DNA of 42,246 nucleotides from Deltaproteobacteria bacterium (lineage in GTDB: Bacteria > Desulfobacterota > Dissulfuribacteria > Dissulfuribacterales > QOAL01). The notes below the pieces were generated by a model that ran no database searches, had not been told where the DNA came from, and saw nothing but the letters and a program-made list of their open reading frames with translations. Location of the stretch: assembly GCA_026995935.1 (NCBI GenBank), contig JALWNK010000046.1:1-42246 (forward strand). The letters run 5' to 3'. Shown here piece after piece: positions 1 through 42,246 of the stretch. A program made the position numbers and the translations under genes. Every line of letters starts with the position of its first letter. Position 1 is the first letter of the stretch.

Positions 1-20
1 CTTGGGATAAACGAACAGCA

Positions 21-1043
21 ATGAAAAGCGTAGCAATCCTTGGTGCAGGCAGTTGGGGTACTGCCCTTGCAATTCTCCTTGCAGAAAAGGGCGTTCCAGC
101 CACCTTGTGGGCCAGAGATCAGGAGCAGGCACGTCAGCTTTCTGAATCAAGGGAAAACCGCAAATATCTGCCAGGCTTTTCCCTGCCCCATGGCCTCGAG
201 GTCACCTCCAGCCTTTCAGAGGCCCTTTTTAAAAAGGATGTGATACTTTTTGTGGTCCCGTCCCATGCCATGAGGGAGACTGCAAAACTGCTTGTCCAAA
301 GGATATCGGCGGATGTGCCCCCTAAGGCCCTTGTGTCCTGTGCCAAGGGCGTAGAAAACGGCACCCTTATGACCATGACCGAGGTCCTCCAAGAGGTGTT
401 TTCCGGTGAAAGCGCATCCAGGGTGGCTGTCCTTTCCGGGCCAAGCTTTGCCAAGGAGGTTGCAGCCAGGATGCCAACTGCCGTAACCGTTGCTGCCCTC
501 AGTGATGAAATCGCCCGCGGGCTCCAGGAATTTTTGTCAACGGACTTTTTCAGGGTCTACACAACCCATGACGTTACAGGGGTTCAGCTTGGAGGGGCTG
601 TAAAAAATGTCCTTGCAATAGCCGCAGGAATTTCAGATGGCCTTGGCTTTGGCACAAACACCAGAGCGGCCCTTATAACCAGGGGGCTTGCCGAGATGTC
701 ACGCCTTGGGCTCAAACTGGGTGCAAATCCCCTCACCTTTGCAGGCCTTGCAGGCCTTGGTGACCTGGTGCTTACCTGTACAGGGGATCTTTCCAGAAAC
801 AGGCAGGTGGGCCTCAAGCTTGGCGCCGGGCAGAGCATGGATGAAATCCTTTCCTCCATGAGCATGGTTGCAGAGGGGGTCAAGACCTCCAAGTCCCTTT
901 ACATGCTTGCAAGAAAACACGACGTTGATATGCCCATCACAGAACACGTCTACCAGGTCATCTATGAGGGTCTTAGCCCAAGAGACGCCGTCAGGGGGCT
1001 TCTTGAAAGGCCCCAGAAATATGAACTTTACGGGGTGAACTAG
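21..1043 (+). CDS. gpsA: NAD(P)-dependent glycerol-3-phosphate dehydrogenase
   Basis: Cytoplasmic enzyme that reduces dihydroxyacetone phosphate to sn-glycerol 3-phosphate, the backbone precursor of phospholipids. The 340-residue length is normal for GpsA. The N-terminal Rossmann motif GAGSWGTA lies at residues 8-15, and the conserved block GGAVKNVLAIAAGISDGLG, which carries the catalytic lysine, is present near residues 190-210. The GLAGLGDLVLTCTG block of the C-terminal helical domain is also intact. The ATG at 21 gives the expected N terminus. Only 6 bp separate it from the next gene, so it probably heads or belongs to an operon with the UPF0280 and MBL genes. Its promoter is outside or at the very edge of the window. 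Confidence 0.97.
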   Translation: MKSVAILGAGSWGTALAILLAEKGVPATLWARDQEQARQLSESRENRKYLPGFSLPHGLEVTSSLSEALFKKDVILFVVPSHAMRETAKLLVQRISADVPPKALVSCAKGVENGTLMTMTEVLQEVFSGESASRVAVLSGPSFAKEVAARMPTAVTVAALSDEIARGLQEFLSTDFFRVYTTHDVTGVQLGGAVKNVLAIAAGISDGLGFGTNTRAALITRGLAEMSRLGLKLGANPLTFAGLAGLGDLVLTCTGDLSRNRQVGLKLGAGQSMDEILSSMSMVAEGVKTSKSLYMLARKHDVDMPITEHVYQVIYEGLSPRDAVRGLLERPQKYELYGVN

Positions 1044-1049
1044 TCGGCC

Positions 1050-1775
1050 ATGGTGCAGGTGCGTTCATACCGCACCTTAATGAGGCGAAAGGGGCTTGTC
1101 TCCTTTACGGTTCGCCACAAGGAGACTGACCTCTTTATCCAGGCCCCAGGGGATTTTTCAAGGCAGGTATCGGCCTGGGTTGTAGAGGCAAGGGGTGCCA
1201 TTGAGGAGTACGCCCGGCTTCACCCAGGTTTTATCGAGTCATACGTACCCCTTCCCACAGATCCCCTGGCTCCCGCAATTGTAAAAAAGATGCTTAAGGC
1301 TGGGGATGCAGCCGGTGTGGGGCCCATGGCGGCGGTTGCAGGAGCCATTTCAGAGTATGTTGGAAGCCGCATTGCAAGTGTATGCCAGGGGGAGGTGATG
1401 GTGGAAAACGGCGGAGATACCTTCCTGCGCATTCTCTCTCCTGTCACTGTCTCCATTTACGCAGGAAAATCCCCACTTTCTGGTAAGGTGGGTGTGAGGC
1501 TGACCCCTGGCAAAGGTCCTGTTTCCGTATGTACCTCTTCAGGAACCCTGGGCCATTCAAGAAGTTTTGGGCAGGCAGACGCCGTCACCGTGACAGGCAG
1601 TGATTGCGCCCTTTCAGATGCAGCAGCAACCTCTGCTGCGAACCTGATTCAAAGCAGAAGGGACATCGCCAGGGCCCTTGAATTTTTGCAGGGAATCAAG
1701 GGGGTTTCAGGGGCGGTGGTCATAAAGGCGGATGCCATTGGCGCCTTCGGGGACCTTGAGCTGGTGCCCCTTTGA
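1050..1775 (+). CDS. UPF0280 family protein (ApbE-like fold)
   Basis: 241 residues matching the UPF0280 family in overall pattern. It has an N-terminal YRTLMRRKGLVSFTVRHKET segment, a central GVGPMAAVAGAISEYVG block and a later SSGTLGHSRSFGQADAVTV block. The family is related in sequence to ApbE-type FAD:protein FMN transferases, but its biochemical role is not established, so no reaction is assigned. No signal peptide is seen. It starts 6 bp after gpsA with only a weak ribosome-binding site, consistent with translational coupling. The end of the gene reads GAFGDLELVPL, followed by two adjacent stop codons. Confidence 0.85.
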   Translation: MVQVRSYRTLMRRKGLVSFTVRHKETDLFIQAPGDFSRQVSAWVVEARGAIEEYARLHPGFIESYVPLPTDPLAPAIVKKMLKAGDAAGVGPMAAVAGAISEYVGSRIASVCQGEVMVENGGDTFLRILSPVTVSIYAGKSPLSGKVGVRLTPGKGPVSVCTSSGTLGHSRSFGQADAVTVTGSDCALSDAAATSAANLIQSRRDIARALEFLQGIKGVSGAVVIKADAIGAFGDLELVPL

Positions 1776-1806
1776 TAAAAAAGCAAGGCTTAAAGGAGAA
1801 ATTCTT

Positions 1807-2583
1807 ATGTCAGAGCATATGGAGGTAATAATTGTCGGTTCTGGAACCTGCGTACCCTCACTTAGGAGATCCGGCCCCTGCCAGGTCGTAAGGGCCTTTG
1901 GCTACACCATAATGATAGACTCGGCTGCAGGGTCCCTGCGCCAGCTTCTAAGGGCAGGGATTCGCCAGGACGACATAGACCTTATCCTCTACACCCACTT
2001 TCATCCGGATCACACAGGGGAGCTTGTCCCCTTCATCTTCGCCTCAAAGTACTCACCATCCTTTAAGCGTAAAAAGCCCGTGCTGATTTGGGGGCCCGAA
2101 GGGCTTTCAAACCTTCTTGCCGGTTTTGTCAAGGCATGGGGAGAGTGGGCAGAGCCGGAAGAAGGAAGGGTGGTTTTTGAGGAAATTCCTGTAAGCTTGA
2201 TGACGTCTCAGCAGTTTCCTCCCTTTGTAATAAAGACGGTCCATACAAAACACACCCCACATAGCCTGGCCTACCGGATAGAGGGGCCAGGAGGGAAGGC
2301 CATAGTCTTTTCAGGGGATACGGAATACTGCGATGAGCTTGTGGAGCTTTCAAGGGATGCAGATCTTCTTGTGCAGGAATGCGCCGCTCCTGAAGGGAAA
2401 AGGATACAGGGGCACATGACCCCATCCCAGGCAGGAAGACTGGCATCCAGTGCACAGGTAAAGAGGCTTCTTCTTACCCACTTCTATCCGGAATGTGACA
2501 GGAGTGACCTCCTGACTCCATGCAAGAGACGCTATCAGGGACCGGTTATCCTTGCCGAAGACCTCATGAGGATTATAGTTTAA
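1807..2583 (+). CDS. MBL-fold metal-dependent hydrolase, RNase Z-like
   Basis: 258-residue metallo-beta-lactamase-fold hydrolase. The metal-binding motif THFHPDHTGEL is clear, followed by a histidine in KHTPHSLAYRI, an aspartate in FSGDTEY and a late LLTHFYPE histidine. That is the ligand order of RNase Z/arylsulfatase-type MBL proteins. It lacks obvious RNase Z exosite features, so the substrate is not assigned. An in-frame opening extends back to 1732, but the ATG at 1807 is preferred because AAGGAG lies at 1793-1798 and the product then begins MSEHMEVIIVGSGT, the usual start of this fold. It is probably the third gene of the gpsA unit. Confidence 0.85.
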   Translation: MSEHMEVIIVGSGTCVPSLRRSGPCQVVRAFGYTIMIDSAAGSLRQLLRAGIRQDDIDLILYTHFHPDHTGELVPFIFASKYSPSFKRKKPVLIWGPEGLSNLLAGFVKAWGEWAEPEEGRVVFEEIPVSLMTSQQFPPFVIKTVHTKHTPHSLAYRIEGPGGKAIVFSGDTEYCDELVELSRDADLLVQECAAPEGKRIQGHMTPSQAGRLASSAQVKRLLLTHFYPECDRSDLLTPCKRRYQGPVILAEDLMRIIV

Positions 2584-2628
2584 CATGCATGCATGATTTT
2601 AATGCGCTGAACCAGTGTGTCGTGTTTC

Positions 2629-2656
2629 TTGACCGTGGGTGGTTCGTTGTGATAAA
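2629..2656 (+). promoter_or_regulatory. Putative sigma-70-type promoter for tRNA-Thr
   Basis: A TTGACC box at 2629-2634 and a GATAAA box at 2651-2656 are separated by 16 bp. They end about 17 bp before the first base of the mature tRNA, which fits a tRNA promoter. The -10 box matches the consensus at only four of six positions. Confidence 0.45.
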
Positions 2657-2672
2657 AAAGTGGCCGAGACGG

Positions 2673-2748
2673 GCCGGCATAGCTCAGCTGGTAGAGCAGC
2701 TGATTCGTAATCAGCAGGTCAGCGGTTCGAGTCCGCTTGCCGGCTCCA
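2673..2748 (+). tRNA. tRNA-Thr (anticodon CGU)
   Basis: A complete 76-nt cloverleaf can be folded by eye. The acceptor stem is GCCGGCA (2673-2679) paired with TGCCGGC (2738-2744). The D-arm contains AGCTCAGCTGGTAGAGC. The anticodon stem is GCTGA/TCAGC around loop TTCGTAA, with anticodon CGT at 2706-2708. The T-loop is GGTTCGAGTCC. The 3' CCA is encoded at 2746-2748. Anticodon CGU reads ACG, threonine. The discriminator base is T. No integrated element or repeated 3' end was seen next to it. Confidence 0.97.
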
Positions 2749-2975
2749 TACTATTTCAAGGTCGTCAATTTTGTCGAAGGCAGTCTCTTTTGTCGAGTAT
2801 CGGGTCTTTAAAAAACTCAACTTTCCATTTTGCAGCAGCCATTAGAGATTTTAATAGGTCGGTAACTGGCAGGCCCTTTGCATGAATAAATTAAAGGTCC
2901 TGGTTGACAGGTAATTTCAGGGACTTAAAGAGATATAAAGGGATAATGAAAATTTTATACAGGAGGTCTTTTAAA

Positions 2976-3515
2976 ATGAGGAATTCCTTTCCGGCAGTAA
3001 TGCTTTTGTTGCTTGTTTTTCTCCTTTCATCCTGTGCATCCCAAAGTGGATGGACACCTACCATAGATCCAACCAGCAGTCCGGCGGCATACCCTGCACA
3101 GCCGTACCCACAGGCACAGCAGTATCCGCCACCTCCTCCTCCACCGCCGGCTCCAGCACCACAGCCTCGACAGGTGCAGCCTGCTCCAACCTACCAGGCA
3201 CCACCACCTCCTGCACCCGCATCCAGGCGCAGCTATACCCAGGATCTCACGGAGTGCAAGATGCTGGCACAGCAGGTATCAGGCTATACTCCTGAAGAAA
3301 CCATTAAGGGTGGACTTATTGGTGGAGCAATCGGTGCCGCAGCGGGTGCTGCCATTGGTGCCGCCACAGGAAATGCAGGAAAGGGTGCTGCCATTGGCGC
3401 TGCGGCAGGAGGAATAGGAGGAGGCGCCTACAAGGGTATAGAGGCAGAGAAGAAGTATAAGGAAGCATACATAAGATGCATGAGAAACAGGGGCTGGAAT
3501 GTGGTAAATCCTTAG
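2976..3515 (+). CDS. Proline-rich glycine-zipper lipoprotein
   Basis: 179-residue predicted lipoprotein. A short hydrophobic leader ends in lipobox LSSC with Cys20, which suggests lipid anchoring. Residues about 38-84 are Pro/Gln/Ala-rich with a run of eight prolines, probably an extended linker. Residues 112-153 form a glycine zipper of repeated GGAIGAAAG-like units, known to pack into or against membranes. Cys94 and Cys168 flank the zipper and could pair. The tail IRCMRNRGWNV resembles that of other glycine-zipper lipoproteins. The start at 2976 is chosen over 2904 because AGGAGG at 2961-2966 is well placed and the product then begins directly with the leader. The specific role is unknown. 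Confidence 0.8.
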   Translation: MRNSFPAVMLLLLVFLLSSCASQSGWTPTIDPTSSPAAYPAQPYPQAQQYPPPPPPPPAPAPQPRQVQPAPTYQAPPPPAPASRRSYTQDLTECKMLAQQVSGYTPEETIKGGLIGGAIGAAAGAAIGAATGNAGKGAAIGAAAGGIGGGAYKGIEAEKKYKEAYIRCMRNRGWNVVNP

Positions 3516-3981
3516 CCTTGTTAGGGCAGCATATATAAGGGCAAGGCGCTTTTCTGCAGCAGGGAAAGTGCCTAGCCCTTATTTAACCGGTATTACGCAG
3601 CGGACAGGGCAGCGGAGAGGATAGCAGCCTTCCGTGAAAATAATCCATCTTTCCAATTAATGAGAAAGAACAACCCTCACTATGCATTCCCGTAACTTCG
3701 AGTTTGCTTTTTTCTTTTTGGCCACCTCCTTGTGGCCTGTTTCACCTTGGGCTTCATGGTCCTCGTAAGGAGAGTCGGATAAACGGTTCTGGCATAGTCG
3801 TCAGGATAGTTTGTGCAAAAAAGCGAAAACGTACTTGTAAGCCAGAAAAAATGTGCTTTATTAGTTTAACTTCTTTGATAAAAGAGGAAAGTGAATATTA
3901 AAATCACAAGGTTGTTATTGTTCTTCAAAGTCAAATAGTCCAATTTACATAAGGAAGGCAGAGAGGAGAGGTTAAAGTTCC
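3516..3981. other. Intergenic region, 466 bp
   Basis: Apart from the hairpin at 3536-3581, no gene is supported here. A short TTG-started reading frame at 3704-3901 lacks a ribosome-binding site and has no recognisable composition. The second half (3780-3960) is A/T-richer and probably carries the promoter of the downstream methyltransferase, but no convincing -35/-10 pair was found. Confidence 0.5.
3536..3581 (+). terminator. Long imperfect hairpin, candidate terminator
   Basis: Arms TAAGGGCAAGGCGCTTTTC (3536-3554) and GAAAGTGCCTAGCCCTTA (3564-3581) pair over roughly 16 positions with two mismatches and one bulge, leaving a loop of about 9 nt. It lies 20 bp after the lipoprotein stop. No good T-run follows, so intrinsic termination is uncertain. 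An RNA-stabilising or bidirectional role is possible. Confidence 0.45.
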
Positions 3982-4629
3982 ATGAGCTTAAGAAAGGAAA
4001 ATTCCAGCATGCTGCCAAAGGTGATGAACGGTTGTCTGTTCTTTTTCCAGGAATTCCTGAAGCACCCTTTGCAGATAGGATCTGTAATACCTAGTTCTCA
4101 GGCCCTCATAAGACGCGTAATAGATGCAGCGCAGGTGAAACAGGCAAAAACCATAGTAGAGCTTGGTCCGGGAACAGGATGCACCACCAGGGCCATTCTT
4201 GAAAACATGGGCAGGGATGCCAGGCTTCTTTCCATTGAAATAAATCCCAATTTTTACTCCATCATAAGCCAGATTCAGGATAGCCGTCTTATTACCCATC
4301 TTGGGGATGCCCGTAAGCTAAAGCAAATCCTCAACGACCACCATCTTCAGGCACCAGAGGCCATTATTTCCGGTATACCCTTTTCCACTATGAGTGATGA
4401 ATGCGGCTCCCAGATAATCAGGGCCATTCATGAGGTACTGGCTCCGGGAGGACGTTTTGTGGCCTATCAGTTAAGCAAGAAGGTAATAAGCCTTTGCAGC
4501 CCGGTAATGGGCCAGGAACGGGTACAGTTCGAATTCCTGAACATCCCTCCCATGCGCGTATGCTGCTGGGAGAAGGGAAACGGGAATGGAAGCGGCAGCG
4601 GCACAAACGTGACGCGCAAGGTGCAGTAA
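3982..4629 (+). CDS. SAM-dependent methyltransferase, PmtA (phospholipid N-methyltransferase)-like
   Basis: 215-residue class I methyltransferase. The SAM-binding motif VELGPGTG is at residues 59-66, the acidic strand LLSIEINP follows, and SGIPFSTM stands at the motif IV position. The N-terminal segment FFQEFLKHPLQIGSVIPSS and the ending NIPPMRV are typical of the PmtA/KsgA-like group that methylates phosphatidylethanolamine, so a lipid substrate is likely but unproven. The last 20 residues are an unusual Gly/Asn/Ser-rich tail after the expected end of the domain. The ATG at 3982 has a GAGG-type site further upstream than ideal. A strong terminator follows at 4699-4726. Confidence 0.75.
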   Translation: MSLRKENSSMLPKVMNGCLFFFQEFLKHPLQIGSVIPSSQALIRRVIDAAQVKQAKTIVELGPGTGCTTRAILENMGRDARLLSIEINPNFYSIISQIQDSRLITHLGDARKLKQILNDHHLQAPEAIISGIPFSTMSDECGSQIIRAIHEVLAPGGRFVAYQLSKKVISLCSPVMGQERVQFEFLNIPPMRVCCWEKGNGNGSGSGTNVTRKVQ

Positions 4630-4695
4630 GGCGCTTGGAAGATCTGCCCGCCGCTCCATGCTGGTGCAGGGTTCCTGATTTCCCAAACCGGATTA

Positions 4696-7600
4696 TTAGT
4701 GATCCCTGATCCAGATCGCTTTTTTTAGATGTTGCTGGCATTCGGTACCATTAATTCGACCCCTAAAGTTTGTTATTTTCGTTCGAAATACCTTGCATTC
4801 TGGATTTATGTTCTCGTACGGCTCGACACTATCTGGGACCTGATCATAGGGCCCATCAAATTTGTAATGAATGTAACGGATGTACCGGGAATGCTTGCTC
4901 GATCGTGCAAGAGACTCATAAATTGAGGCTGCCTTTTTGCAAAGCCTGATCTGGCTGGAGTTCGCGTGTATGATTCCCCTTGATTTATAGTTACAGGTAG
5001 TGCTCTGATGCCCGCTGGCAAATTGCATGGTCATTGCCAGATCGACTATGTAATAATGCTTTCCTCCTGAATTCCCGCCATGTGAGTGGCCATCATTATG
5101 GCCGTGGTGTGGCCTGGTTCCATGGTCTGAGGAACTACCGGGATTTTGATGGTCGTGTCTATGCTGTCCGGTTTCTGCGGAGGTTTCCGTGGCAGTTTCC
5201 CTATTATTACTTCTCCCATTGCCATTTGCGGACACGTTTCCCGGGGAGCTTTCATGGGACGTCTGGGAGGGCATGCCGCCATCCTGGTTCTGTAGGCCAT
5301 CTGGAGTTTCAGGAACGCCCGGTGTTCCTTCTTCGTGGTGGCCGTGAGTTCCCTGCGTGTTACGGATGGTGTTAAGTCCTGCTGCAAGACGCGCTCCCAG
5401 GCTTGCCAGGGAAGGACGATCGGTCCTGTTGGTCATGTCCGAGGAAATATCCTGTGAGATATGGTCGTTGACATCATGCTGGCGGTCCTGCTCCCTGCTG
5501 CCATACATGTTCTGTGCTGCAAGGTAGGCGCTGTCAATGGGGTTTTCGTCTTGGGTGTCCTGGTGTCCCGGGGAAGTTGAGGCAGGGCTGGATTGGACCT
5601 TGCACGTGAGGGCCTTTTCTCGTAACTGCTTCAGGATGGTCAGTCGTGGTTTTACCATTGTTCTCAGACGCTCGAGCTCCGAGAGGCTTATTGTCAGATG
5701 ATCCAGGCTCATGTCATTTATTTTTGAGTAGCTATTCATGATATCGGTGAATGGTATTGACACGTTTATTTCATCATACGGATTTGAGACCTCGCAACCT
5801 GGAGGATAACCTTTGAGTCTTGACAGGATGCCATTTAGCCTTTCCACTGTATTTCTTGCTTCAGCACCTTTACAGGGTGAAAGGGCGGGCAGAAGTGAGG
5901 AAATTTCCGGGATAAGTGTCTGTTTCATTTCGGCCAGTTTCTCGTTCAGCTCCTTCAAGCCTTTTTCTTCCTGTTCAAATTCGTCTTTTAGCTTACCCGC
6001 CCGGCGATACCGGTCCATCAGCTTTTTGACCCTTTTTTTCAGGTAATCTTTTGCCACATCTTTTGCCGCCTCGAACTCCTTTACGAGTTTGTTGTATCTC
6101 AACACTTCCGATGACACTTTGGACAGTCGAGAGGCAGCTGATTCACCGACCCCGATAGCGTCTGAAAAGATATCTCTATTTTTTTTGAGCCATTTGCAAT
6201 CAGATATCTTTCCGGACAGTTGGGCAGTGGAGTCAAGAAAGGTCTTTGCGGTATCAGATACGGACATTGCCCTTGTTTCAACCGTGCTGTACGTGCTGGC
6301 CTTGTCTTGGATGGCGGTTACCCGTGATGTAAGACTGGTGCCCTCTCCGGCCATGGACTCTATCTCCTGTTTTATGGACAAAATCGTGGAAGAAAGGCCC
6401 TTGAGCCTCTGGCAGGCTGTCGAGCTCTTTTGCGCGCCTTCATCTGCCGGGGATATCTTGCTCTTGATACTGTCAAGGTCAGAATTGGCGTTTTTGCACG
6501 CGTCCGGTTCCTCAGGGCCCCTGTTTCCTTCCTGGCCTTCTGGAGGCTGCTGTGTCTGGGAAGTGCTGGCCCTGTATCCTTCCTTCTCCTTGACGATTAT
6601 CTCAAGGCCCGTGGTCCTGTCTTTAAAGGATAGAGTCACCCTGAATCTGCCCGGTTTGTCCGCCTTGAATCTGTTCCCAGGCTCCCAGCGGGCCTGTTTG
6701 TGTCTCGTAATGTTCCGTCTCGTTTCGTCCTCGTATATGGCGAATCCTTTGAGATTCAGTTTTGCGCCTTTTTCCAGGGTTATGCTACCGGAATCTCCAG
6801 GCTCTATTACTATGCTTTTCAACTTTTTCTTAAGGATTATGGGACGGTAAAGGTTTTTGCACCTGTAAGAAAATCTTACTTCTGTGCGGCCGCTCTCGTA
6901 GTGTTTCTTGGTGGCTCGGACAACCGCTGCAGAGCCTAGAAGCCTTCCGGGAAGAAGTATTTCAAATTGTCCTTGCTCATTGGTGCTTTGTGTAGTTCCT
7001 TTGACATGTACTGAGGCACCTGCCACCAATGCCCCGTCTTCCGATTTGACCGTTCCTGAAAACAGTATGTGATTCGAATAGCCTTTGAAGAGAGAGTCGA
7101 GCCTTTTTCTAAAGGACGCCTTCAGCAAATAAAGCGCCTCGAGTTTTCCGTCTTCATCCTGCTGGCATATCTCTTCCATTTCTTTGAGCCTGTGGAGAGC
7201 TGACATTATCTTTTCCATGCAGAAGTTGTCCTGTACGATGTTACACATGCCATCCTTGCGTATGCCCTTCAGTTTCTCACGCATGGCCTTGAGCCGCTGG
7301 TATCTTTCAGGCGAACAGTAGCCTGCAAGCGTTACCCCCTGAATGGGCCCGTTTCCATAGGCAAGCCTCCAAAGCTGCAAGATATCGCTAACGCACTCGG
7401 AGGAGATGACAAACCATTTGCCAGACACGAATACGTACAACATGCCCTCGTCCGAGTTGGAGCCTACTAACACGTACGGCTGCAGCCCGAGAAGCTCAAG
7501 GCGCTTGTTTTTCTGCCTGCATACCATGATACCTTCTTGCACAGAGGGCATACGGTAGAGACTTCGAAGACTCTCATCATCTGACGTCTTTAGTTGCTCT

Positions 7601-8259
7601 ATGGTCAGACATCCCTGACGCATATTGGCCTGTATCTTTTTTTCAACCCGTTTAAGTGCCCGTGAATAGTCACTTGCGGCCTGCGCGTATGCGCCTATCA
7701 TCGTTGTGATGACTCCTACGCCTGGAAGGGCCTGTCCGACGGTGGAAACCATGTCGGAGCCTTGAGAAAGAATACCCGAGATTCTTTCGAGCCGTTCAAA
7801 AGGGTTGTTGGTTGGCTCCACGAGCCGGGCTATTTCCCTGTATTCCTTGAGTTTCTTGATTTTTCCTTCTGCAAAGTTGAATTTTTTTTCTATGGAGCCA
7901 AGGTGGGATATGGCGTTTTTCAGGTGCCTGCTCAAACCTGCCTTTTCAAGTTTGTTTATGGCCTTTACGAACTTTGGATCAGATCCGTAACTGTCCTTGA
8001 AGGCCTGCCACTTTTCCTGGTACTCCTCCAGCTTGCTCTTGGTTTCGCTGACCGTGTTCTTGAGCGCCTCGTAGTTGTCTTTAAGCTGCTCAATGGATTC
8101 CTGGTCCGCCTGTGAGAGGATGCCTTCCGCGGTCTCAGGAGTCCCTGCCCATGCGAAACCCTGAATTAGAGCGGTTGCAAACAGGACTGAGATGTATAGC
8201 AGCGCTACGCCCTTCATATGAAGAATCTGGTTTGACATGCCCTCTTTTTTGCTCTTCAT
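4696..8259 (-). CDS. Large secreted coiled-coil protein with Ig-like domains and His-rich region
   Basis: 1187 residues, not assigned to a named family. A signal peptide is clear: basic start, hydrophobic stretch VALLYISVLFATALIQG, probable cleavage after AWA. Residues about 45-380 are mainly helical and charged, with a short apolar stretch near 175-190. Residues 397-445 look like a carboxypeptidase-regulatory-like beta-sandwich (GTVKSEDGALVAGASVHVKG), and 480-555 resemble a Big_2-type Ig-like domain. Residues 590-880 are coiled-coil-rich. Residues 970-1065 are His/Gly/Ser-rich, with clusters such as HRHDHQ and HHGHNDGHSHGG that could bind metal. A small Cys-containing domain closes the protein. 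The start at 8259 is preferred over the longer frame to 8331 because it places GGGAG upstream and the leader at the N terminus. As last gene after two CsgG-like lipoproteins, it is a candidate cargo or partner of that export system. Confidence 0.8.
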   Translation of the reverse strand: MKSKKEGMSNQILHMKGVALLYISVLFATALIQGFAWAGTPETAEGILSQADQESIEQLKDNYEALKNTVSETKSKLEEYQEKWQAFKDSYGSDPKFVKAINKLEKAGLSRHLKNAISHLGSIEKKFNFAEGKIKKLKEYREIARLVEPTNNPFERLERISGILSQGSDMVSTVGQALPGVGVITTMIGAYAQAASDYSRALKRVEKKIQANMRQGCLTIEQLKTSDDESLRSLYRMPSVQEGIMVCRQKNKRLELLGLQPYVLVGSNSDEGMLYVFVSGKWFVISSECVSDILQLWRLAYGNGPIQGVTLAGYCSPERYQRLKAMREKLKGIRKDGMCNIVQDNFCMEKIMSALHRLKEMEEICQQDEDGKLEALYLLKASFRKRLDSLFKGYSNHILFSGTVKSEDGALVAGASVHVKGTTQSTNEQGQFEILLPGRLLGSAAVVRATKKHYESGRTEVRFSYRCKNLYRPIILKKKLKSIVIEPGDSGSITLEKGAKLNLKGFAIYEDETRRNITRHKQARWEPGNRFKADKPGRFRVTLSFKDRTTGLEIIVKEKEGYRASTSQTQQPPEGQEGNRGPEEPDACKNANSDLDSIKSKISPADEGAQKSSTACQRLKGLSSTILSIKQEIESMAGEGTSLTSRVTAIQDKASTYSTVETRAMSVSDTAKTFLDSTAQLSGKISDCKWLKKNRDIFSDAIGVGESAASRLSKVSSEVLRYNKLVKEFEAAKDVAKDYLKKRVKKLMDRYRRAGKLKDEFEQEEKGLKELNEKLAEMKQTLIPEISSLLPALSPCKGAEARNTVERLNGILSRLKGYPPGCEVSNPYDEINVSIPFTDIMNSYSKINDMSLDHLTISLSELERLRTMVKPRLTILKQLREKALTCKVQSSPASTSPGHQDTQDENPIDSAYLAAQNMYGSREQDRQHDVNDHISQDISSDMTNRTDRPSLASLGARLAAGLNTIRNTQGTHGHHEEGTPGVPETPDGLQNQDGGMPSQTSHESSPGNVSANGNGRSNNRETATETSAETGQHRHDHQNPGSSSDHGTRPHHGHNDGHSHGGNSGGKHYYIVDLAMTMQFASGHQSTTCNYKSRGIIHANSSQIRLCKKAASIYESLARSSKHSRYIRYIHYKFDGPYDQVPDSVEPYENINPECKVFRTKITNFRGRINGTECQQHLKKAIWIRDH
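4699..4726 (+). terminator. Intrinsic terminator of the PmtA-like gene
   Basis: GTGATC (4699-4704) and GATCGC (4714-4719) form a 6-bp stem with one G-U pair and a 9-nt loop, followed directly by seven T residues (4720-4726). It lies inside the last codons of the convergent gene on the minus strand. Confidence 0.65.
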
Positions 8260-8376
8260 GGTTGTTGCTCCCTGTTGCCTAAAGATGCCCCGGGTTTGAC
8301 GATGACACACAGGCTTTACGCCCATGATCAAGGATCAGCCCTTGTCACCGTGAGATACCAAAAGGACGCCTCGTTC

Positions 8377-9477
8377 CTAATACCTGAAGTACCTTTCAGG
8401 AAGGTGATTGGCCAGGTAGTAAACAGTCTTATTAAGGCACTGCCTGATGGCGAATTCCATGGGCGTTTTTCTGTAGCTTTCAAGGCTGCCAGCCATATTG
8501 CCCCTTGCTCCCCCAAAGAGGGTGGCCTTGTTAGCCTTGCCAATGCCCTTTATCTTGTTTGAAAGTATGACCTGCCCAGTTTTAGCATCAGTAACACGTA
8601 CATCAAGGGCGATATGGGCCGTTCTCAAATCGTATCCCGTGGCGACCGTTGGGCTTTTTGATATCAAAACAGCAAGCATGGCAAAGGCCTCTGTATTTAT
8701 GTGTGTCATTTCGAATTCAGAAACGGTCCCCGAAATGATGAGGTCAGGTGTTTGCGGGTTTGTTCCCGGCACATCTTCAATCACGGTAAAGTAGCCGCTG
8801 TCGAAGAGCTGTGTTTCAAGCATCTCCTTCATTCCCTCTCCAACAAAGTTCTTTGCCTTTTCCGCAGTCACCGACAGCTCTCCTACCTTTATGAGGGCCT
8901 TGGCGGGGCCCGGCCTGTTGGAGGCCTGTACAAGTTTGCCCTCCGAGGAAAAGTATGCTGTCTTGTCCACACGGCCAGAGGGGCCGCCAACCTCCCTGTT
9001 TTGTTCCTTAAAGCCCGGGGCAAGTGCAATGGACGGTGCCTGATTCACTGCGTTTATCCGTTCCTTGAATCTCTTCAGGAACTTTCTCGTCATAAAGGGC
9101 AGGTCAGTGGTAAAGGCGATCTCAGGGCCAGCGATGGCCCTGGCATTTACAGCAAGCCCCCCGTCCTGGGAGCGGTTCAACCTGACTTCCATAAAGTAGG
9201 TCATGTAGTCAAGGCTGAGGAAATCCTTCTCCTTTTTTTCCGCAAATATGTACCCCTTTAATGGGTCCTGCTTCTTGATGCCGTATCCCAGTTCCTCAAG
9301 TACGAGCCCGGCCATCTTCACCGCCCTTGCCATGGGTATTCCAGTGCTGGAAGAAGGCGGGATCAAGGTGCTTTTGGAGCTGCTCATGCCTGCGCAGGCC
9401 GAAAGCAGTATAAGGATACATCCAATAGTGACAATCGGTTTCATACAGGTTCTAACTGACGGCTCTTTGAGTTTCAT
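8377..9477 (-). CDS. CsgG-family outer-membrane lipoprotein with extra N-terminal domain
   Basis: 366 residues. The leader ends in lipobox LSAC with Cys28, followed by a Ser/Pro linker. Residues 46-145 form a separate alpha/beta domain (MARAVKMAGLVLEELGYGIK and following) that I do not recognise. Residues 195 to the end match the CsgG family: VGELSVTAEKAKNFVGEGMK, GYFTVIE, LIISGTVSEFE, a glycine-rich turn, and the closing MEFAIRQCLNKTVYYLA helix. CsgG proper forms the outer-membrane pore for curli subunits, but many CsgG-like lipoproteins have other cell-envelope roles. AAGGAG lies 6-7 nt before the ATG. It starts 18 bp after the stop of the preceding CsgG-like gene, so the two are co-transcribed and clearly related in sequence. 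Confidence 0.88.
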   Translation of the reverse strand: MKLKEPSVRTCMKPIVTIGCILILLSACAGMSSSKSTLIPPSSSTGIPMARAVKMAGLVLEELGYGIKKQDPLKGYIFAEKKEKDFLSLDYMTYFMEVRLNRSQDGGLAVNARAIAGPEIAFTTDLPFMTRKFLKRFKERINAVNQAPSIALAPGFKEQNREVGGPSGRVDKTAYFSSEGKLVQASNRPGPAKALIKVGELSVTAEKAKNFVGEGMKEMLETQLFDSGYFTVIEDVPGTNPQTPDLIISGTVSEFEMTHINTEAFAMLAVLISKSPTVATGYDLRTAHIALDVRVTDAKTGQVILSNKIKGIGKANKATLFGGARGNMAGSLESYRKTPMEFAIRQCLNKTVYYLANHLPERYFRY

Positions 9478-9495
9478 GCCTTTCTCCTTTTTATC

Positions 9496-10242
9496 TCACC
9501 GGGAGGTGAAATATTCCAGTGGAATGGAGTTGCACAGATATATGACCGCCCTGTAGATACAGTCCCTTATGGCAAGCTCCATGGGCGTATTCTTGTAAGC
9601 GGCAAGGCTTACCGGCATTGTGGTTGTTCCACCAAAGAGCCTTGTGGCAAGATCTGCTGAAAACGAGGCTGCCGAACCGGCAAGGCGCCTTGCAGCCACT
9701 ATCCTGCCCGTTGCCGTATCAACAACGCGGACATCTATGGCCATGTGTGCGTTCTTACCCATGGCTCCACCTGTAACGGGCACTCCGGGCATGGCTGCCA
9801 TGATTCCCATTCCCCCTGTATTGGCCTCGAATTCAGTTACCGCTCCGTAAACCAGCAGCCTGGCCACTTCCATTTGCCTGCCAAGCCTCGGGGAGCCGGG
9901 CTTAGCCATTTTTGAATAACTGAGTGACTGTTCGGCAGCCAGGCCCTTCATGTCCATGCGGTCCAGGGTATTGAACCGTCTCGATTCAAAGAGGGCAGTC
10001 TCAAGCATTTCCCTAAGGCCGTCTCCGATGTAGGAAGATGCGCCCCTGGCCTTGACGCGGAAATCTCCAACGGCCACATTTGCCCTTGGCCCGTTATAGC
10101 TCATGTCAAGGTATCTTTGGGGTTCCTGGCGGGGAGTAAAGCTCGTCATGTAATTCTGGCTGGCACATCCGGTCCAGAGGGGAAAGGTCAAACATACAAG
10201 CATAAGCAGGCAGAATCGCCCTTTTCTGTTTTCCCTGTTCAT
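9496..10242 (-). CDS. CsgG-family outer-membrane lipoprotein
   Basis: 248 residues with lipobox WTGC (Cys26) after a hydrophobic leader. The CsgG-like domain covers residues about 55-245: VAVGDFRVKARGASSYIGDG, LETALFESRRFNTL, LLVYGAVTEFE, HMAIDVRVVDTATGRIV and the final MELAIRDCIYRAVIYLC helix, closely parallel to the neighbouring copy. It lacks the extra N-terminal domain of that copy. The ATG at 10242 overlaps the previous stop in an ATGA arrangement and has GGAGG upstream; a longer frame to 10497 only reads the preceding gene in another frame. The paired CsgG-like lipoproteins could form a hetero-oligomer, which is inference. Confidence 0.88.
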   Translation of the reverse strand: MNRENRKGRFCLLMLVCLTFPLWTGCASQNYMTSFTPRQEPQRYLDMSYNGPRANVAVGDFRVKARGASSYIGDGLREMLETALFESRRFNTLDRMDMKGLAAEQSLSYSKMAKPGSPRLGRQMEVARLLVYGAVTEFEANTGGMGIMAAMPGVPVTGGAMGKNAHMAIDVRVVDTATGRIVAARRLAGSAASFSADLATRLFGGTTTMPVSLAAYKNTPMELAIRDCIYRAVIYLCNSIPLEYFTSR

Positions 10243-10745
10243 CTTTTGTGTCCTCCTCGGTTTTCCCGGTAGTGGTGTAAGTGGCGGTGGTCCAAGGGAT
10301 ATGGTTGCCAGGGCAGCCAGGGGGCCGGGCCGGAAATTCCCCAGCAGGCAGGGCCGTAGGGATAGGGCAGATAGGGCAGCCATGGGGACGCAGGGGGTAA
10401 AAAACAGGACGGAGGCGGGGGAATGGGAGGAGGCGGTGGAAGGGGGTTGTTTTCCGGGTCTTGGAGCCACTTTTCGGTAAGCCCGAGATGGAGCCACTGC
10501 CTGTAGGCCGAGTAGTAGTCAGAAAGCAGCCGGGCCCTGACTGCCCAGTAATCATAATAGCGGTAGCTCATCTCCTGCTGGCTCCTTTCCCTCTCCTTTT
10601 CAGACCATAGGTAGAGGGCCCTGAAGGGGTCATGCTGTTCAGCCTGTTTTTTATCCTTTGAGGCACAAGAGGCAGCAGGCGGCAAAGAAAAAAGGGCTGC
10701 GAGCACCAGAAGATAAGCTACCTGTTTCAGTTTACGGTTTTTCAT
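10239..10745 (-). CDS. Small proline/tryptophan-rich exported lipoprotein
   Basis: 168 residues, no family recognised. A basic start and hydrophobic segment (YLLVLAALFSL) end in AASC, a plausible lipobox with Cys27. The next ~70 residues are charged and Tyr/Trp-rich (SYRYYDYWAVRARLLSDYY). Then follow runs of prolines and a Pro/Trp/Tyr-rich tail with His/Arg at the end. AAGGTGA lies just upstream of the ATG. It is the first gene of the four-gene minus-strand operon and overlaps the next start by 4 bp. It may be an accessory factor of the CsgG-like pair, since curli systems also carry small accessory proteins, but there is no sequence similarity to support a specific role. Confidence 0.72.
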   Translation of the reverse strand: MKNRKLKQVAYLLVLAALFSLPPAASCASKDKKQAEQHDPFRALYLWSEKERERSQQEMSYRYYDYWAVRARLLSDYYSAYRQWLHLGLTEKWLQDPENNPLPPPPPIPPPPSCFLPPASPWLPYLPYPYGPACWGISGPAPWLPWQPYPLDHRHLHHYRENRGGHKR

Positions 10746-10959
10746 TTTTTATCACCTTTTTTGTTCAAAAATTCCTTGACGGCTTTACAAAGTTCTTCCG
10801 CGCTCTCGAAGTGTTTCGAAAAACCAGTGTAAACATGCCTCAGAACCCCTGTTAGGCTGTTGTTCGTTTGCCCTTTATTTCTGAAGATGTGTAGGATGAA
10901 AGTCTCTTTTTTCCTCACAGATATTCCCCGGTGGCCCCCCTAAGTCCATGTGATGCCAA

Positions 10960-10993
10960 AGTATAGCTCCGCTTACTGACAAAAAACTGACAA
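10960..10993 (-). promoter_or_regulatory. Putative SARP-type operator and promoter of the CsgG-like operon
   Basis: Read on the minus strand, two identical heptamers TTGTCAG (10993-10987 and 10982-10976) are separated by TTTT, giving an 11-bp period. After 10 further bases comes TATACT (10965-10960), a good -10 box. No correctly spaced -35 box exists. SARP/BTAD regulators of actinomycetes bind heptamer direct repeats of 11-bp period close upstream of the -10 element and substitute for the -35 box, so this is a natural target for the BTAD protein encoded at 11193. The heptamer identity is seen directly; binding is inferred. Confidence 0.5.
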
Positions 10994-11053
10994 GGATAGC
11001 GATGTATGATAAGTAAGTTGTGAAGTTAGGCTTATGCTTGCTGGAAACCAGTA

Positions 11054-11082
11054 TTTTCAGAGGTTTTCAGGGATATTTTCAG
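11054..11082 (+). repeat. Three TTTTCAG direct repeats, putative autoregulatory operator
   Basis: TTTTCAG occurs at 11054-11060, 11064-11070 and 11076-11082, start-to-start spacing 10 and 12 bp, about one helical turn. It differs by one base from the TTGTCAG heptamers facing the divergent operon, and it points towards the regulator gene at 11193. No convincing -10 box was identified after it. Confidence 0.4.
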
Positions 11083-11192
11083 TTTTTTTCGGCAGATGCT
11101 ACAGGACAGGCTTGACATAGGCGGCATATGGATTCACTCGTAAAAGTCAGCGCTGTAAGTAATATGGAAATTCAGGCTCCCATGGCATATTG

Positions 11193-14100
11193 ATGGCGTC
11201 TTCAACTGCAAATATTAATGAATCAGAAGCTGGCATCCGTCTTTGTGAAATCGCCAGGGACGGGCTTTTGACTAGGATCACACCTCTTTTTCGTCCAGGC
11301 TCTGTCTTGCTGGTGAGCGGAGAGGCGGGGGCAGGAAAAAGCGTATTTGTAAGGCAGCTAATGGAGAGGTGCGCTTACAACTTTTCAGTGTTGGACATGA
11401 GGGGCCTAGGGCCTGATGAAGCCACCTTGGTAAGGGTGCTGATTTCAGTTTGGGCCAGGCTTTGGCCCGACGTGATAAGGGAATCGGTATTTGAAAAGAA
11501 GGTACGTGCGACCGCTTCTCCATGGGTGGTCATGGAGCAGATGCTGGACGAAATGGTCATAAAGGGGTCTGCTCCGGGCGTCATGGTGGTAGAAGGCTGC
11601 GAAGTTCTAAAGGACAGGCCTGGCTGGAGTGACATAGTTACAATGATACTGGAAAGGTTTCCGTCCTTTGCATCCGTGGTGCTTGTATCGAGAGACAGGC
11701 TTGATCTTGCGCCGATTCCGGCCCTGCGCCTTGAAGGAAGGATAGTTGAGGTGGAAAGCTGTGATCTCCACTTTGATGAAGACGAGGCAATAGAATATCT
11801 GCTCACCAATGTGCCTGCTCTTGAAAAGGGTGCCGCACGGAGGATTTATGAAAAAGTGGCAGGCTGGCCCGCTGGCCTTTCCCTTGTTTGCATGAACATG
11901 AAGAAAAGGCCCGCCGGTATGGATTCAGGCCGTTTTTCATCAAAAGAGATTTTCTCATACCTTCAACATGAGATCTTCTCGGGCCTGGATCAGGAACTGC
12001 GCAGGGTTCTTTGTGTTGCAGCCTGCATTCAACCCTTTGACATGGTTCTTCTCGGCCGCTTTTTGCCTGCCATGGAGCTTGATGGGGCGGGCGATTTCCT
12101 TGAACACAGCACCTTTGTGGAGAGGGATGATGGAGGGGAGGGGAAGAGGTGGTTTCGGTTCTCCAGCCTCTTTAGTGATTTTTTGCGTGAAAAGGCGATT
12201 CATATCCTGGGACAAGGTGAATACGACAGGATACACAGGGACGCAGCCGTATTTTTTGAGAAACGCGGGGAGATTGACCGTGCCCTGTACCATTTCGCCG
12301 CCTTAAGGAGTTGGAACCAGGTGACCCGGCTTGTCTTGTCAATACATGAAGACTGGATAGAAAAAGGCAGGTTCGAGGAGCTGTCTTCATGGATTGAAAT
12401 GATACCCCAGCCGGTGCTTGAGAAACATCCCGTACTGTTCACGGTATGGGGCCTTGTAAACCTGTATCTTGGCAATTTAGAAGACGCCCAGGACTGTTTT
12501 TCATTGGCCCTTAAATATCTCGGCCCCAGGGAAACGCAAAGGTTTAAGGCGGGCAGCAAGTTGTGCGAGATACTTCTTCTTGCTGGGGAGCCTGAAAAGG
12601 CCGAGGAGCTTGCAAGACGGCTTGTGTCCGAGTCGGGCTTTTTCAGCCGCTACAAGGCGGAGGCCATGCTTTTTCACGCAATTGCCCTTCACCAGATGTG
12701 CCGTTTCCGGGAATGCGGCAGAAGGTGGCGACAGGTAGAGGCCATTGCCACATCCAGGATATTGCCCATAGACCAGGCCACCCGGTGTTATCTGATTACC
12801 CCAAAGGCCGTGTTTTACAATCTTGAAAGGGGAGAATTTGAAGAAAGCGAGCACATTCTCGACTATTCCATAGCCGTATTCAGGAAAAAGGACCCAGAGA
12901 AGCGGCTGAGCTGGGCACTTCTGTTCAAGGGGGTGCTAAAGCTGGAGCAACTGCAGTTTGATAAGGCGCTGTCCTGGTTCAGGGAGGCGGAAAATGTGAG
13001 CAGCTCCCAGAACAGATCTGTCCACGCGCTAGCCACAGCCTTTATGGCTTTTGTATTAGCCCAATCAGGGCGGCTGGATGAGGCGGGAAGATGGCTTAAA
13101 AGGGCTGAGCAGATGGCGGGGAGGGACTTGACCTTGTGGGTGGAGGTCCTGAATGCAATTACCATGGCCTTTTTATGCCATACCGCTCTAGATAAAGGGA
13201 GTGCCCTGCGAAAGGCCTGGAACCTGTCGATTCGCCGCAGGATGATCATGCTTCAGTCGTTTGTGGCATATACGGCGTTTCAAATGCGAAGGATTCTATC
13301 GGATGTCTCCCTTGTGAAGGATTACCTCAGAAAGGTGGTTGCCACCTCCAGAAGGTGGAAGGTATCTCACCGGGAAGCCAGGGCCCGGCTTTACTTACTG
13401 TGGTTGAGGCTGGAGGCTGGTGATGATTGTGAAGCTCAACCGCTTTCAGGGGCAATGAAGCTAATAGCTGAAAAGGGCCTCGGTTTTCTGCTTGTTGAAG
13501 ATTCAACAATAGACGGGCTTAGGATTGCCGAAAAGGCCATGAAGGCGGGTTTCCAACAGGATTTTCTCCTGGATCTGTGGGCGGCCTGGGGAAACCATGG
13601 CAGCCGAAAACTGCTTGGGATGTTCAGTGAAAGCCCGGACAACCTGAAGCTGGGAATATGTAATGTGTGGCTCAAGACTGGTTTCAGGGCTGCTGCTTCC
13701 CTTGTTTCACAACAGGCCAAAAGGATTGAGAACCCTCAAACTTCAAAAAGACTCGAAAAGATGGCGAGATTGCTTTCGGATCTTTCGCCAGAGCCGCTTC
13801 ACATCAGACTTTTAGGCAGTTTTCAGGTAAGACGTGGAGAAGCTTTGATAGATGAGCGGGCGTGGAAACGCCAGAAGGCCAAGGAGCTGTTTAAGTTCCT
13901 TTCTCTCAATGCCGGGGTGACCTTTACCCAGGACCAGCTGATGGAGCTCTTTTGGCCGGATAGCGTGGCGTCAAAGGCGAAATCAAATCTGTGGAGCACC
14001 ATAAGTGCAGTGCGTACGGCCCTGGAGCCATTCCTTTCCCCCAAGGCCCGTTCCAGCTATATTGTTGTGAGAAACAAGACCTATACCCTTTCTCTGCCAG

Positions 14101-14570
14101 AGGAGTCCACCTTGGACATTCGACTTTTTGAGCAAAGCGCAGAGGAAGGATTCAAGTACCTGAAATCTGGAGATGTGGCCAGGGCCTTTTTGTGTTTTCA
14201 AAAGGCCTCTGACATCTACAGGGAGGACCTGCTTGTGGAAGACCTCTATGCGGACTGGTGCGCCGAGGAGAGGGAAAGGCTCAGGTTGCTGCTTGCAAGG
14301 GTTTTTCGGGGTATGGGCACCATTTATCTCGAAAGGAGAGATTATGAGGGCGCACTTCGTGTTAACGAACGCCTGATCGGTATTGATTCCTGGGACGAAG
14401 AGGCCTACCTTCACCTTATGGAATGTTACGTACTCCTTGGACAGGAGACAAAGGCCCTGGATGTATTCAAAAAGTGTCAGGCTGTTTTGAAAACGGAGCT
14501 TGATATCGAGCCCGATGAGAGGCTGTGGGCCCATTATCGCAGGATAACCAAACGCAGGGCAGCCTTGTAG
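11193..14570 (+). CDS. Giant MalT/SARP-like transcriptional regulator (ATPase, helical repeats, BTAD)
   Basis: About 1125 residues. The Walker A motif GEAGAGKS is at residues 43-50. The Walker B region reads VMVVEGCEVL, where the usual Asp-Asp is replaced, so hydrolysis may be altered. STAND-type winged-helix sequences follow (FSYLQHEIFSGLDQELRRVL), then TPR-like helical pairs over residues about 360-700. From about 868 the C terminus is a SARP-like winged helix (LLGSFQVRRGEALIDERAWK, then LMELFWPD and SNLWSTISAVRTAL) and a bacterial transcriptional activation domain ending in ELDIEPDERLWAHYRRI. STAND regulators of this shape switch on ligand and ATP binding. A stop codon at 11160-11162 limits the start to TTG 11190 or ATG 11193, and no good ribosome-binding site is seen. 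It is divergent from the CsgG-like operon and probably regulates it. Confidence 0.9.
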   Translation: MASSTANINESEAGIRLCEIARDGLLTRITPLFRPGSVLLVSGEAGAGKSVFVRQLMERCAYNFSVLDMRGLGPDEATLVRVLISVWARLWPDVIRESVFEKKVRATASPWVVMEQMLDEMVIKGSAPGVMVVEGCEVLKDRPGWSDIVTMILERFPSFASVVLVSRDRLDLAPIPALRLEGRIVEVESCDLHFDEDEAIEYLLTNVPALEKGAARRIYEKVAGWPAGLSLVCMNMKKRPAGMDSGRFSSKEIFSYLQHEIFSGLDQELRRVLCVAACIQPFDMVLLGRFLPAMELDGAGDFLEHSTFVERDDGGEGKRWFRFSSLFSDFLREKAIHILGQGEYDRIHRDAAVFFEKRGEIDRALYHFAALRSWNQVTRLVLSIHEDWIEKGRFEELSSWIEMIPQPVLEKHPVLFTVWGLVNLYLGNLEDAQDCFSLALKYLGPRETQRFKAGSKLCEILLLAGEPEKAEELARRLVSESGFFSRYKAEAMLFHAIALHQMCRFRECGRRWRQVEAIATSRILPIDQATRCYLITPKAVFYNLERGEFEESEHILDYSIAVFRKKDPEKRLSWALLFKGVLKLEQLQFDKALSWFREAENVSSSQNRSVHALATAFMAFVLAQSGRLDEAGRWLKRAEQMAGRDLTLWVEVLNAITMAFLCHTALDKGSALRKAWNLSIRRRMIMLQSFVAYTAFQMRRILSDVSLVKDYLRKVVATSRRWKVSHREARARLYLLWLRLEAGDDCEAQPLSGAMKLIAEKGLGFLLVEDSTIDGLRIAEKAMKAGFQQDFLLDLWAAWGNHGSRKLLGMFSESPDNLKLGICNVWLKTGFRAAASLVSQQAKRIENPQTSKRLEKMARLLSDLSPEPLHIRLLGSFQVRRGEALIDERAWKRQKAKELFKFLSLNAGVTFTQDQLMELFWPDSVASKAKSNLWSTISAVRTALEPFLSPKARSSYIVVRNKTYTLSLPEESTLDIRLFEQSAEEGFKYLKSGDVARAFLCFQKASDIYREDLLVEDLYADWCAEERERLRLLLARVFRGMGTIYLERRDYEGALRVNERLIGIDSWDEEAYLHLMECYVLLGQETKALDVFKKCQAVLKTELDIEPDERLWAHYRRITKRRAAL

Positions 14571-14648
14571 CCGCTTGTAGAATAAGGGTTGTAAACAAAA
14601 TAAGCCTTGATTGACTCCATGCCCTGCTTGCCGTTAAATTGAAAACCC

Positions 14649-16214
14649 ATGAGAGAAAACAAATTTCCCCTAAAGGGGCGTGGAAACCTCTCCGTTCTTC
14701 TTTCTGCAGGGGCCCTTCTGGTTGGCTTTCTCCTGATTTTTGCAGGGCTTAATACCTACAAGTATCTTACCACAAGAGATGAGTACTCCTCAAAGGCCCT
14801 GTTCAAAATTGCCAAGGCAGAGCTTGACCACATAGATGCCTTTTTTGAAAGGGTCTCCAAGCAACTTGAGATAGTTAAGGACCTGGGTGAAAATGGGGTC
14901 CTTGAAAAGTCAAACATCAAAGGCCTTAACAAAAAGTTTATTCCCTTGCTCAAGAATCAGAGGGTATTTGGCGGGGTCATCCTGGCTGATGAGACAGGGT
15001 GGGAGTATTTTCTCTACAGAGACGGAGAATTTTGGATCACCAGGATAACAAGGCGCGTGAACCAGGGCAGCCTCATGGAGTTTACAAGGTGGAAGGCACC
15101 TGACAAGCCCGTGTCCAAGTGGAAAAAGAGTTCGATTTATGATCCAAGAAAGCGCCCATGGTTTACAAAAGATGCGGGGAAGGTGCACTGGTCGGCCCTC
15201 TACACCTTCTTTCAGTCCGGTGAGCCCGGAATTACCGCCTCCATCTCCTGGAAAACTAAGGAGAAACCGCCTGTTACCATGGTCTTTGCCATGGACATCC
15301 CATCCTCCCGGATAAAAGACCTCCTTGATATGAGAAGGCACAAAATGGAGGGGCTGCCCTTTCTCCTTGACGCCTCGTCAAATAAAATTATTGCCGGTAA
15401 GGCAGCAGGGTTTGAAGAAGACGAGACGCTTCTAAAGAGGCTTGTAGGGAAGTGGGAGGACAAGGGCAAACTCCAAAACGAGCCGGTATCAGTGGAAAAC
15501 GATTCACACCAGTGGTTCGCAGTGCTTAGCCCTGTAAGTTCCAGCGGTTCCAATTTCTTCCTGGGGGTAGTGGTTCCTGAAAGGGTCGTCATGGCCGATT
15601 TCAAAAAGGCCCTTTTTCGTTTTGATCTAAAGGATGCAGCGGCGGCCGTGGCTGGTGGGCTGTTGCTTGTTTTTCTCTTCTGGCGCTTTGTGGGTTTTGA
15701 CCGGGGAAGTGGCCAGGAAACTGATCCCTTTAACCGCCTCATGGACTACATCAGGTCCGGAGAGGGAGACAGGGTAGAGTTTAAGTCCACTGTTCGAACC
15801 AATCTCAGAAGCGGAAAGCCAGGCAAGGAGATAGAGCTTGCATGGCTAAAGGCACTTGTGGCCTTTTTGAATTCAGAGGGCGGGGTCGTGCTTATTGGTG
15901 TGGATGACACTGGAAGAATAGTGGGTGTAGGGCCGGACAACTTTGAAAACAGTGACAGGTGCCTGCTACATGTAAAGAATCTCATCAATCAGCACATAGG
16001 AGCAGAGTTTTCAAGTTTTATGACCATAACCCTTGTAGAGGTGGATGAAAAAGAGGTGGTGATGATAGAGTGCGCCCCATCAAAAAAGCCCGTATTTTTG
16101 AAGATGGGAAAGAACGAAGAGTTTTATGTGAGAACCGGCCCTTCCTCTGTGAAATTAACCCCCAGCCAGACAATAAGTTACCTCCAGCACAGCGGAAGGC
16201 TTAAGCCGGGCTAA
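14649..16214 (+). CDS. Membrane dCache sensor fused to Schlafen-type AlbA_2 domain
   Basis: 521 residues. Transmembrane segment 1 is at about 14-36 (LSVLLSAGALLVGFLLIFAG). The extracytoplasmic region at about 40-325 resembles a double-Cache ligand-binding domain, including a YDPRKRPWF motif and a late VFAMDI strand. Transmembrane segment 2 is at about 328-350. The cytoplasmic part from about 360 is an AlbA_2/Schlafen divergent AAA-4-type domain: EGDRVEFKSTVR, then ALVAFLNSEGGVVLIGVDDTG, and the ending EFYVRTGPSSVKLTPSQTISYL. dCache domains usually feed histidine kinases, cyclases or chemoreceptors; here the output is a nucleic-acid- or nucleotide-related domain of uncertain role. The gene starts 78 bp after the BTAD regulator on the same strand, so joint expression is likely. 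The ribosome-binding site is weak. Confidence 0.85.
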   Translation: MRENKFPLKGRGNLSVLLSAGALLVGFLLIFAGLNTYKYLTTRDEYSSKALFKIAKAELDHIDAFFERVSKQLEIVKDLGENGVLEKSNIKGLNKKFIPLLKNQRVFGGVILADETGWEYFLYRDGEFWITRITRRVNQGSLMEFTRWKAPDKPVSKWKKSSIYDPRKRPWFTKDAGKVHWSALYTFFQSGEPGITASISWKTKEKPPVTMVFAMDIPSSRIKDLLDMRRHKMEGLPFLLDASSNKIIAGKAAGFEEDETLLKRLVGKWEDKGKLQNEPVSVENDSHQWFAVLSPVSSSGSNFFLGVVVPERVVMADFKKALFRFDLKDAAAAVAGGLLLVFLFWRFVGFDRGSGQETDPFNRLMDYIRSGEGDRVEFKSTVRTNLRSGKPGKEIELAWLKALVAFLNSEGGVVLIGVDDTGRIVGVGPDNFENSDRCLLHVKNLINQHIGAEFSSFMTITLVEVDEKEVVMIECAPSKKPVFLKMGKNEEFYVRTGPSSVKLTPSQTISYLQHSGRLKPG

Positions 16215-16271
16215 CTCGCCCAAAAAACTTTAAGGCCCTGAATATCTGGAGACAAAGCCCCCGTGCCCCTT

Positions 16272-17150
16272 TCAGGGACAGTTTATGGCATCCTTAGACT
16301 GGCGTTTGTCAACAAGCATGAAGCAGGTCCTGACGGTGCTTACAACCTTTACGAGACCCTTTTCATCAGCCAAAGAGGCAACTTTTGTGCGAACTTCCTT
16401 TTTTTCCGCCTCCGTAAGGGGCCTTTTCATCTCAAGTCGCCAAATGAGGTTCTCTGCCTGTTTTTCAGCAGGACGGATCTTCTCCCAGCATCCTGTAAAA
16501 AAAGTGAGACTGGGTGCAAGACCCAGGCTGTACAGGTAGTTGAAGGTTATGGTTATGTCCTGACCCTTCTGGTCCATCTCTCTGCCCAGTATCTTTCTTG
16601 AAAGCTCGGCAAGAAGCCTGTTTCTTCTAACCCCTGCCCATGTGACTATTCCTATGAATCTTTTGGAGGAGGCAACAATTTTCCTTATGTTGGCGCTATC
16701 CCTCAAAAGCGGGGTCATGGAGCAGAAGACCAGGTCAAAATCCTCTTCTGGGACAAAACCCTGCCAGTCTTCATTTACTATCTCTATGTTTGAAAGGCTG
16801 AAGCGCCTGCATTTTTCTTCGAGTTTTGCAAGCATGCCCCTTGAGATGTCAATGCACGTGACCTTTTTGCAAAAGGGCGCCATTCTGACTGCATAGGTCC
16901 CTGTTCCGCAGGCCACGTCTGCAACAACATTTTCCTTGTCTAAGGCGGTTTTTTGTTGCAAGATATTGATGATTTCTGTGACTTGGGATTGATAATCTTT
17001 GCACTTTTCCAGGTCATCATAAGTGGCAGCGGCCTTGTCCCATGTCTCCGGTTTTAGGCATTTTTTGTTTATGGAATCGTCACACCTGGTCTTTGACAGT
17101 CTTTCCCAGAATTCAGGGGTTTCAGGATTGATGTTTTGCAAGGCAGCCAC
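16272..17150 (-). CDS. Class I SAM-dependent methyltransferase
   Basis: Up to 292 residues. The SAM-binding motif VVADVACGTGTYAVRM lies near residues 75-90, followed by VTCIDISRGMLAKLEEKC (motif II) and DFDLVFCSMTPLL (motif IV), as in the Methyltransf_11/25 group. The substrate cannot be deduced. The frame begins at a GTG (17150), but GAGG lies directly against it. A TTG at 17141 has better spacing from that site, so the true start may be nine bases later. The start lies only 25 bp from the divergent fmdE-like gene, too close for two separate promoters, so at least one promoter must reach into the other gene. No terminator was seen between it and the convergent gene ending at 16214. Confidence 0.8.
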   Translation of the reverse strand: MAALQNINPETPEFWERLSKTRCDDSINKKCLKPETWDKAAATYDDLEKCKDYQSQVTEIINILQQKTALDKENVVADVACGTGTYAVRMAPFCKKVTCIDISRGMLAKLEEKCRRFSLSNIEIVNEDWQGFVPEEDFDLVFCSMTPLLRDSANIRKIVASSKRFIGIVTWAGVRRNRLLAELSRKILGREMDQKGQDITITFNYLYSLGLAPSLTFFTGCWEKIRPAEKQAENLIWRLEMKRPLTEAEKKEVRTKVASLADEKGLVKVVSTVRTCFMLVDKRQSKDAINCP

Positions 17151-17175
17151 CTCTTTTTCAGGAGATTGAAAACAG

Positions 17176-17778
17176 ATGAGTAATAAAACATTTGATCAGT
17201 TATTGAAAGAGTCTGTGGCCATTCATGGTCATCTGTGTCCTGGGCAGGTGCTTGGGGTGAGGCTTGCAATGCATGGCCTTGACCTTCTGGGCATAGAGGA
17301 CCCAAAAGGAAAGGACAGAAAGAGGCTCATGGTATTTGTTGAGATAGACAGGTGCGCAACAGATGCCATACAGTCTGTTACTGGCTGCAGTCTTGGCAAA
17401 AGGACCCTTAAATGGATGGACTACGGAGTAATGGCCGCTACCTTCCTGGACCTTGAAAAAGGAAAGGCAGTCAGGATAGTTGCCCGGGAAGAGGCCAGGG
17501 AAATTGCTGCCCAAAAGTTCCCTGAGATAGAAAACAAGTACAAGAGACAGCTTGAGGCCTACAAGGTCATGGACGACAGTGAGCTTTTTTCCGTTCATGA
17601 GGTCAAGGTGGAGGTCCCGGAGGCGGACATGCCAGGCCGGCCAGGACGGAGGGTCCAGTGCCAGGAGTGTGGCGACTGGGTTCAGGATTACCGTGACGTT
17701 CAAAGGGACGGGAAGACCTTGTGCAGGGCGTGTGCCCATGGTGGTTATTACCAGGTAATTTCAAAGGGGAGGTCTTAG
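17176..17778 (+). CDS. FmdE family protein with C-terminal zinc ribbon
   Basis: 200 residues matching the FmdE family (subunit E of molybdenum formylmethanofuran dehydrogenase). The N-terminal motif HGHLCPG is at 17-23 and the later block EIDRCATDAIQSVTGCSLGK is typical. A C-terminal zinc ribbon has Cys162, Cys165, Cys183 and Cys186 (CQECGDW and CRACAHG). In bacteria, FmdE-like proteins occur without the methanogenesis enzyme and their role is open; a link to molybdenum or tungsten enzymes is commonly supposed. The next gene starts with GTG immediately after this stop codon and is MoeA-like, which supports a metal-cofactor role here. AGGAGA lies 10 nt before the ATG. Confidence 0.88.
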   Translation: MSNKTFDQLLKESVAIHGHLCPGQVLGVRLAMHGLDLLGIEDPKGKDRKRLMVFVEIDRCATDAIQSVTGCSLGKRTLKWMDYGVMAATFLDLEKGKAVRIVAREEAREIAAQKFPEIENKYKRQLEAYKVMDDSELFSVHEVKVEVPEADMPGRPGRRVQCQECGDWVQDYRDVQRDGKTLCRACAHGGYYQVISKGRS

Positions 17779-18846
17779 GTGGCTTCTGATAGCTTGGTTG
17801 AGTACCAGTCCATTCCTGGCGTAAAAAGGCTTGTGCCTGTGGAGGAGGCAGTGGGCATGGTGCTTCCACACGACATAACAGAAATCGTTCCGGGGAAAAA
17901 AAAGGGTCCGGCCTTTAAGAAGGGCCATGTAATCCGCACAGAGGACGTTTCAAGGCTGAAGGATCTCGGAAAGTTTAACATCTACTGTCTCGAGCTTGGC
18001 CCGGAGGACGTACATGAAAACGAGGCTGGCGTTGTCCTCGGGCAGCTCGCCTGCGGCCCTGGAGTTGAGACAGATCCAGAGATTACAGAGGGAAAGGTCG
18101 CATTCAAAGCAGCTACCGACGGCCTGTTCAAGGTGGATACGGACATTCTTTACAAGATAAACCTCCTTGGTGACATAATGATTTCAACAAGGCACACCAA
18201 CAGCCCTGTGAAGAAGGGGGATGCAGTTGGGGCAGGAAGGGCCATCCCTCTGGTCATAAGGAGGGACACCTTGAGGCAGGCTCAGGAACTCCTGGAGCAG
18301 GCAGACGGCCTTTTGAAGGTCCTTCCGTGGAAGATTTCAAGGGGCGCCATTGTGGTAACTGGAAGGGAGGTCTTTGAGGGCCGAATCAAGGACGCCTTTG
18401 GCCCTGCCATGACAAATAAGCTTACCTCCTTTGGAGTGGACGTCATTGGCATGGAAAAGGTGCCGGATGACGCTCAAACCATCTCCGAGGCCATAAAAAA
18501 GGCGGTCGAAAAGGGGGCACAGATTGTGATCTGTACCGGAGGCATGTCTGTGGACCCTGATGACGTTACAAGGAAGGGCATAGCCCTTTCCGGTGCAACT
18601 GGCATAACCTATGGAAGTCCGGTGTTGCCTGGTGCCATGTTTTTAGTAAGCTATATTGAAAATATACCGGTACTTGGTATTCCTGCCTGTGGCATGTATT
18701 TTAAGACAACGGTACTCGACCTTGTTCTTCCCAGGATTCTCGTGGGGGAGAAGTTTGGCAGGAAAGAAATCGCCAGGATGGGGCATGGAGGGTTCTGCCT
18801 TTCTTGCAAGAAGTGCCACTATCCCATCTGCCCCTTTGGGAAATAA
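17779..18846 (+). CDS. MoeA-like molybdopterin-binding protein with Cys-rich tail
   Basis: 355 residues of the MoeA-like, molybdopterin-binding type. The N-terminal half has HDITEIVPGKKKGPAFKKGH. The second half carries the MoCF-biosynthesis fold: GAIVVTGREVFEGR, FGVDVIGMEKVPDDAQTISE and VICTGGMSVDPDDVTRKG. It may transfer molybdate or tungstate to the pterin cofactor, or sense the cofactor. It is shorter than typical MoeA (about 400 residues). The C terminus has an added motif with Cys340, Cys343, Cys346 and Cys351 (CLSCKKCHYPICPF), a possible metal or Fe-S site. The GTG start abuts the previous stop, with GGGGAGG upstream, so the two genes are translationally coupled. Confidence 0.85.
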   Translation: MASDSLVEYQSIPGVKRLVPVEEAVGMVLPHDITEIVPGKKKGPAFKKGHVIRTEDVSRLKDLGKFNIYCLELGPEDVHENEAGVVLGQLACGPGVETDPEITEGKVAFKAATDGLFKVDTDILYKINLLGDIMISTRHTNSPVKKGDAVGAGRAIPLVIRRDTLRQAQELLEQADGLLKVLPWKISRGAIVVTGREVFEGRIKDAFGPAMTNKLTSFGVDVIGMEKVPDDAQTISEAIKKAVEKGAQIVICTGGMSVDPDDVTRKGIALSGATGITYGSPVLPGAMFLVSYIENIPVLGIPACGMYFKTTVLDLVLPRILVGEKFGRKEIARMGHGGFCLSCKKCHYPICPFGK

Positions 18847-18865
18847 CCGGTAAGGAGAGCACTGT

Positions 18866-19165
18866 ATGTTCATATTAAGCAATTTCATAAAGTCACTTGC
18901 CACCATCATTCACATTCTTCTTAACCTGTACATGTGGGTCTTCATTATCAGGGCCCTTATTTCATGGGTGAGCCCGGACCCTTACAATCCAATAGTGCGT
19001 TTTCTGTATAATGTTACTGACCCGGTAATGAACAGGGTAAGGAGGTACCTGCCACTTCACTTTGGAGGTATAGATCTTACCCCAATGGTGATAATCATTG
19101 CGCTCATATTTCTGGACAGTTTCCTGGTTCCAAGCCTTTACGAGCTTGCAATGAGACTTTCATAG
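18866..19165 (+). CDS. YggT family integral membrane protein
   Basis: 99 residues with two hydrophobic segments (about 8-28 and 72-92) and the family hallmark IRALISWVSPDPYNPIVRFLY followed by VTDPVMNRVRRYLP. YggT proteins are small inner-membrane proteins often encoded close to cell-division or envelope genes; their molecular function is not firmly established. It lies 19 bp after the MoeA-like gene and 15 bp before the DivIVA-like gene, the usual bacterial pairing of yggT with a divIVA-type gene. Confidence 0.93.
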   Translation: MFILSNFIKSLATIIHILLNLYMWVFIIRALISWVSPDPYNPIVRFLYNVTDPVMNRVRRYLPLHFGGIDLTPMVIIIALIFLDSFLVPSLYELAMRLS

Positions 19166-19180
19166 GACGGAGGCCTGAAT

Positions 19181-19888
19181 ATGTCCATAACTCCTAATGA
19201 AATATTGGAGAAGGAATTCGAAGCCAGGTTTAGAGGGTATGACCAGGATCAGGTAAGGGCCTTCCTGGAGGAGGTTGCAAACTACCTGGCATCGGTAATA
19301 AGGGAGAGAAATGAGCTAAAGGACAGGGTCTTGTCCTTTAAGAAGCAAATCGCCTATCTCAAGCAGCAGGAGGTGGAATTCAGGAGGGCCCTGACTGCCG
19401 CTCACGAAGCAGCCAAGAAAATGAAAACAAGCGCAAAGAAGGAGGCCGAGCTTATTTTAGAGCGAGCAAAGCTCGATGCGGACAGGATAGTTCAGGATGC
19501 CCACCAGGAGGCCGTTGAGCTTGAGGACAGGATAAGAAGGCTTCGCATGAAACAGAGGGAGACGGTATTTAAGATTCGTTCATCCTTTGAAGGCTTTTTG
19601 CGTTTGCTGGACGATGAGATGGCGCTTCCTCCTGAGGAGATGGACGAGACACTAAAGATAGCCGCCCGGGAGGTCAAGGCAATCCAGGAGGAAGGCCCCC
19701 GTGTTACAAAAACGGAGGCGGTGACCCAGGAGCCGGATACGAAGGAGCCTCCTGAGGTCATGGAGGTTGAGGAAGAAGAGACGGACGAAATAAAAGACAT
19801 AGAAATGGAGCTTTCAGAGCTTGAAAAGAAGGACAAGCTCAAGGAAAGTTTTGGATTTGAGCCTTCAAAGCTCTGGCCTGAGGACTAA
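19181..19888 (+). CDS. DivIVA domain-containing coiled-coil protein
   Basis: 235 residues. The N-terminal DivIVA lipid-binding motif is clear: SITPNEILEKEFEARFRGYD, then DQVRAFLEEVANYL. A long charged coiled coil follows at about 35-160. The last 75 residues are highly acidic (EVEEEETDEIKDIEMELSEL). DivIVA-type proteins assemble at curved membrane and organise division, polarity or growth machinery. The acidic tail is longer than usual and may be a partner-binding region. Its stop codon overlaps the stop of convergent dusB by three bases, so no separate terminator fits between the two genes. Confidence 0.9.
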   Translation: MSITPNEILEKEFEARFRGYDQDQVRAFLEEVANYLASVIRERNELKDRVLSFKKQIAYLKQQEVEFRRALTAAHEAAKKMKTSAKKEAELILERAKLDADRIVQDAHQEAVELEDRIRRLRMKQRETVFKIRSSFEGFLRLLDDEMALPPEEMDETLKIAAREVKAIQEEGPRVTKTEAVTQEPDTKEPPEVMEVEEEETDEIKDIEMELSELEKKDKLKESFGFEPSKLWPED

Positions 19889-20892
19889 CTACTGATATCT
19901 GCTCTTTTCTGCAGCATCCTTTTGAAAAAGGAGCAGGTAAGTCCTTCTAATTCGTCAAGATTTTTTGTCCTGAAAAGGGCGTCTCTAAAGGCTGCGCTGT
20001 TTCTCATGCCCTTGGTGTACCAGGCAAGGTGCTTTCTTGCTATCTTAAGGGCCACCCCTTGCTCATAAAATTCCCTTATGGCATCCAGATGAAAGAGGAT
20101 GATCCGCAACCTCTCCCTCACGTTGGGAATATTTTGCTCTTTCCCGGGATCGATCTGATCTGAGATGACTCCAATTATCCAGGGCCTTCCCATGGCTGCC
20201 CTTCCAACCATGATGCCGTCTGCCTTGGTGATATGAAGGCACCTTTTGGCATCTTCAGCTGAAAAGATATCCCCGTTTGCAACAACTGGTATGGAAACCG
20301 CTTTTTTGACTCTGGCTATGGCCTCCCAATCCGCCTTTCCAGCGAACATCTGACTCCTTGTCCTTCCGTGGACCGTAATCATGGAGGCACCTGCATCCTC
20401 CATCCTTTTTGCAAATGAGGGTGAATTGATGCTCTGGCTATCCCATCCGAGACGTATCTTACACGTTACGGGAACAGATACCTTCCTGGCCACCTGTCCA
20501 ACTATCCCTTGGGCAAGGGCCGGATCAAGCATCAGGGCAGCCCCTGCCCCGGTCTTAACGATCTTTTTTTGAGGGCACCCCATGTTGATGTCAATGAGGG
20601 TTGCGCCAAGCTCCTGGCAGATGATGGCAGCCTCTGCCATGATTTCAGGATTTGAGCCAAAGATCTGTACGCCTACGGGCTGCTCATCTTTTAGGGTCGA
20701 TACCATAGAAAGGGTTTTTTTGTTTCTGAAGACAAGGCCGTTAGACGAGATCATCTCGGTGAAGACAAGTTCTGCGCCACACATCCTTGCGGTTCGTCTA
20801 AAGGGGAAGTCTGTAATACCTGCAAGGGGCGCAAGAAGGACGTTTTTTTTAAGAACGAGTCTGCCGCTAATGACAAGGGTGGGCTTTTGCAT
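19885..20892 (-). CDS. dusB: tRNA-dihydrouridine synthase, DusB type
   Basis: 335-residue FMN-dependent enzyme that reduces uridines in the tRNA D-loop. The TIM-barrel start VLLAPLAGITDFPFRR, the catalytic block DINMGCPQKK with Cys106, CKIRLGWDS, TVHGRTRSQMFAGKADWEAI and the phosphate-binding IMVGRAAMGRPWI are all present. The C-terminal helical domain contains RKHLAWYTKG. The frame extends back to 20973, but that would overlap the preceding gene; the ATG at 20892 with AGGA upstream gives the usual N terminus. It is the last gene of the speD-speB-selenoprotein-dusB run. Confidence 0.95.
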   Translation of the reverse strand: MQKPTLVISGRLVLKKNVLLAPLAGITDFPFRRTARMCGAELVFTEMISSNGLVFRNKKTLSMVSTLKDEQPVGVQIFGSNPEIMAEAAIICQELGATLIDINMGCPQKKIVKTGAGAALMLDPALAQGIVGQVARKVSVPVTCKIRLGWDSQSINSPSFAKRMEDAGASMITVHGRTRSQMFAGKADWEAIARVKKAVSIPVVANGDIFSAEDAKRCLHITKADGIMVGRAAMGRPWIIGVISDQIDPGKEQNIPNVRERLRIILFHLDAIREFYEQGVALKIARKHLAWYTKGMRNSAAFRDALFRTKNLDELEGLTCSFFKRMLQKRADISS

Positions 20893-20923
20893 GGATGAAA
20901 TTCCTGGGTCTTGCCGCCCCTTT

Positions 20924-21271
20924 TTAATGCATGTCCGTGGCGTTTGAGGATTCGGGAGGGGATGTCTTTTCAAGGATCATGTGAACATAGCCTTTCTCAT
21001 TTTCTTCCAGGAGAACCCTTCCGCCAACTATGGAAAGGAGTTTTTTCATCTTGGGCACGGTTTCAGGCCTGATGAATACCTCCACCCTGTCTCCTTCTGG
21101 AACCTCCTGGTTTCGAAAGCGCAGACCCACGCCCACTATTGCCTTTCAGCAGTCCTTTCTGCTGTCAATGACAAGGGATACGTCTTTTCCGCTATTTACC
21201 TTATTTTCCTGGCTGCACATGGTTATGAAAGTGGATGAAAGGGCCAAAAAGACCAAAAATAGGGGGTTCAT
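20924..21271 (-). CDS. Candidate selenoprotein: exported TusA-like protein with in-frame UGA
   Basis: 115 residues if UGA at 21148-21146 is read as selenocysteine (residue 42). It sits next to a cysteine, giving the motif DSRKDC-U-KAIVGVGLRF. A normal ORF search splits this gene into two pieces in one frame. The part after U aligns by eye with the TusA/SirA fold: GLRFRN helix, EVPEGDRVEVFI strand, PETVPKMKKLLSIVGG helix, and a closing VHMILEK strand. The usual CPxP motif becomes C-U-K-A. A hairpin after UGA matches the bacterial SECIS pattern. The N terminus has a hydrophobic stretch (PLFLVFLALSSTFITMC), so it may be exported or a lipoprotein. The start is uncertain: ATG 21271, or TTG 21331, which would add a basic segment. 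It lies 37 bp after speB and 31 bp before dusB. Alternatives are a nonsense mutation or sequence error. Confidence 0.72.
21117..21145 (-). promoter_or_regulatory. Candidate bacterial SECIS hairpin
   Basis: Directly after the UGA on the minus strand, 17 nt (21145-21129) lead to the loop GGGTCT (21128-21123). It is flanked by GGGCGT and GCGCTT, which pair over six positions including three wobbles. In E. coli fdhF the SECIS loop AGGTCT also begins 17 nt after UGA. SelB recognises this GGUCU-type apical loop. Confidence 0.65.
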
Positions 21272-21308
21272 TATTAAAACCGTATAATTCCTGCGGATTT
21301 GTCCCTTT

Positions 21309-22184
21309 CTATTTTGGAGATATTCCCTCAAATGCCTTAATGTATCCCATTATTTTATATACTAGACGGGCGCAGGTAAACTCTGGAAAGTGTAGACCGG
21401 GCGCTGGGGAAAGCTCCACAACGTCAAATCCAACGACCTTGTGGTGTTTGATGCTCTCTTTCAATAAGTGCAAAAGCTCGAACCAGGCGAGACCGCCAGG
21501 TTCGGGAGTGCCTGTTGCCGGCATCACAGAAGGGTCAAGGCAGTCCACATCTATTGTGATGTATATTTTCTCGCTTTCTATCTTTTCCAGGATTTTCCTG
21601 GTGGCCTGCTCAAGATCCTGCCTGATCATGTAAGCAGTAACTGGCAGGTTTTCCATTTTCTTAAGATGTTTCCACTCAGCTTCAGAAGAAGAGCGAATAC
21701 CTGCCTGTACCACCTGGCAAAGTTCGCTTGCACGCCTTGCGACACATGCGTGACTGAGTGGACTGCCCTGGTATTCGTTACGCATGTCTGTGTGGGCATC
21801 CAGGTGCAAAACGGTTACGTCTTCAAAGATATCAGTTACGGCCTGGATTACCCCTATGGTAATGGAGTGGTCCCCACCGAGAAAAACGGGAACGTTTTCG
21901 CCTCGCAGTATGTCTCTTGCAATATCCCTTGAAAGCCTTCTTGCCATCTCAGGCTCAACGGGAACCTCTGGTATCTCCAGGGTATGGATGCCGGCTTTGT
22001 AGGGGCACTCCTCAAGTTCTTCGTCAAACAACTCCAGCTGCGCAGATGCCTCAAGAATGCGGGCAGGCGCAAACCTTGCCCCGGTTCCGTAGCTTGCCGT
22101 GGCGTCATAGGGAAAGGGGCTTATTACAAAGGTTGCATGGTCAATGCCTGCGGAGTAGGGCGCTCCCAGAAAGTCAAGGCCCAT
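21309..22184 (-). CDS. speB: Agmatinase / arginase-family ureohydrolase
   Basis: 291 residues. The metal-ligand motifs of the ureohydrolase family are all present: FLGGDHSIT, LHLDAHTDMR and TIDVDCLDPSVMPATGTPEPGG. Agmatinase converts agmatine to putrescine and urea. It was preferred over arginase because speD lies directly upstream and the pair gives two steps of spermidine synthesis. No speA (arginine decarboxylase) or speE (spermidine synthase) is in the window. The gene begins 5 bp after the speD stop, with no strong ribosome-binding site, so it is probably translationally coupled. Confidence 0.93.
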   Translation of the reverse strand: MGLDFLGAPYSAGIDHATFVISPFPYDATASYGTGARFAPARILEASAQLELFDEELEECPYKAGIHTLEIPEVPVEPEMARRLSRDIARDILRGENVPVFLGGDHSITIGVIQAVTDIFEDVTVLHLDAHTDMRNEYQGSPLSHACVARRASELCQVVQAGIRSSSEAEWKHLKKMENLPVTAYMIRQDLEQATRKILEKIESEKIYITIDVDCLDPSVMPATGTPEPGGLAWFELLHLLKESIKHHKVVGFDVVELSPAPGLHFPEFTCARLVYKIMGYIKAFEGISPK

Positions 22185-22189
22185 GGTTT

Positions 22190-22627
22190 TTAGACCGCCA
22201 TGTGGCTTCGTTCGTCCTTTATGAATTCCTGAACGCTTCTTATTATCTTGGGGAATTCCTGCCCTCTGTTAAGGATCTTTACCTCCATCTTTTCAATGGA
22301 GAATATCTCCTTGATGCGTTTTGCAGCAAGTTCTGCATCGAAATGTTTGCAGGAGAAGATATCCAGACTCAGGTAAAGCTTGTCTGGAAACGTGTGGATA
22401 CTGATGTGGCTTTCTGCAATAAGCACAAAGCCGGATATTCCCCAGTCTTCTGGCACCTTGCCGGAATACTTAAAGACATAAGGGGGCATTATCTTTGTCA
22501 TCTTTATTTCGTCAGGGTATCGACTAAGAAAATCATAGATACCGTTAAGGTCCATGAGCTTGTCGCGATCACATCCATAACCGTCCAGCATCAGGTGCTG
22601 ACCAAATCCATATTCGATTTTAGCCAT
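22190..22627 (-). CDS. speD: S-adenosylmethionine decarboxylase proenzyme
   Basis: 145 residues if started at the ATG at 22627; AAGGAGG stands at ideal distance upstream of it. Earlier in-frame ATGs at 22633 and 22672 are less well placed. The proenzyme cleavage motif ESHISIHTFP is at 72-81: self-cleavage before Ser73 makes the pyruvoyl group that decarboxylates SAM, supplying the aminopropyl donor for spermidine. The length and motif fit the short bacterial SpeD class. It is the first gene of a minus-strand run with speB, the candidate selenoprotein and dusB, and is divergent from the acetyl-CoA carboxylase operon. Confidence 0.93.
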   Translation of the reverse strand: MAKIEYGFGQHLMLDGYGCDRDKLMDLNGIYDFLSRYPDEIKMTKIMPPYVFKYSGKVPEDWGISGFVLIAESHISIHTFPDKLYLSLDIFSCKHFDAELAAKRIKEIFSIEKMEVKILNRGQEFPKIIRSVQEFIKDERSHMAV

Positions 22628-22765
22628 TTTCATGCCCTCCTTTTTGATAACCTGGTGCGAAAGCCAGGGCATTTTCAGGATGAAACGGGGCTGTTACCCG
22701 CATTTTGGCAATGTTTAAAATCTGGTTTGTCTTTTCCGTATTATCAGGTAAAATCCCAAACGGTC

Positions 22766-22789
22766 TGCACTTTTGCATGGCAAAATGCA
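22766..22789. promoter_or_regulatory. Inverted repeat between speD and the biotin carboxylase gene
   Basis: TGCA-C-TTTTGC and GCAAAATGCA are inverted copies separated by ATG, with one bulged base. They lie in the divergent intergenic region, 63 bp before the biotin carboxylase start. The size and symmetry suit a dimeric repressor site. No regulator is identified. Confidence 0.35.
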
Positions 22790-22851
22790 GGCAAGTCAGC
22801 AAATATACATTAGCCCTAAAGAAACTGCCACTACTTTTTGAAAGATTTGTT

Positions 22852-24267
22852 GTGAAAAGAGACAAAATCATTATAGCCAACAGGGGCGAGATCGCCATAC
22901 GGATAATGCGTGCGTGCAGGCAGCTTGGCCTTGACTATGTAGTCGTCTATACAGAGGAAGACAGGCACTCCGGTCATGTCAGGGCAGCCACCATGGAAAA
23001 GGGAAAAGGGGCGGCCTTCAAGATTGCAAACTACAAGGATCCAAACGAAATATTTGCCGTTGCAGACCACTGCGGTGCAACTGCTGTGCATCCTGGCTAC
23101 GGCTTCTTTTCAGAGGATTTCCGTTTTGCCAGGAGGGCCGCTGCGAGAAATCGTCCCATTACCTTCATAGGGCCACGATGGGAGGTCATAAGGGATCTTG
23201 GCAGCAAGATAAACACCAAGAGGGTGGCAAAGGCCCTGAATATTCCAGTTATCCCAGGGTCGGATGAACCAATATACAGCGAGTTAGAGGCGGAAAGCCT
23301 TGCAGAAGAGCTTTTTCAGAAACAAAGGGAAGAGGGGGTTAAGGGGCCTTCTATTCTGGTAAAGGCCTCTGCTGGCGGTGGTGGCATGGGAATTGAGGAG
23401 GTGACCCACCTGGACGTTTTCCGCCAGGTTTACAGGCGCATACAAAACTATGCCAAGAGACAATTCGGGGACGAAGGGGTTCTGATTGAGCAGTGCATGA
23501 AGGATTACCACCACCTTGAGGTTCAGCTCCTTTGCAGCAGGCACAAGGAGGTGGTGCACTTTGGCACCAGGAACTGCACCATCCAGAGCACAGGGCGCCA
23601 GAAGCGTGTCGAGGTGGCCCCTGGCTTTGACCCGGATCATGTGGCCTACCCCTTTGATGCGGAAAAGGTGCTGAAGCAGATAGTGGCCTATTCCATTCGC
23701 CTTGCAAAGGAGGTGGAATATGACAACGTCGGTACCTGGGAATGGATCGTAACCAGAGATGGCAGGCCATATTTATTGGAAGTCAATACACGCATACAAG
23801 TGGAAAACGAGATATCCGCCTGTATCTCAAGGATTTCCAGGCAAAAGGGGCCAGTCAATCTCATAAAGGAGCAGATAAGGACTGCACTTGGAGAAAAATT
23901 GAGATATTCACAGAAACACGTCTCCTTTGAAGGCACCAGCATAGAGCTAAGAATAGTTGCAGAGGACGTTAAGAGGGGTTTTGCTCCATGGTGCGGAACC
24001 ATAACCAGGTTCGAATTTCCCCAGGAGCCCTGGCTGCGCGTATATTCCCACGTCCCCCAGGACGAGCCCTACGAGATTCCAACAGAGTATGACCCGAATC
24101 TTGCCCTTGCCATAGTGTGGGGAAAGGATACTGAAGAGGCCAAGGCCAGGGCAAAGGAGTTTCTTTTAAATGTAAATATAGCGGGCGAGGACAGCCTAGG
24201 AAGGCCCATTGTGACCAACCTACAATACCTCTATAGAAAAGTGGACGACATTTTGAGGTTTGTGTAA
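22852..24267 (+). CDS. Variant biotin carboxylase (ATP-grasp) of an acyl-CoA carboxylase
   Basis: About 471 residues from GTG 22852, where the product begins with the family start KRDKIIIANRGEIAIR. The frame runs back to 22705, but the extra 49 residues are not family-like. The ATP-grasp lid KASAGGGGMGIEEV, EQCMKDYHHLEVQLL and the C-terminal SIELRIVAEDVKRGFAPWCG are recognisable. Biotin carboxylase carboxylates biotin using ATP and bicarbonate. The normally strict EMNTRxQVEHPVTE motif reads EVNTRIQVENEISA here, with Asn in place of His and no VTE. It leads a tight operon with the fused carboxyltransferase and a carrier-like gene. Its ribosome-binding site is poor. Confidence 0.85.
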   Translation: MKRDKIIIANRGEIAIRIMRACRQLGLDYVVVYTEEDRHSGHVRAATMEKGKGAAFKIANYKDPNEIFAVADHCGATAVHPGYGFFSEDFRFARRAAARNRPITFIGPRWEVIRDLGSKINTKRVAKALNIPVIPGSDEPIYSELEAESLAEELFQKQREEGVKGPSILVKASAGGGGMGIEEVTHLDVFRQVYRRIQNYAKRQFGDEGVLIEQCMKDYHHLEVQLLCSRHKEVVHFGTRNCTIQSTGRQKRVEVAPGFDPDHVAYPFDAEKVLKQIVAYSIRLAKEVEYDNVGTWEWIVTRDGRPYLLEVNTRIQVENEISACISRISRQKGPVNLIKEQIRTALGEKLRYSQKHVSFEGTSIELRIVAEDVKRGFAPWCGTITRFEFPQEPWLRVYSHVPQDEPYEIPTEYDPNLALAIVWGKDTEEAKARAKEFLLNVNIAGEDSLGRPIVTNLQYLYRKVDDILRFV

Positions 24268-24299
24268 TCGTAAGGAACGACCATTAAAAGAACAAGTAC

Positions 24300-26570
24300 A
24301 TGGAGCAAAACAGGCTTTTAGACAGTGGCAAGTACATGACCGAGCTTGCCCAACGCATAAATTATCTCGCCGATATAAAGGGCGGCCTTGAGTGGGGAAG
24401 CCTGCGGGAGTTGTCGGAACGAGTCCAGAATCTCAGGTCCAAACTCTTTGATCTCAAGGAAGACGAGCTTTTTGTGGAGCTTGACCAGATAGAAAGGAGG
24501 TTGGACTACCTGGAGGATCGGGTTGCCCAAGACCTTTCATCAATTGAGATTGTAAATATTGTAAGAAGCCCTCAGCGTTTTACCCTCCAGGATATCCTTG
24601 AAAATTGCTATGACTCCTATACAGAGCTCGGCGGTGAGGGTGAATGCAACATTGACCCGGCGGTAGTGGTTGCAAGGGCCACCATAACCAGACGGGTGAA
24701 AAACAGGCTCTATTACCATCAGGTAATGGTTATCGGCCACGAGAAGGGTTACGGGGAGGAGTTCAGAAACGGCGGATGCGCAAAGCCGTGGGGAAATGAA
24801 AAGGCCCTTCGGTACATGAAGGTGGCAGAGATAGAGGGAATCCCCATTCACAGCTATATTTTTACCCCAGGAGCCTATCCCATAGAGGATTATCCAGGAG
24901 CAGCCCAGCAGATTGCCAGAAATCTCTTTCGCATGTCAAGGCTGAAGGTTCCAATCGTAGCCTTCATATCCGAGGGGGGCTCAGGCGGAGCAGAGGCCAT
25001 AGGCCTTGCAGACATCCGTCTAATGGCCTCAAGGGGATACTACTCGGTGATTTCTCCTGAAGGTGCAGCGGCAATAGAGGGCAGGATAAAGGAGGGGGGA
25101 AAGGTTCCAAAGGAGCTAGTGGAGCACTGTGCAGCCCAGCTAAAGATGACCGCTGAGGATAACCTCAAGCTCAAGACCATTGACAGGATAATAGAGGAGC
25201 CGCCCCTTGGCGCAAGGCGGGGGGATTACCAGTTTTTCAGGCGTCTTCGTTATGAGATGGTGCGTGCAACCGACGAGGTGGTCCTTCAGACCAAGAGCTT
25301 TAGAACCTTCAGGTCATATGCCCTCAAAAGGCAGAGTCAGGAAAAGACAGAGGGTTTTAGCGACGAGTTTGACATTCACATAAAGTGGTCTCTAACGGAT
25401 TCTGAAAAGAAAAGGCTCTTGGAGCTTCGCTCCAAAAAATACAGGTCCATGGGCAAGGGCTACAAGGAGCTGAGGCAGTCACTTGGAAGCCGCCTTTCAG
25501 AGGCCGTTGAGACAGTAAAGCAGAACTACTACGACATACGTTATGGCCTTCTCAGGCAGCGTTCAAGGCAGGTCCAAAAGCTAATAGAAGAGGTCTCAAG
25601 CGAAGGTTCGGTGTTCCTGAAAACCGTTACCGAGCCCGTACGGGTGGCCTATGACTTTGTGTTCCCTAAGCCAAAGTCCGAAAACGGCTTGAGCCAGCAG
25701 GATATCCTCAGGCGTTCCATTTTCATGCAGGACTGGGAACAGTATATTAGCCCCCTTGCCAACGAGGACAAGACCGTAAGCTGCCCCAATGCGGAAAAGT
25801 ATGGATGCAAGGATCTGTGGGTGCCAGATCTTTATGGGGAATTTTGCGGGGTATGTCCAACATGCGGCCATCACTTTCCCCTGGAGTACCAGTGGTACCT
25901 TCAAAACCTCTTTGATCCAGGCTCGGTCCGGGAGTTCAACAAACACATAGTCTCTGCCAATCCTCTAAAGTTTCAGGGGTTTGACGAAAAGCTCAAGAAG
26001 GCCATAGAGCGTACTGGAAGACGTTCCGGCATCATCACCTTTGATGCCTCGGTTTTTGACATAAAGATAGTGGTGGCCATGCTCTACAGCGACTTCAGGA
26101 GTGGAACCGTGGGTTCTGCCGAAGGGGAAAAATTCATAAGGGCCTGCGACAGGGCAAGGGCAACCAGGCGTCCCTTTCTCGCTTATATCCACACAACAGG
26201 AGGCATAAGGATACACGAGGGAACCCTGGGAGTGATACAGATGCCGCGCTGCACTCTGGTGGTCCGGGAGTACATAGACAGCGGCGGACTTTACATAGTT
26301 GTCTACGACAACAACTCCTACGCAGGGCCGGTGGCAAGTTTCCTGGGATGTTCGCCGTACCAGGTGGGAATAAGGTCTTCACGTATAGGTTTTGCCGGGC
26401 CAAGGGTCATCAGGGAGACCACGGGCGCAGACGTGCCCCCGGATTATCACAGCGCCAAAAACGCCCTTAAACGCGGGCACATCCAAGGTATCTGGGACAG
26501 ACGGGAATTCAGGAAGAACCTCTTCGAGGCCCTCATGACCATGGGCGGCCCCCATCTCTATTACAAGTAG
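24300..26570 (+). CDS. Fused acetyl-CoA carboxylase carboxyltransferase (AccA-AccD order)
   Basis: 756 residues joining two crotonase-fold halves normally encoded by accA and accD. The N-terminal half is alpha-like: coiled start, RPQ-type SPQRFTLQDIL, then EGGSGGAEAIGLADIRLMA and YSVISPEGAAAIEG. The C-terminal half is beta-like, opening with a Cys motif near residues 496-528 (CPNAEKYGC and CGVCPTCGHHF). It continues with GSAEGEKFIRACDRA and TTGGIRIHEGTLGVIQM. Together the halves move the carboxyl group from biotin to acetyl- or another acyl-CoA. Separate subunits are usual in bacteria; the alpha-then-beta fused order is less common. The Cys spacing of the zinc site, with CX6C, is unlike the usual CX2C. 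Confidence 0.88.
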   Translation: MEQNRLLDSGKYMTELAQRINYLADIKGGLEWGSLRELSERVQNLRSKLFDLKEDELFVELDQIERRLDYLEDRVAQDLSSIEIVNIVRSPQRFTLQDILENCYDSYTELGGEGECNIDPAVVVARATITRRVKNRLYYHQVMVIGHEKGYGEEFRNGGCAKPWGNEKALRYMKVAEIEGIPIHSYIFTPGAYPIEDYPGAAQQIARNLFRMSRLKVPIVAFISEGGSGGAEAIGLADIRLMASRGYYSVISPEGAAAIEGRIKEGGKVPKELVEHCAAQLKMTAEDNLKLKTIDRIIEEPPLGARRGDYQFFRRLRYEMVRATDEVVLQTKSFRTFRSYALKRQSQEKTEGFSDEFDIHIKWSLTDSEKKRLLELRSKKYRSMGKGYKELRQSLGSRLSEAVETVKQNYYDIRYGLLRQRSRQVQKLIEEVSSEGSVFLKTVTEPVRVAYDFVFPKPKSENGLSQQDILRRSIFMQDWEQYISPLANEDKTVSCPNAEKYGCKDLWVPDLYGEFCGVCPTCGHHFPLEYQWYLQNLFDPGSVREFNKHIVSANPLKFQGFDEKLKKAIERTGRRSGIITFDASVFDIKIVVAMLYSDFRSGTVGSAEGEKFIRACDRARATRRPFLAYIHTTGGIRIHEGTLGVIQMPRCTLVVREYIDSGGLYIVVYDNNSYAGPVASFLGCSPYQVGIRSSRIGFAGPRVIRETTGADVPPDYHSAKNALKRGHIQGIWDRREFRKNLFEALMTMGGPHLYYK

Positions 26571-26577
26571 GCTTGTT

Positions 26578-27222
26578 ATGGAAATAAACCTCAAGGACCT
26601 TTTAAAAAAGTACAAGTCTCATCCCTATGAGGATCACGAGATAAGGACCCCGCACACGGGTGTTGTGCACATAAACGTGGAAGACGGGCAGGAGGTGAGC
26701 GGCCCCACTGGCCGCTGGAAGCACAGACCGGGGACGCTTCTCTACGTGCTTGAAAGGGAAGGCAATCCAAAGCGTATCACGTCAAGGTATACGGGTTTTG
26801 TAGCGAAACTCAGAAAGGACCTTGATGGAAGCTTTGTGCAGGCAGGTGAGCCTGTGATGTTGATTCGTCACCGCCTTAACAAGGAAGAGATAATAGACAG
26901 GATACTTCGGGAGGTGCTCTACATCTTTCCTGCCCCACAAAGGGCCAGATATTTTTTTACCCCTGAGGTCTCTGCCGCCATGGAAAAAGACAAGAAAAAG
27001 GCCCTTAATCTCAAGGAAGGGGACGAGATACTTATAATGTCCCTTATGAAAAGGGACACGCTGCTTTCCTATGAGGGGCCTGCTGGCGTCTTATACAAGG
27101 TCTATTTCAACCACGGGGATCTAAAGGAGCAGGGCGCTCCCCTTCTTGGCATATGCTCACCTGAAAGGCTGCCCTTTGTGGAAAAGATGATACAGAGGAT
27201 AAGGACCGAGTGGGATGATTAG
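26578..27222 (+). CDS. Biotin-carrier-like protein with two barrel-sandwich domains
   Basis: 214 residues. Residues 20-98 look like one barrel-sandwich (biotinyl/lipoyl) domain without a modifiable lysine: IRTPHTGVVHINVEDGQEV and RYTGFVAKLRKDLDGSFVQA. Residues 148-192 look like a second: EILIMSLMKRDTLLSYEGPA, then GVLYKVYFNHGDLKEQGAPL. The second aligns with the biotinyl motif AMKM, but here it reads LMKR, making Lys158 the candidate biotin site. A helical segment (about 100-145) joins them. The gene follows the carboxyltransferase by 7 bp and has no rival BCCP in the window, so it probably serves this complex. The assignment is by pattern and context only. Confidence 0.68.
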   Translation: MEINLKDLLKKYKSHPYEDHEIRTPHTGVVHINVEDGQEVSGPTGRWKHRPGTLLYVLEREGNPKRITSRYTGFVAKLRKDLDGSFVQAGEPVMLIRHRLNKEEIIDRILREVLYIFPAPQRARYFFTPEVSAAMEKDKKKALNLKEGDEILIMSLMKRDTLLSYEGPAGVLYKVYFNHGDLKEQGAPLLGICSPERLPFVEKMIQRIRTEWDD

Positions 27223-27240
27223 GCTTTTGGAGGAGTTGCC

Positions 27241-27990
27241 ATAAGAAGTTTTGTACTTGCCCTCCAGTTTCTTACAATAATTACTGTTGTTCCGAGGCTT
27301 GAGGTGACTAGGGATGAGCTTTGCGCATCCCTGGCCTACTTTCCACTGGTTGGCCTTATCATTGGTGCGCTGCTTGCGCTTTTTTACTGGGCCCTTTCCC
27401 CCCTTCTTTCTCCCGAGCCCCTTGCTGCCCTCCTTGTTGTGGCCCTCGCCTTTCTTACAAGGGCCCTTCATCTTGACGGATTGATTGACACGGCAGATGC
27501 CATTGGCAGCAGGGCAGAAAGGGCCAGGGCCCTTGAAATCATGAAGGACAGTGCGGCAGGTTCCCTCGGAGTGGTGGCAGCAGTAAGCGTGCTGCTTCTA
27601 AAGACAGGGTCTGCAGTGAGCCTTTGCAAGGTTTCCGCCTGGCAGTTTCTCATCCTTATTCCGTGTCTTTCAAGATGGTCCCTTGACTGTCTGGCCTCCC
27701 TTAGCAGGTATGCAAGAGATGAGGAGGGGCTTGGCTCCCCCTTTTGCGGAAGGCAGGGCAGGGCATCCATTCTTACTGCGGCCCTTAGCAGCATTGCCGC
27801 CTCCTGGTTCCTGCTCGGAGTGACTGGTCTTTATCTCTTTGCAGCAAGCACAATCCTTGCCGCAGTGTCAGCGGCCTTTTTCAGGTCGAGGTTTGGAGGC
27901 GTTACAGGCGATTGCCTTGGGGCGCACCTTGAATCGGTTGAGACGCTCCTATTTATTGCTGGAGCGGCCATTAGCACATGGACAGGGTAG
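27241..27990 (+). CDS. cobS: Adenosylcobinamide-GDP ribazoletransferase, apparent AUA start
   Basis: Integral membrane enzyme that joins adenosylcobinamide-GDP to alpha-ribazole in the last steps of cobalamin synthesis. Hallmarks are the active-site segment LTRALHLDGLIDTADAIGS, MKDSAAGSLGVVA and GGVTGDCLGAHLE. A standard ORF would begin at GTG 27304 and lose the conserved N terminus. Reading back in frame gives RSFVLALQFLTIITVVP, the normal CobS start. No ATG, GTG or TTG exists between the in-frame stop (27220-27222) and 27304. An ATA at 27241 lies 7 nt after GGAGG (27229-27233) and is the only sensible start. The gene ends overlapping cobC by 13 bp. Confidence 0.85.
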   Translation: MRSFVLALQFLTIITVVPRLEVTRDELCASLAYFPLVGLIIGALLALFYWALSPLLSPEPLAALLVVALAFLTRALHLDGLIDTADAIGSRAERARALEIMKDSAAGSLGVVAAVSVLLLKTGSAVSLCKVSAWQFLILIPCLSRWSLDCLASLSRYARDEEGLGSPFCGRQGRASILTAALSSIAASWFLLGVTGLYLFAASTILAAVSAAFFRSRFGGVTGDCLGAHLESVETLLFIAGAAISTWTG

Positions 27991-28595
27991 TTCTTTATCT
28001 TTTAAGGCACGGAGAGGTGGATTTTCCTCAAGGCGTCTTCTACGGCCAGATGGATATCCCCCTGTCAAATACCGGCAAGAAACAGAGCAGGCTTGCTGCA
28101 AAGAGGCTCGACGGCCTGGACCTGGACTTTGTTGTAACAAGCGACCTTTCAAGGTGCACTTACGTTGCAGAATCAATGAAGAGCCTGCCCCTGGAGTGTA
28201 TCCGCAGGGAGCCAGCCTTAAGGGAGATCAATTTCGGCCTCTGGCAGGGCCTTTCCTGGAAGGAGATAGATGAGGCGTGGCCCGGGCAGATGGAAAGGCG
28301 CATGAACTGCCTTTCCTCCTTCAGGCCACCAGAGGGGGAAAGTTTGAGTGATCTTTGGAACAGGAGCAGGGATGTTTTTTCCGCCTGTCTTGAGGGCAGG
28401 TTCGGAAAAAGGGTGGCCATAATCGCCCACGGGGGCATAAACCGGGTCTTCATGTGCAGGCTTCTTGGCATGGACCTTCAAAACCTCTTCTCACTTCACC
28501 AGGATTACGCCTGTTTCAACAGGGTGGATTCCTACCCCGACTCCGTGAGGGTGCTCCGGTTTGCAAACTGTACGTGCCACCTGGAGGGTCTTTGA
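27978..28595 (+). CDS. cobC: Histidine phosphatase, probable alpha-ribazole phosphatase
   Basis: 205 residues of the phosphoglycerate mutase-like superfamily. The catalytic LLRHGEVDF motif is at residues 8-16, followed by YGQMDIPLSNTGKKQS, VTSDLSRCTYVAE and the second catalytic histidine in IIAHGGINRVF. The assignment as CobC (removing phosphate from alpha-ribazole 5'-phosphate, the step that feeds CobS) rests on the 13-bp overlap with cobS; the superfamily itself has many substrates. No signal peptide. It probably shares the transcript that begins at the biotin carboxylase gene. Confidence 0.82.
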   Translation: MDRVVLYLLRHGEVDFPQGVFYGQMDIPLSNTGKKQSRLAAKRLDGLDLDFVVTSDLSRCTYVAESMKSLPLECIRREPALREINFGLWQGLSWKEIDEAWPGQMERRMNCLSSFRPPEGESLSDLWNRSRDVFSACLEGRFGKRVAIIAHGGINRVFMCRLLGMDLQNLFSLHQDYACFNRVDSYPDSVRVLRFANCTCHLEGL

Positions 28596-28614
28596 CAGCC
28601 GGCCAACTGGTTCA

Positions 28615-31590
28615 ATGGATGCATCATCGGTTTCCGAATATCTGAGCTCTTTTAAGAGGTCAAAGACCCTTGGCAGGCTCATTGTCTATTCACACACGGA
28701 AAAGGGGCAGAAGGCGCGCTTTAGGGCCCTTTCCACCCCCCTTCCAAAAGCCCTGGAAAAGGCCCTTTCAGTCTTTGGAATAGAAAGTTTTTTCAGCCAC
28801 CAGGCAGAGGCCATGGACCTTGTAAGGAAAGGCAAGAACGTGGTTGTTGCAACTCCCACTGCCAGTGGAAAATCCCTCATATACAACGTCCCCATACTTG
28901 AAAGGATGATAAAGGACAGGGACGCACGGGCACTCTACCTTTTCCCCTTGAAGGCACTGGCCCATGACCAGTTAAAGGTCCTTGACAGGTTGACCACAAA
29001 TCTCGAGGGTGCCGAGATTTCCCATGCCATCTACGATGGCGATACCACCTCTTACAGGCGGGGAAAGATACGGCGGGACCCGCCAAACTGCCTCTTTACC
29101 AATCCGGACATGCTCCATCTTTCCATCCTGCCCTATCACGACGCATGGTCGGCCTTCTGGAAGGGGCTAAAGTTCGTGGTGGTGGACGAGGTGCATACCT
29201 ACAGGGGCATAATGGGAAGCAACATGGGCTGGGTGTTCAGGAGGCTCAGGCGCATCTGCAGCCTTTACGGCTCAGAGCCGACCTTCATCCTGAGCTCTGC
29301 CACTGTGGGCAACCCAGGTGAGCTTGCCAGGGAGCTCATTGGCCTTGATTTCCAGGTGGTTACCAAGAGCGGTGCACCAAGGGGCAAACGCCACCTCATC
29401 CTGGTTGATCCAAAGGGGGCAGGGGCGGCCCAGACGGCTGTGCTCCTGATTCTTGCTGCACTAAAGAGGGGGCTCAGAACCATCTGCTACACCCAGTCAA
29501 GAAAGCTTACCGAGCTCGTAAGCCTCTGGGTAGGCCAGAGAGCAGGGGGCCTTGCAGAGAAGGTCTCCGCATACAGGGCAGGTTTCTTGCCAGAGGAGAG
29601 GCGGTTGGTTGAGAAGCAGCTTTCAGAGGGTGATCTCCTCGCAGTCATCTCAACCAGCGCCCTTGAGCTTGGCATAGACATCGGGGTCCTGGATCTTTGC
29701 ATTCTCGTAGGATATCCAGGCACGCTCATGTCGCTCAGGCAGCGAGGGGGACGGGTTGGAAGAAGCAGCAGGGAGTCTGCGGTAATAATGGTCTCTGGCG
29801 AGGACGCCCTTGATCAGTACTTTGTGAACAATCCCAGGGAGCTTGTTGACAGGCCCTCTGAAAAGGCCGTAGTCAACGTCTTTAACCCAAAGGTTGTGGC
29901 CAAACACCTGACTTGCGCGGCAAGCGAATCTCCCATGAGGCTTAACGAGCAGGTGCTAAGGCCAAGGGCTGTGAGGGAAAAGGCCAGCAGGCTGGTTGAG
30001 GCAGGACGGCTCTTTCTGAGTGCAGACGGGGAAAAGATCATCTCAATGAGAAAATATCCCCAAAAGGACGTGGATCTTCGCGGCACTGGCAGCTCCTACC
30101 AGATAGTGAACCTGGAAGACGGCAAGACCATAGGCTCAATAGACGGCTTTCGTGCCCTCAGGGAGACGCACCCAGGGGCAATATATCTCCACCGCGGCCA
30201 GAGTTTCCAGGTGGCAAGGCTCGATATCGAGACAAGGCGCGTGGAGGTGAGAGCTGCCAGGGTGGACTACTTTACAAGGGTAAGGGCGTCAAAGGATACG
30301 GAGATACTTGAGACTAGAAAGAGCAGGCCCCTTTTTGGCGCGACCTGCCACTGGGGCAGGCTCCTTGTCACAGACCAGGTCACAGGCTACGACGTTCTCC
30401 AGATACGGGGTCAGAAGCTCATAAACAGGGTGGAGCTTGATTTGCCGCCTCAGCGTTTTGAAACAGAAGGCCTCTGGATAGAGATTCCCGCCCGTGCAAA
30501 GGCTGCCTGCGAAAAGGGGCTCTACCACTTTATGGGGGGGATACATGCCCTTGAGCACGCTTGCATAGGTGTCATGCCCCTTTTCGTGCTATGTGACAGA
30601 AACGATCTTGGCGGCATATCCATCACCTTTCATCCGCAGCTTTCAAGGGGTGCTATATTTGTCTATGACGGGGTTCCAGGCGGCGTGGGCCTTACCGAGG
30701 CGGCCTTTGAAAGGTGCGACGAGCTTCTAACTCTCATCCAGAGCACCATTTCTTCATGCAGGTGTGAAAACGGCTGCCCCTCATGCGTGCACTCCCCCAA
30801 GTGCGGTTCTGGAAACAGGCCCATAGACAAGGAGGCAGCGCTTTTTTTGCTAAACGAGCTAAAAAGCCTCTCTCCTTCTGTGATAAGAAGGGCTCGTCAA
30901 AGGAAACAGAAGGAGGAAAAGGGGCCCGTTGATGATGTTGGAAATATCACTTTTGCCCCAGGAGGCAGGCCAACTTCATCTGCAGAAAAGTTGGATGATA
31001 AAATCAGAGATTCTCGGTCCTTGCCCCAGGGTCTGCGTTTCGGAGTGCTCGATATCGAGACCCAGCTTTCTGCCAAGGAGGTGGGAGGCTGGCACAGGGC
31101 TGAGCGCATGAGGGTGAGCTGCGCAGTGCTCTGGGACTCAAAGACTTGTTCCTACGTTGTTTTCAGGGAAAAGCAGCTTCCCTTTCTGTTCAGCCTGTTA
31201 AGGAGGCTGGATATGGTGGTAGGCTTTAATATCAAGCGCTTTGATTACAGGGTGCTTTCCGCCTACACAGAGGAGGAGCTTTCTCTTTTGCCCACCCTGG
31301 ACATTCTTGAGCATGTTTACAGAAGGCTTGGCTACAGGCTTTCCCTGGACCTTCTGGCATCTTCCACCCTTGGTACAAAAAAGAGCGCAAACGGCCTCCT
31401 GGCCCTTAAGTGGTGGAAGGAGGGAAAGATCAGAAAGATAATAGACTACTGTAAAAGGGACGTTGCAATCACAAGGGACCTTTTCCTCTTTGGCAGCAGG
31501 GAGGGTTTTCTGCTTTTCAGGAACAAAGAGGGCTCCCTGGTGCGCCTTCCCGTTGATTGGAATCGTGACCAGGCACTGAACAGAGGCTGA
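28615..31590 (+). CDS. MrfA-like DExH helicase fused to MrfB-like exonuclease domain
   Basis: About 991 residues. The helicase part has SFFSHQAEAMDLVRKGKN, Walker A TPTASGKS (about 80), DEVH (about 190), SSATVGNP and the late STSALELGIDIG and QRGGRVGRSS motifs. The DUF1998-type zinc site CRCENGCPSCVHSPKCGSGN lies near 715-735. This matches MrfA/YprA of Bacillus and yeast Hrq1. From about 805 comes an RNase H-like exonuclease: DIET (first acidic motif), GFNIKRFDYR and a final DYCKRDVAITRDL with Y-x3-D. In Bacillus subtilis MrfA and MrfB are separate proteins that act together in mitomycin-lesion repair; here both activities appear in one chain. The ATG at 28615 lacks a strong ribosome-binding site. 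Confidence 0.87.
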   Translation: MDASSVSEYLSSFKRSKTLGRLIVYSHTEKGQKARFRALSTPLPKALEKALSVFGIESFFSHQAEAMDLVRKGKNVVVATPTASGKSLIYNVPILERMIKDRDARALYLFPLKALAHDQLKVLDRLTTNLEGAEISHAIYDGDTTSYRRGKIRRDPPNCLFTNPDMLHLSILPYHDAWSAFWKGLKFVVVDEVHTYRGIMGSNMGWVFRRLRRICSLYGSEPTFILSSATVGNPGELARELIGLDFQVVTKSGAPRGKRHLILVDPKGAGAAQTAVLLILAALKRGLRTICYTQSRKLTELVSLWVGQRAGGLAEKVSAYRAGFLPEERRLVEKQLSEGDLLAVISTSALELGIDIGVLDLCILVGYPGTLMSLRQRGGRVGRSSRESAVIMVSGEDALDQYFVNNPRELVDRPSEKAVVNVFNPKVVAKHLTCAASESPMRLNEQVLRPRAVREKASRLVEAGRLFLSADGEKIISMRKYPQKDVDLRGTGSSYQIVNLEDGKTIGSIDGFRALRETHPGAIYLHRGQSFQVARLDIETRRVEVRAARVDYFTRVRASKDTEILETRKSRPLFGATCHWGRLLVTDQVTGYDVLQIRGQKLINRVELDLPPQRFETEGLWIEIPARAKAACEKGLYHFMGGIHALEHACIGVMPLFVLCDRNDLGGISITFHPQLSRGAIFVYDGVPGGVGLTEAAFERCDELLTLIQSTISSCRCENGCPSCVHSPKCGSGNRPIDKEAALFLLNELKSLSPSVIRRARQRKQKEEKGPVDDVGNITFAPGGRPTSSAEKLDDKIRDSRSLPQGLRFGVLDIETQLSAKEVGGWHRAERMRVSCAVLWDSKTCSYVVFREKQLPFLFSLLRRLDMVVGFNIKRFDYRVLSAYTEEELSLLPTLDILEHVYRRLGYRLSLDLLASSTLGTKKSANGLLALKWWKEGKIRKIIDYCKRDVAITRDLFLFGSREGFLLFRNKEGSLVRLPVDWNRDQALNRG

Positions 31591-31610
31591 TTTCTTAGGC
31601 TTCTTACATT

Positions 31611-31635
31611 AAAAGGCACCTCATCAAAGGGTGCC
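31611..31635 (-). terminator. Intrinsic terminator of the MBL-rhodanese gene
   Basis: GGCACC (31615-31620) and GGTGCC (31630-31635) form a 6-bp stem with a 9-nt loop. On the minus strand it is followed by four T residues (31614-31611) and an A/T-rich stretch. It lies just past the stop of the minus-strand gene at 31653. Confidence 0.5.
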
Positions 31636-31652
31636 AAGCCTGGTGTATAAGC

Positions 31653-33035
31653 TTATGATTTGGTTACAGGGTAGCCTGCGTTGATCCATGCCTTCATGCC
31701 CCCGGCCAGGCTGTGCACATGGGTGAAGCCATGTCTTTGCAGATAGCTTGCGGCAATGTTCCCCCTGTAGCCAATTGCGCAGGTTACGATCACCTCCTTG
31801 TCCTTGGGAATGTCAGGGATTTCCTTGAGGAGCTTGTTTAGGGGCAGGTGTACCGCTTCCTTTATCCTGCCAGCTGCCCATTCCGCAGGAGTTCTCACAT
31901 CGAAGAGGTAGTCGTAGTTGCCAGTCTGAAGTTTTTCATAAAGCCTGTGGGCTGAAATCTGCCACAACTGTCCGATTGGAAGTCCAGCCTCCTGCCATGC
32001 GGCTATTCCTCCATATAGATATCCCAGTATGTTATCGTAACCTATCCGGTGTAACTGTTTGGTCATTTCATCATAGGCAGATTTACTGGTAACCACCAGG
32101 ATTAGTTGTGCCTCCGGTTCTATGACCATGCCTATCCAGTTGGCACTTTGAGGTGCCAGGCCAATATTTATGGAGCCAGGTATATGAACACCACCAAAGG
32201 CCGCTGCATCCCTGGTATCAAGGATTACTGCTCCCTTCTTTAAAAGCCCATTTACCTGTAATGGGCTAAGATCCCGTGTTACAGGGCATCGCTCCAGAAG
32301 TGGCGCCCCTTTCAGGTTTGTGTTGATGATGTGGGAAAAACTCTTGGGCCTTTCTGGAAAGTCCTTTTTCATGACCTCCTGAAATTCCTCAAAGGAAAGC
32401 CTTAGAATAGGGTTGTGGGCCATCTCGAAACCTACGGTGGAATTGGGTTTTGAACTCATGCCCTTTCCGCAAAGGGAACCCTCGCCGTGGGCCGGGTAAA
32501 TCTCCATGTTTGAAGGAAGCCTGCCAAGCTTTTCATGCAGAGACTTAAAAAGATTTTCCACCTGTTCATCAAGGTGTTCCTTGCCTGCCAGGTCTGGACG
32601 GCCTATGTCACCCACAAAAAGACAGTCCCCGGTGAGCACGAGCCAAGGGGATTCCCCACGAGACAGGTCAGTTACAAGGATGGACATGGAATGGGGGGTG
32701 TGGCCAGGGGTTTTAAGGAATCTGAGGCGCACCTTGCCGAACTCCATGATTTCATGCTCTCTTACCTCCTTGTGGTCAAATTCCACAGGAGTCCCTTCCA
32801 TGAAATATATGTCAGCCCCGGTTCTTGACCTGAGTTCCTGGCTTCCGCTTACGTGATCTGCATGCACATGGGTCTCAAATACATGTGTTATCTCCATGCC
32901 GTTTTCCCTGGCGGCATCAAGATAGTCCTGAACATCTCTTTTGGGATCTACTACGCAGGCCCTTTTGGCCATGGGGCAGCCGATGAGATAGGAAAGGCAT
33001 CCCATTCCCTTGACTGAAAACTGTTTGAAAAACAT
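31653..33035 (-). CDS. MBL-fold/rhodanese protein (persulfide dioxygenase-like)
   Basis: 460 residues. The N-terminal half is an ETHE1/persulfide dioxygenase-type metallo-beta-lactamase domain: FETHVHADHVSG, KTPGHTPHSMS, LTGDCLFVGDIGRPDL and YPAHGEGS. Two rhodanese domains follow. The first (about 260-350) has VVTSKSAYDEM at the active-site loop with no cysteine and is probably inactive. The second has Cys419 in VTCAIGYRG. Such proteins oxidise glutathione- or protein-bound persulfide or move sulfane sulfur. AAGGGGGA stands just upstream of the ATG. No sulfur-metabolism neighbours adjoin it directly, although a TusA-like gene lies 10 kb away. Confidence 0.9.
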   Translation of the reverse strand: MFFKQFSVKGMGCLSYLIGCPMAKRACVVDPKRDVQDYLDAARENGMEITHVFETHVHADHVSGSQELRSRTGADIYFMEGTPVEFDHKEVREHEIMEFGKVRLRFLKTPGHTPHSMSILVTDLSRGESPWLVLTGDCLFVGDIGRPDLAGKEHLDEQVENLFKSLHEKLGRLPSNMEIYPAHGEGSLCGKGMSSKPNSTVGFEMAHNPILRLSFEEFQEVMKKDFPERPKSFSHIINTNLKGAPLLERCPVTRDLSPLQVNGLLKKGAVILDTRDAAAFGGVHIPGSINIGLAPQSANWIGMVIEPEAQLILVVTSKSAYDEMTKQLHRIGYDNILGYLYGGIAAWQEAGLPIGQLWQISAHRLYEKLQTGNYDYLFDVRTPAEWAAGRIKEAVHLPLNKLLKEIPDIPKDKEVIVTCAIGYRGNIAASYLQRHGFTHVHSLAGGMKAWINAGYPVTKS

Positions 33036-33452
33036 GAAAGTCCCCCTTTTTAAACAGATTGTTTAACTTTATGCCTGAAGAAGTAGAAAGGTTGATCGAG
33101 ACAAGGTCAAAACCCCATCAACGCACCTGTTAACTGACATCTGTTTTATATGCTCATAATATTTTATATAATCGAATATGGTTTAAGTCAAAGGACCCAA
33201 ATAGGTTGTGTTGGATATTATGGTATCCAAAGGTGATGGGTATGGCTTGGTAACGTCCCTGTTACTATGTGTTTAAGGGGTCAGACCGGTCGATCCGGAT
33301 CGGCCTGAGCCTTGAAAGATAGCGAATGAATCAAGAGCATAAAAAAATGAACTTTTTGTAAATTTAAGGTACTTACCAATAAAAGGGGGGTAAAATTATA
33401 AGGGACGGCTAATTCAATACTCCCCAAACTTCAAGATCAAAGGAGGAACATC
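33036..33452. other. Divergent intergenic region, 417 bp
   Basis: No gene is supported. It is A/T-rich near 33140-33190 and contains the palindrome at 33291-33302. A weak promoter-like pair precedes the 33453 gene (TTGTAA at 33356-33361 and AATAAA at 33378-33383, 16-bp spacer). AAAGGAGG, the ribosome-binding site of that gene, is at 33440-33447. Confidence 0.4.
33291..33302. promoter_or_regulatory. Perfect 12-bp palindrome, candidate operator
   Basis: CGATCCGGATCG reads the same on both strands and extends outwards through a T-G wobble to GG/CC pairs (33288-33305). It is placed in a divergent promoter region. It could equally be a chance palindrome. Confidence 0.3.
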
Positions 33453-33989
33453 ATGAAACGGACATTGTGTAGTAGCTTGATTGGAATGCTGGTGCTTTTG
33501 GGGACATTTTTGCTGTCAATCTCCAACACATGGGCCAAAAACGCATCTTCGGCCCCTGAAAGAAATACCATCAAAGTCACCAAAAAACTGGATTTGAGAG
33601 TGCAAAAAATGGAGGCCGTAAAGATTGGCACTGTTGGAACTAATGATAAGGTCCGCATTACAGTATCCGTGATAGCCACAACCAACAGAATGAACAGGGT
33701 CTGCACCGGTCCCTTTAAAGTAAAAGTGAGTAAAGATCAGGGTGGCACCTGGAGGTATCTTGCCCAGGGAGGCGTATCCAACTTATGTGTGGGAGGTCCT
33801 TCAATAGGAGCTATAAAAAAACTTACATTTACCGATACAGTTCCATCAGATATGCATGGAGCCCAAAAATACCGGGCCGAGGTAGATTACGATAATCGTG
33901 TGGTAGAAACAAACGAAAGCAACAACATTGGTGGCACACGGTATATGCGCAGCGGATTTGTCCAGTTTGATTATATACCTTCTAATTAA
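33453..33989 (+). CDS. Exported CARDB-like adhesion-type protein
   Basis: 178 residues. The signal peptide is clear: basic start MKRTL, a long hydrophobic core (IGMLVLLGTFLLSIS) and likely cleavage after TWA. The mature part is one beta-sandwich domain with the CARDB signature: LDLRVQKMEAV at the start and YRAEVDYDNRVVETNESNN at the end. CARDB domains occur in bacterial surface and extracellular proteins and often mediate adhesion. Two cysteines (VCTGPF and NLCVGG) could form one disulfide. A strong AAAGGAGG lies before the ATG. The gene stands alone, with 417 bp before it and 373 bp after it. Confidence 0.78.
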   Translation: MKRTLCSSLIGMLVLLGTFLLSISNTWAKNASSAPERNTIKVTKKLDLRVQKMEAVKIGTVGTNDKVRITVSVIATTNRMNRVCTGPFKVKVSKDQGGTWRYLAQGGVSNLCVGGPSIGAIKKLTFTDTVPSDMHGAQKYRAEVDYDNRVVETNESNNIGGTRYMRSGFVQFDYIPSN

Positions 33990-34362
33990 AAAATTCAGGT
34001 TTTTTCATTTTTTAAGGGCCTCTGTTGATGCTTGTATTCATGGGGGCCCTTAATAGCCAGCAAAAGAAATAGCTTCTCCAGTTAAACTTTTTGCTAAATT
34101 TTCCCCCAAAAAACTCTTAAAGGCGAGTTCCACATTTTTTTGAACCTTTTTCTTGAATTTCATTACTTAATAAAAAAGGGATCCAGGTTAAGAAAACCTT
34201 TTGACCACGGTTAGGCTAATGCGGAAAAGGCATGTAAAGGCCTTACCTGTTCCATCCTTATAGTATCCAGTCAGGCCAGGCGTAGTGGGCCTTTTGCCAC
34301 CTGGACGCACATGCCCTTTCCCAGAACGGGAGTTTCAAGAAAAAGAAAACAGGAGGAAAATT
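33990..34362. other. Intergenic region, 373 bp
   Basis: Holds the inverted repeat at 34012-34053 and T-rich tracts (34000-34013). No gene is supported. The ribosome-binding site of the next gene (AGGAGG, 34351-34356) is at the end. Confidence 0.4.
34012..34053. repeat. Inverted repeat TTAAGGGCC / GGCCCTTAA
   Basis: Perfect 9-bp arms (34012-34020 and 34045-34053) with a 24-nt loop, 23 bp after the CARDB gene stop. A run of T lies before, not after, the stem, so it does not form a standard intrinsic terminator on either strand. Confidence 0.4.
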
Positions 34363-36459
34363 ATGCACCCAAAAACAAGACAAAGGGCCTGGTCTATTCT
34401 GGCAGCCTTTCTGGTAATTTTTCTTCTTGCTCCATTTGCCCTTGCCAAGAGTGGGAAAAAGGGAACGGTGCAATTTATTGGTTTTTGCGTTGCCAATGGC
34501 AAGCTGTTTTCTGCAACCAAATCCAGATGCCAGAAGGGAAAAGGTATCTTTTTCAAGAATCGCAAGGAGGCCATGGACTGGCAGGATGCCCAGACCAATG
34601 GATTCTGCTACCTGGACGGGCGAGTCATTGTCATGAAAAAGGGCAACTGCCTGAAAAGAAGGGGAAAGTTCTTTACAAACAAGGGGCGTGCCATGGCCTG
34701 GGCAGAAAATCATAAAAGGGGATTTTGCTGCCTTAACGGAAGGGTCTTCTCAATGGCCAAGGAAGAATGCACAAGAAAAAAGGGTGCCTTTGCCCTCTTG
34801 CGCAACAAGGCCCTTGAAATCTGTGACCCTCTGGGCTGGTGCCTGACCGGGAACTTGGTAAGCCATCTCAGGAAATCTGCCTGCTTGAGGAAAAAGGGAA
34901 GGTTCTTTTCCCAAAAGGCGGAGGCAGATAAGGCGGCCCGATCCATCTTTGCTGGCGCCAAAAATTCCAAAGGCAAAGGGCATAAAGCATCAACGGGCAT
35001 GGCGCTTAACTCCTTGCTCCACAAAGCAATGCCCTTTCTGGGTGTGGAGCGTATCTACCTTGAAGGTAATACCGTGCATCTTTCCCTGAAAAATAAGGGG
35101 AAGGCCAGGCTTAGCCCGGGTATGTACCGACAGGGCAGCCTGGTTCTCAAGGTGGGAACCAAAACCCGCACATGGCCTCTTTCCAGAGTCGATAAAAAGG
35201 GCTACCTGAACCGGGGTGCTACTGTCACCTTCAATACCGGTCTGAAAATTAAGAGACAGGCTGCCGTTCAGGTGTCCTTCCGTAACTTGCCTGGGGAGAA
35301 AAAAGGAATCATCCTTATGCTTCGCAATATACAAAAAGGCACACAAAATATTAAAATTGCCCATTCCACTGAAACAAAGGCAAATAAGGCGCAGCCAGCG
35401 CTTTTGCCGGCAAAAAGAGTGCGGGGCCATTCACCTGCCAGGCAAGGGCTTGCATCTGAATCAACTTCCAAGGATATTACTCCCTGGCTAAGGTTTGTTT
35501 ATCCAAGTTCAGGGTTTACTCTTTGCTCTCCGGAATTACGCATAAGTTATCATCTGAGCCCGGCTGTTAGACCCGGACCTATTACCTTCTTTTTGTTGCG
35601 TAATGGCCACATCGTTGCACAAACGAGAAGGTATATCCTTCAACGGGTAACAGAACGAAGACTGCAAACATTCTATTGGTTTTTAAACGAATTGACCTCC
35701 GAGGAGAATGGCACAGGTTACAGGATAGGCGCAATCACCTCCGGACATCCCGAGGTATTTAGTGAGTCCTTTCGCATCTCCCTGTCCGAAGACACAAGAG
35801 TATTTTGCTCAATAGTAGAGAGAGACACACAATTCTACCAGGATGAAACCTTACATATTCAGGCATGGAATCCTCAAAGATTTCATCTGGTAAACTGTCG
35901 GCTCTTCTTTGTGCCTGTTCGGGGATCAGGAGGCAGTGGCATACGCGTTCCCATAGACAGTGATCCCCATAGCACCTCCTTTGAAGTTTCACTTGCCGTA
36001 CTGGAACCAGGGGAGTATCGGCTACGCTTTGTTGCTGATGTTGTGCACGCAGGCGAACCGCGCAGAATAATCTCACGCAATGTGGAGGCACTATCACGTC
36101 CATTTTCTGTGTTGGCCAGACCCTCACCTGAACCTTCTGTTCTTGAAGTAAGCTCGCCGGAAGAAGGATACAGATTACCCCTGGACATCTCGGTGACTGT
36201 AAGGTGGCATGTTGTTTCCGGATGGCAGAATGGGGATCGTATTGTATGTCGTCTGCGGCATGGTACCACTGAACTCTATAACAGGGTTCGATATGTACAA
36301 CATGGGCTGTTAAGCATGTTTTACAATCACAGGATAACCGCTGATGCAGAGGGAGAGTACCAGATCGTTGTTGAACATCGGCGTGGAGACCGTGGAGAAC
36401 AGCTTTTAAATTCGGCAACAAGAAATTTTGTCTGGTTTTTTCATTCACGGAGGCACTGA
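34363..36459 (+). CDS. Exported protein with four 40-residue Cys repeats and Ig-like domains
   Basis: 698 residues, family not recognised. The signal peptide ends in FALA (residue 28). Four repeats follow at about 40-78, 80-118, 120-157 and 158-195. Each begins with GFC or GWC, has a second cysteine exactly 14 residues later (Cys42/56, 82/96, 122/136, 160/174), and then KxxGxFF-like and A residues. After a basic linker, residues about 215-325 form a beta-rich domain (VERIYLEGNTVHLSLKNKGK). Further Ig-like domains follow, such as WLRFVYPSSGFTLCSPELRI and SVLEVSSPEEGYRLPLDISV. The start at 34363 has AGGAGG 6 nt upstream, unlike the longer frame to 34285. It is probably a surface or periplasmic protein of unknown role. 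Confidence 0.72.
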   Translation: MHPKTRQRAWSILAAFLVIFLLAPFALAKSGKKGTVQFIGFCVANGKLFSATKSRCQKGKGIFFKNRKEAMDWQDAQTNGFCYLDGRVIVMKKGNCLKRRGKFFTNKGRAMAWAENHKRGFCCLNGRVFSMAKEECTRKKGAFALLRNKALEICDPLGWCLTGNLVSHLRKSACLRKKGRFFSQKAEADKAARSIFAGAKNSKGKGHKASTGMALNSLLHKAMPFLGVERIYLEGNTVHLSLKNKGKARLSPGMYRQGSLVLKVGTKTRTWPLSRVDKKGYLNRGATVTFNTGLKIKRQAAVQVSFRNLPGEKKGIILMLRNIQKGTQNIKIAHSTETKANKAQPALLPAKRVRGHSPARQGLASESTSKDITPWLRFVYPSSGFTLCSPELRISYHLSPAVRPGPITFFLLRNGHIVAQTRRYILQRVTERRLQTFYWFLNELTSEENGTGYRIGAITSGHPEVFSESFRISLSEDTRVFCSIVERDTQFYQDETLHIQAWNPQRFHLVNCRLFFVPVRGSGGSGIRVPIDSDPHSTSFEVSLAVLEPGEYRLRFVADVVHAGEPRRIISRNVEALSRPFSVLARPSPEPSVLEVSSPEEGYRLPLDISVTVRWHVVSGWQNGDRIVCRLRHGTTELYNRVRYVQHGLLSMFYNHRITADAEGEYQIVVEHRRGDRGEQLLNSATRNFVWFFHSRRH

Positions 36460-36650
36460 TTAAAGGAATGTCCCATTAATACGTTCATGCTGTCCGTTTG
36501 ATGTATCTTCAAGCCAGCAGCACCAAGGAGAAGGACTTTTGCTTGATAGGCACCGTTGAACACCTCAACAATATTTCAGGTTTTGGCTGGCTATTATAAA
36601 GGATGTCTTTAATCGCAATTACCATAACCAAATGTCGAAAGGAGAGTAAA

Positions 36651-38150
36651 ATGGAACTCACCAGGAAAGTTTACCTTTTGGTTTTTCTTCTGGCCGTCTC
36701 CGCGGCCCTTGGCATGGAGGCCAGGGCAGATGATCCTGCACAGCTCAACTTGATGCCAGTTCGGATTGAGTTTATCCGGCCAAACTCTACCTGTGTCTAT
36801 TATCAGGGAGAGACCATGTCCATAAGGTTCAGGCTGGCGCGTTTACCCGGTGCAAGCATCCCTCGCGGTGCAACAGCGGTAAAACTGGCTATATATGATG
36901 CAGGCGGCAGGTTGTACCATGTGCCTTCAGTGCCTTTTGTAGGGGGACATCCGCTCGTTGCCAGTTTTTGGATTCCCAATAATTTCAGGCCTGGTAGAGC
37001 CATCATAACGGCAAACTTAACGGACGGGCATGGTTTGGTCTTGACCAGAGAAATTGGCAGAACCGGGTTCAGGGTTTATGAGAACCATTCATACCTTATA
37101 GTAAATGTAGGAGGGCTTATTGAAGGTCATCATGTGCTTGAAGTCGGAGAAAGGGTTCAGGTAGAGTACACTACACTGACAAGGTTACCACCCTGTAAAA
37201 TCACTTTCACTCTAAAAAGGCGAAATAGTAACAGAACCTTAAGCTCGGTAGTCAGGGATTACAGGCCTGGCGCCCCTGATCAAAGGCGGCAAGTGTATTC
37301 CTTTGTTATCCCTTACACCATCAGAGAGGCAGGAGAGTATCAGGTTAATTGGACGTCAACTCCTCCTGTTTTCAGAGCTGGTGAACAAAGGTTTTCAGTG
37401 GTTCAACCACGCAACACACTTGTTCCCCCTCTTGGCTCAGCACGCTGGAGCATCGAGATCATAAGTCCACGTGCAGGTGTTATTGGATTTTGGTCGGGAG
37501 GTACTGTGCGGGGCATAGCATGGCGTTTGCGTGGCCAGTTCCCAGAGCCCCGGTCTTTTTCCGTGGCCCTTGAGGATCGCCAAGGCCATAAGATTTTAGA
37601 CATACCTACACGTGGGCGGGTGACTTGGAGACCGTCGGACGCTACTTGCATATTGTCATGGCAAGTGCCCGAGGGCTTGGATGGCGCTTATCGAATCAGG
37701 GTTACAGAGGTTAATAGTGGTGTGACCGCAAGAAGTGCTGTTTTTTCCATAAGGGGAACCGGCGAGCCCTTCTTGAGATTTACCTCTCCTGGAAATGGTC
37801 TTGTGGTGCATAATAACCAGATCGTGCCAATCAGATGGGAGGCCAGAAATTTCCCGCACCGCGGCTCAAGACGTGAACCCACTGTCACAATATCCCTTGT
37901 AACTCCAGACAGGGAAATAAGGCCCCTGGTTTTCAATGTGCCAGTATACAGACAGTCATTCTTGTGGACCGTGGACGCCAACAGAAGACCGGTTGATTTC
38001 CGTGGTTCTAACCAACTTGTTGGGGAGTCTCCAGGGTTTAGCAGAGGGCACATGGGAGGAGTCTTTTATCCTGCCGGGGAATACAGGCTGGTGATGGAAT
38101 GTTCGGCCTATGGAATAAGGATAGAGGGGCCAAGGTTCAGGATACAGTAG
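36651..38150 (+). CDS. Exported multi-domain Ig-like protein
   Basis: 499 residues, family not recognised. The signal peptide MELTRKVYLLVFLLAVSAAL ends near EARA (about residue 26). The mature part is almost wholly beta-strand, with at least four repeated Ig-like units marked by the sequences IEFIRPNSTCVYYQGETMSI, VGERVQVEYTTL, IEIISPRAGVIGFWSGG and LRFTSPGNGLVVHNNQIVPI. The last two resemble the start of Ser-Thr-rich glycoprotein/Kre9-like domains. The units share wording with the C-terminal half of the preceding gene, so the two proteins are probably related. AAAGGAG lies before ATG 36651, and a terminator-like hairpin follows the stop. Confidence 0.75.
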   Translation: MELTRKVYLLVFLLAVSAALGMEARADDPAQLNLMPVRIEFIRPNSTCVYYQGETMSIRFRLARLPGASIPRGATAVKLAIYDAGGRLYHVPSVPFVGGHPLVASFWIPNNFRPGRAIITANLTDGHGLVLTREIGRTGFRVYENHSYLIVNVGGLIEGHHVLEVGERVQVEYTTLTRLPPCKITFTLKRRNSNRTLSSVVRDYRPGAPDQRRQVYSFVIPYTIREAGEYQVNWTSTPPVFRAGEQRFSVVQPRNTLVPPLGSARWSIEIISPRAGVIGFWSGGTVRGIAWRLRGQFPEPRSFSVALEDRQGHKILDIPTRGRVTWRPSDATCILSWQVPEGLDGAYRIRVTEVNSGVTARSAVFSIRGTGEPFLRFTSPGNGLVVHNNQIVPIRWEARNFPHRGSRREPTVTISLVTPDREIRPLVFNVPVYRQSFLWTVDANRRPVDFRGSNQLVGESPGFSRGHMGGVFYPAGEYRLVMECSAYGIRIEGPRFRIQ

Positions 38151-38154
38151 TGTT

Positions 38155-38180
38155 CAAAGGGGTGGTCTTGTCCCTTTTTG
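38155..38180 (+). terminator. Candidate intrinsic terminator
   Basis: AAAGGG (38156-38161) pairs with CCCTTT (38172-38177), with a 10-nt loop, and only two further T residues follow. It lies just after the stop of the Ig-like gene. The 3' T-tract is short, so termination efficiency is uncertain. Confidence 0.4.
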
Positions 38181-38382
38181 ATCCAACGCCATTTTGTGAA
38201 GCTCCAGTTAAGCCGTTTTTTGGAGATGCTATTTTCAGGCATAGGGAGTAAGGGCACGGCAGGCCTCCCCTTAAGTCCTGGCACCGCTGCTGGGTTGAAA
38301 TCGCAAGAGAGCGGCTTTTATTGGCATCTGAAAAGTCTGGCGTTAGTCCAAGGGGATGGAGACGGATCCAGGCTTTGGGGCC

Positions 38383-39684
38383 TTATAGATTCAGGCCATA
38401 GTGGAGCGCCGCTCTGGGAACTGCCTGCCCTGTAAGCGGCTCCACAAGCTCGTTTCTTTCCTTTTTAAAGGGAATAAAAAATAGCCTTATCCCCTTTATC
38501 TGCATCTTGGTCTTGTCTGCGGCCTCAACCATCTTTTTTCTGTTTTTCAAAAGGGACATGAAGAGGAAGGCAAGGGACTGGATGGCAGTATCCACGCCAA
38601 GGTTTATGCAGTGGGCATCTGGGACTGTGGCTGCGTCCCTGCTCTTTAAGGTAAGAAATGGGAGTTGCGAGCTGCTCATTCTTTTACCCAGCCTGATGAA
38701 AAGAGACGGGTTCACGCTGAAGGCAGGAATGACGAGTTGTACGGGCTCTTTTGAAAAGTTTTCCGGAAACTGCTTGTAGGGGAAAAGATGTGATAGGAAA
38801 GCCCTTCTGTCCGGGAAGGGGAAACCATGCAGCTTAAGGCTAAAGTGGTAAAAGGGCAGAAATTTCATGCCCCTTTCCACTTGTTGTGTCAGGATATGTG
38901 CCTTTTTGGGCAGAAAGCGGTTATTCCCAAGGCCCCAGAGCCTCTTACACGCCTTGCAAAAAAGGACCGATGCCATGGAAATAGCAGGAAGATCGGTTCC
39001 ACATTCTGGGCATATCAAGGGCATAAAGCTTACTGCCATATTTGAAGCTGGCCCTTTTCCCTGGTCCACGCCGTTATGGGGGAGTTTTTTAACAAGGTTT
39101 TCCAGGGGCCCGTTCCTTTTTATTTGGAAAAAATCTCGCCTCTTCTCCCAAAGGGGTCTTAGTAGAAGCTTTTCATTCCTTTCAACAAGCTCAAAGGGCG
39201 CACTTATTATTGTAATCTTCTCGCTCAGAATGAAGCTCGACACAGGGCTTTCCCTAAGCCCCGCCTCGATTCGCCTGTCCACCTTCCTGATGGCATCCTG
39301 GGGGGCAAGAAACGATCTGCCCAGTTGAAGGGGGCCGGTATCAAGGCGCATGTCCGAAAGCTGTGTTGCAAGGCCAAGGGAAGGAAGGCCATCAAGGCCG
39401 GAAAGTGCAGGGATGGTTGAATCAACCAGGCTTGTTTTTACGCTCTTGTCATCAAAGAGGCGAAAGCGAAAGCCCTTGAATCTCCAGTAGGGCAGAAAGA
39501 CCAGGCTTCCTTGAAGGGGCGCAGCGGAATCAACGGGAGTGAGTATGTAGCTGAATATGCCGCTTTGAGGCACAATGTAGAGGCTGGTCTTACAAAAGGC
39601 GCACCTTAAAAGAGGGTCTCCAACCTCAAGGTCAACCTTGCCTCCGCACTGCGGGCAAAAGCCCCATGCCTTTTCTTGGGCCAT
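38383..39684 (-). CDS. Zinc-ribbon protein of unknown function
   Basis: 433 residues. An N-terminal zinc ribbon (FCPQCGGKVDLE, then LLRCAFCKTSLYI) is followed by an alpha/beta region and a second ribbon in the middle (LICPECGTDLPAISM, then VLFCKACKRLWGL). No enzyme motif or signal peptide was seen. Its ATG at 39684 overlaps the previous stop in a TAATG arrangement, so it is translated together with the SPFH/zinc-ribbon gene upstream. The pairing of a zinc-ribbon protein with an SPFH protein suggests a shared membrane-associated complex, but no function is known. A longer frame to 39705 would only add residues read from the overlapping gene. Confidence 0.75.
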   Translation of the reverse strand: MAQEKAWGFCPQCGGKVDLEVGDPLLRCAFCKTSLYIVPQSGIFSYILTPVDSAAPLQGSLVFLPYWRFKGFRFRLFDDKSVKTSLVDSTIPALSGLDGLPSLGLATQLSDMRLDTGPLQLGRSFLAPQDAIRKVDRRIEAGLRESPVSSFILSEKITIISAPFELVERNEKLLLRPLWEKRRDFFQIKRNGPLENLVKKLPHNGVDQGKGPASNMAVSFMPLICPECGTDLPAISMASVLFCKACKRLWGLGNNRFLPKKAHILTQQVERGMKFLPFYHFSLKLHGFPFPDRRAFLSHLFPYKQFPENFSKEPVQLVIPAFSVNPSLFIRLGKRMSSSQLPFLTLKSRDAATVPDAHCINLGVDTAIQSLAFLFMSLLKNRKKMVEAADKTKMQIKGIRLFFIPFKKERNELVEPLTGQAVPRAALHYGLNL

Positions 39685-40835
39685 TACCTGATGGGCTTGC
39701 CGCACTGGTTACAAAAGGATGCCTGAGGAAGGTTCTCGGCTCCACAATGAGGGCATTTCTGGGGCAGGGGTTCACTGCCTGCCGGGGTTCCGCAGCTTGG
39801 GCAAAAGCTTGCCTTGGGAGTGAGATTTTTGCCGCATTTTGCACACCGTCTATAGACAAGGATCTGGTGGCCACAGTTGGGGCAAAAGCGGGCGTCGCCG
39901 TTTATGTCAGCCCCGCATTCCGGGCACTTCTGAGTTGTCTTATCTGGTGGCGCTGGCCCTCCATTAGGAGGCGGGTTTGTTGCGCCAAAAAGTCCCATGG
40001 AGCCAAGAAGCCCAGGTATCATGAGTCCGAGCCCCATGCCGATGCCGCCCTGGGCCATGGACTGGCCCTGAGAAGACTTTTCAAGGGCCATGGCCGCCTT
40101 CATCTTCACAAGATCCGGGAGATCGCCACCAAGAAGCTCAAGTCTTGTTCTGTCATCTATTGCCGCCTGTACCTCTGCAGGGGGAGTAATGGCGTTTATA
40201 AAGAGGTCTTTAAGGGCTATGCCGTAGTTGGAAAAATCCCTGGCAAGCTCCCTTGAAAGGCCCTCGGCAAACTCTGTGTATTGGCTTGGAAGGTTCAGGA
40301 GGGTGTCCAGTTGTTCTCCAAGATAGTCGTTGAGCCTGGAAACGATAACCTGACTCAGGTAATCCTCAAGTTCATCTATGAAGAAGGAGGGCTTTGTGCC
40401 CACAAGGGAGTTCACGAAAAGCACGGGCTGGTTGATCTGGATATTAAAGATGCCGTGTGCCCTGAGCCGCACCAGGCCAAGTTCCTTGTCCCTGAAGGCC
40501 ACAGGGTCTCTAGTTCCCCACTTGAGGCTTGTAAAGACCTTCATGTTTACAAAGTATATCTCCGCCCTTATGGGACTGGTAAATCCCCAGGGAAGGGAAA
40601 GGAGCTTTGTGAGTATGGGGATGTTCAAGGTGGAAATTGTGTGCCTGCCAGGTCCTAAGGCGTCACAGGCAACACCCTGGGAGTAAAATACCGCTGCCTG
40701 GTTTTGTCTGACTATTGCCTGGGCACCCAGCTTGAATTCTCCGGAACCCTTTTCCGGAAGCCTGTGGCAGACCTCGTTTCCAGACTGGTCAAGCCATTCC
40801 AGGACCTCTAAAAAAATGACGTTGTTGGTGGACAT
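39684..40835 (-). CDS. SPFH-domain protein with three C-terminal zinc ribbons
   Basis: 383 residues. The body resembles the SPFH/virion-core-like proteins related to YdjI: EWLDQSGNEVCHRLPEKGS, QAAVFYSQGVACDALGPGRH and a long helical region. A Gly/Met-rich hydrophobic stretch (GGIGMGLGLMIPGLLGSMGL) precedes three tandem zinc ribbons: CPECG...CPNCG, CAKCG...CPSCG and CPHCG...CNQCG. SPFH proteins often assemble at membranes; the ribbons suggest recruitment of partners. The start at 40835 has AGGAGG a little far upstream (12 nt); a longer frame to 40880 is less likely. The stop overlaps the next gene start by one base. Confidence 0.85.
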   Translation of the reverse strand: MSTNNVIFLEVLEWLDQSGNEVCHRLPEKGSGEFKLGAQAIVRQNQAAVFYSQGVACDALGPGRHTISTLNIPILTKLLSLPWGFTSPIRAEIYFVNMKVFTSLKWGTRDPVAFRDKELGLVRLRAHGIFNIQINQPVLFVNSLVGTKPSFFIDELEDYLSQVIVSRLNDYLGEQLDTLLNLPSQYTEFAEGLSRELARDFSNYGIALKDLFINAITPPAEVQAAIDDRTRLELLGGDLPDLVKMKAAMALEKSSQGQSMAQGGIGMGLGLMIPGLLGSMGLFGATNPPPNGGPAPPDKTTQKCPECGADINGDARFCPNCGHQILVYRRCAKCGKNLTPKASFCPSCGTPAGSEPLPQKCPHCGAENLPQASFCNQCGKPIR

Positions 40836-41087
40836 GGAAGAACTGGGCCTCCTTTTTTTTAGAGAGTAAAGAGATAACACCTCTGGTGTTCTGGTTCTCT
40901 TTTTCTAAACGGAAAAAGATGCGTATTACTTGAGGAAATAAAGGTGGAGAAGGCCAGCGGATATTTACGCCTGAATCGGCATTCTTTTAAACCATTTTTC
41001 CAAAAGTTCCGTCACATAAATCAGAACGACGAAATTTGTGCTTTTCGCATTTACAGGAACAGTAATTCCACAAGGGAGGTTAAGGAA

Positions 41088-41339
41088 ATGTTCAAGACCA
41101 TCTGCCTTTCACTGGTTTTCATGTTGATGTTTTCCCTTGGCTTCCTGGGCTGCGCCAAGGCCAGGCCGCCAAAACCAGGCCCCAATTTTGTCTGGGTTCC
41201 AAAACACAGGGCCCCAAATGGACTGGTGATTCGTGGCCACTGGAAATATGTTGGGCCGCCAGTATCTTCTGGAAGGCACTGGGTGCCGGCTCACTACAAC
41301 AAGAAAGGGGTTTGGATCCCTGGCCACTGGTCAAGGTAA
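41088..41339 (+). CDS. Small WXXGXW-type lipoprotein
   Basis: 83 residues. The leader (LSLVFMLMFSLGFLGC) ends in lipobox FLGC. The mature part consists of short repeats related to the WXXGXW pattern: FVWVPKHRAPNGLVIRGHW, RHWVPAHYNKKGVWIPGHW. Such small Trp/His/Gly/Pro-rich lipoproteins are common in proteobacteria and their role is unknown. The start at 41088 is supported by GGGAGG and the lipoprotein leader; the frame extending to 40944 adds an unlikely N terminus. Confidence 0.82.
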   Translation: MFKTICLSLVFMLMFSLGFLGCAKARPPKPGPNFVWVPKHRAPNGLVIRGHWKYVGPPVSSGRHWVPAHYNKKGVWIPGHWSR

Positions 41340-41373
41340 TAAATAGATGAAACGAAGGAAAAAGGAGAGACAT

Positions 41374-42042
41374 ATGAAAGAGAGACCGAGGCTTGCAATA
41401 TTTTTGGCCATCTTTTTTATCTGCTTTTGGGTATCCGTAGCGCTTGCTTCTGCCCCTTCGCCCCAGATAATGATTATCCTCGATGCCTCTGGTTCCATGT
41501 ACGGAAAGATCAATGGCCAGGCGAAAATTGATGTTGCCAAACAGGTGATCCACAAGATCGTTCCTGCCATTTCCCCAAAGGTGAAGGTTGGGCTTAGCGC
41601 ATATGGACACCATCGGAAGGGGGACTGCTCGGATATGGAGATAATCTTAAAACCGGGGGAGGCAGACCGGAAGGTACTCCTTCAAAGGATGGACGCCATA
41701 TCTCCAAAGGGCATGACGCCTATTGCCCGGTCAATAACCGTGGTGGCAGACACATTGAAGGGCAACGAGGCCGAAACAACAATTATCCTAGTGAGTGACG
41801 GAAAGGAGACCTGCTATCCCGATCCGTGCGGAGTGGTAAGGAGACTCAAGGCCAGCGGAATAAAGTTTGTCCTGGATGTAATCGGATTTGACGTATCTGC
41901 TGAGGAAAAGGAACAGCTCATGTGCATGGCCAACGCCGGAGGCGGAACGTATTATGGCGCAGACGATGCCTCCTCCCTCCTAGCTGCCCTTAAGGATGTG
42001 AAAAAAGAGGTGAAAAGAAGATCGAGCCTGCCAAAAGTGTAA
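41374..42042 (+). CDS. Exported von Willebrand factor A domain protein, apparently frameshifted
   Basis: 222 residues from ATG 41374 (AAGGAG 6 nt upstream). The signal peptide is hydrophobic (LAIFLAIFFICFWVSVALA). The vWA domain begins IMIILDASGSMYGKING, with the MIDAS DxSxS metal site, and continues to the TIILVSDGKETCYPDPCG strand. vWA domains bind proteins or ligands through a metal ion. After GTG-AAA-AAA-GAG at about 42000, the reading frame ends quickly at TAA 42040-42042. A second frame then continues to the window edge with good domain-like sequence (see the next entry). The gene therefore looks interrupted by a one-base slip in the A-rich stretch 42001-42020. Confidence 0.75.
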   Translation: MKERPRLAIFLAIFFICFWVSVALASAPSPQIMIILDASGSMYGKINGQAKIDVAKQVIHKIVPAISPKVKVGLSAYGHHRKGDCSDMEIILKPGEADRKVLLQRMDAISPKGMTPIARSITVVADTLKGNEAETTIILVSDGKETCYPDPCGVVRRLKASGIKFVLDVIGFDVSAEEKEQLMCMANAGGGTYYGADDASSLLAALKDVKKEVKRRSSLPKV

Positions 42043-42246
42043 AAAAGAGTGCAGCCATTGGCCTTGGAAAGCTGGATGTGGAATTTAACAAGCATACTGG
42101 AGGCTCCATATTCGAGCTAAAAGTCATAAACCAGAAGACAAACAAGGTTGTTGCCCGCAAGGAATTTCATAACACCTATGTGCCAAGTTTTAAGATTCCC
42201 CTTTTAAGCGGCGATTACGAGATTCGATCATTTTGCTGTGGATTGT
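42018..42246 (+). pseudogene. Out-of-frame continuation of the vWA gene, partial
   Basis: In the frame one base back from the vWA gene, the sequence reads KIEPAKSVKKSAAIGLGKLD and then GGSIFELKVINQKTNKVVAR, open to the end of the window. It is beta-rich, like the C-terminal domains that follow vWA domains in similar proteins. It has no start codon or ribosome-binding site of its own. The entry is cut by the window edge. It may be part of one protein joined by a base missing from the sequence, or a real frameshift mutation. Confidence 0.55.

Follow-up and report, generated by a model that had tools for sequence, protein, structure and literature searches.

A very likely selenoprotein with a predicted TusA-like fold and a vicinal Cys-Sec pair in Desulfobacterota

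The window, that is, the whole stretch of 42,246 nucleotides analysed here, carries on its minus strand a gene at positions 20924 to 21271 that starts with an ATG at 21271, runs through a TGA at 21148-21146 and ends with a TAA at 20926-20924. Its translation (MNPLFLV...DSRKDCUKAIVGVGLRFRN...TDMH) has this one TGA as its only internal stop, and when the codon (21146 to 21148) is read as selenocysteine (Sec), as suggested by a TGA in all homologs and by the presence of selA, selB, selD and tRNA-Sec in the genome, the product is a protein of 115 amino acids with a single Sec at residue 42. The preceding codon, a TGC at 21149 to 21151, encodes Cys41, which forms a vicinal Cys-Sec pair with U42. 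Immediately upstream lies speB, of the agmatinase family (TIGR01230, 21309 to 22184, minus strand), itself preceded by the S-adenosylmethionine decarboxylase gene speD (TIGR03330, 22190 to 22621, minus strand), while the next gene downstream is dusB (TIGR00737, 19885 to 20892, minus strand), whose ATG is 31 nt from the selenoprotein stop. The three neighbours score above their curated cut-offs and point in the same direction as the selenoprotein gene. Of the 17 loci tabulated for the class, 12 have dusB behind the Sec gene, and speB or a gene for a ZnuC-like ATPase is found upstream in most. A first-pass annotation, made without database searches, had described the minus-strand frame with its single TGA and preceding TGC, these coordinates, the speD, speB and dusB context and a loop GGGTCT 17 nt after the TGA, and all of these descriptions proved correct.

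The gene is not confined to this genome, and wherever it was found its TGA is retained: 54 of 54 homologous loci from the class and its phylum relatives carry TGA at the Sec codon. When 60 related genomes were searched with the protein, 25 proved to carry the gene, and in each of them the Cys-Sec site has its in-frame TGA; profile searches found the gene, always with TGA, in 25 of the 46 genomes searched in the window's class, in 18 of 56 of a second class and in 32 of 395 across the phylum. Five further phylum matches lack the TGA (G324, G318, G203, G265 and G109). Among these, G324, a YedF, and G318 and G203, both TusA proteins, were considered as Cys forms and rejected after being read residue by residue, since they show the ordinary CP motif; G265 and G109 resemble the YedF of G324, judging only by the length of their frames, about 213 amino acids. 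No Cys version of the family was found in the class and phylum searches (other phyla were outside their scope), and TusA and YedF are Cys relatives at a distance only. Homologs with Cys at the Sec position are usual for selenoproteins, but not necessary (PMC12013277), and search methods based on Cys/TGA pairs would miss this family because no close Cys homolog was found. Named relatives are metagenome-assembled genomes of Deltaproteobacteria, including a SeepSRB2 bin; the contig scan behind them used two exact peptide patterns, so that mainly the first of the subfamilies described below was covered. No relatives of the Sec gene were found on viral contigs.

Two subfamilies can be distinguished by the motif around the Cys-Sec pair: the first, in the window's class, shows DSRxDCUK(A/G)hxGVGLRF, and the second, elsewhere in the phylum, shows DYRxDCUx(A/G)(F/Y)xDVxLxLR. 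Both Cys41 and Sec42 are invariant in the family alignments, the cysteine in all of A1, A4 and A5. Downstream of the TGA, dN/dS is 0.05-0.18 in six of nine close pairs and 0.23-0.59 in the remaining three, which shows that the segment 3' of the TGA is protein under purifying selection.

A bacterial SECIS hairpin lies at 21118 to 21133 on the minus strand, with a 6-bp stem (21133-21128 with 21123-21118) and the loop GGTC (21127-21124); the element GGGTCT (21128-21123) begins 17 nt after the TGA. It is important to stress that the window's single hairpin is not convincing by itself, as six of six pairs would arise by synonymous chance with P = 0.05 and the folding energy of the 40-nt segment is unremarkable (P = 0.27), and that the case for a SECIS rests on the family. 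Across 52 distinct homologous sites (stem positions 15-20 and 25-30, where the U of UGA is 0), 98.4% of the pair cells are paired, as against 62.2% in a null obtained by redrawing synonymous codons (maximum 68.6% in 200 draws) and 65% at most when the partner arm is shifted by 1-3 bases. Compensatory two-sided changes occur at all six pairs, at one of them in 23 of the 52 sequences, and one stem pair is G-C in 23 sequences and A-U in 26. The wobble positions of the stem are frozen (GGC in 22/22, CGC in 24/24); the loop Gly uses all four codons, and Gly codons further on also vary freely. The second loop base (21126 in the window) is an invariant G (52/52). In two loci (L129 and L130), a change from Asp to Glu on one arm and a change from Arg to Leu on the other go together as RNA pairing demands, and the stem is kept. 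The hairpin therefore covaries across homologs, and the covariance check proposed in the first-pass annotation came out in its favour. The window's sequence also folds with an outer helix between CTTTC and the region of the UGA, which is not conserved, and the Rfam model RF00031 gave no match here nor in any control genome, which makes it uninformative. In a third variant (DVRARL; L157 and L172), the loop-closing pair is G-C and the loop CGGG, with an intact stem. When compared with the SECIS of Escherichia coli fdhF, whose Sec site, confirmed in 5,368 of 5,426 E. coli genomes, has AGGTCT at the identical distance, the family shares a loop (A/G)GGTCT equally far from the UGA, whereas its stem is of the GGCGUA or GACGUA type and the fdhF gene is unrelated.

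The machinery needed to read the codon is encoded in the same genome, with scores over the cut-offs for selA (617.6 bits), selB (388.8 bits with its neighbour in frame), selD (367.7 bits, with an in-frame TGA of its own; G000:C48:27361-28284) and tRNA-Sec (74.4 bits). Because as many as 353 of 395 genomes of the phylum have selB, its co-occurrence with the gene is only weak evidence. TGA also ends normal reading frames in the window (6 of 30 long ORFs), so recoding must be local to the selenoprotein gene. Recoding signal, conservation and machinery are all established at the level of sequence, and together they make it almost certain (probability about 0.97) that the gene encodes a genuine selenoprotein, although no experiment shows Sec in the protein. 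The first-pass annotation had proposed this identity, naming the absence of selA, selB or tRNA-Sec, or homologs that end at the TGA, as refutations, and suggesting a search for homologs with TGC or TGT at this codon; the machinery is complete, the homologs continue through the TGA, and nearly every check it had proposed was favourable, but the homologs with TGC or TGT that it had hoped for were not met in the class and phylum searches.

From a structural point of view, residues 33-102 (20966 to 21175, minus strand) are predicted to form a TusA-like domain of beta-alpha-beta-alpha-beta-beta order, based on AlphaFold2 and structural matches. Block means of pLDDT are 94-97 over residues 31-100, and the models built from alignments of the two subfamilies have a core of high confidence. 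A plain Foldseek comparison with the PDB ranked methyltransferases highest (E about 5e-3), none of them significant, and a sequence search of solved structures returned chance matches only. The ranking with TusA first comes from a second look with VIA-align: the six best matches of the first-subfamily model all belong to the TusA family (YeeE-YeeD (TsuB) entries, the SirA-like DSY4693, TusA in two IscS complexes and YhhP) with Z 9.1-10.8, the next row having 7.7, and the same six lead for the second-subfamily model with Z 8.8-10.5, though by a small gap (next rows up to 8.2). In profile comparison, hhalign gave 94.8% against TusA with broader alignments (shuffled columns at most 4.4%) and 10.8% with a shallow TusA set. 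The gathering score of PF01206 (28.6 bits) is not reached: one member of the family, L150, scores 18.4 bits, 4 of 30 members of alignment A5 match below the cut-off (best E 2.4e-4), and no first-subfamily member has a PF01206 match in the Pfam scan. Kinship with the TusA/SirA fold, which the first-pass annotation had also claimed, held; it is confirmed by structural comparison of the predicted models and by profile.

The canonical CPxP motif is absent, with CU[K/R/S/A] standing in place of CP, the residue after Sec being Lys, Arg, Ser or Ala. A TusA HMM built in this analysis matches L150 over its full length, setting U on the catalytic Cys and deleting the proline. In one profile alignment, the register is off by one, with Cys41 instead of Sec42 over the TusA Cys; for this reason, the replacement of the catalytic Cys by Sec, with the proline being what is lost, is regarded as likely rather than certain. 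This corrects one detail of the first-pass annotation, in which CPxP was said to become C-U-K-A.

The boundaries of the family with respect to known proteins can be drawn along similar lines. With TusA/SirA/YhhP (PF01206, including TsuB/YeeD), it shares the fold, the size of about 75 residues, a reactive chalcogen where helix 1 begins and, in the second subfamily, the D-x-R-G-x-x-C layout, whereas it differs in having Sec for Cys, an adjacent invariant Cys, no CPxP proline, a score below the Pfam cut-off and, in some members, a signal-like N-terminus. YedF (TIGR03527) likewise contains a TusA domain, matched by the Sec-family profile, and is associated with selenium metabolism (PMC5322559), but it has Cys in a CPxP motif and a C-terminal DsrE domain, in contrast to the single domain of 75-80 amino acids, without DsrE fusion or NCBIfam match, of the Sec family. 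DUF3343 (PF11823) is of similar size and has been proposed to act in selenium trafficking as a Se/S carrier (PMC5322559), yet its conserved residue is a Cys and Pfam scans of the members gave no PF11823 match. Finally, HgcA, SaoL, SaoC, SaoB, MbdU, KCU-star and CopZ-like proteins (PMC13188914, Table 1) also have adjacent Cys and Sec; unlike them, the family has no match in NCBIfam 20.0, home of most such models. L188 and L024 carry the Sec TusA-like domain as an in-frame fusion that follows a nicotinamidase domain (NF008623, 183.9 bits, cut-off 174).

The 119 prokaryotic selenoprotein families inventoried in 2026 (PMC13188914) include no TusA/SirA member, the Sec family is without a model in both NCBIfam 20.0 and Pfam, and no report of a TusA-family selenoprotein was met in the open papers searched, a coverage that leaves out most subscription papers and preprints. 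The suggestion of a new or rarely described small selenoprotein, made in the first-pass annotation, is supported to this extent. Automatic annotation would split or drop such a gene.

The localization of the protein is less clear. A hydrophobic N-terminal segment (21215 to 21271, minus strand) looks signal- or lipoprotein-like, and several class members have a similar N-terminus; the window's lipobox (ITMC) is a poor one, and some relatives have a better match. In most class relatives, a further ATG stands 16-18 codons ahead of Sec, often preceded by a strong Shine-Dalgarno match; at this place the window has GTA, its ATG being lost. From such starts, most relatives would appear to begin about 17 codons before Sec, and the family is inferred to be largely cytosolic. 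Export of the window's protein, inferred from sequence alone, is conceivable, and the first-pass remark that it is perhaps exported is neither confirmed nor excluded, with the signal-like N-terminus set against the internal starts of relatives. In a number of loci (L002, L003, L005-L008, L013, L014, L018 and L019), the internal ATG is conserved and has a good Shine-Dalgarno sequence, and several of these proteins have a lipoprotein- or anchor-like N-terminus ahead of it, which suggests two sites of translation start. That long and short forms are made from a dual start may be entertained as an untested idea.

In the second subfamily, the gene context brings in selenium regulation. In all six loci of families f58 and f43, a LysR gene stands directly before the Sec gene, and four of these regulators exceed the cut-off of NF040786, the selenium metabolism-associated LysR (259-273 bits vs 250); of the remaining two, one reaches 213 bits on a partial read and that of L165, unscanned, is assigned by membership of the same sequence cluster. 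A metallo-hydrolase gene lies further upstream in 5 of the 6 loci. This neighbour is found only in the second subfamily (f58 and f43), and not in the window's class. Both YedF and LysR_Se are linked to selenium in the literature (PMC5322559).

It seems marginally better than an even bet (roughly 0.5-0.6) that the protein serves selenium homeostasis by carrying or relaying chalcogen (Se/S), a function that is inferred, as no transfer data exist. TusA proteins carry sulfane sulfur on the CPxP Cys. For YeeD, mass shifts have been assigned to persulfide and thiosulfate-derived adducts at that residue (PMC11073785). In this reading, SelB binds the hairpin just after the UGA and Sec is inserted next to the invariant Cys, most likely at the sulfur-accepting position of TusA where helix 1 starts and the helix-capping proline of CPxP is lost; by analogy with TusA, the selenolate would then accept zero-valent chalcogen (S or Se) from a donor and hand it on, while the neighbouring Cys may resolve the adduct through a Cys-Sec bond that a thioredoxin-type system would reopen. 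The chemistry, the partner and the direction of transfer are all inferred. The adjoining selenium-type LysR of the second subfamily points, again by inference, to selenium homeostasis over general sulfur transfer, and it lends some help to the first-pass notion of a protein carrying sulfur or selenium, which remains an inference. The form of selenium used by SelD in vivo and its delivery system are incompletely understood (2026 review, PMC13188914), and a Sec-bearing protein of carrier fold beside a selenium regulator makes the question of selenium supply to SelD a testable one.

The alternative that survives best, and that cannot be discounted, is a redox selenoprotein and not a carrier, in which the vicinal Cys-Sec pair cycles as a selenenylsulfide (thiol-disulfide, peroxide or sulfane reductase). 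In its favour are the invariance of both Cys41 and Sec42, the thioredoxin reductase gene that adjoins L174 of the second subfamily on the opposite strand, and the fact that most uncharacterised selenoproteins are presumed redox-active (PMC13188914); against it stand the TusA carrier fold in place of a thioredoxin fold, the difference of the vicinal pair from the usual CxxU / UxxC motif, and a recurrent second-subfamily neighbour that is a selenium regulator and not a redox partner. A bolder version of the carrier reading, which we consider unlikely, would see a dedicated selenium carrier of selenoprotein-making Desulfobacterota, holding Se on its own Sec for delivery, for instance, to SelD under a LysR_Se regulator, perhaps with two forms in hydrothermal-vent and seep lineages, one signal-bearing and exported and one cytosolic, from two start codons. 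Still less credible is a selenium-status sensor, in which UGA readthrough reports the supply of Sec-tRNA and the protein acts on the adjacent LysR regulator: the Sec gene does lie directly behind a LysR_Se-type gene in six loci, and the protein is small and always Sec-dependent, but the linkage is restricted to families f58 and f43 and the active-site region is conserved in the manner of a catalytic site. As for the TGA being a true stop, followed by a separate gene from GTG 21136, a pseudogene or a sequencing error, the mechanical ORF list does give two ORFs flanking it (61 aa from TTG 21331 and 70 aa from GTG 21136) and TGA is a normal stop elsewhere in the window, but conservation of the codon in 54 loci of many genera, dN/dS well under 1 downstream, a stop that would cut the TusA fold after strand 1, ahead of helix 1, and hairpin covariation with complete Sec machinery already contradict this reading and all but exclude it.

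Other genes of the window include one on the minus strand (31653-33035) that combines a metallo-beta-lactamase with two rhodanese domains, possibly a persulfide-handling protein; an FmdE-domain gene and, behind it, a gene for a molybdopterin-binding (MoCF) protein, on the plus strand (17176-18846); and two tandem genes for lipoprotein-like proteins with CsgG domains on the minus strand (8377-10497).
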